Shown piece after piece: positions 1-64,000 of a DNA stretch of 64,000 nucleotides. A program made the translations under genes and the position numbers. The stretch covers positions 2,051,001 to 2,115,000 of the forward strand of contig NC_058510.1 of the NCBI RefSeq assembly GCF_020382885.2, given 5' to 3'. Positions within the stretch are counted from its first letter, which is position 1; each line of letters begins with the position of its first letter. The notes under the pieces were generated by a model that had not been told where the DNA came from, did no database searches, and worked only from the letters and a program-made list of their open reading frames with translations. Source of the stretch: Scatophagus argus (lineage: Eukaryota; Chordata; Actinopteri; Scatophagidae).

Positions 1-537
1 AGCCTTAAAGGGCACATTACGTCCATGTCAAATCATAAAGAACTGTGCAGGAGAAACTACATATGTCCGAGACATTTATCTGAGAAAGACAAATACAGAA
101 AAGGCTCAGCAGAGCAGCTTCTCTCGATTTCATCACATTTCAAGCTGCTTGAGGAAGAATCGAACCCTTCGCAGTGAGAAAACCTGTCGTATCGCCATCA
201 AACCCTTACGTTTCATCACATTTAGAGCCACATCGTCAGCATCTCAGCATCACCGTGCGTGAGAAACCCGTCAGTGGAAAGAAAAGTGAGTTAGCTACAG
301 TCTGTACGTGATATTATCTACTTCGATGAAGAGCTGCGGCCAGACAGGATGATCTCTGTCATGTTCTCTGATGGCATGAATTTGTTGTAGACATTTTTCT
401 TTACAGTTTAATGTCTTAAATCTTTGAAACTTTTGAAACCTGAGTTAAAGACTTTCAGTAAGAGTCTTCTGACGGTGTTTCAGGGAACATTTAAAGACTC
501 ATAACCTGCCTGTTCACGGAAGGTGGTTATAAAGCTC

Positions 538-543
538 TTTATT
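538..543 (-). promoter_or_regulatory. Poly(A) signal, Siglec-like copy 1
   Basis: AATAAA on the minus strand (TTTATT on plus), about 265 bp downstream of the copy 1 stop codon. No later gene on this strand starts before the window edge, so 1-807 is read as the 3' UTR and downstream flank of copy 1. Motif only; the cleavage site is not shown by sequence. Confidence 0.5.
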
Positions 544-807
544 ACAGCAGAGTGAATAAATACATGCAGGAACAATGGCTTCAGTTGTTCAGTTAAAAGG
601 TGGATACAGTACAGCATGAGGACTTATGGACAGATCATCCACATCACTCTGGCATCACCACCTGCCCTTAGCTCTAATGCAAATAAGCTCTTAGCCCTTA
701 GCCTTGTCGCGACACATATGGAGTCTCTGACAGCCGTTTCCAAACTGAAGGCAGTTAATCTGAACTCTGTTGAAAAGTATTTTATGTCTTGACACGAACA
801 AGACAAC

Positions 808-3800
808 TCATTGCTTCTTCACTTGAGCGTAGATATCGTCTGTGCCGCCAGCAGTCGGTGTTGAGCTGTTGGCCGGCTTGGACGTGTTGACCTGCGCATA
901 CAGCGTGTCCTCCTGCTGTCTGCTGTCCCGCACTGAGGACGAGGACGGTTCGGGTCTCCGCTTGGAGAAGTCGATCTCTCCGTAATGGATGTTTTCTTCT
1001 CCTGCTTCTGTCTGGCTCTGCAAAATCATGAGCCCAAAAGGAAATGAAATGAAATGAGAGGCACAGCTGTGGAGCCAGTGTGAACAGATGTAAAACGTTC
1101 AAAAGCTGAGCAGTTTTCCACAGGGACGTTCACTAGTTTCACACCTGAGTCTGTTGTGGAGTCTGTTGTGGAGTCTGTTGTGGAGCAGAACGTTTCTTCT
1201 TTAAAAGCCTGGAGGACGGGAGAAGCTTTGAGATGAACTAAACCGTGTCTTAGGTTAGCACACAGCGTGCCAGCAAAGTGTCAAAGGCTGATGGGTACTT
1301 TTACACGTGCGGCTAAAATGTCAGCGCCGCTAACTGTGTGATGTATCTGCCTCGACTTGTGACACTCACCAAACAAGAACAACAAGCAGACCGATGAGCA
1401 CCATGATCCCGATGATCCCTCCAACAACTGCTTGCCATTGAGAGCCAGCAGGAGCTCCTGAGAGAAAAACAAGACCGGCACAAAGCGCCAAATGATGACA
1501 AGCAACAGAGCTGAGGGAAGCTGCTTTGAAAGAACGGTTTTGTAAGCCACCTGTTGCTCCACACTGGAAGAAGTTGAACTGCAGCCAAGCCACACGAGTG
1601 AGAAAACCAGAACAGACAACCGAAGCTACGACAAAATGCACCAACTTCTGTTCACGCTTAAATAGCAATAATCAGTACTTGTGACCAACTCGCACTTGAT
1701 GTATTCATGGTTTCTGTTGCTTTTGGAGTTCAGAATTGGATAAATGAGGTAAGTGGGGTAAAGTGGGAGGCTGAGTGCTCCCCATCCAACACCCAGCGAT
1801 GAACTTGGCCTTCGTTTTGATCTGAACGACACACCTGTAGCTGTGGAGTGATGACAACATCCGTCCACAGACAGACAGACTGACAAATGAGGCACGTGGT
1901 GAAGAACTCAGGTTTCTGTGGTAGCTTCTGCCACAATAATACCATTCTTTGACCAAAATTAGCACTTTTTTATGCAAGGATAAACCCACTAAAAATGGGC
2001 GACTGACTCCTTTCTCATTAGCAGCAGACGAGTTGGACTTTCTGTATCGTTTGCTTGGTGTGTCATGTTCGATGTCGCCAATGCGCCGGAAAAGAAAGAA
2101 TAGAAATCAGCAGAACATGAATGTCAACAGACCAGGAGGCTTTCGAGCTTGTCAATAACTTTTTGAATTTTTTTACAGACTGACAAGGTGAAAACACAAC
2201 CAGCCACACAGTCGCAGCTGGTAAAAAACAAATTATACAGCAACAAGACACTTTTAGCATACAGCAAGAAGACGAACGAAGAGGAAAAACAGATAAGATT
2301 GAAGCCAGTGGATTTGGTAAAGTGACTGTACTACCTTCAATATCAATACGGATTATTGATGAGTGATTGCCAAGCTCATTTGTGGCCACGCAGTAATAAA
2401 CTCCTCCTTCTGTCACATTAAAGCTGTAAAAGTGTCCTTCAGATACCAACGTGGGTCCATCTTTGCTGATCCTGAACCAGCTGAAGCTGACAGGAGGTTT
2501 GGCTCTGCTGGAGCAGGTCAGGTTCACCCAGCTACCTGCTGACACCAAACCTGATGGACTGATGGACACTGAGGTGTCCTTGGGAGCATCTGAGGACAAA
2601 TGTGAGATGAACTTTATTCATTAAAGCCAGATGACATCATCATGTGCTGACAGGAAACAAACTCTGGTTGTCTCACATGACACACTGAGAGTCTTTGTCT
2701 CCTGGGCCGTCCTGACATCTTTTCCTTCATTCACAGGATATGTGGCAGAACAGGTGATGTTGTTTCCATCATGTTGGTCTGACAGAGTGATGGTCTCCTG
2801 GATTTTAGTTGTAAAGGTTCCATCTGCGTTTTCCTCCGTGTTGTTGCGAGTGTCTTGTTGGAGACTCCAGGTGAGTTGAGGAGGGGAGTGTGGACAGGGA
2901 GTGACAGCTGAGCAGGTTATAGTGACAGACTGCTCCTCCTTCAGATCACCTGAGATCTCACCTGAGATCTCAATTCTGGGCCTCGGAGGAGAATCTGTGC
3001 TTTGCCAAAGTTTGACCGTTTTAATGTCAAAGCGTAACAGCAGACTCAGTGTTTAATCAGAGTTTAGATTCGTGACAAAGAGAAAAACAACAGCATGACA
3101 GACTGACAGAAAGAAACAAAACTTACCTTGAACTCTTATTTGAACAGATTCACAAATATCTGTCGCCACGAGTGGTCGATTCTCAGCTCTGAAGTAGTAC
3201 CTGTCTGTGTAACTTGTTAATAAACTGGAAAACAGAGTGGTGCAGTCTTTCTCACTCAGGTTTCCAGTAATCCTCATTGGATAGGTTTTAACTGTCTCAC
3301 TACTGTTGAAGATCACATTTTCTGGTTTGCTGCCAAAAAATGGGTTACTTTTAATCCACACTCCAAAGGTTTTTCTGCTGCCGTCAAACTCTTGTTCTGA
3401 CCGAAATGTAAAGCTACATGGGATTTGCAAACAAGATCCATTCAGTGCTTCCATCTTCTTTGGTGCAGTAATGAAGAGGTCTGAATCACCAGGACAAGCA
3501 GCCAAAACACCTGTAAAATGAGTTTCATCGTGAACTAAATGATGATTATGTATTTACTGTTTGCACTGTGCATACAAACTACATACACACACACCCTTTT
3601 CACCGGAATAATTTATTTACCATTGTATTCATGTAAAATGTTTATATATGCTGTAAACCCCTGTCACTAATACAGTAAATATTATGTAATATTGTATTAC
3701 TACTTGCACTTGTACATAAATAATTCATTTAAACAAGAAGACAGCAACCTCTCCTGAATCCTCCACAACATCTACCTGCCCACAACATTTCCAGACAGAC

Positions 3801-3904
3801 ACCTGCGATCTTAGTAAGAGCTCACCTGAAACAAAGACGACACTCAGCGTGATGGCTGTCACCATATTCCCAGACACGACTGCAGTGACCCCCATCGCCT
3901 GCAT
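808..3904 (-). CDS. Siglec-like receptor copy 1 (inhibitory type, ITIM tail)
   Basis: Seven exons, coding: 3826-3904 (signal peptide), 3127-3510 (V-set), 2677-2994 (C2), 2335-2589 (second C2-like), 1370-1457 (TM), 1145-1208 and 808-1017 (tail). They sum to 1398 nt (465 aa) with consistent phases. If the second ATG at 3895 is used, the product is 462 aa; copies 2 and 3 have starts nearby, so the exact ATG is uncertain. The V domain has Siglec-style cysteines (CLQIPCSF, EKDCTTLF) and a YYFR motif (Arg near residue 134) at the position of the sialic-acid-binding arginine of mammalian Siglecs. The C2 domain has the extra Cys (TPCP) that pairs with the V domain in that family. The TM helix (GGIIGIMVLIGLLVVLVW) has no charge. 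The tail carries IHYGEI (ITIM), TLYAQV (ITSM-like TxYxxV) and DIYAQV. Expected role, inferred from the family: surface lectin that recruits SHP phosphatases to damp leukocyte signalling. Fish databases may call it CD22-like or MAG-like; orthology is not resolved. Confidence 0.88.
1145..1208 (-). repeat. Coding 12-bp tandem repeat in juxtamembrane exon of Siglec-like copy 1
   Basis: This short exon lies between the TM and ITIM exons. It has a strong pyrimidine tract and AG acceptor and a GTGTGA donor. In frame it reads LLKKKRSA, then PQQT three times, then ends in TQ. The 12-bp unit is repeated about three times (roughly 1148-1187). The equivalent exons of copy 2 (8502-8541) and copy 3 (15107-15143) are shorter and lack the repeat, so the linker between membrane and ITIM has grown by repeat expansion in copy 1. 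Confidence 0.7.
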
Positions 3905-6819
3905 GTACAAACACAGTAATGCAGTCACTTTTACAAAGTATTCAATCTGCTCTGTGCTAACACAGTTTACTCCATTTCAATTTAACAACTGTAAATTATT
4001 ACCTCTCTCTGTATCTGATAGGAAGTAAAATCAGTAAATAATTTTGCCTCACAGACAAAGCCCACAACAAAAAGAGCGGCGATTCTTTCAGTGGTGAAAA
4101 TGAATTTTACACATTTGGGCTGCAGCAGTTCAACAAACCGACTTCCCTCTTTAGCTGTTGTAATTTGTAACCACGCTGACTTCCTGCTGTGAGACCACGG
4201 AGCAAGGTGGTTTTCATATCACCAAACACTGGAGGTTTTCTCTTTTACTTTTCTCCTGTAAGTATTTCTCTTCCTCACACAAATCCTGGTGATGATGACG
4301 AAGATGCTGATCGATGCCGATACATTGACCCGAGTGAAAACTTGAACATGCTCGCATGTAACCAACAGTGGCTGACTTGTGGCCCGTCACCGTGGTAACA
4401 TTTCATCACTGCTGTTTAGCACTGCTGCTCTGATGTGAGATCAGTGAGGGGAAACGTTTTCATCACTTCTTCCAAATCTTATTTGTGTAAACTCCAGAAG
4501 ACAAATGGAAAGATTTTTTACACAGATTATTGAAGCTAAATCTGTTTTTATTATTCTCCATACACAAACATACAGGAAAAGTGGTGGGAAAAAATGCCAT
4601 GTATTTTCTTCCAATTATAAAAACAAGAACTCATTGGACTTTTTATTGGTCCAATCTGTTTTTCATTTGGAAGGATCCCTTATACATGAGAATTCATTGA
4701 ATTGAAATCTCTCCTATAAACTCATAACAGTAAGTAAGCAGCCTCCCAAAGCAGCAACTGGATCGTTCCTGCATCCTCTTTATTCCTGTTTCCCTCTCGG
4801 CTATCACATAGCTTGTATAACATTTATAGTATTTCCTGAAAATTCAGAGAACCAAATAAATAAACAAAATACATGTCTGCACAATACATACACATACACG
4901 GTGTAGGGTGTAGTTGTAGCTGTGAGTCCACTTTTTTGTATTGCAAGAGCTCCTGTTGCCTCCTGCCCTTCCTGTTGATAATTCTGAAGAAAGCATGAAT
5001 GCTGAAAGTCAGCCAAGATTTCAACACATCTCGTAACACGATGCGATCAACGGCTCTGGTTCACCTGCTACACACCAGCAGAGCTCAGTGTTTAAACAGT
5101 CCAGGTACAGTCTGGTAGAGACAAATGACCAGTCACGTTCACGTTCAGTTCAGAGCCAACAGATAAGCCAACCTGAAAGCCTCTGGGCTGAGGCAAGCCG
5201 GGAGAAGGCCGCACTGACACTGACAGGGCACTTCCAGCTCATACCCAATGATATTTCATCACATACTTTTAGGCAGATAAATCACTGTGTCACATAGTTT
5301 CTTTGTGTGTTTAAGCTGTTTTTAAAACAGCCTCCCATCTTAAAATGTGCAGCAGGAAATTCACCATACAGCAATTTCCTGTGAGGCAAGTAGAGAGAGA
5401 CAACACACACTTATATATCACATCCAAAGTCGGATCGATAAAGGCTGAGTTTGCAGTATATTCAGCTACGTTTCGGTTGGTTCATGTTTCTAAAGCAGCT
5501 CTGATTATGCAGAACGACGGTTTCTCAGCTGCTGATTATATCACAGAGAGGAGAGAAGCAACGAATTCTCAACCAAATGAGATAATGTCAATAACATTTT
5601 AATGGCTGCTGACGATTTGTCATCATCTTATCTAGATAATAAGAAATGTCTCAACTGCGATATAACTCCAGTAATTATCCCTCTTAGTTTTTCCTTGTTT
5701 GATACGTCCTGAATACATTTTCATATGTACAAATGACACTTTGACCAGTCAAAACTGACGTACAGATGTCTTTAAGTGGTTGATGGACATCAGTAAGTCC
5801 TCCGTCACTAGTAGGAATAACGATGACCAGAGAAAATGTAATTTCCCATTTCAGATATTTGCATTACTGGTATGTCTGTCTCCAATTCAGTTGGACTGGT
5901 CATGAAAGGGGCCGTAGATATCTCAAATGTGTTTTTTACTGGTTGCAATTGTATTGATGTCCGAAATGCAATCCAAAGTTACATTATGTACACAAAAGTA
6001 TTGAGACACCCAATATGTAGCTGTTTTTCACTGGTAAGAAGTGAATAATGGATACTGATGACCAACATTTTGACTGGTGAGAGTTGAATGACAAAACAAA
6101 GGAAATTAAAATGGATCTCTTGTTGAACAGCATTTTGGGACTACAACAACAACAACACAAGAGGTGTAGTTCAGTTTAATACAAAATTAACAATAAAAGA
6201 GAAGCAATGGAGGCAACACTACAAATAAATGATGAGATACTACACATAATAATAACAGCTTTTACTGTGTATAAAAATAAAAATAAATAGAACTGCGACT
6301 AGTTAAAATGACAATATGTTTCATGTAAAAATCAAACAGTTATCTGTCAGTGAGTCTGAACAGAAGTCAATGGTATGAGATCACCGGTTGTATTTCTCTT
6401 CCAGATACAATCAACATTTCCTCTACCAGGAAATCAAATGTTGATGTCAGACATTTTTACGAAAAGTAAACATCTTTAATGAGAATTTCTATGAGTCAAA
6501 ATTACATGATGACAAGTTGGCTTTTCTAACTCGTCAAAAAGCAACTGTCGACCTACAGTTTGTGCTGCCGCTGCTGATTAAATGTTAAAAGGGTTTGCCA
6601 CAATGTTGGAGTCTGTCACAGCAAATCAGCTGTGTGGTGGACCAGAAGCAGCCTCACTGGCAGAGAGTGACAACTCATTCAAGGAATTTGACAAGCTGCA
6701 CATGTCCAAGAAGAGCCTTCTTGAGTGCTGACAAAATGCGGAGAATTGCAGGCAGTGAACAACATTTTCTCGTAATGATTAGATCATTTGTTGGGATGGA
6801 ACACGTCCACGCGTTCATC
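3905..6819. other. Intergenic DNA between Siglec-like copies 1 and 2
   Basis: About 2.9 kb without a supportable gene; open frames here are short and lack splice or domain support. It should contain the 5' UTR and promoter of copy 1. Around 5988-6012 there is a sequence (CACAAAAGTATTGAGACACC) resembling the terminal repeat of fish Tc1-like transposons, but no matching partner was found nearby. The rest is AT-rich and featureless to me. Confidence 0.6.
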
Positions 6820-6827
6820 TTTTCTTC

Positions 6828-8046
6828 CAGGGACGTGCAGAGACCTCTGGTGGGGCAGGGGCTCAGTTTTTTTCTTTACGAGGCATCTTTCCACTGCAGA
6901 ATTCAATGTGTTTTATAGGTCAACATATAATGCATAAGAAACCTAGACACACTATAAACTAACTTGAAATTCTCCTTTATTAGCTAGACATCTTGGGCTA
7001 GACTTTTTTTTTTTTTTTTTTTTAAGAAATTTAGTAATATGTATTATGCTATTTAAATAATGATGACAGGATAGGGCTTTTTGACTGTTTGCAAAATAGT
7101 TGTATATGGGCTACTGGTGAATATTTTATGGATGTTCATATCCACGCACTTGGAAGAAGAATGAGCAGAGCAAAACCTGTTGTCAGTGCAAGATGAATCA
7201 GGGTATCACTAATAGCTGGTGATAGCTATAGACTGTATAGTAGCAGGGCATTGTATCTTAGTGATTTTTCAGAACCACTTTTTAGCCTTGTCATAGCCAA
7301 GTTCCAACTAGCTCTGTTGATAAGCTGGTGTCGCAGTTTCACGTGATCCTATGTTCGTGACAAAGACAGGACGTGCGTAATGGAACAGAACAATTTGGAA
7401 TCGGGTTCATTCAACTGTCATGCGTGCAGATTATCGTGTTATGGCGATTTAGAAAAGGTTTGCCTACTCCCCCTGCTTTATGAATTAAGTCAACTAACTT
7501 AAGGTTAAGTCAGGGCTACTATAAAATGGTAGTAGAGCCTGGTTCATCTTCTAGAATATTCGAAGCTGCCACATTACTAAATCGATGAGGTTGCTCTACA
7601 TTACACAACCCAATGCAAAAAACAGCCCTAAACAATGTATTAACTTGTCCTTTCACGAATCATACAACATGAATGGTCAGAAAAGGAATGAACACTGTGA
7701 TTCACTGCGACCTTACCACGCGCCTCTCCTTCTTGCATCGTCTCACTTGATGGCCGCATGCACACGCTTTCGATGGGTTCGCTGACCATGTGACGTCATG
7801 AATCGTGGCCGCAAGGTATTTAGGTGTAAAACGTTTTTCCCCCCAAATGTATAACTTCGCATATGATTTAGGAGACATTGTGGAGAACTTAGCTGTTGGA
7901 ACTCATTTATTTATTAAAAAAAAAAAATAATAAAAAAAAAACAAAAAACAAAAAAAAACAGCCCTGTCAAAAGGGCACTTTGAATGTCCATCAGGAAAAG
8001 GGCAGGTGCCTGAGCCCCTGTAGCCCCCCTTATCTGCACCTGCCTG
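6828..8046. mobile_element. Non-autonomous hAT-like DNA transposon with 8-bp target duplication
   Basis: The left end begins CAGGGACGTGCAGAG. The right end, read inward, begins CAGGCAGGTGCAGAT (12 of 15 match). The element is flanked on both sides by the identical octamer TTTTCTTC (6820-6827 and 8047-8054), the target-site duplication length typical of hAT elements. It is 1219 bp long with no transposase frame, so it is non-autonomous. Inside are a T-run near 7003-7025 and an A-rich stretch at 7916-7960. Subterminal sequence at both ends shares a C- or G-rich stretch (GGGGCAGGGGCTCA on the left; the reverse-complement counterpart lies near 8000-8035). The right end stops 35 bp from the stop codon of Siglec-like copy 2. 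Confidence 0.82.
7906..7915 (-). promoter_or_regulatory. Overlapping poly(A) signals for Siglec-like copy 2, inside the hAT-like element
   Basis: The minus strand reads AATAAATAAA here, giving two overlapping AATAAA hexamers about 170 bp past the copy 2 stop codon. They lie inside the 6828-8046 transposon, which implies that the transposon provides the 3' end of the transcript. Sequence motif only. Confidence 0.5.
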
Positions 8047-8081
8047 TTTTCTTCACTCGAGCACAGACGGACTGTGGGCCG

Positions 8082-11000
8082 TCAGCATCGTGTTAAAGTG
8101 TTTGCCATCTTGGACACTTTGACCTGTGCATACAGTGTGTCCTGATGCTGTCCACCGTCCTGCACCGAGGCCTGAGGTCCCCACCTGGAGAAGTCGATCT
8201 CCCCGTAATGGATGTCTTCGGTTGTTTTGGCTGTCTTTGGCTCTTCAGCTGTTAGGCTCTGTGAAAATGGACGAAACGAGAAAATGTTGTGAGGAGCTGA
8301 AGTTTTTGTTGCTGTGCCACAAAGAAATTATGTACTTGTAGATACCAGTGTATGAATAATGTGGGTTGTAAACAGGATGTTTCCTCACATTTCCTGTGTT
8401 TCTCCATGTTAACTGACTAATGAGTAACCTATTTGGTCAAGTCTACTTCCTGTGAGTGCAGTCAATGTGAACACACACTTCTGAACTTAGTATTTTCCTA
8501 CCTGTGTCAGCTGTAAAGTTGGATGTCTTGATTTTAACCACCTGGAAAACATAAGAAGGCAGTCAGAATAATTGTTTGTGTACTAATGATAATAATAACC
8601 TAAAGTCTTTATGTACTTGTGCATTTAACAGCTTTCATTGTTTACAGTTACAGAGTGCTTTAAACACAGTTCAAATCATCACTGAAAAAGACAGCAACTG
8701 CTGCCATTGCAATAAATACACAAAAGTGATTCATTTCACAAATTAAAGAGGTCTTTCACCTGTTTTAGATTTGAAAAGTGAATAAAAACATTTCAGATCT
8801 AAAACTTTGACTTTGTCAGAGTAATAACAGTAATATAGTTATAACATTGGGGATTTGATGAAGACACACTTTAAAATTAATTCATTTTTATCTGTAACTG
8901 GACTGATAATTGGAAAAAAATGCTGGATCCAATAATTGAGCCAGGCCGAAAATTTCCCATATCATAAGGATAATTAAGTCATATTTATAAAAGAGAAAGC
9001 AACAGGATTGTGTAACTGCAGTGATGTGGTTTGTTAGATTTAATTCACTATAAAAGAAGGTCTGGTTTCTGCAGATTGATTAACGTTTGAAGACCGGGAT
9101 CTAAAGTTTCTGTCAGCAACACTGATATCCACCCATTTCCAAAACTTAACACCAATTTAGCAAGTGAAGTTATGTGATATTTAGAGGCTCAAGAGAAAAG
9201 AATTATGTCATCTGCATAGAAATAAATATCTGTGTTGTTACATGTGCATTGTGACCCTGAGGCGGCATTTACACACAACAGTAGTGGTCCAACAATAGAA
9301 CTCTGAGAACTTTTGATTTTGAATTCTCAGTAACAGTAAAAATAAAAAAACACACTGAATTTAAGGAAGTGATACCGTCTGCATTCAATACCACATCTCA
9401 GTATAACCGAACACACACACACACACACACGAGTTTCATGCTAGCTATAGCCCTTCTCAAGGGACAGCGCTGCAAGCTCATTGAGAAAAAAAAAACAAAA
9501 ACATTGCCCCCCTAAAAAAGGAAACTATGAAACAAAAGAGATTAGCGCCGTGGTACAAATCTGAGATCCACAAGTTAAAGCAAAACACACAAAACTCGAA
9601 AGGTTGCCATGGATCATGTCTGGATCTCCTGCTGTGGTTCTGCTTGACACCGACGACTGTTATTAATGCCTGTTATATTTCTGCATTATTATTATTACTA
9701 CTCTTACTATTACTACCACTACTATCAAAATCATTATTGTTAATACTGTCATTGTCATTCCAATATTCTGTTGTTATCAGTGTCCCGCTCTCCATATCTC
9801 TCTTTCCCTCTGACTGAAAAGTGTGATGAGACAACTGCTGTTGTGATTTGGTGCTGTACAAATAAACTGAACTGAACTGAACTGAACTGATGATGGGATA
9901 TATTGATATTGATTGATATTCATTTGAGAAACTTACCAAACGGTCACAACCACACAGATGAGAACAATAATCCCGATGATTCCTCCAACAACTGGGCCCC
10001 ACGAGCTACCAGGCTGCTCTGTAATCAGCCAGATGCAAAAATGCTGTGGGTAACTTATGTGTGGAGACATGTGTGGAATTATTTTTACACACTTGAGTAA
10101 TGTCAGAAAACTTGAAAACAAATGTCGGCAAAGACAAAAGAGACACTTCTGCAAAACTCATTATGGAAATTCATTTGTTTCACTTGTGCTTTTTCATCTG
10201 TTACTGAAAGTTGTTTCTCTCCTGTCTTTACCCAGTGTCATTTTTCAAATCATACAGTAACTCAAAAAATCATCACACCTATTGAATTCAAGTTTTTACA
10301 TGACATACATAAATGAAATCTAATTTTATTACATAAGCTCAATGTGAGAGGTCACATTTAAGTTTTCATGTCATGTTGAGTCAATGAGTATAAATTATAT
10401 AACCTGATTATGATTTTATTACGGGAGACTGGGTTTCAAATACTTTACTTTTATATATAATACTTGAATAATAAACTGTTGAGGAAACACATTACTCTTA
10501 TATAGAAATTCTTAATATTTAATGAATAAACACATAAGGCTTATGTGTAAGTTTTATTTAATTCATACACACTGACTCAGCATGATAGAAAAAGCGTGAT
10601 TAGATTATGGGGATTCAATATGTAATTAACGTACAGTCAAAATTTTAAGAATCATCACTTTTGTTGTTTTCTGTATTTTCAGCCTCTTTGGTTTGTCATA
10701 TTGTCAAGTCAGCTTGTCCTTTTTAGATGTTTACCTTTGTTAGGCAGGTGGACATCTGATGATTGTTGTCTACCAAGGTGATTTGTGGCCACGCAGTAAT
10801 AAACTCCTCCTTCTGTCACATTAAAGCTGTAAAAGTGTCCTTCAGATACCAACGTGGGTCCATCTTTGCTGATCCTGAACCAGCTGAAGCTGACAGGAGG
10901 CTTGGCTCTGCTGGAGCAGGTCAGGTTCACCCAGCTACCTGCTGACACCAAACCTGATGGACTGATGGACACTGAGGTGTCCTTGGGAGCATCTGAGGAC

Positions 11001-12248
11001 AAATGTGAGATGAACTTTATTCATTAAAGCCAGATGACATCATCATGTGCTGACAGGAAACAAACTCTGGTTGTCTCACATGACACACTGAGAGTCTTTG
11101 TCTCCTGGGCCGTCCTGACATCTTTTCCTTCATTCACAGGATATGTGGCAGAACAGGTGATGTTGTTTCCATCATGTTGGTCTGACAGAGTGATGGTCTC
11201 CTGGATTTTAGTTGTAAAGGTTCCATCTGCGTTTTCCTCCATGTTGTTGCGAGCGTCTTGTTGGAGACTCCAGGTGAGTTGAGGAGGGGAGTGTGGACAG
11301 GGAGTGACAGCTGAGCAGGTTATAGTGACAGACTGCTCCTCTTTCAGATCACCTGAGATCTCAATTCTGGGCCTCGGAGGAGAATCTGTGCTTTCAAATC
11401 CAAAATTTACACAACAGAATACGACACGTCATGGCTTGTACATTTGAGCCTTTTAGTGTAAAAACTATAATGAAATTTCTGTCAGTTTTGTTGTCTAGAT
11501 TTTTCCCCCGATAAAGAAGAGGAAGTGATGGAAGGTCAACACCTTCCCTTTTTTCTCTGTTCATGCCAATGCGTTCGCTTTTAACAGCAATGCAGTGAAG
11601 GTAAAGGTCAACAACATGATGGACTGACTGAAAGAAACAAAACGTACCTCGAACTGTTATTTTAACAGGATCGCAGGAAGCCGTTGCAGTCAATGATTTG
11701 CTCTCAATTCTGAAGTAGTACGTGTCTGTGTACCTTGTTAATAAACTGGAAAACAGAGTGGTGCAGTCTTTCTCACTCAGGTTTCCAGTAATCCTCATTG
11801 GATAGGTGTTAACTGTCCCACTGCTGTTGAAAATCACGTTGTTAAAATCGTTTCCAAATGCGGAGTCATGTTTAATCCACACTCCGAACGTTTCTCCCCT
11901 GCCGTCAAACGTTTGTCCCATTTTAGGTGTAAATTTACATGGGACTTGCAAACAAGATCCACTCAGTGCTTCCATCTTCATCTTTGGTGCAGTAATGAAG
12001 AGGACTGCTGGCTTAGGACAAGCAGCCAAAACACCTGTGAACCAGACATGTGGTGAACAGATTATGGAAAAAAGATGCACCAAGCGCCAGCACGCTGAAT
12101 GCTGGCCTTTTTTTCTTTAATTCTCTGTATGAAAAAGTGACACTTTGCTTAAAGTAACTTCTCCAAATAACTGAATAAACTGCTCACCCGAAACTAACAA
12201 GAATCCCAACAACACGCTGGCTGTCACCACATTCACAGACGGAAACAT
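8082..12248 (-). CDS. Siglec-like receptor copy 2 (inhibitory type, ITIM tail)
   Basis: Exons: 12188-12248 (signal, starts MFPSVNVV), 11648-12034 (V-set), 11080-11385 (C2), 10735-10992 (second C2-like), 9937-10018 (TM), 8502-8541 and 8082-8258 (tail). They total 1311 nt, 436 aa, phases consistent. The V domain keeps the Siglec cysteines and a YYFR arginine (YYFRIES). The TM (GGIIGIIVLICVVVTVW) carries no charged residue. The tail has IHYGEI (ITIM) and TLYAQV (ITSM-like) but lacks the third tyrosine of copy 1. Predicted inhibitory sialic-acid receptor of leukocytes, inferred from the family. Compared with copy 1, the C2 exon, the following intron and most of the third domain are almost identical, whereas the V exon and the end of the third domain differ. 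The intron between TM and tail exons contains an L2-like retroelement fragment, and the 3' UTR runs into a hAT-like element. Confidence 0.87.
9411..9430. repeat. (AC)10 microsatellite
   Basis: Pure AC dinucleotide run in the intron of Siglec-like copy 2 between its TM and first tail exon. Confidence 0.95.
9530..9890 (+). mobile_element. 5'-truncated L2/Maui-like LINE 3' end
   Basis: The segment starts with a frame containing APWYKSEIHKLKQ, which resembles the conserved APW..ELR motif near the end of fish LINE reverse-transcriptase ORFs. It continues through a TTATTATTACTA-rich 3' UTR and ends TTGTGATTTGGTGCTGTACAAATAAACTGAACTGAACTGA. A TTGTGATTTGGCGC-like 3' end with a short tandem tail is typical of L2-type elements. 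It lies on the plus strand in an intron of Siglec-like copy 2. Family assignment is from memory of the consensus and is moderate. Confidence 0.6.
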
Positions 12249-13284
12249 GATCCCTGGGTTGGCAAACACAATAAAACTATTACTTGTCAGTTGTATTTAT
12301 CGAGTCAAGTACACTTAAGTACTGTTATAAGTACACATTTTAGGCATTCCAGCACACATTTCATTCACAGCTTTGCTGAGTTTTGAATCATTTGAATGTA
12401 TTTGTAATAATGTTGAGGTATCACTTAATTGTGACCACATTTATCACTTTTCAGATCAATCATCCTGATCATTAAAATGTTCTCCAGCTCAACCAGCTCC
12501 AGCAGTAGAATCCTGCTTTTACATGTATGAGGAGTCACAATCACATGATGAGCTGAATATTTCTTCCACCGCTGATCATGTTACTCATTGTTGTTTTTTA
12601 CAATAGCTTTAAAGCAACTTCTCCACTTCTAATTCGCAGCAGACGCTTATGACACAAAAAAACAATACAAACCAAATACAAAAAGCACAACAAAACACTG
12701 ATGTCATGTTTTTCTTATTTCCTTAAACTAAACTGAAGAAGCCTTTCAGATGAAAGGTGAAACATCTTCGACAGCCTAAAGATATCTGATGCTATCTGCT
12801 TACGCCAAAACTCCAACAAACAAATCTGTATCTGTACTACAGTACATGAAAAATAATCAAATTAAAGTTTTAGTTTAAGAAGATTTTAAGAAGATGTTTC
12901 CTTACCCAAAGAGCCCTCTGCTTGAAATTAGGCAAAACTGAAGTGTTTTTACTTTAGAGTGAAATGAGGCCTGAAGCACCAAAGTTTGCTGCTGTTACAA
13001 GAGAAAATACAGGCCACTTTGTTTGGTTGGAAAGTTTGTGGATGCCACTTGTTCCTAATGTCTAAAAACTGCAGAAATACAGGAAGTCAGTTATTGCAAC
13101 ATCTTAAAGTCACCCTCCACTCATAAATGTGTTTTCCTGTTATCAGTTGTTATCAGTTAAACATCTGAGCTTCACTGTGTGATGTGCGTGCAGTCTGACA
13201 CTTTCAGACACTTTCTATAACCTCACCTAAAATATGATTTGTAAGAGGTGGAGCCTGCAAGCACGATTTGTGACATCACAAATA
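12249..13284. other. Intergenic DNA upstream of Siglec-like copy 2
   Basis: Contains the 5' flank and presumed promoter of copy 2. No other coding exon, RNA gene or clear repeat is visible. Confidence 0.5.
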
Positions 13285-13860
13285 CACCATATGGACAAGA
13301 GTATGTGGATACATTTTTTTATTGTTGAATTCAAGTGTGGTATGAGGTTGTTTCTCAGGGTTTTCGCTCAGCCTCTGACTTCCAGTGAAGGGAAATCTTA
13401 ATGCTTCAGCATACCAAGACATTTTGGACAATGCTATGCTTCCAACTTTGTGGCAACAGTTTGTTGAAGGCCCTTTTCTATTCCAGCATGACTGTGCCCC
13501 AGTGCACAAAGCAAAGCTCCATAAAGACATGGTTGGATGAGTTTGGTGTGGAAGAACTTGACTGACCTCAACCCCGACCTCAACCCTGACCTCAACCCCA
13601 TCCAACACCTTTGGGATGAACTGGAACGGAGATTGTGAGCCAGGCCTTTTGGTCCAACATCAGTGTGTGACCTCACAAATGCTCTACTGCATGAATGGGC
13701 ACAAATTCCCACAGAAACACTCCAACATGTTGTGGAAAGCCTTCACAGAAGAGTGGAAGCTGTTAGAGCTGCAAAGCTGTCTGAGTGTTTACAATGAGAC
13801 GCCTTTAAAGTCCCTGTTGGTGTGATGGTCAGGTGTCCCAATACCTGTGTCCATCTAGTG
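13285..13860 (+). mobile_element. Internally deleted Tc1-like DNA transposon with transposase remnant
   Basis: The two ends form imperfect inverted repeats: left CACCATATGGACAAGAGTAT, right (read inward) CACTAGATGGACACAGGTAT. Both are flanked by TA (13283-13284 and 13861-13862), the target duplication of Tc1/mariner elements. The plus strand holds fragments of a DDE transposase C-terminus: FQHDCAPVHKA near 13480 and DLNPIQHLWDELERRL near 13583-13636. These are separated by a stop and frame shifts, so it is a pseudogene. The DLNP region carries an extra tandem copy of GACCTCAACCC. At 576 bp, more than half of a full-length element is missing. Confidence 0.8.
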
Positions 13861-13862
13861 TA

Positions 13863-14662
13863 CTTTGGCAGCCGATACTAGTCCAGTATTAAGCATACAC
13901 AGGTGTGGCGAGGAAACTTGTAGCCTCCAGTGCACAAACACTGAGACTGGAGTTCACAGTGAAGCTTGTCCAGTGAAAGATATTTGCTCACTTCTTCTGG
14001 GGGTTTTAATGAGGCAGGAGGAGTTGGTGTCTTTTCACAGGTCGGGAAATTATGTCTTTTTGTCTTGCCCAAAACCACGACAAGATACACATTATTGTTC
14101 CAAGCACACTTTAAAATCTTGGGTTTCCCATCTCCAGCTGGGAGACATTTAAACAGGTGAACGTCTTAACTTCATGTAATTCACGCATACAACTGCCACA
14201 GTGTTTGTGCTTGTTGCTGTGCTGTAAGTGTTTCATTAGGTCTGCAGTCATCTACAAAGTTACACGGCTATCATGAACATATACAAAACCAACAGAAATG
14301 ATAGAAAAACTAATAAAAATTCACTGAGAAGTTTCTGTGTAAAGTAACAACACAGTCTAAACATCTTTTACAAACCTGACATACAAAACAACATGTTGAA
14401 TAAATGTTAAAAAAATGTGCCATACATCAGTTAAACATGAGAAAAATTATTTAAAATGAAGAATGACAGAGCAGGAAAAAGCACCACATAAAATGTTGTC
14501 CACAAAGTCTGGGGTCGCGTTTGCAGACAATAGCACCATTTAGTATCTACAGACGTGGAGAAAATGTGCACTTTTTGTAAGTGGCACGTGAACAACAGGA
14601 ACAGTGACTAAGAAATGAATACAGAAGGGAAAGTACAGTGTGTTCTTCCATTTATTTCTTCA
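13863..14662. other. Intergenic DNA, 3' flank of Siglec-like copy 3
   Basis: No gene recognised. A minus-strand AATAAA (TTTATT at 14651-14656) lies just past the copy 3 stop codon and could be its poly(A) signal, though it is unusually close. Open frames here have no recognisable domain. Confidence 0.45.
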
Positions 14663-17467
14663 TCAAGGCCCTCTGATTCCGGACGACAGCTCGAACGCTG
14701 TGTTGACATAGTCTGCTTCGACTGCATCCTGCGGGGATGGGACAAAGTGGTCTTAGCTGGAAGAGTTTTGGTCAGTGCGAAGCTTTATGAGGGGGGCTGG
14801 GCTGCCCCCAAGTGGATGGAAATAAATGAATGCAGGTTTAAATCTGTTTTGCGTCAGTTCCTTTTATTAAAAGGAGTACAGTCAGAGTGTAATCAGCAGT
14901 CTGTGTTTTCCTGGATGGTTAAAGTGAACCACAGCATAAAGCAGTTAGCAGAACATTTACACAGACTGCATGCCGTGGTTCACACCTTAGCTGGCAGGTC
15001 AACCTCCTCTCTTGGTTTAGGGACAAATAAATATGGACAAAAGTGTGTGAAAATGAGCCGTTGAGTTGATTGACGACAATGAGCCCCTCCTTATCTAGTA
15101 GCTTACCTTGATTGGTTTGGCGGCGTGTTTTGATCTGAACCAACTGGAAGAAAAAGATGGTGAAGTTAAGTGAGTTACAGTCTGAGACCGATTTGTCTGT
15201 GGCTGTAGACTACGATGGGGGAAAGTTTGTCTCACCACTCAAAGATCACTAACGAACTGACGAGCATTGCGATTGCCAGGCTCTTCACTATAACTTCGAT
15301 GCCAGCCAGGTGAGACTTTTGATCGGCTGTAACACAACAGTCGCGGTCACCTTTGAAGATTTCACTGCTCTGAACCATCACAACCCATAATTCCTTCCTG
15401 TTACCTTTAAATCTCAGCTGTCGTCCTGTTGATAACTGAATGTCCACGCTGTTTCTGCATCCACAATAGAACAATCTGCCTCGGTCACCGTTGGTCACAC
15501 GAAAGCCGTAAACCTGGGTGTCAGCTTTGATCAGTTCCAGCCTGCCAGTACTGATCATGAACCAGACGAAGTGGACAATGTGAGGGTTTCCTCTGCAGGA
15601 GCAAGTCAGGTTCACCATGCTGCCAACTGACACTGGATCAGAGGGACTGATGACCACTGTCGTGTCCTTGGGAGGGTCTGAAATAAGACCAGTCATTATT
15701 TATAAACCGTTTGCAGCCTTCTTTGTGGCAACAGAAGCTTTCACACATCAAACGGAACATATCTGTGGTTTCAGAGACGAACGATGCTAACATTTACACC
15801 TGGTGACTGGGCTGCACTTTGCTACATACGATCTGAGCTTCATGCTGAAGTGCATCACCTCAGAATTGGATGAAGTACAGTCTTAGGAACTTGGGGTGCC
15901 GCCTGCGAACATCTTTAAAAAAAAATAATAATAGAATGAAGTCTCACATAACACACTGAGAGTCTTTCTCCTCTGGGTTCTCCTGACACCTTTTCCTTCA
16001 TTCACAGGATATGTGGCAGAACAGGTGATGTTGTTTCCATCATGTTGGTCTGACAGAGTGATGGTCTCCTGGATTTTAGTTGTAAAGGTTCCATCTGCGT
16101 TTTCCTCCATGTTGTTGCGAGCGTCTTGTTGGAGACTCCAGGTGAGTTGAGGAGGGGAGTGTGGACAGGGAGTGACAGCTGAGCAGGTTATAGTGACAGA
16201 CTGCTCCTCCTTCAGATCACCTGAGATCTCACCTGAGATCTCAATTCTGGGCCTCGGAGGAGAATCTGTGCTTTCAAATCAGATTTTACACAACAGAATG
16301 CAATACGTTATGTCTTGTACCTGTGAGAGACTTGAGATTGAGAAAGATAAGAAGTGTTCCTTACCTTTAACTGTTATTTGAACAGGATCACAAAATGCTG
16401 TTGCTCTGACTGCCGAGCTCTCAATTCTAAAGAAATATTTGTTTGTGTGATTTTGACTTAAATTGGAAAACAATGTGGTGCAGTTTTTCTCACTGAGCTT
16501 CCCAATAATTCTTAATGGATATCTGTTGATGCTGCTGCTGCTGTTGAAAACCACATTGCCTTTAGAAACTCTAGTGTCATTTTTAAGCCATACACCAAAG
16601 GCAGATGTTGTGCTCAATTCTCCTTCAAGTTTTGTGTTAAAGCTACATGGGATTTGTAGACAAGATTCACTTAGGGCTTCCATCTCCTTTGGTGCAGTAA
16701 TGAAGAGGCTTGAATACTCAGGACAAGCACCCAGAACACCTGTGAAACCAGATTAACATCACATGTAAAATCTTCATGTAGAAAATGCCAAGACTAGCTA
16801 AGCTAATTTGCAACAGCATGTTTTATAAGAAAAACTTTGTACATGGAATGTCACCAAAATACAGAACAAACAAAAACAAAATACAGTTGTTTCCTGATAC
16901 TGAAAACAAAGAAGAAAAACTTTAACAGAAGTGCAGATGGTTTGTTTCCTTTATAAACATGTTTGCTGTTGGTAATATGAATGTAATTTCTGCAGGGTCG
17001 ATTTCAGCAGTAAAATTTGCCACTTGGGTCTTTTTTACAGTACTGTACTGTACTTTTGTACAGTTTTTAATGATACAGTTTGGTCTGCAACAAGCAGATA
17101 ACAAAGTCTCCTTAGTTTGAGCTTAACCAAGTTTTGTAACTGTTTCACTGCAAGTGCTTTATAACTTTGGGCGCACTGGTGCCCCGGCCCTCAGAAAACC
17201 TAAGTCCGCCCCTGCTCTTACAAGATCAAACCCAGCAGAGACCAAACCGTCCACAACCACAGTCAGCTCTGTGTCACTGTGTTTTCATCAGAAAACACAG
17301 ATCCTAACACTGGAAAAACAAAACACTGTGCTTTGTAGTTCACCCTGCAAATAATTCAAGTCTTTTAAAAAAAAACAGAAGTGACTGAACAAACCTGAAA
17401 CAAAGAAGACACTCAGTAACATGTTGGCTGTCCCCAAATTCACAGACACGACTGCAGTGACCCTCAT
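14663..17467 (-). CDS. Siglec-like receptor copy 3 (putative activating type)
   Basis: Exons: 17395-17467 (signal, starts MRVTAVVS), 16365-16739 (V-set), 15948-16265 (C2), 15405-15677 (second C2-like), 15236-15326 (TM), 15107-15143 and 14663-14728 (tail). Sum 1233 nt, 410 aa, phases consistent. The V domain retains the Siglec cysteines and YFFR, the candidate sialic-acid arginine. The membrane segment reads GIEVIVKSLAIAMLVSSLVIF, with a Lys (and a nearby Glu) at the outer part of the helix. The tail (WFRSKHAAKPIK plus a 21-residue exon) has no ITIM; its only tyrosine is in DYVNTAF, a YxN motif of the kind Grb2 SH2 domains bind. Mammalian activating Siglecs use a membrane Lys or Arg to pair with DAP12, so copy 3 is plausibly the activating counterpart of copies 1 and 2. 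That is inference; the ectodomain assignment is firm. Confidence 0.83.
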
Positions 17468-18324
17468 CACCTACAAATACAAACACAATAAGGTTACTTT
17501 TCAGCAGTTTGTCTGTCACGTTGGTTATTTAGTCATAAATAACCACACAAAAATCCACACATTTCCATGTCCTGTATGAACAGATGTCGCTGTAGTTTAA
17601 GCACTGATTCACAGCCGAATGTCTCGTTTCAGTGCAAATCAAACATGCATAATACAACTCTGCGGCTTAAAAGCATTCAGTAAAGTCAGCAGAAGTAAGT
17701 CAGTTTGCCTTACCAATCAAGCCCACAAGAAAAAAGGGGGAACAATGAAGTCCTATAATTGTAAAGAGAAACTGGCGCAATTCAGGAAATTGAGCTAATA
17801 GCAGGAAATATGCGTCAGTCACAAGTTTACACAAGCCTGCATGTCATGTCTTTTATTCTGAATATTTTAAACACAGTGAAGTGACATGTTTTGTTTTATT
17901 TATTGTGTGCAAAGACATCTAATTTAAGCGACAGAAGTTGTCTTGTCGAGCTCGTTATTAGACATGTCATCTAAATTCAGCTGTGCCTTTCGTCTTTAAA
18001 AACACAGTTTAGTTACTGTGGGGAAAGCAGCTGGTTGGGTAAAGAACATAAATCACACGGCGAAACCATCTTCTCAACAATCCACGCTGACAGACTTTGA
18101 GTTTAAAATAGTTTTAATCTTCTACAAAACAGGAGAAGTGCTGTAAATCAGCCCAACCACACACAGATTATCAAAAACATGTATTTGCTTTTGTGTCATC
18201 CTGATTTTCACAAATAAAAACAGCAGGACAACAAACAAACTAACATTCAAAGCAGAATCTTTCCATGCAAACTAATACTGTTTGATATGTGACGGCCTGG
18301 CACAGCAGCACATTATAAGGCGGA
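17468..18324. other. Intergenic DNA upstream of Siglec-like copy 3
   Basis: Presumed promoter and 5' UTR of copy 3. No coding exon is visible up to the isolated tail exon at 18325. Confidence 0.45.
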
Positions 18325-18402
18325 TTAAGAGAAAGTGAAATATAATTCGTCCTCTCCTTGTGGCTCATGAAGCTTGATGATTTTGCCTGCTCTTACTGCA
18401 TC
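18325..18402 (-). pseudogene. Orphan Siglec-like cytoplasmic-tail exon (relic of a fourth copy)
   Basis: After a good acceptor (TTCTTTCCAG; two AGs are possible) the minus strand reads DAVRAGKIIKLHEPQGEDEL, then YFTFS and a TAA stop at 18325-18327. The first codons (GATGCAGT, DAV) match the start of the last tail exon of copy 3 (14663-14728, DAVEADYVNT). It lies about 860 bp 5' of the copy 3 start on the same strand. I find no TM, Ig or signal exon between it and the 3' end of fen1 at 19.7 kb, so it is most likely the leftover 3' end of a deleted paralogue. Its DELYFTF tyrosine is not an ITIM or ITAM. Confidence 0.55.
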
Positions 18403-19708
18403 CTCTGGAAAGAAACAGAATCACTCACTTCCCAGAATGTTTTTCAAAATCTTCTGTCTGTCTTTGTTCTATCAGCCACCCAGTAAAGGTGGGAAATCAG
18501 AATAACAATGTTTTATTTATTAAGAATTAAAATAAATCAAGAAAAAGTGAGATCAGCTGTTGCTGCTGGAATAAGGCTGCAGCCTGGTCTGCTTTGGTCT
18601 TTAATCATTTCCCTTGAGCACAGTGTAGTTGTTGAATAATGATGCACCTCAACTCATGTAGCAGCTCACCTGAGGCCTGACATCAGCGCTGGATTATTTA
18701 CCTGATACTATCATATGTGCAATATTAACACAATAACACTGCTTCTATTTTTTATATCACAATTACAGTCAGCATTGGTATATCGAGTCATCTATTTTTA
18801 CTCTGAAATCCGTCACTATGTAGTGTAAATACACTTACTTCTCTTTGAAATTGAGGCTGTTTTTATACTGAAATCTTGCTTACTGTAGCAGAAAGCTGCA
18901 GTCCGACTGACCAACTTCCTCTATAAACTTGATTGCTTCTCTTCCTCTCTGCCACATGAACCATGAATCACTGAATCATTTCAGCATATTTAGAGCCACT
19001 CACACACTCACAGAAACCAGATGAGCCATTGGGTACAACTGAAACACCTTCCAATGGAAAGAGGAAAGAAAACAGACCCTGACTTATGATGAAGGGACCG
19101 ATTGATTATCCATCAAATGTAGTGGATTAAAAAGTACATTATGTACCTCCAAAATGCAATCAGGCAGAAGTATAAAGCATCAGAAAAATAAATGTAGCCA
19201 AAATTGTAGTCAGTACAGTCAGTACAGTACAGCGTACTTAGTCACATTTCATCTATGGTTATACTGAATTTTGACACTTTAAATTTCAATTTTTACTGCA
19301 GATGTGTATCACTTCCAAATATCAGTCATACTCACTATGAGCTCTGGAAAACAAAACAAAACAAAACAACAACAGATCAGTCGAACCTTCTTAAGATGAC
19401 CCCCAAATGAGTAAATGAAAAGTCTGATGACAAACTGGCTCTACAAAAAGACTTTTATTCACTAACGGAAAACACACTTTGATAAAACACTGAAACCATG
19501 TATTTTTTTTTTTTTATTTACATGAACAAAATCATGTTTGGTCATGCAGTTCAACAGCCGAACGAATCAGCACACACAGCCTGCTGTTGTGTATTGTATT
19601 GTTGTGTTGTGTTGCAGCTTCCTCTTGTCTCCCCCGGAGCTTTACTGCACTCTGTTTAGTAGGTGTTCTTCATTACAATAATTACCTCCTGAGGGAGTAA
19701 AGTTCAGT
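18403..19708. other. Intergenic DNA between the Siglec relic and fen1
   Basis: No gene found. It includes the fen1 3' UTR; a T-rich run at 19505-19516 gives AATAAA on the minus strand about 195 bp after the fen1 stop, a plausible poly(A) signal. Confidence 0.5.
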
Positions 19709-22700
19709 CTATTTGCCCTTCCTAAATTTGCCTGGCGTAGCTCCAGTCTTCTGCTTCTTCTTAGCTGATCCTTTGGTCTCAGGCTCCTAAGTGAGACAAA
19801 AGAAAAAAAACAAACCATACAAACATACGGTAGATGAGTAAATCTGTGAAGGCTTAAGTGCAATCGTTTTGGAAACACACAACTGGAGATTTCCTACCTT
19901 CCGCTTGGAGGACAGAGATCCAGTGACGGTGAAGAAAGAGTCCAGTCGTCCCTGCGTGCTGCCCTGTCGGCTCTTCACAATCTTCTTACATCCGTTACGT
20001 ATCCTGTCCTCACTGCGCACACACAGTCAAATCCAATCAATCAATCAAATGTCTCATCTCAAGCCGAATTTTCCATCAGCATTTAAAGACTTCAGTGTCT
20101 GAAACAAGTGACTAAAGTAGATTTTCTGACAAGCAAAAATCTTAACCGTGAAAGAATCGAACATGAGGCGACTCCTGAATGTGCACTAAAAGCTCCTGTC
20201 ACATCATCTATCAAGTCATAGTCTCCATCTCGATGTGACCAGCAGTGCAGCCTAGTGGTCAGATGTGGTATAACCGGCCGGTCACTGCAACAACCAAAGT
20301 CATCATCGATCACCAGTGAACAAACTGATGGTTCACCTGAACTGTTTCTCATTACACATGAACTGGATCAGTCCGTCCTCATCCGGCTCGCTCCACTTCA
20401 GCTCCACTGTGGAGCAATCCACCACCTCTGGATTCAGAAACAAACCCCGGGCCTCTCTGTACAGCCAGTCCTCTGGAGCAGGATGCTTCTGCACGAGGGC
20501 AAGCCAGAGACACACAGAGAGTCAGAACCAAACCCCGCTTTGTCCGACAGCCTGAACGTGTGGCCTGCAGACCGCGCAGATCAGCTTACGTTGGGGTCGA
20601 TGTTTTCCAGGATCTCCTCAATGCAGCCGTGATGTTTGATCAGGTCGATGGCTCTCTTGGGGCCGACCCCCTTGATGGTGCCGCAGTAGTCACAGCCCAG
20701 CAGAATACACAGGTCTATGAACTAAGAGGGATGACGGAAAGAAGGACTTAATGCAAGAGAGAAAGAAATGTCACTCGCGAGCTGGGCCTGGCCTGACTGT
20801 GTTTAACCATCCAAGTACTGCGACATCTCAGTGAAGAACTTGCAGTGCAGAGTTCACAGTCAGCATAATAAAAGCAGAGGAAGTGGTTTTGCTGTGCTTC
20901 ACCTTTCTCAAAGTGAGAACAAAACTTTACCTGTTCGTTGGTCAGGCCGATGTCCTGCAGGATCCGACTGAAGTGGAACTCTTGGATAGGAAGTTTCCTA
21001 AAAACAAACAAATTCAGTGGCAGACATCTGCATTTTCCAAACATCTCTGCTACAGAGTCTAACAGCAGAGGACAACGATGACGAGGGGATGCGGGTGTGA
21101 CGTTACTTTGCTTCACTGGCCGTGAGGTGTCTGAGAAGGACGTTTGTCCCAAAGGTCAGCCCGTCCATATCCTCTGTGGCTGTGGCGAAGACCTTCCCTG
21201 CTTTAACCAGAGCGGCACAGCTGGCCTCCGCCTCACAGGGAGCCTGCAACACAAAAACACATCAGACTACACGTCACAGGATTATTCACCCACAGCCGTC
21301 CGCTTACAAACCATTTCGTATGTATACAGTAAAGCAGCGGGCGTTTAACTGCACATTTCTTAGCATCTCCAGGTTTACTGAGGCTGAGAACATTCCTGTT
21401 GAGCTGTCACAGCCACAATTAAGTGATTCTTTTATGGCAAAATCGCTGTCAGTGGAAATATGGAAATATAATTCAAGCCAGCACGAGTTGCAGCAAAGTG
21501 AAATGATCAAACCTCAATGTAAGGAACGCCCATCAGGGTCAGCAGCTTCTTGCACTCGTCATTATGCTGCTTGGTGACTTTTACCAGACGCTTGGTGAAC
21601 TTGTCAATGTTCTCTTGTTCCCCTGGTCGAGACAAATAAACATTTGCAATACATTTTGATACATAACCAAAGTAAAACATTTTACATACTCTACCCCGCA
21701 AATAAAACTTACATAAAAACAGAGACTAGTTTCTTTGAGTCAAACTACAGAAGGAAGCTGTTAGCTCATCCATGAGTAGGTGCACACCTCCTCCTGCACG
21801 ATGATACGTTAAGAAAATCGTCCTTACATAAAACTGCTCACAACAAGGTATGAAAAACATCAACGGTACCCATTTCCTGGGCTTGAGCCAACTGCTTCTC
21901 AGCTTCTGCCCTCCTCTCTCCTCTCTTCTCCAGCTGGGGGTGAAGACAAGAGAAGAAGAAGAAGAAACAGGGGATGTAAGTTACAAAAAATAAAACATGA
22001 TTCGCTGTTTTAAAAGGAGGGTGAGAGCAAATTCTGACTGCACCATTTGACTTACAAACAAAAGCAAGACTACACAGCAATGAAAATAAATCTGATCCAA
22101 CTTGATATTGCAGGGAGAAAAGCGACAGAGGAGACCATACTAACCTCTGCTGACTTGAGCTGTGGGGGCTTGCCGTCAAACACGTACACAGGTTTGATGC
22201 CGTGCTCCAGCATGCGGATGGTCCGGTAGAACATTCCCATCAGGTGGCTGAGAAAAAGAACAAGCAGTTGGCAAAAATATATCAGCTGTCTGACTGTCAC
22301 AGTGTGTGTCCTGTGATGGTTGTACCTCGTCGTCTCTCCATCCTCATTCTGCAAAACATTCCCATCCTGTCGCACAGCAATCAGGAACTGGTAGATGCAC
22401 ATGGAGGCGTCAATAGCAATTTTCCTCCCTGCAAAAGTTCCCAAAAACAGTTAGTGAGTTTTATTTGTTTAAGGCATGTTCAGTACATCTGGGATTATTA
22501 ACACAATGGCATAACAGCTTCCTTTGCTATGTATAAACTGGTTTCTGTGTAAGCTTCCAGTCACTGGTCCTGATGTTAATTAATCCTTACTGTATGAATT
22601 ATAACAGCAATCTGATACAGCTATCATTTTTGGAAATCATTATGCTCTGTTCTGATTCGCCTTCCATCTTTGTTGCACAATCCCCATACACTCCAATGCA

Positions 22701-22855
22701 GTATTGATCCAGCCCACCAAAAGGAGATCCCATTCTCCTAATAATCCTAAATAAATAAACTCGTAAAAGTTACCAAAATAGTTCTTGATGTCTTGTTCTC
22801 TGATGGCACTGGGGGCCTGGTCAGCAATCAGCTTAGCAAGTCCGTGTATTCCCAT
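19709..22855 (-). CDS. fen1: Flap endonuclease 1
   Basis: Eleven coding exons: 22774-22855, 22326-22428, 22145-22247, 21870-21933, 21513-21622, 21107-21243, 20931-20997, 20590-20721, 20337-20488, 19898-20012, 19709-19786. Total 1143 nt, 380 aa, the same length as human FEN1. The structure-specific nuclease removes 5' flaps in Okazaki-fragment maturation and long-patch base excision repair in the nucleus. Metal-binding acidic residues are present: IAIDAS (Asp34), VFDGKPP (Asp86), EAEASC (Glu158/160 in human numbering), TEDMDGL (Asp179/181) and LLGCDYC (Asp233). The PCNA-binding PIP box QGRLDSFF and a basic C-terminal tail (KKKQK, GKFRKGK) are intact. The start [12 protein letters not shown] is the conserved one whose Gly2 helps position DNA. 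A 5' untranslated exon precedes it. It is divergent from tm9sf1. Confidence 0.97.
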
Positions 22856-22876
22856 TGTGTTGAACTGAAGCTCAAA
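22774..22876 (-). other. fen1: fen1 exon 2 including 5' UTR, joined to a non-coding first exon ending at 23372
   Basis: Upstream of the ATG a clear acceptor (GAGCGATTTCAG) ends at 22877. A matching GTGAGT donor sits at 23366-23371, at the end of a GC-rich segment. Human FEN1 also has a non-coding first exon, so this arrangement is expected. The transcription start is not determinable from sequence. Confidence 0.55.
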
Positions 22877-23371
22877 CTGAAATCGCTCAAGTCTGTAAAA
22901 CAATGTTTAACAGCGTTAATTCTTTCTATCATCAACTACATACAGCCAGGCCACACGTTCTAGCGGTCCCAAACGTTGTTAGAAACGTGAGAGCAGTAAC
23001 GTTACACACAACGCTGACATTTTGTTGACGTGTGCTGCTTCGTCTGATGCACGCCGAATTAAAGACTAGCAAATGATAACTGTTGACATCACAACGTAGG
23101 CTATGTTCTGTGAGTGTGGATTTACAGTGAAAGACGACCACCCTCAATTTGCAGTTTTCTAAAAGGAATCTGGCATGCAGGATTAATTTAGAACATGCCC
23201 TGGCAAGCAGCTAACTTTGCGCAGAGCTGACTACAGCAGACGTGTAGCTAACGAGTGGGCTTAAATACAGATAGCGTTACAGTTACGCTCAGTGCACACG
23301 CAGCAGATATCATCTCTACGGGTTACATTCTGAATAAGGTTAAACCATTTTATTGTTTACAGCGGACTCAC

Positions 23372-24107
23372 CAATTGTCCGCTACACTCACGTTTTGTGC
23401 ACTTGTCCCGGCGTATCGACCGCGAGGAACTGCGCCCGTTTCGCGGGAAATCAAACCGCAGACATCACCTATCAATCCGTCGAGCACGGCAGCGTCGATG
23501 ACGCTGTAGAACTGCCCATCGATATTGCGGGTTTGATTAAACAGGTCTAAGTTCTAACGCGGAAGCACTGGGAGCGCATTCGATTGGCTCGTTGAGGTTG
23601 AAGGAAATCCGGTCAATATTGCAAAAATAATAGTGACGCTGAGGTCGGGGTTTAAAGGTGTAAATGTCGGTTTTCGGTAACACGAACGCACGAAACTAAA
23701 CCAGTTTATTTTCAGATGGCTCGTGAGAGAGGTCATACATCAGCCTGCGAATAACCGCTAACATCTGAGGAGTGTTTTATTTCGCCACCCACTCCGGAAA
23801 ACTCCGCCGAGCCGTCGTTATTTTCATTGTATAAAGGTGACGTGGAGTCGGATACACTACCCCATGTGTTAATAAAAGTCCTTGTCGTACCCGGATATGA
23901 ACGCAATGAATGTACGTTAATACACTGGGACATTGTATCGAGGATTTTCAAGATGGTTAGCTGCAAAGCCTTACATTGAGCTCCAGTGTCGGCGCATACC
24001 GGAGCAGAGAGGAGACTGTCGGGGCCTGGAGTCTGAGGAATCCAGCGGACAGACAGGTTTTGTTGGATCTGCAGCATCGGGACTGAAGCGACGTAGCAGT
24101 GGTACCG
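23372..24107. promoter_or_regulatory. Bidirectional promoter region fen1 / tm9sf1
   Basis: The divergent genes fen1 (minus) and tm9sf1 (plus) share about 0.75 kb between the donor of the fen1 non-coding exon (23372) and a likely tm9sf1 5' UTR exon ending at a GTAAAG donor (24107/24108). The interval is richer in CpG than its surroundings (for example 23400-23580 and 23990-24110), as expected of housekeeping promoters. No TATA box was noted. Confidence 0.5.
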
Positions 24108-24687
24108 GTAAAGCACATTTTGCTAACAGCAGCTGTAACGTATAGTGGTGGTTCAACATGAATCAGTCAGGCTTCTCATTGCAGTCACGTTTCTTTCCAC
24201 AGAAACCCTGCGTGTTGTGGCTCTTTGATACTTGACCTTGCTTTTACTCTTAAGTGCGGTAAATTGGGTTATACTTAGCTATCACTTCATTCACCAGATG
24301 CTATTATGCTATAAAGAGTTGCCTGGTGCTGTTTGTCCAGTTGATATAATTCTGTGTCGAATCTCAGTATTTGCTCTCCTGCCACTAGAAAAAGTTTAGG
24401 AGGTCCAGACCTGCAGCTGTGATGCTGCTTGTTGAGACCACTATGTAGCTGTTCTATCAGCAGTCCTTTCAGAACTGAAACCTGCAAGGTCGACTCTCAT
24501 GAAGATGGCCAAGACAGAGGTGTTATCAGCTGGACTTTATTTGCATTAAAAGTGCAGCACTCAGCAACTGACTCTGTTGTTGTTTGAGCATCTGTGGTCA
24601 CTTCACTTATTCTCTCACAAACCATCCAGTTTAACTTCCACCTGTCCCTCCTGAACTGGTGAACTGTCCCTCTTTGCAGCAGGCGTT

Positions 24688-27600
24688 ATGCAGTGTGGAA
24701 CAGGACACCTGCCAGGTGGCTGCCAGAGGACGATGGGCCTGCACTGCGTCTTGATCCTGTGCTTGTTCTCAGGCTGGGCAGCGGGCTACAAGCAGGGGGA
24801 CAATGTGACTCTCTATGTCAACAAAGTGGGCCCTTATCATAACCCCCAGGAGACGTATCACTACTACACGCTGCCTGTTTGCAGGCCGGAGAAGGTCAGT
24901 CTTTGTTCTGACTCACTGTGTATTAATGGGCCGCTATAGGAACTGGAGATCGCTTTGTCAGGCTAATACAAATATAACACCCAAATCTCCATCTGGACAT
25001 AAAATCAAAATGTTGTCCAGAAAGTTGATCCAATGAAATGGATCCATGTTTTTCTCCCCGAGCAGGAACCATTGAGAGACTTTCATTTGGGGCTTCACTG
25101 AAGAGGAACCTCGACTCCGTTGTCAAAAATCCCATGGATGCAATTTACTGAATTTTATTGGAAGTGTGATTGTGTTACTGGCTGCAGTCCTTCAGGAACG
25201 AGCTTTGATGAAGCCTTGCCTGTTAGAACTACATCGTAGCTGTTGATGTGCTGCTTTGCTCACCGTGTTATGACCAGCAAAAGCTGCTTCTTCTGCAAGC
25301 TGTTACTCACATTGTAACACTTCACAGGTGCATCACAAGTCCCTGACTCTGGGAGAAGTGTTGGACGGTGACAGGATGGCTGAGTCATTATATCACATCC
25401 GTTTCAAAGAGAACGTGGAGAAAAAAATCCTTTGTCAACTCACTCTTACAGAGAAACAGGTACGTATTTACACAAGGATGACCAGCATGGTTTGACGTTA
25501 ATGCCTTGTAAACTGCCTCACATCATGGGTTCAGTTTCAGTATTCTGTGCCAAAGGTCACTTGAACAGCCATTGAAGTAGGTTGAGTTTAAATGTTATCC
25601 CGCAAGTGATTATTACTTAACATTTACTCAAGTTGTTCACTCAATGCTAAATTTCCCTCCTGCTCAAAAATTTGAAACAACAGGAGTTTTTAAGGTGTGC
25701 TGACAGCTTCATGAAGACAAATTTCAGGATCTGAAGCTGTCGTGGTGTGTCAAAGCTCCTATTGTATGTCAACTTTTGTAGACTATGAGGCAGAGCAAGT
25801 TGACTGCAGCTGCTGTAGTTTAATTGGGGCCAGAATACTGACAGCAAGCCTGAGTGATCAATAAAACCGTCCTGTTCTTTCCACGGCTCGTTCCGTTACG
25901 TAAACACTGAAGTCGCTGTCTTTAAAACGCACGAGATGTGACGCCGGATGTTTTGTGTCAGGTGGACGAGCTTCGTGAGGCCATCGAGGAGCTGTTCTAC
26001 TTTGAATTTGTCCTGGATGACATTCCAATCTGGGGGTTTGTGGGATACATTGAGGAGAGCGGCTTCCTGCCTCACAGCCACAAGGTAAACCTGTTGTACT
26101 TCTGAGGGTTTGTTGGATACGTGGAGCAGACTGAATGAGGGGGGGGAAGACTCTCACTCTCCCGTTTTGTCTTTGTCTCTCCTCCTGCCCTCTTCTCTCA
26201 CCTCAAACAGGTGGGTTTGTGGACTCATCTAGACTTCAATATCGAGTACAACGGCGACTCTGTGATCTTTGCTAATGTCTCCGTAAAAGACGTCAAACCC
26301 GTTCACCTGGAGGAGGGGGCGGGTGCAGCAGTTGGTGGAGTCGGGGTGGGTGGAGGCAGCCTGACGGTCACCCACACCTACAGCGTGCACTGGTTCGAGT
26401 CCCCTCTGCCTTACTCCCGCAGAGCCGAGCGCCTCCGAGACTACTCGTTCTTCCCTAAGACTCTGGAGATCCACTGGCTGTCCATCATCAACTCGCTGGT
26501 GCTGGTGGTGCTGCTGCTCGGCTTCGTCATCATCATCCTCATGCGGGTCCTTAAGAATGATTTTGCCAGGTTGGTCAGTGAAGGAGATAAAAATGAAAAC
26601 ATAAAGACTGTAAAGGATATTGAAATATCTTGCACATGGTTATTAGAGATGTTGTTAGTCAGCCAGAAAGTAAATCTACAGCGAATTTTGATCAGTGGGC
26701 CTACACAGACTCTGGTAATCACTTTCACATTTTCCTTCCCTGTGCAGCAAGTGTGACGGGTTTTATAAGCTGGGAGCTGATGTGCACGTCCATCCGGCTC
26801 TCGTATGAAATGAGTGAATATTTGTACAGCATTTACCTTCTTTGAGGTTTTATCGGTCAGAGTAAAACCGTTTACCCTGCCTGTAGCTGCATTACTATAA
26901 CAGGATATTTGCCCTCAGTCACGGACTTGCTGCTCTGTTGGGAAGCACTCATGTGTAGAGTCACAAACATGGCAATCCTAGAATTTAAACCCACATTGTG
27001 TGGAAAGGTTTCCGCCCTTACTTGAAATTAGCAGTGTGCAGACTTTGCTGTCATCTTTCTTCATGAAATGACGCCACACTTTGGATCGTTGTTTCTCCTG
27101 GACTTCGTTGTTTTGCAGAAGTGCAACTGGCAAAAACATCAGCATTGAAAAGAACTGATCCTGATCAGACCATTTGGATCCAGTTCTTCCCGTCTACTTG
27201 TTGACATTTTATAGACTAAACTTCCATATTCTCTGTTAGACAGAAATTGTATGTAAGACTGAGTGCAGGCTTTCATCTCAACTTTATCTTTCTGCAGCTC
27301 AGAACTGGGTAAAAAGTGTTTTTCCCTCCCCTGCAGGTACAATGTGGAGGAGGAGGGCGGCTGCGATGATCTGGACCAGGGAGACAATGGCTGGAAGATC
27401 ATACACACTGATGTCTTCAGGTTTCCCCCTTACAAAAGCCTGCTGTGTGCCGTGCTGGGAGTGGGGGCTCAGTTCCTTACCCTTGCCACAGGTCAGCGCT
27501 TGCTCTCAAATACACACAATCATAGCAACATACACGCCTGAATGTGTCTGGGACTGTCAGTGTTCTGTTGGAAAACTGAACAGACCTCAGATACAAGAGT

Positions 27601-29037
27601 CTGATCGCTCCAATGTCCCCTCACTGTGATAGGAATCATTGTCATGGCATTGCTGGGAATGTTCAACGTGCACCGCCACGGCGCCATCAACTCTGCAGCT
27701 ATCGTCCTGTATGCTCTGACCAGCTGCGTGTCAGGCTACGTGTCCTGCAGCTTCTACACGCAGATCAACGGCCAGCGCTGGGTGTGGAACATCATCCTCA
27801 CATCGTCGCTCTTCTCCGGTGAGTCCGATAGGATCAGTTCGCACCGAGGTTATCGAGAGCACTCGTACATGTCGAGGTTCTCGTGTCTTCAATCTGCCTG
27901 CAGCTTATTCTGTACGTTAGGATCCAGTGTTGCCAACCCTTGCAAGACAAATGAGCAGCCACAGCTTCAAAAACAAGTCCAAAATAAGCCGCCTCATTGT
28001 GAACAGGGTCAGTGAACTGGCAACAGTTTGGAAAGCGAGAACAGAATTTATTTATTAGCTTTGCTGGTTACTTTTGTGTTTTAGTTGAGGCTGAGAACTT
28101 GGAAAACATTATCCAGGAGTGAAGAGCATCATCTGGAGGGATTAAAAACAATGCCTGTCTTTTACTCACTTGGCCATTCGTCCCCCCAGCTCCTCTGTTC
28201 CTGACATGGAGTGTTGTGAACTCGATCCACTGGTGGAGCGGCTCCACCCAGGCTCTTCCGGCCACCACTGTGCTCCTCATCCTGGGCGCCTGGGTGCTGG
28301 TGGGCTTCCCGCTCACGGTCATCGGGGGCATCGTGGGAAAGAACCGAGCCGGCAGCTTCCAGGCGCCCTGCCGCACTCGCAACATCCCCCGGCAGATCCC
28401 CGCACAGCCCTGGTACAAACACGCGGCCGTGCACATGGCCATCGGCGGCTTCCTGCCCTTCAGGTGAGCTGTGCTCTCACAGGAGTTTAAAGAGCAGCCG
28501 TTTGAGGGCTTTTTAGTCTTCGTTTCTGATAAATCAGCACCATTAATTATTACTGTCAGGATTCATAAACTCCACTGTAAAAACACAAGACCTCATGAAT
28601 ATTTCTCCCCTCATCCCGCCCTTCTATACATTTTCCCCCTCAGTGCCATCTCCGTGGAGCTGTACTACATCTTTGCCACTGTTTGGGGCAGAGAGCATTA
28701 CACTCTCTACGGCATCCTGCTGTGCGTCTTTGCCATTCTCCTCTCTGTGGGCGCCTGCATCTCTGTGGCGCTCACCTACTTCCTGCTGTCTGGCGAGGAC
28801 TATCGATGGTGGTGGCGGAGCGTGCTCAGCACCGGCTCCACCGGGCTCTTCATCTTCGTCTACTCTGTTTTCTACTACCGGAATCGATCTTCCATGAGCG
28901 GCCTGGTGCAGAGCACGGAGTTCTTCGGCTACTCTCTGCTCACGGCGATGGTCTTCTCGCTGATGCTGGGCAGCGTGTCGTTCTGGGCCTCGCTGACTTT
29001 TATTCGCTACATCTACCGTAGCCTCAAGATGGACTAG
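24688..29037 (+). CDS. tm9sf1: Transmembrane 9 superfamily member 1
   Basis: Eight coding exons: 24688-24894, 25328-25459, 25962-26084, 26211-26569, 27337-27491, 27633-27818, 28190-28463, 28644-29037. Sum 1830 nt, 609 aa (human protein 606 aa). Nonaspanin family: a signal peptide (hydrophobic [16 protein letters not shown]), a luminal domain with the hallmark [13 protein letters not shown], then nine membrane segments ending in KMD, a C-terminal signal typical of TM9SF proteins. [12 protein letters not shown] and [10 protein letters not shown]-like blocks (here [15 protein letters not shown]) are conserved. Human TM9SF1 localises to endosomal/autophagosomal membranes. A second in-frame Met (MGLHC, 24733) could be the real start. 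Oddity: in exon 4 the luminal loop carries a Gly/Ala-rich insert ([15 protein letters not shown]) not found in human TM9SF1. Confidence 0.97.
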
Positions 29038-29131
29038 ACGTGAAATATGCAGTTAGACACACAGCTGTAAACACTCATTTCCTCATAGCACACATGGACG
29101 GTCCTCATTCTCCTCTTGCTTTCATACACAT

Positions 29132-29154
29132 CACACACACACACACACACACAC
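29132..29154. repeat. (AC)n microsatellite in tm9sf1 3' UTR
   Basis: About eleven CA/AC dinucleotides, 95 bp after the tm9sf1 stop codon. Confidence 0.95.
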
Positions 29155-29710
29155 CTCCTATGGGGTCAATGGGAGGAGAAACTGGGGCCTTTACCTTGAT
29201 TTGACAGCGACTGAACTAGCTGTCACGGTTGGAATAAGGGATAACCGGCTGGCTGGATGATCTTGTATTTTAGGATAAAATGGGATATTTCTGTACAGAG
29301 GGATGATTGTATCCTATCAGGAGTGAATGGGTAAAATGTATGAAATGTGTGACTGAATGGATTTAATCTTTGATGCAGTGTGGCATCATCTGCTCTGGTT
29401 TCCTACTTCATGGCCGGTCGAGGCTTGGCAGGATCTGCACTCTTTATTCCTCTGGTTAGCTGACTAGTTTTGATTGTGCAGCTGTTTACTACTTACAGTT
29501 ACACCCCCCCCACACACACACACCTTAAAATATAAAAATACATTTCTCAGTGGCCCTGTCAGGCTCAACATGGCTCTGCAGTGGATGAGAGGGATGATGC
29601 CTTGTCGATTGAAGAGCTTTTGCTAAATGTTGGTGATGGGAGCAATATTGTCATTTTATTCTGTGGTCACCATTGACTGTGATTTTGGTTCTGATGTAAA
29701 TAGTCTTTTC

Positions 29711-29716
29711 AATAAA
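29711..29716 (+). promoter_or_regulatory. tm9sf1: Poly(A) signal of tm9sf1
   Basis: Canonical AATAAA about 675 bp after the stop. Downstream sequence to 30522 is shared by the convergent 3' ends of tm9sf1 and nanog and holds no other gene that I can see. Confidence 0.6.
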
Positions 29717-30522
29717 TACTTTTTAATACAATATTGGCATTAAACAACTCTGAACTGAATTTTATTTCCCAGGACTTTAAGGGCCTACAGCTTCCTGTAT
29801 TAATACTTGACAACCCGTTTCCATCTGACGGAATCAATGTAGACAGCAGAGTCTGAACTGTTAGCCAAATACTTTTGAGCCTTTGAGTGTTGGTTACATT
29901 ATATTAAAGAGAATGCAGACATTTCTATAGCCAACACCTCAAACTCTGCAACTCACACCAAAATCCAACTAAATCTAGATGGAAGAACCTCTACAGCAGA
30001 GAGGAGAGTGTAGTTTTGATTTTGAGGTGAACGGTCCCTTTAAGTTCAACAACTATTCCATCATAACTAAATTAAAAATAAAAAAACAAGGCAAGTGTAT
30101 GTTAAAGATTTTAGTGCATCACCACAGTCTCAGTGAAACAAAGACAATATTTCAAGTTGCCAAAGTGAACCTGTATTTAAAGAAAAAAAATGCGTGTTGA
30201 AATGTGTGCGCATGATCTGTACCAGCACTTTGTATTAAAACTGTTTAAAAAAACAAAAACAAGTTAATCCAAAGGATGCATCCAACTTGGACACATGTTA
30301 TCACCAAGCACAGAGAACACACCAACATACATTAAATAGTTGTATATAAAAATAAAACTTCAAGATAAAAAAGGTAAAATGCTTTTGAACAGAAGTATGA
30401 ACAAGGCATATGTACACTCAGCCTGAAAAGCACACCAGTTAATCACAAACTACAGTCAGGAAACTCGAATAGAAGAATATTAACACGGCTGCTGGGTAAC
30501 ATTTACACTGACGCTCAAACGA

Positions 30523-32627
30523 CTACTGGCTGATGTTATGTGCTACGGTGGCGTTCAAGGAGCTGCGGCCGTTCACGGGCTCCACCTCTTTGCTCTCGAA
30601 GCTCGCGTCTTGCCTGGGGTTACTGGCAGAGGCAACGCTGGCTGAACTGAAGGCACTGGGGTTGTATTCGTAGTGGCTGATGCCAGGAGGCATGGACCAG
30701 CCAGGAGCCTGAGGCGGGCCGGGGGACCACGAGGGGTATCCAGCAGCAGAGCCCATAGCTGCCACATAGAAGGCTGGGTTCTGTGGAGCCGTCTTCTTGA
30801 AGGCTGTCTCCATAATGTGCTGGTTGTAATACTCCTTGAGCTGGGGCCGGGCTTCTCCTTGATACTGAGACAAATGATAGCAATCCAAATTAGTATCCAA
30901 TTAAGTAAAATGTCTCCTATATCACAGTATCTCTGTGGTCATGTTTCGTCTCTCCTTTAAGGCCATAACTGCACTGTGGTTAAGCCTCCATTACAGACGT
31001 ATTGTTGTATGTCCGAGCTGCTGTTTCTCTGTCATCACTTAACAGGAAAGCTGGGCAGGACAATGATGAGTTCGAATTCTGCTAAATTTGTGTTATACAC
31101 TGGGAGATACTCACACACGGGATATGTGACGGGACGTTAAAGACGGTTCCGCGGACCTGACTGTCTTTATTGGTGGTGTAGCGCTCAGACACCCAGCTCG
31201 TGTCTTTCTGGTGCCTCCTCAGCTTCATCCTTCGGTTCTGAAACCAAGTCTTAACCTTCAAAGTGAGGAAATGCAATTGATCAGAAAGCGTGCGGGACAT
31301 TTTATTTTGCGGTGCATATTATTCGACGACATTCTTAAATCTCTTACCTGTTTGTAGGTCAGCCCGGTCAGTTCTGCCAGGTTCTTCATTTCAGCTGGGG
31401 GGAGGTACCTCTGCACACTGAAGCGCTGGACAAGAACATTCATCTGAGTCTCTGAGAAGGCTGCTCGGGCCTTTGCTTTAGTCACAGAGGTAGTGCTTGG
31501 CTTCTTTGGGGCAGTTAAGGGCACGTGAAGGGAGGCGACGTCGTTGGCGCTCTCGTTCCCTGTGATCACAAAGGTCCCCGGCTCCTCCATGAGAGAGCTA
31601 GAAAAGTCCTCACTGCCATCAGGGCTCCTGCTGCTTGCCTCCTCGTCAAGATCCTTTTTCACCCAGGTAGCTGGGTCTGCCTGGGGGAGACTTCCCTCTC
31701 TGCTGCTGCCAGAACTCCATGAATCTAAGAGAGGAGGAATAAACCATGAGCTCAGGTCTACAGGACCACAAACCTCAGGTATCACTCACACTGTTCTGAA
31801 GCACAGACAGGCACTTCTACAGCACATTTAAATTGTTAACAGAAAACCAACGCATAAATAGTGCCTAAATGAACCTCACTGTTTACAATATAGTTAATCC
31901 CGTTCTATACAGTGCGTTTCTTAACGGTATTCTCAAATTCTGTCGCGAGATGTCGCCATTTGGATTTTATTACCAGCACGACTAACAAAAAAAAGAATCG
32001 GTGGCGGGATATTTAGAAAACCATAAAGAGAAAGATGGATCAGAATTTGATTTCGTGGGCAACTTTGGAAGAAGAAATCTTCATCTTTAGCAACCGACAA
32101 AGAGATGTGAGCACTAACACAAATGCTTACACAGACTTTGTGTATTTAATATTGCTACCGTCTTCGTTTGCTAAAATTAGCTTCTCTGGAGAACGCTAGC
32201 TTACACGTCGGAACTACGAACCTGGCGAGATGTACGCTTCCGAGTCACTGGTTGAATCGCTCCCAGCCCGTTTGGTCTCATGTGCCCGTGGGTCGTAGGC
32301 AGCCCGGTGTGGTGCGGCCAAGAGCAGACGGCCCGTCTGTGTGTCACCGAGGTAGACAACCCCGGAGCCCTGGTAGAGACAATGGCCGTCCACGGCGTGC
32401 TGCTCCGGACTGCGAGGCGGGGACTCCTCCCGGGTCCTGGCAGTGGTGGTGAAGTAGGCCTGTGTCACCCCGGCGTTGTTGTTGCTCAAGTCTGTGACTC
32501 CAGCCTCTCCCCAGCTGGGCAGGTTTCCGAGGTTCTGTTCGGTCCCGGGCTGGTACATGAGGCTGTAGGCGTAGGCATGGTAAGAAGGGTTGTAGTTGTA
32601 ACTTATATGCGACTTCCAGTCTGCCAT
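30523..32627 (-). CDS. nanog: Homeobox protein Nanog (teleost type)
   Basis: Four exons: 32222-32627, 31348-31724, 31115-31255, 30523-30864; 1266 nt, 421 aa. The N-terminus MADWKSHISYNYNPSYHAYA is characteristic of fish Nanog. The homeodomain (about residues 220-280) spans exons 2 and 3: ARAAFSETQMNVLVQRF, then LTYKQ joined to VKTWFQNRRMK. YKQVKTWFQN, with the DNA-contacting Asn, marks Nanog. The exon 3/4 join (HIPC/YQGEARP) is in phase 0. The C-terminal region is Ser/Pro/Trp containing (PSWSPGPPQAPGWSMPPG) and has no tryptophan-repeat domain like that of mammals. Nanog is a maternal pioneer factor that opens chromatin at zygotic genome activation in zebrafish. It lies between tm9sf1 and ipo4, convergent with the former and divergent from the latter. 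Confidence 0.95.
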
Positions 32628-35600
32628 TCCCCTGGCAGGTTTGTGTGTTGCGATATAAATGTAAAAAACGCTAAAAAAAATCTCAAATACCGGTTGATTA
32701 AAATCCAGCAGGACAATTCCTTAAAACCTACAAGGCAAATAAGAATGAGTATGCCGGATTTTAATCAGTGTAGGAATGTGCATAACACATCAGCCACACG
32801 AAGTAAAAAGCCAGGACCCGACCTGCCCAAGTAAAACCAGCGGGGCCAATTGACTTTCAAAAATTGCGCGCATCCTCTCAGAGGCTGTTTATAAAGACGT
32901 GTATGGGTGTGGGCTGGGATGTGGGTGGGTGATTGGGTGGCAGCAGTGCCCGTTCATTGGCCTCTGAGCTTTTAAATTTTATTTTTCAGGTTTTGAGACA
33001 AAGACAGATGGAGTTAGAAGAGTTATGTCAACCATTTTCGAATTATTTCACTTTTTAACACAATCAATAAGCACTACTTTTATTAAAAATGTTTGAATTT
33101 TAAGAAAATGTCCACAATATCTAGATTTTCTTTTGGATAGTGGTGCCTCAGTACCACTAAACAGATTAAGTATAATGTCACACTGTGTTAGATAAGACTT
33201 TTAATGGACTGTGGTTTTGTCAAAACTTATAAATAACTGATCAGTTACCTCCATTGTCGCCAAACTGCATCACATTCTCTGCGTGATAGCTGGTGGGCAT
33301 TTCATTAAATTTAATTTTGTTTGGCAATATCAGTGTGCACTACTCAAGCAGAATATCAGATTGCTTGGTAAACAGGACCTGACAACCCGTTTCTGCCTTT
33401 GAATTAAAGTTTAAAAATAATTATTCATCAGTATGTAAGAAATTGCAGTGAGTTTTAATGAAAGAAAAAGGAAATAAAACTCCCAGTAGACATATACTCG
33501 AGGTACAGAGAAATTACAAAACACATAAACCACCTGTATGTCCTTAGATTAACTGGAACCTCTTGTTAATCATGCTGTCTCTGTAGTAAATAAACAAAAC
33601 ATATAATGTGGTGATTACCTTGTGCCAAAATCCTCTTGAATGTGCAGTCCTCATCCTGCATTTGCAGTCAAGAGATTTGTCTCTTAATGAGGCTTTCGAG
33701 GCTCAGATAATTACCACTGTTGGTGTTTTAGGAGCACACCTTCAGCTATCAGAAGCTTTCATTTCCACAATTTGGGCAGCAACTTACTGCTAGTACAGTT
33801 CAGGCATACATGATGTGTGAAGGGTTTTTGTGCACCGTTAAACCACCCTACAATATCAGCTTCTGCCACTTACAAACACAATTTAGTGACTTACCCAAAC
33901 ATAGATGTTAAATAAAGTTGTAAATGAATAATTTTAACATGCTGCCTTGTCAGCATGTAAGCTCCCAGTGCTTCTGTGCTTCTCGAGTCCCCTAATGGCC
34001 TGGTTAATTATATTTTCATGAGCTTGCGTCCCAGATCAATAGGCTAAATATAGTATCTGGGTCTCAAGCATGAATAGTTTATGAATCACTGAAACTTCTT
34101 AGTCAGCGTTATTGTTGATGATTGAGGATCATTATGACACATTTAAATCTAAGTCAGTGGACCCACTTGCTAAGATGCGTTCAACAAAAAAGTGCTGTGC
34201 GGGAGGAGAGATGTGTCTCATCTCAAATATGATTTAAAACATATTTAAGTGTTTAGTTCTGCATGTCCAGAGTTCAAAGACAGACTAGACAGCCCCACAT
34301 CTCAACACGCGTCCATCCTGTGCAATGGGGTTGAGCCATGTTGACGCAAACTTTGCCCCCATTCACAGTTCTTTTCACAAAGATGAATTAGATTAGCCCC
34401 CACGTTACCATCTGAGTGATTGTTTGTGTTCCCTGTGTTTGGCTGTGTTGACGTGGTAATCAGTCAGTTAGTAGTGAAATGATGTGACAACAGTGAGCGT
34501 AATGTGCACATTAGCATTTCTACTGATGTCTGCCTGGACAGGGTGTGTTTGTCTGATCTGCTGTGTGTCAGGAGGGGGGTTGATGGTGTAGGTGTGTATA
34601 GGGAGTGGGTGATCAGGTATGTCATGCATTAGCATTGGTATGTGCACAGGTTGGCCTTTGATGACTCGGCATGTTGCTCTGTATTTTGTGTACTGGCACT
34701 TCTGCTGTGAGGAACAAAAGTGTACAAGCTTCACCATACATACATTTGAACATCATTTTAAATCAGTTATGGTTATTTTTCATCTTTTGTTTTCTTGCTG
34801 CATAGACCTGAGACTATTTTCTTAACTTCCTTTAATAAGTCTGACACAAATATACTGATGGAAAGCATTAGTATCCAGTCTAAAACATTATAGCTGAATT
34901 AGACCTCTGTTCTCACATGTTTCTTTCTCAAACAATGCAGGACGGACGCAGAGGTTGTTTTCAGTCATGGGTGCTTCGGGCGTGGCATGTGAGACCACCG
35001 AGACCGGTGGTCTCACATGCCATGCATGCCACGCCTTTTTGTTGTCTGACAGCTGTGTAGATGGACTCTCCTGTGGTTGGCCTCAGCTTACAACAATAAG
35101 TCACTTTTCCTGTAAATAAGTGTTTTGATATAAAAGTCCTGCAACAAAAACTTGACTTAAGTAGAAGTACAAAAGTATTATTTTCTAAAATATCAATAGT
35201 AAGAGTACTCATCATATAGAATGGTACTTTTCAGTACAGCATTATCATTGTTCATTTGTGTAAGCATCATTTTAATCTAAGTTATATTCAAATAAAGATG
35301 ATAATCTACATAGTGGATTCAGGGTGTATATAGAGACTGATGTCGAATTTTGAGAGTTTAAAAAAATGTGCTAACGATATATCAGCAGATATCAAGATTT
35401 ATATACAAAAAAACATCTGTATATTTCAAATTTGTTTGACTTTTGAGCCTTAACAGTCAATCAACGTGACTCTACTGAACCATCAGGAAGGAGGAACTTT
35501 TGCAATTTGTAAATTTCTAATTTACTTATATTAATTTGTTTTATTAGTTTTAGTCAGAACAACCTCAATAACTCCAAACTCACTGTGTGTTTTGTTTTAA

Positions 35601-36050
35601 AGTAAAATATACCTCAGACAAACTGGAGGGAAAGGTTTACATCACATCGTTGCACCGTGTCCTCCTTTCCGGCTGGAGGCGCTGTTTGTTTTTCTCAGTC
35701 TGAGACCACTGATAGCTGCCGGCCCCTTTAACTCGGCTCACATGGTGCTCCTGGCCGGTTCTGCCCCGCGTGCTGGCAGTTGACGCGTTAACGGACCCGA
35801 CCGAGCTGGAAGCTCGAATCTGTTAGATTCAGTCTGTTAGCTTCATACGTAGCCGACTTTTTAAAAAGTGGAATTTCACGTCAAACTCGGCCGCCAGCGA
35901 TTTAACCTGCCCACAGAGGTGCTGTTTACATATTTGACAGGTGTAGCACATTTGGGACGCCGTCAGTAACCACATCGCGAAAGGACAACTCGTTTATCTC
36001 GCCAAATTTATCAGAAATATTAACGAAGGCGAGTCCTCCGAGCTTTCAGG
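32628..36050. other. Intergenic DNA between nanog and ipo4
   Basis: About 3.4 kb shared by the divergent genes nanog and ipo4. No open frame shows a domain or splice support. The parts near each gene (32630-32950; 35650-36050) are more GC-rich and should hold the promoters; the middle is AT-rich. The only structured element I see is the hairpin at 34979-35035. Confidence 0.55.
34979..35035. repeat. Near-perfect inverted repeat (hairpin) followed by a T-run
   Basis: The arm GGCATGTGAGACCACC (34984-34999) is repeated exactly in reverse complement at 35006-35021, with a six-base loop. The outer five bases also pair (GGCGT with ACGCC at 35031-35035) after a nine-base insertion, ATGCATGCC, in the right arm. 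TTTTT follows immediately. Function unknown. Confidence 0.85.
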
Positions 36051-39000
36051 ATGACAGAGGAACTTGAGAAAATTCTCTTGCAGCTAACACAGCCTGACAA
36101 TGCCGTTATCCAGCAGGTAACGCCACAGATAAGTGCCAGGTTCATGCTAGCAGTAGTTAAATAACTTTGTTCAAGTGAGCTTTGTTGTATTAGGCAGGCG
36201 ACAAGTTGGGAAACTGACATTAACGGTCGTGGAATTAAACTAGCTAACTTCTGGTTAACGTCCGGTGACCTGACATTATGGTTAGCTAACTGTCAAACAG
36301 TTGGTCAAGATGTTTAACATCGCTGCGTTCAGTTAAGTAGCCACAGCTTACTTAATTTTGAAAGGGGACAATCCAGGCTTCAGTTAGTTTTAACGTGTAG
36401 TGGTGCCATGTGATTTCTGCAATGATGTCAAGTTGTTTGTGGCAGCCAGCCAACTTTGTGGGATCTCTTTTGTCCCCCTTAAGGCCACGGCCCAGCTTAA
36501 ACAGGCTTTCAAAGATCCAGCCATTATACCTGCTCTGTGTGCTGTCATGAGTGGCTCCCAAAACCCTCAGGTAAGGTCTCTGTGAGAGTGAGCAGTGACA
36601 TAATTGTTATCTGATAATTCGTGCTGGGTTTTATCTGCGTGTTTGATCTGTGTAGGCTGTTGTTGAAATGCTTTCCTGATTTTGCCTCATAGGTCCGTCA
36701 GTCAGCTGCAGTGATGCTGAGGCTGAGAGTTAAGAAACACTGGAAGAAGATTAACCCCAGTGACAGAGAGAGGTTTGCTCATTACCTTTTTTAGTAAAGA
36801 ATTTCACACTTTTGTAACACTACATGCAGTTCAGTTCATCTGAAAGTAAGTTTTAATTGCAATGTTTGCCTTCATTCACGTAGCCTGAAGGCAGTGGTGC
36901 TGCAGGCCTTCACGCAGGAAGCAGAGTAAGCTGTACAGTTCATACAGTAATTCCTCACTTTGTCTGAAATTACCCATGTGTGAAATGTTGTGTATGACGA
37001 GCCTGAACTCTTGTCTGTGTTCTGCAGGCACACAGTTCAGCACTCGCTCTCCCAGCTGTGCGCTGTGATGGTTAAACATGAGACACCAGACCGCTGGCCT
37101 GCTCTGCTGCAGCTCCTCAGTCAGTCCACCAAGAGCAGCAACCCTCATGACAGACAGGTACAAGACTCGGGCCTCCTCTAGGAATTTAGATCAGGTTCAT
37201 GCTAATGTCGAATTGAACTGGATTTTGTTTTTAGTGTTAGTTTAGTTCAGCTTCTGCTTTCCTCACAGGTTGGGCTCTTGCTGCTGAATAAGGTGATGGA
37301 GTCCAACCCTGAGCCTTTCAAGCCCCACTACTGCCAGCTGCTGCAGCTGCTTAGTGCTGTACTGCAGGACCACAGCAACCCAACAGCCTTGTACTACTGC
37401 ATCCTCACCCTCACAGCCATCACTGCTTACACAGGGACAGAAGAGATGGTGAGACGCTGTCACACTCTTTTCAATATGCTGTTGACTTTCAAACTGATAG
37501 AGATTTTTATCTGGTGTCATTTTGCTTCCCAACAGAACCAAATGCGTTCACTCATCCCAAGTTTGATTGTTGCTCTGAAATACCTCATCAAGGCAGATCA
37601 GGTAAACTGTGACACGCTGAAGGTATTTTTACTGTGTCTAATGCCAGTGAAGTGTATTTCAGGGTGTGGATGAATCAGGCCTGTTAACTGATCAGGTCTG
37701 CCTCTGTCTGCGCAGAACCAAGCCAGCGAGGCCATGGAGGTGTTTAATGAGCTCATGGAGAGTGAGGTGTCCATCATTGTCCCTCATGTTGCTGACATTG
37801 TCCGCTTCTGCTTGGAGGTGGGAGCTGAACGTCTGGACTTTTGTCTTCTGAACTGACACATAATGTTGTCTGAATGTTTGAGGGGTGATTTGCTCACTGT
37901 GAATGTTTGTGTCAGGTGGGCAGTGACACCACACTGAGCGACTCTCTGCGGGTGAAAGCACTCTTTTGCATTGCCTTCCTCATCAAGCTGAAGAGCAAGG
38001 TAAAGCTACTGTGAATAAATCAGTCATGTCTTAATTTTAATGGCACAAAGTTAGCAATGGCGGCCTGTTACTGTTCAAGATTCTTTAAAACAAATTCCCC
38101 GTGTACTGACCACAAATCATTTCATTTTCCCTGGGTTTTGCTTCCCTTCCTCTGAGAAATTTCTCCATCTGAATTTAGGGGAAAACATTTACAGATAATG
38201 ATGATCTGTATTGAGTATGCAAATAACGTTCAGCAGTACAGATACGAGTGACGCACCTCGTTAAGCTAAATGTGCATGATGTTACGTTATAAGACTTTAA
38301 CTGTTTCTCCTCTGCAGACGGTGCTGAAGCAGAAGCTGCTGAGCCCCATCCTGCAGGCCATTTTCCCTGTGCTGGTCGCAGCTCCCCCACCTGGTGAGCA
38401 GGACCCAGAGGATGAGGAGGATGACAGCGGAGATGGCACAGAGAACGACAATCCCAAACACTGCGCTGCTCAGGTGCCTCTTTGTGTTGATACACAATAT
38501 TTATGCTGCAACAGCTTGACTGATTCATTGTGGAGTGGTAAGGAAGATTAAACTTGATGAATTCTCTTTGCTGTGTTTCCAGATCATTGACACCATGGCG
38601 CTCCATATGCCCCCAGAGAAACTGTTTCAACAACTGGTAAGTCAGCTGTATGTTGATGTGAGCAATCAGATGCCTTTATGTTAAAGTGAACATGTTATTT
38701 CTCAGGTGTTTGCTCAGGTTGTGATGAATCTTTATAGTTTATCATGTAAATAGCCTTGACTCGAAGACAATGTTTTTTAGATGCCCCTCACTCAGGGCTG
38801 CCTTGCCAGTGAGAACCCCTATCAGAGGAAGGGGGGTCTCATGTGTCTCGCTGTGCTGGCTGAAGGCTGTGCTGACCACATACGCACCAAGTACGTCCAG
38901 CTGACGTGGAAAAACTTTTTTGTACATTTCTCTGAGCACATACTGCATATATGTATATTTTTGTGAGAGGTGTTGTGTCACCAGGACCAGAGTGTATTTC

Positions 39001-42000
39001 TCTGTGTGTCTGTGTATGTTAGGATGCTGTCGTCTGTGCTGCAGACTGTGTGTCAGAGTCTCTCTGACAGTAACCAGGTGGTGCGCAGCGCCGGCCTTTT
39101 TGCTCTGGGGCAGTTCTCTGAGCATTTACAGGTGGGGCAACACACACCATCCTGCACGTTTTATTTTTCTCCGCTTACACTTTAGCACTTTCTGCTTTTA
39201 TGATTTATTTGAGATGCTGTTTTTTAAAAGCTTCAGCAGTTCAGACAGATGTTCACAGGTCGTATCTCTTCACATCGAATCACTTTGAACTTGCTTGTTC
39301 ACTTTGTTTTCCATCTTTTCTTCCCAGCCTGAAGTGAGTAAATACTGTTCGGACTTGATGCCTTTGCTGCTGGGTTACCTTTCATCCTTGAACCAAGCCA
39401 GGGTCGGCCATGTCACCAAGGCCTTTTACGCCCTCGAGAACTTCATGGAGAACTTAGGTAAGCTGATGAAAAATGTTAAAGTAAAGTACCAGCACCTCAT
39501 TCCCACCAAGAGGAGTCATAAAAATGTATATGAATTTTCCTGATATTCATTTAAAGAAGCCCAAATTGAACTTGTGAAAAACTACTAATATAGTCATCAT
39601 TAGTCTGCGTGATGTGATCAAAATGTGTGTCTTATTAGAATTATTTGGTTTTAAAAACGTTCTTTCCTACAGTGTCATTTGTTATTGTCCAGCTTCTGTT
39701 ATCTGCTTTACTTGCCGCACCTCCTCTTTCTGTTTGACTGAACAGGAGCAGATATTGAGCCCTATTTGCCCACCCTGATGGAGACGATGTTGTCTGCTCT
39801 CACCAACACTGAAAACCTCAAGATAAAAGAGCTCGCTGTGTCTGCTATTGGTGCCATCGGTAAGAAGCTGACATTTGTCCAAAGACCTGCACAGGAGCAT
39901 TGCAGCTTTGCTGGCTTGTTTTGACAGTGCTCAGTTTTCTTCCAATGTCAAACACTAAAAAACACAAAAATATTGTCCAACCTAATAGTGTCACATGGAG
40001 CTAAGAGGAAACAGTCTTACGTTTTGGTCAAACAAGACGGCAGGCTGTTTGTGGCTGAAGGGCTGTTAGTCAATAAAACCTTCCAGCCGGCTTGTTGTTG
40101 TCAACTTGCGATATCTGTTCCACTATGACGCAAGTGTCCAAAAAGTGCTGATTGAAGCAAAATCAGGCAATTTGAGCCTCATTGTGATTCAATGTCTCAT
40201 CAGCCAACGCTGCCAAAGAGCTGCTGGTGCCCTACTTCACTCCAGTTATTGAAAGTCTGAAGGGCTTCCTGACCACCACCACAGAGGAAATGAGGTCTCT
40301 ACAAACTCAGTCGCTGGGTAGGTAAACCTCAGGGTTCTGCAAGGGAGAAGCCGGAAGGTGTGATGTTGGTACTTTTAGAACAAAACAAGTTTTTATCACT
40401 CAGCTCTAGTGCCATACAGACAGTGTCATCTCTGTTTTACTCTTTAAGGCAACAAAAAGTGACTCCTACTTATGAACAGGCTCAAAAGCCTAAATGAATG
40501 AATGGACGTTGATCATCTTTTGTTGCGTCTGGTAGATACTCTCTCTGTGCTGGCTCGTACAATCGGCAAAGATGTGTTCAGCCCTCTGGCTGCAGAGTGT
40601 GTCCAGCTGGGCCTCAACCTCACCGACACCATTGATGACCCGGACTTGAGACGCTGCACGTATGTATGAGGAAAAAACACGTTGGGGTTGATTGACATTA
40701 GCTAAGTGGCTGACTTAAAAGAGGGTTGACGACACAGAACTACAAGCTTACGACACTCACAGCAACGCTCAGCATCCAGCTGATAATCCAGCCGATGTGC
40801 TCCCACTGAAGAGCTTTTCTGTCTCACACACTCCAGATATCCTCTGTTTTCTGTGACCTTTCCTTGACGTCTGTCTGTGCTTCCCTCTGACAGGTACAGT
40901 CTGTACTCTGCTGTATCCACAGTGAGCCCAGACTGCCTGACTCCTCACCTCACGTCCATCACAACAGTCATGCTGCTCGCACTCAAGTCCAATGAAGGCA
41001 TTACGGTACAAAGCACACAGACATCACTGGAACCCTACAGGCTGTTCAGAATCTGAATCAAAATACAGCTTCCCACCTCTCACCCTCCTCTCTCCTCTCC
41101 ACAGGCACACATTGAGGAGGACAAGACCTTCGTCCTGCTGGATGAAGATGACGATGACGACAGCAACGAAGAAGATAAAGATGTGGATGACTTTCTGGAA
41201 GACGAGACTGAGACAGACGTCCATGATGTTGCAGGGTAGGGCTCACACGCATGCACACACACACACACACACACACACTAACCCTGCCGACCAAAAGAGC
41301 TGCGTGTGATACGACGTCTGTCTGACTCTCAGGTTCAGCGTGGAAAACGCCTACATCGATGAGAAGGAGGATGCCTGCGATGCCCTGGGAGAGATTGCCC
41401 TCAGCACCGGGTAACACATGACAGATATTTACATTTCATGACGGGTCTGCTGTTTCTCCTTCAGTCTGACTCTACTTTATTTTAGCCATCAGTCAGGAGA
41501 GTAATTTGTCTGCAGTTTTGTCCCAAACAGTAAATTTGTAGGTGGAAATGATGAATGGTTTATTTCCAGTCTACTTTTGCGAGATGTTGCTGTGTGTTTG
41601 ACCTTGTCTTGCTGTGGTTTCAGTGCTGCCTTCCAGCCCTTCGTGGAGTCCTGCTTCCAGCAGGTTTATGAAATGAGAGATGTAAGTCGCTCTGGCTGTT
41701 CATCCCTCTCTGTCTAAAGCAGCGTTTCCACCAGACAGTCGGCTTCAGTTTGCTTTGTCACACATTTTTTGTGTTCCCACATCGAAAGCTGTTGAAGGTA
41801 CCAACAAAAGTTCTCCTTTTCATCCTGTTTCATCTTTGCCCCTCTGTTGAGGTTTGCTGTTCTACTGTGTAATAAACCGAACTGAGCTGACTGATGGAAA
41901 CTCGGCTTAATGAACTTCGTGTGTGAATGTGTTGGGGTAGGTGTTTACTCTGTCCAACACGAGCTGTCGTGCTGTAACTCGATGCTTTGTTTTATCGTCC

Positions 42001-44815
42001 CTGCGACTTTAGTTTCCTCATGAGGACATCCGCAGGGCAGCGTTCGGGGCCATGGGTCAGTTTTGTCGAGCTCAGCACCAAGTGTGGAAGGAGAATCCTA
42101 CTGAGGCCAACCACCAGGGTAAAGCCTCAACACTGCACTTAATGCTGCGTTTTTAGCAAACACACCAACAGCCAGCGCTGCTCTCTGCTGCAGTGGGAAT
42201 TCTTAATGAACAGCATCAAAGGAGAAAAGTTGGCTCTAAGCAGACATACACTGTAAGATGATTAAGTAAGGTAGTCTGAAGTTTATTCCTCCTCACTGCC
42301 GTACATCATGAATCTGTTCTGCAGCCCTGCTCAAGCTGCTCGATGTGGTGCTTCCCTGCTTTGTGGAAACTGTGCGAACCGAGCAGGAGCGCCAGGTTGT
42401 GATGAGCATCCTGGAAACCATGAACGGTGTCATCAACTCCTGCAAGGAGGAGGTTTTCAAAAACCCTTCACGCCTTCAGGAGATCAGCCATGTCATCCGT
42501 GATGTGCTCAAGAGAAAGGTGAGAAAAGGGGAGGCCCACAGGGACGGGGGAGGGGCGTCACGGTAGAAGTTGTGCCGCTAACCGTCTGCCATCATGTTTC
42601 CTTCTCTGTGCGTTCAGACTGCTTGTCAGGACGGTGGTGATGAAGCTGATGATGAAGACCAACAGGTTGGCTGTCCTCTCGCTGCATGTCAGAGTCACAG
42701 TCACCAACATTAAGTCTGCACATACACAAGTGGTCTGTTGTTGAGTGTTGGCCTTTCATAGCTTTGCATACGCAGATGAATATGAAATGGACTTATGGTC
42801 ACACAGCGTGTTGAATCATTCATATGAAGGTGACTGAATAGACACAGCACTGTTCATACGAGGGAATCAGAGACGGTTTCTCTAACTCACCCGCATTTCT
42901 GTGTCCACATCACAGTCCGTTTACTCGGTGTGCTTTGTGTTTCAGGCCGAGTTTGACGCCATGCTCCAGGAGTTCGCCGGGGAGGGAATCCCCCTGCTGG
43001 CCTCCTCTGTACCTGCAGACAAGTTTGCCCCTTTCCTCAACGACCTGCTGCCTCTCATCATGAGCAAAGCTGTGAGTCTGGTCCAGCAGCAGTCTGTTCG
43101 CTCAGGCACTTTTCCCTGCCCTCTAACTCCTGAAACTTAGCAAACTTAACGGTTACTTTCTTTGTCCCTGAAAAGAAATCTTCGTGCACAGTGGCAGATC
43201 GCTCCTTCTCTGTGGGGACGATCGGAGAAATCCTGCAGGCGCTTGTGAGCGCGCCTGGCGGCCGGGGAGTGGCAGGCCGACTGTCCAATCGTTTGCTCCC
43301 CGTGCTGGTAGCCGGCGTGAGGGACGGTGATCCTGAAGTTCGCAACAACAGCGTGTTCGGACTGGGATGTCTGGCCCAAGCAGCTGGACCCATCGTCGTA
43401 TCGTATCCTTCGTCTGTCTGTGTGTGTGTTTCTGTGAGCGTGCGTGTGTGTGTAGCGTTTTAAAGGGTAGTTTAGAACATAAACGTTGCGTCCGGCTGCT
43501 CCTTAGTGAGGTGTGTCCCAGAGACTACCCCATGATGCTGTCTGTGTTCTCCAACCTGCTGTCCAAAGAGTCGGACCTGCGGGTGATCGACAACCTGTGT
43601 GCTGCCCTCTGCAGGATGATCATGAGCAACGTGGATGCTGTCCCTCTGGAGCAGGTACACGTCGAGCTTTACAACGACTGAACTGTACTGCTCGCAGGAC
43701 ACGTTCACAAACACAAAACTGAGTGGAAAGCAGTTCAGTCAGATCATACGTTATGCTGTCCGACAGGTCGTTCCTGCTTTGGTGGCTCGTCTTCCCCTCA
43801 AAGAGGACATGGAGGAGAACAAGACGGTGTTCAGCTGCCTGGCTATGCTCTACACAAACAGTCCTGCTCTGGTACGGTACAAACAGCTGCTCTTACACTC
43901 ACATCTTCTCATTAGCTTTGTGCCGCTAAAGCCGAAGGCTACCTGATGGGCAGATGTCAGGATATTATTGGCTCAAAGTGATGGAGGCTCAAGCTCATGT
44001 AAGTTTACATGAGGAAAACATGGGATTTTGATATAAGAATACAAAGAAATGTATTTTATGTTTTCAAATAGGTGCACTGTGTGATCACCAATGTGATCTG
44101 AAAGGTTCATTTCAGCTCGACCTTAACACAAAGATGAGTAATCCTGCTTTACTGATCCCGTCATATGATTTGTATGGATCACCACAGACCAGTCTGTCAG
44201 TCTTTTATTGTATTTTGTTATGTTGCGTACAGCATTACTATAGAACATGTTATGCATATACAAAGCAAAAGACAAACTTCAGCAATTTGACCAACATGAT
44301 GCACAAAGCTGAGCATTTGATTCAGAAGTCAGTTGGGCCAACATCATGTTTACGACAGTCCTGACAGTTTTTCTCAGACGCTGTGTGAACCTGGACAGCA
44401 GCATTAAACCTCATTACTGCCTTTTCTGAATCCTCTTTCGTCCTCTCAGGTGGTGAAGCTAATGAAGCCGATCGTCGCTGCTTCCAGTCACGTCATCGGA
44501 AACAATGACGTTGATAAAGGTGAAGGTTTCTTTGTAACAGCAAGTCTTTCAGTGGTCTTTCTGTGAACCCGAACTCTTTAGTTTTAAACCCTTCAGTGCT
44601 TCACAGAGGAAACCTGCATGGCCGCCACACTCTGTCCCTGCTCTCTCCGTCTGCCTTCAGTGTTTTCCTGTCCTCCCTCCACAGAGACGCAGAACACGTC
44701 CGTCATGCTGATGAAGCAGTTCGCCCAGCACCACTCTGCCGACTTCCAGGCAGCTGTGACCTCACTTCCTGGAGAGCAGCAGGCCAATCTCAGCGCGGCC
44801 ATCTCTGCCTCGTAG
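36051..44815 (+). CDS. ipo4: Importin-4
   Basis: Thirty exons: 36051-36116, 36484-36570, 36693-36772, 36884-36925, 37028-37157, 37269-37448, 37536-37601, 37716-37817, 37916-37999, 38318-38473, 38583-38636, 38781-38890, 39023-39131, 39328-39457, 39746-39859, 40204-40317, 40536-40659, 40894-41005, 41105-41235, 41333-41410, 41624-41681, 42013-42118, 42325-42518, 42618-42665, 42946-43071, 43176-43402, 43507-43654, 43767-43871, 44450-44519, 44685-44815. Total 3282 nt, 1093 aa (human 1081). Karyopherin-beta family HEAT-repeat protein that binds RanGTP near its N-terminus and imports histones H3/H4 and some ribosomal proteins. Hallmarks matching human IPO4: PYQRKGGLMCLAVLAEG, VVRSAGLFALGQFSE, the acidic loop LLDEDDDDDSNEED, ENAYIDEKEDACDALGEI and VADRSFSVGTIGE. 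A second acidic stretch (QDPEDEEDD) is in exon 10. It converges with the small minus-strand gene at 45676. Confidence 0.97.
41254..41278. repeat. (CA)n microsatellite in ipo4 intron 19
   Basis: Dinucleotide run beginning about 18 bp after the exon 19 donor of ipo4. Confidence 0.95.
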
Positions 44816-45601
44816 CCACCCCACACACACATCCTTCCACTCTTGTGTGAACACCAGCCACAGCAAAGAATTTTTATACTGAAGGTGGAAAGTGGGACAG
44901 TTGTTTGGGACATTTCCCCCAAAATACAGCACTAACTCCAGCAGTTATTAACTTTTAATTTATTTGCTTGCATGCTGTGTTGAAGTTTTATTATTTTAGG
45001 TGTTACCATCCTGTGTTGTTCCCGTTGTGTTGAGTTTCCTGTCATTCCTGTTAATTGCTGCTGTCCCCCTTTTTGCCTCCCTTTGGACTGACTTCTGGCT
45101 CTGCTGTGTGAGTGTGCAGCAGTGAATTGTATGAAATGTTTCCCACCTCCCAGCGCGGGTCAGTGGGCCGTTCTGAAGTTCTGGTCCCTGTGCGTTTCTC
45201 TTCCGTGGCTGCCTCGGTCTGAGGTTTATCTGCTGCTTCCAGCCTGGTGTTTGTGATAGGCTGAGTGTTGTGTGAAACGCTGCAGTGTGAACCCCTGGAG
45301 CTCACCGACAGACTGGAAACGCTGAGCTAATCACCGCACTCAGCTGTTACGTATGAAAACAGCTCATTGTGTTAGCGCTTACAGCAGCTCAGCCCGACTC
45401 TGACCTGAAGCAGTCAGTCAGTCTGTTCAACTCCTCCACTGTACCTTACAACACAACTGACAAAGTGCAAGAGATTATTATCATTATTGTTTCTATAATT
45501 TTTTTTTCCCAACTGAACCAGAAACTTAACACATTTCTACTAAGCTGCAGTGTGCATTTAAAATGTCAAGCCATTCACTGTAGAAACTGATGAATCCTCT
45601 A

Positions 45602-45607
45602 AATAAA
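45602..45607 (+). promoter_or_regulatory. ipo4: Poly(A) signal of ipo4
   Basis: AATAAA, 787 bp past the ipo4 stop; the 3' UTR between holds no other feature that I see. The signal is only about 70 bp from the stop codon (45676) of the convergent minus-strand gene, so the two 3' ends probably overlap. Confidence 0.5.
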
Positions 45608-45675
45608 TGCAAACTTGCATCTTGGAATCAGAATGGAGTTCATATCTGTGCTTTGCGGTGGACTCGTGTTGCTCC

Positions 45676-46661
45676 TCAGATCTCGCGCTGTCTCTGGGCC
45701 TCAGTGACATCAGGCTGCTGGTTCTCCAAGGCCATCGTCATGTGCACCGGCGTCAGTCCGTCCTCCCCTGACAGACAGACAGGCAGACAGACAGAAAACT
45801 CGGTGAGCTAACGATGAGGAGGGCAGGAGCAGCTATGGAAACAGGATCCTCTCAGCTCTGTGATTGTTGTTGTTTTTGTTGCATGCAGGTAAATCTGAAT
45901 CTGACCCTCAGAGCTGCCCAACAGCAACTTTAAGTTACTTTAAAAAGTGTAAAATCTCAAGGTTTAAAACACTGGACTCATAGAAACTGATTCCAGACCT
46001 GTAGACGTGTGTTTCCAGGGCAGGATGTCCACCCCTGTGCGGCAGAAGGAGCGGTCGGTGTGGGCCTCGGTGCTGTACAGGACCTCCTGCAGCTGTTTGT
46101 CTCCAGGCTTCTGAGCTTTCACTCTCACCTGCAAGAGGAAACAGTTTACTCGTCCGCCTCAGGGGCCGAAATGGACGCAGAGGTTTTGTCCCCTCTTACC
46201 TCCAGGATGGTGATCTCTTTCTCCTTCAGCTTCCCCGCTTTGTTTTTAACCTGCGTCTTCTTGGTGTCGACCCACACCACCCTCTCCTTCACCTCTGACC
46301 TGGACGCACGCACACACACACACACACACACATATGTTGGTAAATCTGCAGGAGATTTCTGATTCTGATTTTCAGCCTCTGTGCGGAGAGCAGACTCACT
46401 CTTGGATGCCCAGGTCGGCCAGTGTTGTGTCCAGGAAGGGGAAGGGTTGGTGCGCCGGGTCGGGCTCCACCTGGACGGGCAGTGTCACCGACATGGGCAA
46501 CTCCCACTCCAGCTCCACCCGCACCATCTTGCCACATGGCCCGCGGGAGTCCCCGTCTGCTGGGTCGTCTGGCCCCCCGTTGGCCTGCTCCACACGGGCG
46601 TCTCCCTCCTCCACTGAGCTTTTTATGTCGTCCGCTGCCAGCTTGACTTTGTGATCAGTAT
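45676..46661 (-). CDS. Unrecognised small multi-exon protein-coding gene
   Basis: Four exons with good splice sites and agreeing phases: 46400-46661, 46200-46299, 45999-46128, 45676-45767 (stop TGA). From the first in-frame ATG (46527) the product is about 148 aa: MVRVELEWELPMSVTLPVQV at the start, then VVWVDTKKTQVKNKAGKLK, VLYSTEAHTDRSFCRTGVDI and a TEAQRQREI end. The frame is open upstream of that ATG to a weak acceptor at 46662, so a further 5' exon and a longer protein are possible. No signal peptide or membrane segment is seen. A Pro/acid-rich stretch (QVEPDPAHQPFPFLD) precedes a Lys-rich middle. I do not recognise the family and assign no function. It sits between convergent ipo4 and co-directional rec8. 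An (AC)n run lies about 10 bp upstream of the second exon. Confidence 0.65.
46311..46332. repeat. (CA)n microsatellite beside an exon of the unrecognised gene
   Basis: Dinucleotide run in the intron just upstream (on the minus strand) of the exon at 46200-46299. Confidence 0.95.
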
Positions 46662-48459
46662 CTCAATAAAGAAAGTGATGGATCCCTGGCCCTGGCGTGC
46701 CTTATCTCCGTGAGTGATGCCTTTTGTCTCCAGCGGGTGCTGCTGCAGATGCTGGCCGGTCTGCCTTCCTCCTCCTCAGGGCCGATGATTCAGAGCTGCT
46801 CCGCTGATGTGGAAAGCGTGAGTGTGTCTAATGCGTGCAGACCTGTGCTCTGCGCTCCTGGCTGATATAAGCAGCTGGTGTGAGTGTGTGTTATGTATCA
46901 TCCAGGTGTGAGCTTCATTAGACTGTCAGGAGGGAGATGGACGAATGGTGAGAGAAATAACTGAGAACTGAAGGCTTTCTGACTTCTAACCGATAGATTT
47001 AAAATGCATAAATCTGATGAGACAACAACATGCCAAGAGGCCACTTCAGGTTCAGCGTGGACATCAGATTTATGATGGTGTGTAATGAGATGATCCACAC
47101 CTCCTCTTCCCATTTGTCTCCCTCCTGCGCTTCCTCTGACAGTGAAGGTGAACAGGAGGTTGATGTATGGGCCGTTCGCAGCACGGCGCCACGTATTCAC
47201 CTTTTGAAAAACGTGAGTGTCGTCCTGTACGGTCTCGGCGAAGCCTCTCGTACGGATACCAGCCTTAGGTCAGCAGCACTGCGGAGGGATACGGATGATG
47301 CAGAGGCCTCAGACTGTATTGGTGGAGCTCAGGTTGCCTTTTCTGCTCATTTAAGTGGCTGTAATATATTTACTTTATATTAACATGGGGTCATGTGACT
47401 GCTTGGATGTGATATCTGGTGATGCTGACAGGCTGATCAGTTTCAGACACTCACATTTTTTTTGGATCAAAACATTGCATGGCAGTGGAAAAGAACATTT
47501 CCTTGCACAACACCGCGACCTGAATGTATCACAAGTGGCCTCCACAAAGTGATCGTTCTTGTATGTGGATGTGAAGTTCTTTTCTGAGTGCAGCGCTGAG
47601 CTCGGCGCAGGCCTCTCGGTCACAGCGAGGTGCCACATTGGCGCAGTGTGACTCTTTCGCACAGCAGACCTCAGTGCGTTTAACCAACACACACTTTAAT
47701 TGTGCGGAGTTACTGAGGCGTGACGTCCGACGGGAGTTTCCTGCCAGCGAGGCACAACACGGCTGGGAGGGGCTGACGTGCTTTCAGGGTATGTTTCACT
47801 CATTTTCTCTTTCTGCACCACAAGCTCCACTCAGAATGTTTAAAACGAACAGCTGGATTATTTTCTCTGATGCTTTTCACACCACAATAACAACAAGCTT
47901 CACGTTTAATTATCAGTGCTGGTAAAAGAAAACAACAACAAAGCTCACTTACAGACTAAACAAGTGTTAAATGATGTCCAAAAACCTAAGTTCTATTCTC
48001 ACAAATAACTACAGAAATACAAATTTCATCTGGCTGAATACATGAAGTGTTTGCAGGAATAATTCAATGCCACAGTCTACTGAGCAAAAACGTTTTATTA
48101 TAAGTTAAGAATAATGAAAAGTGATAAAAGATCTGCACAGCTGATACAAACTGTTTAAAAAGCTTAATTTAAAATCTAGAATAATAAAACACAGGATACA
48201 AACTGTATAATAAAACCAAGTTGGTCCAGATGTTTAAAACTTACGTAACAGTGTGTGAAAATCCATGACAGTAATAAGCTCAATGGGTGTAAATACGTAA
48301 AAATACGACCACATGAACAGAACAGAACCAGATTAAAATGGTTAAAAAACATTCTTTAAAACGCTGGTTTGATTTGATCACAGGATAAAATTCATTCACT
48401 GTAGTCATCAATAAAAAGTTGAACTGTCCCTTTACAGGACTGCAGTGTGAGTAACCGTA
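46662..48459. other. Spacer between the unrecognised gene and rec8
   Basis: 1.8 kb. It may contain the 5' exon or promoter of the unrecognised gene and the 3' UTR of rec8. A minus-strand frame at about 46700-46790 rich in Arg and Ala has no usable donor, so I did not add it. No other feature seen. Confidence 0.4.
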
Positions 48460-48484
48460 TGTGTGTGTGTGTGTGTGTGTGTGT
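48460..48484. repeat. (TG)n microsatellite abutting the rec8 stop codon
   Basis: The dinucleotide run ends on the base next to the rec8 TGA (48485-48487), so the first bases of the rec8 3' UTR are an (AC)n repeat. Confidence 0.93.
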
Positions 48485-51400
48485 TCAGGCAGGCATCCTG
48501 AGTGCTGCAGGGTTTATGTTGATGTCACCGTAGGGTTCAGCCTGATGTGCGGTCGCCTGCCCAGCAGACAGCAGCTCTGACGAGGAGAAACATCATTAAC
48601 ACCATCAGAGTGTTTCACCGAATGTTACTGTGGAGGTCAGGGAGGACAATCTGACCAAAACTCAACACTGTAGTGTGCAGCGCTGGATTCCTCACCCAGC
48701 AGTGTGTGGAGCGCGAGGGCTGCAGTGGCGCGGTTGGCCTCCGGGGGCACCAGACAGCCAAAGGTGACTTCTCCACGTGTCTGCAGGCTGGAGCAGATCC
48801 AGCTGAAACAGGTGAGCAGGATAGGACTGATGAGTGGCTAATGTGTGATATTCACAAAGTCTCTCAGTAGTTTCGCTGTCTAACCCCGCTGGAGGAGATG
48901 AACCGAGACACTGTGGCTCAGGTTCATCCCTCAGGCTAACCGTTCGCTTCGCATTTTGAATTCCCAAGCAGATACCAGACAACTTCACATGTGGAGCAAC
49001 CAGCGAGACTGGAGGGGAACAAGCGGAGTACAAACACAAACAGCATCACCAGACCAGGACCTCATCAAACACATTTCCACGAGGCTGGAAGTCTCAGCCG
49101 CTGTCTGAGTAAATGTGAGAATAAACCACCTCACCGACGTACAGGAAATATGAGCGTAACGCAGTCAAACAGAAGGTTCATCACTGAAACCACACCTTGT
49201 CAACACCTGAGGGAGATGCAGCAGCAGAAGAAGAAAACACGGCCACAGTGAGCCGCAGGCAACCTTTATTCAAACAGAAGCTACCACTCAAACAGAGGAG
49301 GGTAACGTGTCACAAAACACTCGTCGACCCTGCTGGAATCTGGAGCCTCAACAATCATGTGGAACAGGAAGCATCAATACGGAGCCGAAAGATCAGACTC
49401 AAGACTCAGCATGGGACAAAAATCTCAAAGAAAAGTTTCCCGCTATATTTATTCAATCCATGAGTCAATTCTGTGAGCCTTCAGGTGTGTGGTAAAGTAC
49501 CTCAGCATGTCCCTGCTCTCCACGCCCGCCTGGGCCTCCGGCATCTCGATGTTCTCCTCTGCTATAGACTCCATCGGGAGCTGGGCCTCCTCAGCTGGAG
49601 ACCTACACACACACACACACACACACACACAGTGATCTGTTTCTTCCTCCATCTATTTGTCCGTCTGTCTGTCCGTCTGAGACTCACCATCTGCTGACAG
49701 GAGTGATCATGCCGCTCACAGATTTGTCTTCTTTGGACATGTCCAGGATGGTGTCTAACGCAGCTGTTTACGCACAAACATGAAGAAACGCAAAACGCTT
49801 TGAATAAATGATGCGTTTGTCGGGCTGCCAAAGCACGATGTGAATAAAACGTGGAAGGCTTCTTACACGAGCCCTCAGCTGGCTGCAGTCCTGACTCGCT
49901 GGATATCTGAGACAGAGAGAGCGTCATGAAATGGAGACGAGGTTTATAATCCAATTTGTCTCACCGCTGAGCAGAACACACACTGCAGGCTAGTGGATAA
50001 CCTTTATTATCTTAGCCACAGCTTTTCACGAATGCCCTCCCAGATTTTAGCTTGACTTGAAACTGTGTGTTTGGTGAGAATGTTGTCTTTCATTTGACTT
50101 CAGATCTTTACTGAAGACTCCTCCCACACAGACTCACCTCCCTCACAGCTGAGTGTCTCCTCTTCCTCTCTGTCCTCAGGATTTCTCTGTCCTGCTCTGA
50201 CTCCCCTCTCGCCTCCTCGTCCTCTCCCTCCTGCCCTCTCGGTTCGGACGGGACGGCGAGCGATGCCTGTTGCCTCCACAGTGACTGCAGCTCGGCGTGG
50301 AGCAGGGCTGTGGACAGGTCAAAGGGCAGGCGTGGGTCACCACAAACTCAGAGAGTTTGTGGAAAGCAACTCAGAGGCTGTACTGTGATCAGGACGGATA
50401 AAATGTGTCAAAGCACCTATAAAGTTGTTACTGATTAGAAAACACACACAGAGGTTTTGATTATTTATACTAAGTAAAAAACCAAAAAGGCTGCAGGTGG
50501 AGTTGCTATCATCTGCAGGCATATGAGATCAGTCAGCACAGAATCAGGTGGAGTGTAGCACTTGACACTGACGTCCACAGGGGGAGCTGAAGAGCTGAGC
50601 AGGAGTGGCAGCCTTAGTCAAGGAGGAGAAGTCCAGCAGCACCTCGGACTGAGAGGAAGAAGAAAATATTAACTTGATGCTACATTTCAAACACAGTGGA
50701 GAGAGACAGAGACGGAGAGGGACAAGTCAATGACAGCGTCTCAGAGGAAATTAAATAAGGAAGGAGGGAAGAAGGATGGAAGGAAATAAAATCAATGAGC
50801 TCTCCCCCAGTGGGCTTAGAGAGCAGGAAGAGAACTGGAGAGCTGGAGTTTAATTAATCCACACTGGTGAAGCGACACTTTGATGCTAAGACTTTGATTA
50901 CAGGATGGTACAGACTGAAACTCAACTGGTCAGCATTACAGCTGAAAGACTGTGCTTTTGTGTGTGCACAGAGTGTGTACAGCTTTTGCTTTGCTGCATG
51001 TGTGTGTGGTTCGGAGGGAGAAAATGTCTGCTTTTACTTGGTGTGAAATCACAGAAAAAGAGGAACAGAACCGCAGGCCTCATGACAGCCTGAAGTCTGA
51101 AATCCTGTCTTAACTCAGTTTAGGATTCTTTGTATGACAGAAACACGTTTCCTCCATGGATTTAAGAAAATCTTCTGTCTTGTCTTAGGACAGGAATTCA
51201 GCTATTACAGAAGCATCCTAACTGGAGAACTTCAGTTAGGAATCCTGCATTAGGATGGCAGCAGCGTGAAGATGGGAGAAGCCCGGGACTATTATGACTG
51301 CAAGGCTAACTGTAACTGTTGTAGACGCTAGCAGTGTTGTTGTCATGGATACGGGCAGTCTCATTTACAGATTGAAGAATGGAGTTTACTGGTGTAGTAA

Positions 51401-54400
51401 GATAAGACATGAGGTCTGAGACAGGAAGCAGTCATGAGTTTTATTGCTTCTGCAATAGCAAGAGAGGACGATTCTTATCTTTGCAAAGAGGTTCTTGGTT
51501 ACCAAACGTCGCTTTAAATGACTGGAATATTCTGATAATGTAAAAACTGTCTGTCAGTGTGTTTCTGTACCAGGTCAAGGGTCTCGGCCAGCGGGTTCCC
51601 GATCTGTTCTGCCATTGCGCTGTCAGATATCTGGACCTCAGGGTCTGCAAAGACCAGCTGACGTCTGCGGGTTCCTCCAGGCTTCCTCAGAGGAGGAGCA
51701 ACCACCTGACGTCAGGGTGAGAAACACACGGGTTTAAAGTTCACAGCACTGAGACGTCACACACCAGCACACAAGCTGGAAATTATGAATCTATGTGCTG
51801 ACACACCCATTTGTGCTTTCCATTACTTGTTTCCGAAACGACACAAGCAGCTCATGAGTCACTTTGTGGAATGTAAACTGAAGCTGATGAACCTTCACAG
51901 CAGAAAACAGTTTGTCACTGTCATCTGTGTTTCCTTGGACAGCAGGCAAATAAAAAGGCTTAAGGTTCATAATGGGTACTAAAGTACACTAACTTTGGGT
52001 TTAATACTACTTAAGAAACAAAACATGTAGTCTGGCTGTTATCTACTTGTTGCGATAATTACCGTACATCTACATCTACATACATCCGTACATTCAGATT
52101 CTGCATAAAACTGAACAAACCGGTGACTTAGGACAAGACAAGACAAGACAACTTTATTTTTATAGTCCATTTTTACAAGCAGTTTGTCTCAAAGGGCTTT
52201 ACATAACATCATAGCAACATCCTCTGCCCTTCGACCCTCACATTGACTCAGGAGAAACTCCCTCACCTAGGACGGGCAGACGTGCAATGGATGTTGCGAG
52301 GACGTTATGAGGCGTCACTTATGTCTCACCTCCTCATGGGGACATTCTGTTGCTCCGTTTCCCTCATTCCCAGATGCCCCAGAGGGTGGAGTTAGCATGG
52401 CAACCTGTAATGGGGTCATCTCCAGGTCAAGGGCCCCCAGAACCTCCACAGGCCGACCCGACTCCTCATCCAGCAGCCATATACTGTCCCGCTCGACTCC
52501 CAGCACCGTCTCCTTCAGCCTGGAGACAGCAGCGCTCAGTACACAAACCGTTTCAACCAACAGCAAATATAATCTGTCATGTGACATGTTTGACTTAAGA
52601 CAGAATACTGAGTCACTTCAGGCTTCCTTGAAACTCCAGGATGTGGCAGTTCTTTTGTTAATATCTGCCTGTTTGTTAACAAGCTGTAACAAACACAAAA
52701 GCTCCTCACTGTGACCTAAAGGCTGAGGACTGATGATCAGCTGTCAGTTTAAAGTGTCTCTACGGGACTCACTGGTCAATAGAGGACATGACTCCTTCAG
52801 GATCCCTGGTCTTCTCCTCAGCCTGCCACTCCTCCACCTCTGTTGAAGACACAAGGATATAAAGTACACAACACAAATAAACAAGTAAGCACATAATGAT
52901 CTCAGGTGGAAAAAGCTTCTTAACCCTTACTGACTTACATTATGAAAGAAACAGGTTTTCCTTGTTGAGACAAATTCCCTCTCTACCCTCTCACTTCTTC
53001 TTCTGTTAAAGCGAGGCAGGCTTTCTCAAACCCAAGAGACGGTCCCTCTCTATTCTACCCTGAAATCAAAATGTCTCCTGAAAGTAAACCTTTTCTCTCT
53101 GGCCGCAAAAGCACCGACAACTTCAGAAATGCCTTTTTTTCCCCCTCCAAGTAGAGCGTTGGCACAAAGAAGTCGACCCAGCTGACCGGTGCAGACACAT
53201 TACAAAAGAGGAACACACCGTGGGGCTGAGAAACCTCCCAGATGAAATATGGTCAACAGTTTGAGACTAAAACACAAAGATTCAAAGCTTATCATAAAAG
53301 ACAGAAGTGCACACACACACACACACACACCTCCACGAAACTGGTCAGGTTGATCCATCAACAAGTCGATATCTCTGGCTGTGGCTTCAGGGAGCTCATC
53401 CCCCTCAAAATGCTGACAGAGAAAAGGTAAAGGACAAAAGTGAGAGGAGAGGACAGGATAAAGTAATAAAGAAACAAGCTGAAGCAATGAGGCCTGTTTG
53501 GTGTCAGTGATGAATAATGTAAGAGAAGTGGCATAACACACAGCAACAACAAAAACAGAAGGATAAATAAAGAAATGACTAAATGTTTGCATGCAAGGCA
53601 AAAATAAACCCACAGGGCAGACGAGTGGAGGCGGAGGACAACAGAAATGTGAGCCACGCATCTCCATAAACAAACTGGGAGTGCAGGATGATGTAATTAA
53701 GTCAGATGTTATCAAGCCAAAATGCACTTCATCAGCTGATGGCGCTTCAGGAGGAGCATCATCAGTCCCTAAGTGACACAATGAGGAGGCTAACAGTGTT
53801 TGAGGTCGCTGCAGTGACACACACCTGCGTTTGAAATAAAACAGTTTGCCTTCTTTCAAACTGGATGGCAAACTTTGGAATAATCACAATAATAAGGAAG
53901 CATCCACACTTCCAAATAGGAAACCACTAAAGGACAGCAACAAAGACATCTGGAGCTCAGTTTACTACACTCTGTGGATTAATTGTTAAATTTTAAGGAA
54001 CCACCGTTTGTTCTTGTTTGTCTTGTGTTGTTGTGTGTGTTTGTATGATAAGTATGTACATATTTGTGCAGGTGGGGATGCAGTATCGCCTGTGCTGTCA
54101 ACGGTATTTGATTGCATGGTATGTTTGAGTTGTGGAGGAGCAACTCAAACAGGCTTGAGGCATGAAATTTTATTTCTCAAGAAATGATGACTACATAACA
54201 TGTCGATATATTGAATTTATGGCAGATTCTTATTCAATCAAAGGGTATCTGGTATTTCATATCCAAGTTCCCCAACACTATTAACTTCACTGCACTGTAC
54301 CAACCATTTAGAAAATTAATTGAACCTTTAAGCATACATAAAAAATTGTTTCCCGGAGATTAAAATACATTGTTGTAGCAAATGGACTGGAGAGCACAGA

Positions 54401-57400
54401 ACCTTCCTTATCACATAGAGACAGGAGACACCAACAAACAAACAACTAAACTGTGACAAGGAATAAGTGAAGCTGTTGTGGGCACCCGGTCCACATACCA
54501 GCCCAGTGATTCACAGGACGTCTGCTGTAATAATGATGACTGCCATGTTTTCCTGTCTGTGTGCTCTGACAGAGAGTTTACCTCAGCAGCCGCGAAGAGC
54601 AACTCCTCCTTCTCCGTCAGGGTGATGGCAGCTGGAGGTGACCTGAAACCTGGTTTAACACAGCAGGAGGAGAGAGGAGCCAAGCATGTTTACAGTGTTT
54701 GTGAGTTCAGGGGGGGAAACACCAAAGAAATCTGAGCTTAGCCCAGGACTGAAGCATTTTTAATTAAGTGCATGCAGATAAAATGAGATCACTTTGCTGG
54801 GAACAGAGCATTTATTCACAATTTTACAAATGGGTGTGAAAATAGTGACCTTTCTATACTAAAAAAATGACATTTAGAATAAAAAGCACTGATGGAGTTT
54901 AACGATAATGTACAGGCCCTTTTGTTACAAAAACATAACCTTAAATAAAACCTCTGGAGATTGATGATCCTGACGGGAAACATGTAAACCAGTCTTACAA
55001 ATCTCAGTCTGAATTATCTGTGTTTAAAGTGCTACATACAAGCACAGTGATAAACACTGTAGGTTGTGTCCTGTGTGAAGATGCACACAGATTTCTGTCT
55101 TCATCTCGTAGACACAAGTGAGTGATGGGAAATTGATTTTTTGGGTTCATAAACACGACTAAGAATTCAAAGGTTCACTTTGAAATGGGGCAACCTTATT
55201 AACCCATTATGACGTTTGGTCCTGAAATGTGGGCTTAAAAGGCAGCCGCCACTGATATGGGGCACAGATACAGTCTTTCAAATGTTACAGTATCAGTCTC
55301 ACCCTCTTTGTCAAGTGTGGTGTGGGGACTGGGCACCAGGGAGTGCTGTGAACCTGCCTCTTCAGTCATCGACACCCGCTACAAACACACAGCACAAACA
55401 TTATATAACCACAGAGAACAGCAAAACAGATTTATTTCATTTCACCTTTTTATGAGCATGTGTTTAAATCTGAGGTTGGGGTTGTTTAAGACCAGACTGA
55501 TTCAGAAATAATATGTTTTCTTTTGTCTTCTTTTGCCTCTCTGTACCAAGAGGGTCTATGGTGAAGCTGATTCTTTAAATTCCACGTCAAGAACTCAACA
55601 GAAGGTTTTCATATTACTGTCCTCCCGTAGTCTCACACATTGGCTCTGATCGTGACTTAAATCCCATATCGTATTTCCACAGGGAAATATTACAAGAACG
55701 AAAAAGTTCAGCTGTATCTGTCAGATTTACAGCACACAGAGAAGTTACCAACTGGGATTTACTGAGAATACCAGTGGACTGTACAGAGGGATATTGCACA
55801 TATGCTGTTAGAATGGAAGTGACTGGAGTGTAAGGCCATAAAACTGGTTCACTTGTATGTACTTGACTGTAAATTTGTAAACCATGTGGAAAAAACCCTG
55901 AAAAGCAACATCACAACAGCATCATATTTAATCATGTCAACCAATCTGTGTAGAGGCCACATATTCCATTGTGTTGGTGTGTGTGCTCTGTACGTGGAGT
56001 GTGTTTAGAAACAGCAATAGCAGCTGAGCTTTTGCACTGAATCTGGTCAGATGAACTCACTATTTAGTAATTTGAATGTTTCTTCAATTTACTGCTGTTT
56101 TGGACAGCATGACTGAAACAGAGGAGCTTGTGTGTTAGGTACACACAGCTCAGTCACCAGAATAAAATGTGGGCACTTTACATTTCTGCAAACTACAAAC
56201 ATGTCAGTTTTGTACGTCTTGTGGTGACTAAACCAGGTATTTTAAGGCAAAACATGATAACCACTAACCCTAACCACTTGTTTTTCATGCCTAAACTTAA
56301 ATCTTAAGCACAGTGTTGTCACAACATCGAAGTGAAAACTGAAACGTAAAGTTTCAATATAATCTGTGGTCTGCAGAAACATACAGAGCCAACATACATT
56401 CTGGTGACTGGGTTGGTATTAAATAGTAAAGTGTAGTATAACTACTGTTACTATTATTATATTGACTGTTTTTCACAGTAGTGTTCACTGCTGCTCCTAA
56501 TAAGAACATTCATCAAGCCTGCTCAAGTTAACAGACTGAATATTTGATAAAGTGCAGATTGCGGACACATACATTTGTGATACCCTTGTGGTACTTCAGG
56601 GACATTAGGTTACTGTACTTCCTGTACTGGTGTATGTTTTGTTAATGTACCTGGTGGATTTTATAGGGGCTGGGCAGTTGGTGTGATTCCATGAGACCGA
56701 AGAAAGGGTCCTGAGCTCCCTCGGCCTCCTGCATCGTGTACAGGCTGTCAGGTACATCCAAGGCCACCCTGTCAGATAAACAGACACGGACATGTCACTA
56801 CCCAAAACATCACACACACATTTAGTAGTGCTGTACTGACTAATGTAACACTGTGCATACTTTCAGCTACACTGTTGGTTTCATGGATATGTAAAATAAT
56901 ATTAGAGGACTATGATTAATGTACAGCACCTTCAGAGAGCAGAGTGTGTAAATATATATTGTATCTGCAGAAACAAGAGCTCATACATCACTGCTGTTCC
57001 ATAACTTGAGTTATTACATATTCATGAAGTCATTCACATGAAAGTAGCTCAATTTGTCCATCACTCACTCAATAAAACACTACCAACTCCTTTTTACAGT
57101 CTTTTTCCCCCAAACAATTTCCCTCATAAATATTCCAAAAGATGCCCCAGGATACAAAACACTTCTCCACTGTGCATGACTAAAGTGTGTGTGCGTGTGC
57201 AAACCTGTCACACTCAGCCATGTCGATACGTATGCATCTGTTATAGCGCAGCAAGCGGTCAATGGTCTGTTGAACCTCCTCTGGAAAACAGAAAAGGGAG
57301 TTAAAAGTATTTATACACAACTCTTAGCAGAAGCAGGAGCAGAGATGTCAAATTTCAGTCATCTGACACGACAAATGTAATGGAGGTGAGCAGATGACCA

Positions 57401-59196
57401 TTCTGCATCCTCTCTACACAAGAGGAAGAGACAACAAAGGAAACAAGGCATCCTAGATAATGGACATTTATAGTATTTTCACCAAGGGTTATTTGGTATC
57501 CTGCAGGTTTACTTAAGTCCGCATGCTGCCACACCCTGGACTTCAACTAAAAAAGTGGGAAAATGTGAAAAATTCTGCGGGGTGCAATGGTCTTAGAGTA
57601 GATATTTGGATCACATTTTTAAAAGGTGACATTCTGAAACCAAGAAAACGAACCTCATATCATGTTTATGAAATACAGCATAAATATTATGTGATCTCAA
57701 TTCCATGTGACAGCTATGGGAATCTTTTCCATTGAAAGATGAAATGAAATGCCATTTCTGAATTGAAGAGCCACTGATACAACAAACTGTGGCTCTTTTT
57801 TCTGCTTCTTTCTTCTCATCATCCTGCATTGCATTTCACTGTTTTCATCACCCATGACGATGGCATCATTGTGAATCTGTCAGATGAAACATCAGTGCCA
57901 GGGTGTAATTTAAGACCAGATGAAAAGAGATTGCTGAGCTCTACTTGACGATATTGCATTTTCAAATCAGACTTCCCACAGAGATTCGGAGATGTGTGAC
58001 AATGGCAATGATTTGGTTTTACACCAAAACCACATTTCTGAGATGACAACATTTTGGATCTGACAGAGACAATTTAGCCGCTGCATTTTTCATTATTTGA
58101 ACAAACAGCATTTTCATATTTCACCTGAGCTCACCTTGGAAAGCTGCCCCACAAAAAAGAATCTCATTTGAAAATCATTCTGCTTATTGCTGATCTTTCT
58201 TCAGATTCCTGGTATATGCTTCTGCAACAGTAACTAAACGTTCATTACGTGGTTTTAGTTTGTGTCTCCTCCACTTCTTCTTCTCTCTTACCTAACAGGA
58301 AGTCAGTGTATTGTGCACAGACATGTAGTCTGCAGTTTCTGGTTTTTCTACTCTTGCTTGTTTTACCTTGTCTTTTCCTCTTACCAAGAAGGAAACCACA
58401 CTGCCTGTGGTAGACTACAACCACTCCATACTGCAGCTGGGATGACAGGTAGAGAGAGAACCGAGGCTTCGGTAGGTTGGGTTGTGGTGCAGGAACCTGA
58501 GCTGTCACATAATCCAAAATGTCCCCGCTGTAAACATTTCACAAAATGTATTATAAAATCTGAAACAAGCTACACTGGGTTGGTACACTGTTTAAATTCA
58601 GTAGGGAAATAACAATTGTACTATTTTAGGTAGTAATGCAAAGAGAGATAAAATGTTCAACTCTTTAACTTTGCTTTTAGTTTCAAACTCCGGTAGGTAA
58701 GAACAGTTTTACACCAAACTACACATGCTTAGAGCAAGCTGCTAAAGGTGTGGCACACTGATAAAATTAGTCATATATAAGGTTGCCAAAGGGAAATATA
58801 GGTATCTGATGATACAGAGTACAAAAATTAAACACAACGTGTATCTTTGCTAACATGCTGCTAGCAACAATTACCATGTCCGCTTGACATTAACTTTGAG
58901 AAGCTCTCTGCGAGTGACCCTGATACCTCTTGTGGCTGCTAGCCTGAAAAAAAAAAACAAAAAACAAAACAAAAACATATTTATACAATTTCTAGATAAA
59001 CCTTAGCAGATAGGCTAATTTGTCATGTAGCTAACCTAAAGACATTCTGCTGTAGTAGCTGAACCAAGTCCGTACTATCTCGCTAGCTTTGTAGGTATAA
59101 GCAAATGAGCTATATATGTATTTATTTTCCTTAATCTTACCAAATTGTGGAAAAACATCCAGTATGGCGATGGAGTACATTTGGATAGTAAAACAT
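48485..59196 (-). CDS. rec8: Meiotic cohesin kleisin subunit Rec8
   Basis: Eighteen exons: 59141-59196, 58875-58943, 58385-58527, 57205-57280, 56651-56768, 55303-55378, 54582-54649, 53331-53412, 52773-52839, 52330-52519, 51571-51705, 50579-50648, 50138-50307, 49867-49906, 49688-49763, 49501-49602, 48696-48802, 48485-48576. Total 1737 nt, 578 aa, all phases consistent. Kleisin that closes the meiotic cohesin ring between SMC3 (N-terminal domain) and SMC1 (C-terminal winged helix). N-terminal signature: MFYYPNVLHRHTGCFSTIW, LAATRGIRVTRRELLKVNV and PAPQPNLPKPRFSLYLSSQL. The C-terminal winged helix shows GEVTFGCLVPPEANRATAAL. The middle is acidic and variable, with TRRRQLVFADPEVQIS, a conserved kleisin block, and is expected to hold the separase sites. 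The exon 12 donor and the length of the variable middle are the least certain parts. Divergent from pdcd6. Confidence 0.94.
49605..49631. repeat. (AC)n microsatellite at the rec8 exon 16 acceptor
   Basis: The minus strand reads (GT)n directly before the TAG acceptor of exon 16 (49501-49602), replacing the usual pyrimidine tract. Confidence 0.93.
52132..52300 (-). mobile_element. Retroposon 3' end (SINE/LINE-like) in a rec8 intron
   Basis: Begins with an (ACAAG)n run, followed by ACTTTATTTTTATAGTCCATTT and a CAAAGGGCTTTACATAACAT segment, a layout common to dispersed fish retroposons read from their 3' end. It lies 30 bp from the exon 10 donor of rec8. Family not assigned. Confidence 0.5.
53310..53330. 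repeat. (AC)n microsatellite forming the rec8 exon 8 donor
   Basis: On the minus strand exon 8 ends GGAG and the intron begins directly with (GT)n, so the splice donor is part of the repeat. Confidence 0.9.
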
Positions 59197-60218
59197 TTTC
59201 TGCTTCTATATATAGCAAATATGTTGAGGAAAATGGTTAAAAATGAGGGATTAAAATAATAAAAGGTTAATAACGCGAACCAGTTTTCCCGCGATGAATC
59301 ACATTGACCAATCAGGTTGCCAGATTCATCACATTGAAAGTAAACAAGGATGCATTCATGCAACACAGGAAAATGAGAAAACAGAGATTTTAGGTAAGAG
59401 TGTTTTAGGAAGTTAGGCTAATATGATAAAGAAACAAGTAGAGTAGCTATAGCATTACTCTAGGTTTTACAACTATGTCCTTGAGAGACAGGTAATTAGT
59501 AACCGGGGTCGAGTACATTTATTCATGTACTGTAGTCTGTTTATTTGTAATTTAGGTATTCCCTTTTATTCTGTACTTACATGAATACAGTATATTTACC
59601 CCACTACATCCACCACATCATAACTGTAATCTTTATTTTTCAGATATACCAAAATATAATCAGTTTATTAGAAAAGCCACCCGACCACACGTATTAACTC
59701 CATATCGGCTAATTACAGCATTTAAGATGAGACCTCGTAAGTAGGCCTAATGTTAGTTTTTACAGGAAACAAAAAGAGTAGGATTTTGATAGAAAAATTA
59801 ATTTGACACATGTAACAAAACATGAATGAAAAATCAAGATCAAAACTTGTAAAACGTTTTGTCTTTTGTTTCAGCGTGTCTTTAAACGTGTGCTCAGTGA
59901 GTTCGTTTCATGGGAATATTTTGTAAATTATACATGTTAGCTAGGTATCTTCTAACTTTAAAAGTACTTTTCAGTTGTATAAAAATTACAGTTTCTATTT
60001 TTACACCGCCAAAGGGAGAGGAAAGTGCGACGTCACCGTCCTGATGGGAAGTGGTGAATGATTGGCCACGCCTCTGTGCGCGAGGGGGCAGGCAGTAACG
60101 TGAACGTCGGGCGGCGGAGTCCGATCGAAGGCGTACAGTCAGTGAGGAAACTACAGCAGGAGGAGAAGCAGTCTGTCGGTGTTACTTTGTGCAGTTTTCT
60201 CAGAACATTCCCTTTAAA
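59197..60218. promoter_or_regulatory. Divergent promoter region rec8 / pdcd6
   Basis: 1.0 kb between the rec8 ATG (minus) and the pdcd6 ATG (plus). The pdcd6 side (60010-60220) is GC- and CpG-rich; the rec8 side is AT-rich. No other gene lies between them. Any shared control is inferred from the head-to-head layout. Confidence 0.5.
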
Positions 60219-60301
60219 ATGGCGTATCACAGTCCGTACAAAGCTCCCCCGCACATCAGCGCTCCTCCGGACCAGGGCTTTCTGTGGAATATCTTTCAGA
60301 G
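60219..60301 (+). CDS. pdcd6: Programmed cell death protein 6 (ALG-2), exon 1 only
   Basis: The exon starts MAYHSPYKAPPHISAPPDQG, ends FLWNIFQR and is followed by a GTGAGT donor. The block DQxFLWNxFQR directly before the first EF-hand, with the exon ending at that Arg, is the pattern of PDCD6, a penta-EF-hand calcium sensor that recruits ESCRT and COPII partners. The short Pro-rich N-terminus distinguishes it from the longer peflin. The EF-hand exons are not in this window; the gene continues past base 64000. Confidence 0.8.
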
Positions 60302-63300
60302 GTGAGTGGGGAAAGGCGGGTTGTTGCGCGGCTGTCACTCCGCTCCGCAGTGAAAACTGCCGTCGTTCGTGGCGCGGAGAGGAAGAGGCTGGCGCTGGCG
60401 TGGTGGGAGTGACACTAAATGTTTCCCTTTCAGCTCGTCTTTAGTCTTTACTCTTGTGACCTGAGAGGTGCTTTTATCTGACGACGGAGTCCCGCAGTGA
60501 ATTTAGTGATTTGTCAGTTCTGAGGTTACCTCTCAGTTGTAAAGCTTCCTGGATGTACTACACGTAGCCGGTGGCTAGTACACGTCACTCAGCTGGTCAC
60601 ATTGCTATGCATTAGATCACCATAAACCGCCAGTGTCCCAGAGCTTTGTTGTTGGTGTTAAATTGTCTTCAGGCAGCCAGCTTGATCAGCCAATGGGCTG
60701 TCTTGTACGGCAGGGAGAGTTTACAAACTGGGGTCCAAGGACCTCCAGGAGTCCTTGAAGCCTTGTGTTCTTTCTTCTTCCAGCAATAGGCATTTCAGTT
60801 TAAGCCTTTTCACTCAACAACAGATATGAGAGGACATTTCATGAATGAATTTTTCTACTCTGTGCACCAAATCAGCAGTGAAAAATAAAATCCTTTCGAG
60901 ATGGGGTTTCCTAAAAGATTGAGCCAGTTGTGAGCGTACATGTCGCAGTGTGTTTCCGTGGGACTCTGACATGAGTACAACAGAAAGCTCTGTCCAAACA
61001 ACCACACGCTGAGTTATTTTCTCCTGAGCTGATGTTGCAGTCAGCGTCAGTGGGGGATTTCAACCACTGATAGTCATCAATGTCACCGTAGCCTGAGTCA
61101 AAAGTGTGTCAGCAGCCAAGAAGGTCACAGTAGTAGGCAGAGAGGGAAACAGTTGATATGCTTTGGCCCCTGGTAGTAGTAAGCTATAGAGTTATGTAAT
61201 ACTGCAGAGGATTTTTTTTCCTGCTGCTTTGCTTTCTCACAACACTGAGATGCTGCACACATTGCGAGGCTTGAAAGAGCCTTTACAAGTTATGTGTGTA
61301 TGGTGCAAATCTGCTTTAGACATCCGCAGGTTTGATGTGCACATTTTGTCTCATGTATGTGCTTGTCATGACCAGTGGGGCAAAAAAACACCCATCCATA
61401 TGTGAAACAGTATATCACAGATCTTACAGTATCACAGTATGTCGAATCGTGGCCGCTGTGTCGCGATACGTGCCAGAGTCGTACCTGTACGCAGCATGTC
61501 TGATGACTGTGTACTAATGCTACAACAAACTGCTTTTATTATTTCAGTTAATCTGCCAGATTATTTATATTTTTAATTGTTCAGTGTATTAAATGTTCCA
61601 GAAAATGTTTGAGAAATGCTAACCAACAGTCCACAATCGAAGGATTCTTCATTTGCTGTCATAAATGACATTTAAGAAGCTGGAAGCAGCAAATGTTGGA
61701 CATTTGAACTTGGAGGGGAGAAAAAAATGATTCAGCAATTGTACAAGAGGATGACTTTCATGAACGTTTAATCACATGAGCGTCGTGCTGCCTTATCTGG
61801 CAGAGCCATGCTGGAATTCCCTCAGCCATGTGACCAGAGTCAATAGAGCCGAGCCGACTCTGAAGGCCTCTCAATCTGTGTGACTCACACAGCATGACTC
61901 GTCTTTGGCTTCGGTCATCCCTTCAGTTTAAGACGGACTTTGTAACGGCCGTTGTCCTGTCGTTGTCCTGTTGTTGTCCTGTTGTTGTCCTGTCGTTGTC
62001 CTGTCGTTGTCCTGTCGTTGTCCTGTCGTTGTCCTGTTTGATCATGGCAGGAGAAGATGTGAAGTCACATTCACTCTTAGTGCGTTTCACGACGGCCCAG
62101 TGTAGTCTTGTATTGCCTGCTTTCTACAGAATGACATTGGCATGGCAAGAATGTGTGCACCCAACCCTTGAGGGGTTGAGACCAGCACCAGGCTCTGAGT
62201 TGGATTTAGATCAACAATGCAGATTCGTTGCTAAGCAGACACAACCGCATGTTTGCTGCGAGCACGACTGTGAGCCCATTAATGACAAAATCATAAGGAA
62301 GAAGTTTGGCTCCTCCAGAATAAATCAACAGGAATGAGGTAGTGAGTTTTATATAGATGATTCTATTTACATAAAGTAAAAGTTCAAGTGAGTGCAAAAA
62401 CTTGGAACGGAAAGTTGGACGCCAGGATTTCCTGGGAAGGTTTTGCAAATGCAGCTTTAATTTGGGAGTTTCTGCTTTCCGCCATGACATCGCCTTACTT
62501 TTGGACCGTTTATGTGGAAAGTAGGACGGCTTTTGTTCCCCAAGCCATATTCCAGCCTGATTGCTTAATAGGAAACAGTGAAACACGGGAAAATCTGAGC
62601 AGGATAGCGGACTCAGTTGGGATGTTTTACGTTGCCCTGCTGATTTTACATACGAGCTCTGTGTGAGGGATGGAAAGTGCAGATGCTTAACTGTTTCTGC
62701 TGCCGGCAGGAGGGAGTTTTAATGATGTTTTCACTTTTTCTCCCTGCTTTATGTAAAAGTCTGGTGAGGTGACTTCTCCTGTAGCTGAGTGAGTGAGGGG
62801 GGGAGAAAAAGGGGGGAGAGCTCGTACTGTTTGTTTGCTGAAGGTTGGGTACCCCCAGTGCCCGAACCCGACCCCTCCTCAAAGCTCTCATTTATGTTTT
62901 TCTCCCCAAGGAGACCATTCAGGTCTCTTTATGTTAGTTTTTCGTCATTTAGGTGTGGCGAAGGTACACAGACGCATGGCTGAAGGCCGTGTAGAAACAC
63001 TTGGAGGCTGCAGACGTGGAGATCTGACCACACGTAAAGCGTCCCAGCTGGAGCCCAGCCCACACAGTCAGCACTGTGTGAGAGTGTGGGGGTTTCCCTG
63101 TCGCCTCCCCTCCCCTCCCCTCTCTGCTGGTATTCAGGCCGTGTTTGTGGAGCGCGCTCTGTGTCGACAGGTTGGGTCAGGCGGGTTGCTAAGGAACGAC
63201 TGAGTCACAGGATGTTGGGCCGAGATGCATTCAGACTGTGAGCCTGTTGTAAGTGTCAGCGTCCAGCCTGTTCATGTTTTCATGTCGCTGCATGTGTCTT

Positions 63301-64000
63301 AGCAGTTATCGGCTGCGTTGTATTTGTGGGGATGATTTCACTTTATCTGAGGCCGTTTCCCTCAAGCGTGCTCATTTCAAACAGTTTTTTTGTTCCTGCC
63401 GAAAGCTGCTGGATGTCCAGAAAGTATTTGAGTTAACGCTTTCTTTGCAGACCATATAAGGGGCATTCATAGTGCATTATAATGCTTTGTGATGCACTAT
63501 GTCAACATTTATAAAACACTATAGATGTGTAGTGTATAATATATAGCGTATAATGAATTATAAACAACCAGCTATAGCAAGGGCTCATAGTGTGCTCTAA
63601 CAGTCCACGCAGTGACATAGTTATCACCGTATGTGTTACGTAAAGTGAAGTACACATTGATGCTTCTATAATGATGCAAGGTGATGCATCATAAGGTTTC
63701 ATTGTCGGTGGTGAAGTGTGCGTCCTCACGGCATTCAAAAAAGAAAACTCTGCTGCTTCACAGGTGATCAGTTTTGGTTTTGCTTTTACTTATCACACAT
63801 CAAATATGTGAGATTCATTCATGCCGACACTACGCTGTCAGCGCCATTACGCTGTCAGCGCTATGCGTTGCTGGTGCGGTTGCCAACGTTCAGTTTCACT
63901 TTTAACACACACACACACCCCGACACGCGGGCTCTGATGTTATCTGGCCGGTCTCAGGGGAGCTACGAGTCTACAAACCTGCCTTGTGTGTTCCCATCAC
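60302..64000 (+). other. pdcd6: pdcd6 first intron (partial)
   Basis: No second exon of pdcd6 was found before the window ends, so intron 1 is at least 3.7 kb. Open frames here are unsupported. Contains a minisatellite (61951-62038) and a short (AC)n near 63906-63918. Near 63450-63750 is an AT-rich stretch with repeated TATAGTG/ATAATG-type words. Confidence 0.65.
61951..62038. repeat. 11-bp minisatellite (GTTGTCCTGTC/T)8
   Basis: Eight head-to-tail copies of an 11-bp unit that differ only at the last base (C or T), in the first intron of pdcd6. Confidence 0.93.

Follow-up and report, generated by a model that had tools for sequence, protein, structure and literature searches.

Does a cluster of Siglec-like genes in the fish Scatophagus argus hold activating receptors beside inhibitory ones, and if so, which members are counterparts of each other? 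The question arises from a stretch of 64,000 nucleotides (C18:2051001-2115000 on contig NC_058510.1 of a 570.7 Mb genome; the whole of this stretch is called the window here), which contains three such genes, copies 1, 2 and 3. A preliminary description of the window proposed that copy 3 is an activating partner of copies 1 and 2, which it regarded as inhibitory. Copy 3 is an intact gene of seven exons on the minus strand, with its start codon beginning at 17467 and its stop codon ending at 14663, exactly the limits given in that description. All exons have AG/GT borders (GT-AG introns) and join into a single open frame of 410 codons (Table 1). The predicted product is a type I, activating-type receptor resembling Siglecs.

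The window holds only part of the family. In a survey of the locus, 220 kb were read and the genes rebuilt; the 40 kb to the left of the window gave copy 0, and a whole-genome search with the membrane and tail exons of copy 0 reached a second, facing cluster, consisting of genes A, B and C. These three are located on the plus strand, and copies 0, 1, 2 and 3 on the minus strand. The C18 family thereby comprises seven intact genes, each with an open frame and GT-AG introns: A, B, 0 and 3 are of the activating type, versus the ITIM-bearing C, 1 and 2. Four of the intact copies lie outside the window on the same chromosome, three without an ITIM but with a membrane Lys (A, B and 0) and one inhibitory (C). 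The suggestion of a mixed activating and inhibitory Siglec-like family, initially made for the window, is strengthened by the three additional Lys-bearing, ITIM-less genes beyond what the window alone could offer.

Table 1. Coordinates of the seven family members and of their exons (window positions unless preceded by C18)
Feature	Position	Strand	Remarks
Copy 3 exon 1, signal peptide	17395..17467	-	donor GTTTGT; GTGAGC in six other copies
Copy 3 exon 2, Siglec-type V domain (by homology) with YFFR Arg	16365..16739	-	
Copy 3 exon 3, first C2 domain (C2a)	15948..16265	-	97% DNA identity to six other copies
Copy 3 exon 4, second C2 domain (C2b)	15405..15677	-	64-66% DNA identity to six other copies
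Copy 3 exon 5, membrane segment AGIEVIVKSLAIAMLVSSLVIFE	15236..15326	-	Lys codon 15283-15285
Copy 3 exon 6, juxtamembrane tail	15107..15143	-	
Copy 3 exon 7, tail end DAVEADYVNTAFELSSGIRGP	14663..14728	-	YVNT 14699-14710; without ITIM
Copy 0, Lys membrane segment FGVNVYVTVKILGIIMLYSTLFIFE	C18:2045308-2047667	-	Lys placed as in copy 3
Gene A, Lys	C18:1931065-1933714	+	
Gene B, Lys	C18:1935668-1938030	+	tail Tyr replaced by Asp
Gene C, ITIM	C18 from 1941949, last tail match to 1944879	+	
Copy 1, inhibitory	808..3895	-	uncharged membrane segment; IHYGEI, TLYAQV
Copy 1 ectodomain-side exons	3826-3895, 3127-3510, 2677-2994, 2335-2589	-	
Copy 1 membrane and tail exons	1370-1457, 1145-1208, 808-1017	-	uncharged membrane segment in the first; IHYGEI, TLYAQV in the last
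Copy 2, inhibitory	8082..12248	-	uncharged membrane segment; IHYGEI, TLYAQV
Copy 2 ectodomain-side exons	12188-12248, 11648-12034, 11080-11385, 10735-10992	-	
Copy 2 membrane and tail exons	9937-10018, 8502-8541, 8082-8258	-	uncharged membrane segment in the first; IHYGEI, TLYAQV in the last

Assignment of copy 3 to the activating kind depends on its membrane and tail exons. The membrane exon contains IEVIVKSLAIAML and is translated as ADQKSHLAGIEVIVKSLAIAMLVSSLVIFE. The tail that follows is short (about 34 residues), with a YVNT motif in the last exon and neither IHYGEI nor TLYAQV. Copies 1 and 2 both carry the ITIM IHYGEI together with the ITSM-like TLYAQV. Predicted membrane-insertion energies place the Lys of copy 3 inside its best segment (-0.78), near the outer end. 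The best segments of copies 0, A and B score -0.40, and those of copies 1, 2 and C score -4.56, -3.21 and -4.62, respectively. No basic residue is present in the segment of copy 1, and those of copies 2 and C have one only at the cytoplasmic border (a Lys in copy 2). The preliminary description was accurate on these points: copies 1 and 2 have helices without internal basic residues and tails with an ITIM and an ITSM-like motif, and copy 3 lacks an ITIM, ends in a short YVNT tail and has a Lys within its membrane segment. On the same scale, the best ectodomain stretches of the seven copies range from 3.00 to 4.95, their signal peptides from -0.87 to 1.05, and four human adaptor-dependent membrane segments from -2.67 to +0.30. 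At -0.4 and -0.8, the predicted insertion of the Lys segments is marginal and the Lys is shallow, which counts against the activating reading. When the membrane segment of copy 3 was searched against the PDB, nothing matched.

The Lys is found inside the helix in all four ITIM-less genes (3, A, B and 0) and in none of the three ITIM genes (C, 1 and 2), so that each of the four combines a basic membrane residue with a short tail and no ITIM, as in activating receptors. These are not four independent events: A, B and 0 do not differ in the DNA of their membrane exons, and the four genes therefore count as two lineages, copy 3 and A/B/0, in both of which the Lys segment appears to have been kept. 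Between copy 3 and copy 0, the membrane and tail parts share 47% protein identity, with 61 of 179 bases differing. Both have a Lys followed by 14 uncharged residues, and the last exon of copy 0, EAVEADYVNRVIEIQAS, is related to that of copy 3.

A charged membrane segment could also be a leftover in a decaying or unexpressed relic, an explanation that we consider improbable. It would fit the weak donor of the first intron of copy 3, the presence of tail cassettes without ectodomain in the locus, and the similar dN and dS (0.44 and 0.40) of the membrane and tail exons between copies 0 and 3, which give no sign of strong purifying selection there. However, the 410-codon frame has remained open despite a dS of 0.53-0.62 between the V domain of copy 3 and those of other copies, and V dN/dS of copy 3 versus the six others is 0.50-0.61. 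The state of the membrane and tail exons also argues against decay. In a neutral simulation, random base changes were introduced up to 61 of 179 differences, without indels, in 3000 runs for each of two start sequences. The Lys was retained in 35 and 40% of the runs, for which reason we rejected Lys retention alone as significant evidence; in 14 and 18% the frame stayed open. The combination of an open frame, the Lys and an insertion energy below zero survived in only 0.4% of the runs from both start sequences. The membrane segment thus looks maintained as a whole, while the Lys by itself is not significant. Judged by this anatomy, copy 3 very probably encodes an adaptor-coupled activating Siglec-like receptor. 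The predicted partner of the Lys, which lies in the outer third of the helix, is the Asp of a dimeric ITAM-bearing adaptor (FcRgamma or DAP12), through which the receptor would signal to Syk.

'Siglec-like' names are common among predicted fish genes in databases. A profile built from the V domains of the three window copies matched 16 PDB sequences at E <=0.1, of which 14 are Siglecs, with MAG as the best match (2.4e-8), followed by Siglec-10, sialoadhesin, Siglec-7, CD33 and Siglec-5; the two non-Siglec matches are antibody light chains at E 0.09. When the V and C2a domains of copy 3 were used together, 16 of 21 sequences at E <=0.01 were Siglecs (MAG and CD33 at 2.5e-10, and Siglec-10, CD22, Siglec-5, Siglec-7 and sialoadhesin), the other five being further Ig chains (best 6.1e-5). 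In three alignments, copy 3 matches Siglecs, including MAG and CD33, at the Arg and at the cysteines of its first two domains. We take this Arg to be the sialic-acid-binding F-strand Arg, and the cysteines to be the Siglec disulfide cysteines. The motif Y(Y/F)FR is present in all seven copies. By homology, the V domain of the family is of the Siglec type, and this homology and the conserved Arg suggest that the V domain of copy 3 binds a sialylated ligand. Pfam gives a weaker result for the V domain: copy 3 matches Ig_CD22 at 22 bits (cut-off 27), and copy 1 gave no Pfam match. An AlphaFold2 model of the copy 3 V domain from a three-sequence input had a pLDDT of 34.

Pairing can be followed along the genes. 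DNA identity between the Lys-bearing copy 0 and the ITIM-bearing gene C is 100% in the signal exon and intron 1, 95% in the V exon, 98% in intron 2, 100% in C2a, and 98% in both intron 3 and C2b, then 50% in intron 4 and 51% in the membrane exon. Copy 0 and copy 1 are 90% identical in the signal exon, 55% in intron 1, 92% in V, 98% in intron 2, and 99% in both C2a and C2b, followed by 46% in intron 4 and 53% in the membrane exon. Across the six pairs that combine 0, A or B with C or copy 1, identity is 92-96% in V, 99-100% in C2a and 51-53% in the membrane exon. These genes are paired receptors as read from their sequences, with a near-identical ectodomain and opposite predicted signalling parts, and by the same anatomy the family as a whole is a paired-receptor family. 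Recent duplication or gene conversion would keep A, B, C, 0 and 1 alike in their ectodomains. The likeness starts at the V exon (at the signal exon in 0, B and C) and runs through the final Ig exon, whereas the membrane and tail exons are of two unlike kinds, a plan as in Siglec-5/14 and Siglec-11/16.

Copy 3 stands apart from these pairs. Compared with the V domains of the six others, its own shows 52-57% identity at the protein level and 70-72% at the DNA level. In DNA, C2a is 97% identical to the six, versus 64-66% for C2b, 42-68% for intron 2 and 47-49% for intron 3. The near-identical stalks that had been reported for copy 3 and copies 1 and 2 are thus confined to the first C2 exon and do not extend to the second. 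A likeness in C2a, next to unlike introns 2 and 3, V and C2b, is the pattern expected of gene conversion restricted to C2a. The near-identical ligand-binding domain of paired receptors is not shared by copy 3 with copies 1 and 2; in these comparisons, copy 3 is the most divergent member of the family and not their closest partner. Of the original proposal, the activating anatomy stands, and the partnership in the form proposed is not supported.

How far this separation extends to the ligand is less certain. Copy 3 may be an adaptor-coupled activating receptor for another ligand, with 0/A/B forming the functional pairs with C and copy 1, a reading to which we give slightly better than even chances. 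It is favoured by the divergent V domain of copy 3, by the poor match of introns 2 and 3 and of C2b, and by the close identity of 0, A and B to C and copy 1 in V and C2a. Yet copy 3 has the Arg and the cysteines in common with the others, and hence possibly a common sialoside, and its first C2 exon has been homogenised with theirs. Overall, we find it likely that copy 3 encodes an activating-type Siglec-like receptor in a tandem paired family, as an older activating lineage in which V would have diverged and the first stalk exon alone would have been homogenised. Further points against this explanation are that gene B is without the tail Tyr, that Pfam recognises the V domain only weakly, that five of the 21 PDB matches of the V and C2a domains of copy 3 are not Siglecs, and that the first donor of copy 3 is weak.

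The V domains of A, B, C, 0 and 1 vary more than the adjoining parts of the genes. Among these five, 48 of 384 bases are variable in V versus 10 of 525 in C2a with introns 2 and 3 (Fisher p 1.4e-10, to be read with the reservation that sites are not independent if conversion occurred). In C2b, which was outside this comparison, 15 of 249 bases are variable. V codons vary in their amino acid in 31 cases and only silently in two, and dN exceeds dS in 10 of 10 pairs, with ratios of 1.46 to 7.83; where copy 2 or copy 3 is a member of the pair (11 pairs), V dN/dS is 0.50 to 0.96. The Arg is invariant, and 19 of the 31 changed residues fall at positions 7-12, 57-63 and 111-123, which by Siglec anatomy presumably correspond to strand A, the CC' loop and strand G.

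Activating receptors of this kind require an adaptor with a membrane Asp and an ITAM, and the genome of this species contains candidates for such adaptors. Pfam TCR_zetazeta matches six places, four of them above the cut-off; these are membrane exons with an Asp and were named by eye as FcRgamma-like (C23 and C13) and zeta-like (C24 and C11). Pfam ITAM (PF02189) finds one exon, below the cut-off, about 1 kb from the zeta-like exon on C24. A human DAP12 query gave five weak matches (best E 0.109), the fifth of which, at C9:13049145 (E 1.11), has a membrane segment with an Asp and, across two downstream exons joined by a GT-AG intron, a full ITAM, SPYQELHGVQSDVYSEL. The second match, at C9:13045930, is a DAP10-like exon; by eye, one (on C5) is CD3-chain-like and two look unrelated. 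None of the ten matches in a Pfam DAP10 search is above the cut-off of 22.9, the DAP10-like exon scoring 19.2 and 20.0 bits. This exon and the DAP12 candidate are only 3 kb apart (C9:13045921-13049240), and DAP10 and DAP12 genes adjoin in mammals. The membrane segment of the candidate has CD3 delta as its best PDB match (1.5e-5; TYROBP membrane segment 0.03). We rejected an identity as CD3 delta because the ITAM matches a TYROBP peptide (0.0056) and the DAP10-like exon is 3 kb away; the gene at C9:13049145 stays a DAP12 candidate only.

Which adaptor copy 3 would use is evenly balanced in our view between FcRgamma (or zeta) and DAP12. In catfish, IpLITR 2.6b, which has a membrane Lys, co-precipitates FcRgamma, FcRgamma-L and CD3zeta-L and not DAP12 (PMC4810170). 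Mammalian receptors with a membrane Lys, on the other hand, bind DAP12 (PMC4810170), and fish Siglec15 retains the Lys for DAP10/12 (PMC7226832). Zebrafish Nitr9 signals via Dap12 (PMC2442602). The depth of the charges leans slightly towards FcRgamma or zeta. The distance from the Lys to the next charged residue inward is 14 residues in both receptor lineages, and that from the Asp to the next charged residue or His is 15 in the four FcRgamma/zeta-like exons; for the DAP12 candidate it is 16, and for the DAP10-like exon 12. A depth difference of one residue is not decisive and does not allow a choice between FcRgamma and DAP12.

Several known systems resemble this family. SIGLEC11 and SIGLEC16, about 9 kb apart (PMC5701461, PMC6288428), have ectodomains kept alike by gene conversion (PMC5701461). 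As in that pair, one ectodomain is found on two signalling modules, in an ITIM-inhibitory and an adaptor-activating member (PMC5701461, PMC6288428). The present family differs in belonging to a fish, in its seven intact genes, of which four are activating-type and three inhibitory, and in the homogenisation of copy 3 in the first C2 exon only and not in the V exon. Fish regularly have four Siglecs, of which Siglec-15 is the activating one, and CD33-related Siglecs are stated to be absent from fish (PMC7226832). Siglec-15 likewise has a membrane Lys, which serves DAP10/12 and is conserved between fish and mammals; the genes described here form, by contrast, a tandem family with ITIM-bearing sisters, and the passages on Siglec-15 in that source mention no paired inhibitory copy (PMC7226832). 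Paired receptors as such are already known in fish. Teleost LITRs (IpLITR 2.6b) and NITRs (Nitr9) are Ig-type families with ITIM and basic-membrane members, and the latter use FcRgamma or Dap12 (PMC4810170, PMC2442602). The present genes are set apart from them by their V domains, with Siglecs making up 14 of 16 PDB matches. Among open-licence papers on Siglecs and paired receptors in fish, zebrafish or teleosts, none concerns a fish Siglec pair as judged by its title or the opening of its abstract.

It is about an even chance that the locus represents a fish-built, CD33-like paired Siglec system. In such a system, stalks would be homogenised, modules swapped at intron 4 and activating members would outnumber inhibitory ones, with V domains diversifying around an invariant Arg in a manner resembling an arms race with sialylated pathogens, and with FcRgamma perhaps used rather than DAP12. 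If true, a fish family with ITIM and Lys-membrane Siglec-like members that have their ectodomains in common would add a separate instance of paired Siglecs, and the question of whether pathogens drive such pairs could be put outside primates. The genes are also offered for testing whether a membrane Lys means DAP12 or FcRgamma in fish.

Some further features of the locus are worth recording. Activating-type tail exons without an ectodomain lie downstream of copy 1 (C18:2050364-2050630), and an activating-type membrane segment and tail, also without an ectodomain, between B and C (C18:1939539-1939993); in both, Asp replaces the tail Tyr. With the phase judged by eye, splicing of copy 1 to the former cassette, just left of the window, would be feasible in principle. 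At 18328-18405 of the window (minus strand) is a possible lone terminal exon, DAVRAGKIIKLHEPQGEDELYFTFS followed by a stop, with first bases that resemble the last exon of copy 3. We rejected a fifth gene beside copy 3 on this basis, as the resemblance covers only the first ~20 bases; no other exons were recognised around it within 18300-19700. The neighbours in the window are a gene with an XPG_N domain, FEN1-like by eye (22073-22444, minus strand), a TM9SF-like gene with an EMP70 domain (26211-29034, plus strand) and a homeodomain gene, Nanog-like by eye (31261-31785, minus strand). Searched against the whole genome, the V domain of copy 0 gave at least 21 matches. Seven are the C18 family members themselves, with E values of 2.6e-37 or better, and 14 lie on C9 (2.9e-12 to 2.9e-4). 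The 14 form a separate cluster at C9:20.76-20.98 Mb with 28-39% identity, probably of CD22/MAG-like genes, and the one 10 kb piece of it that was read has, by eye, an uncharged membrane-like stretch.
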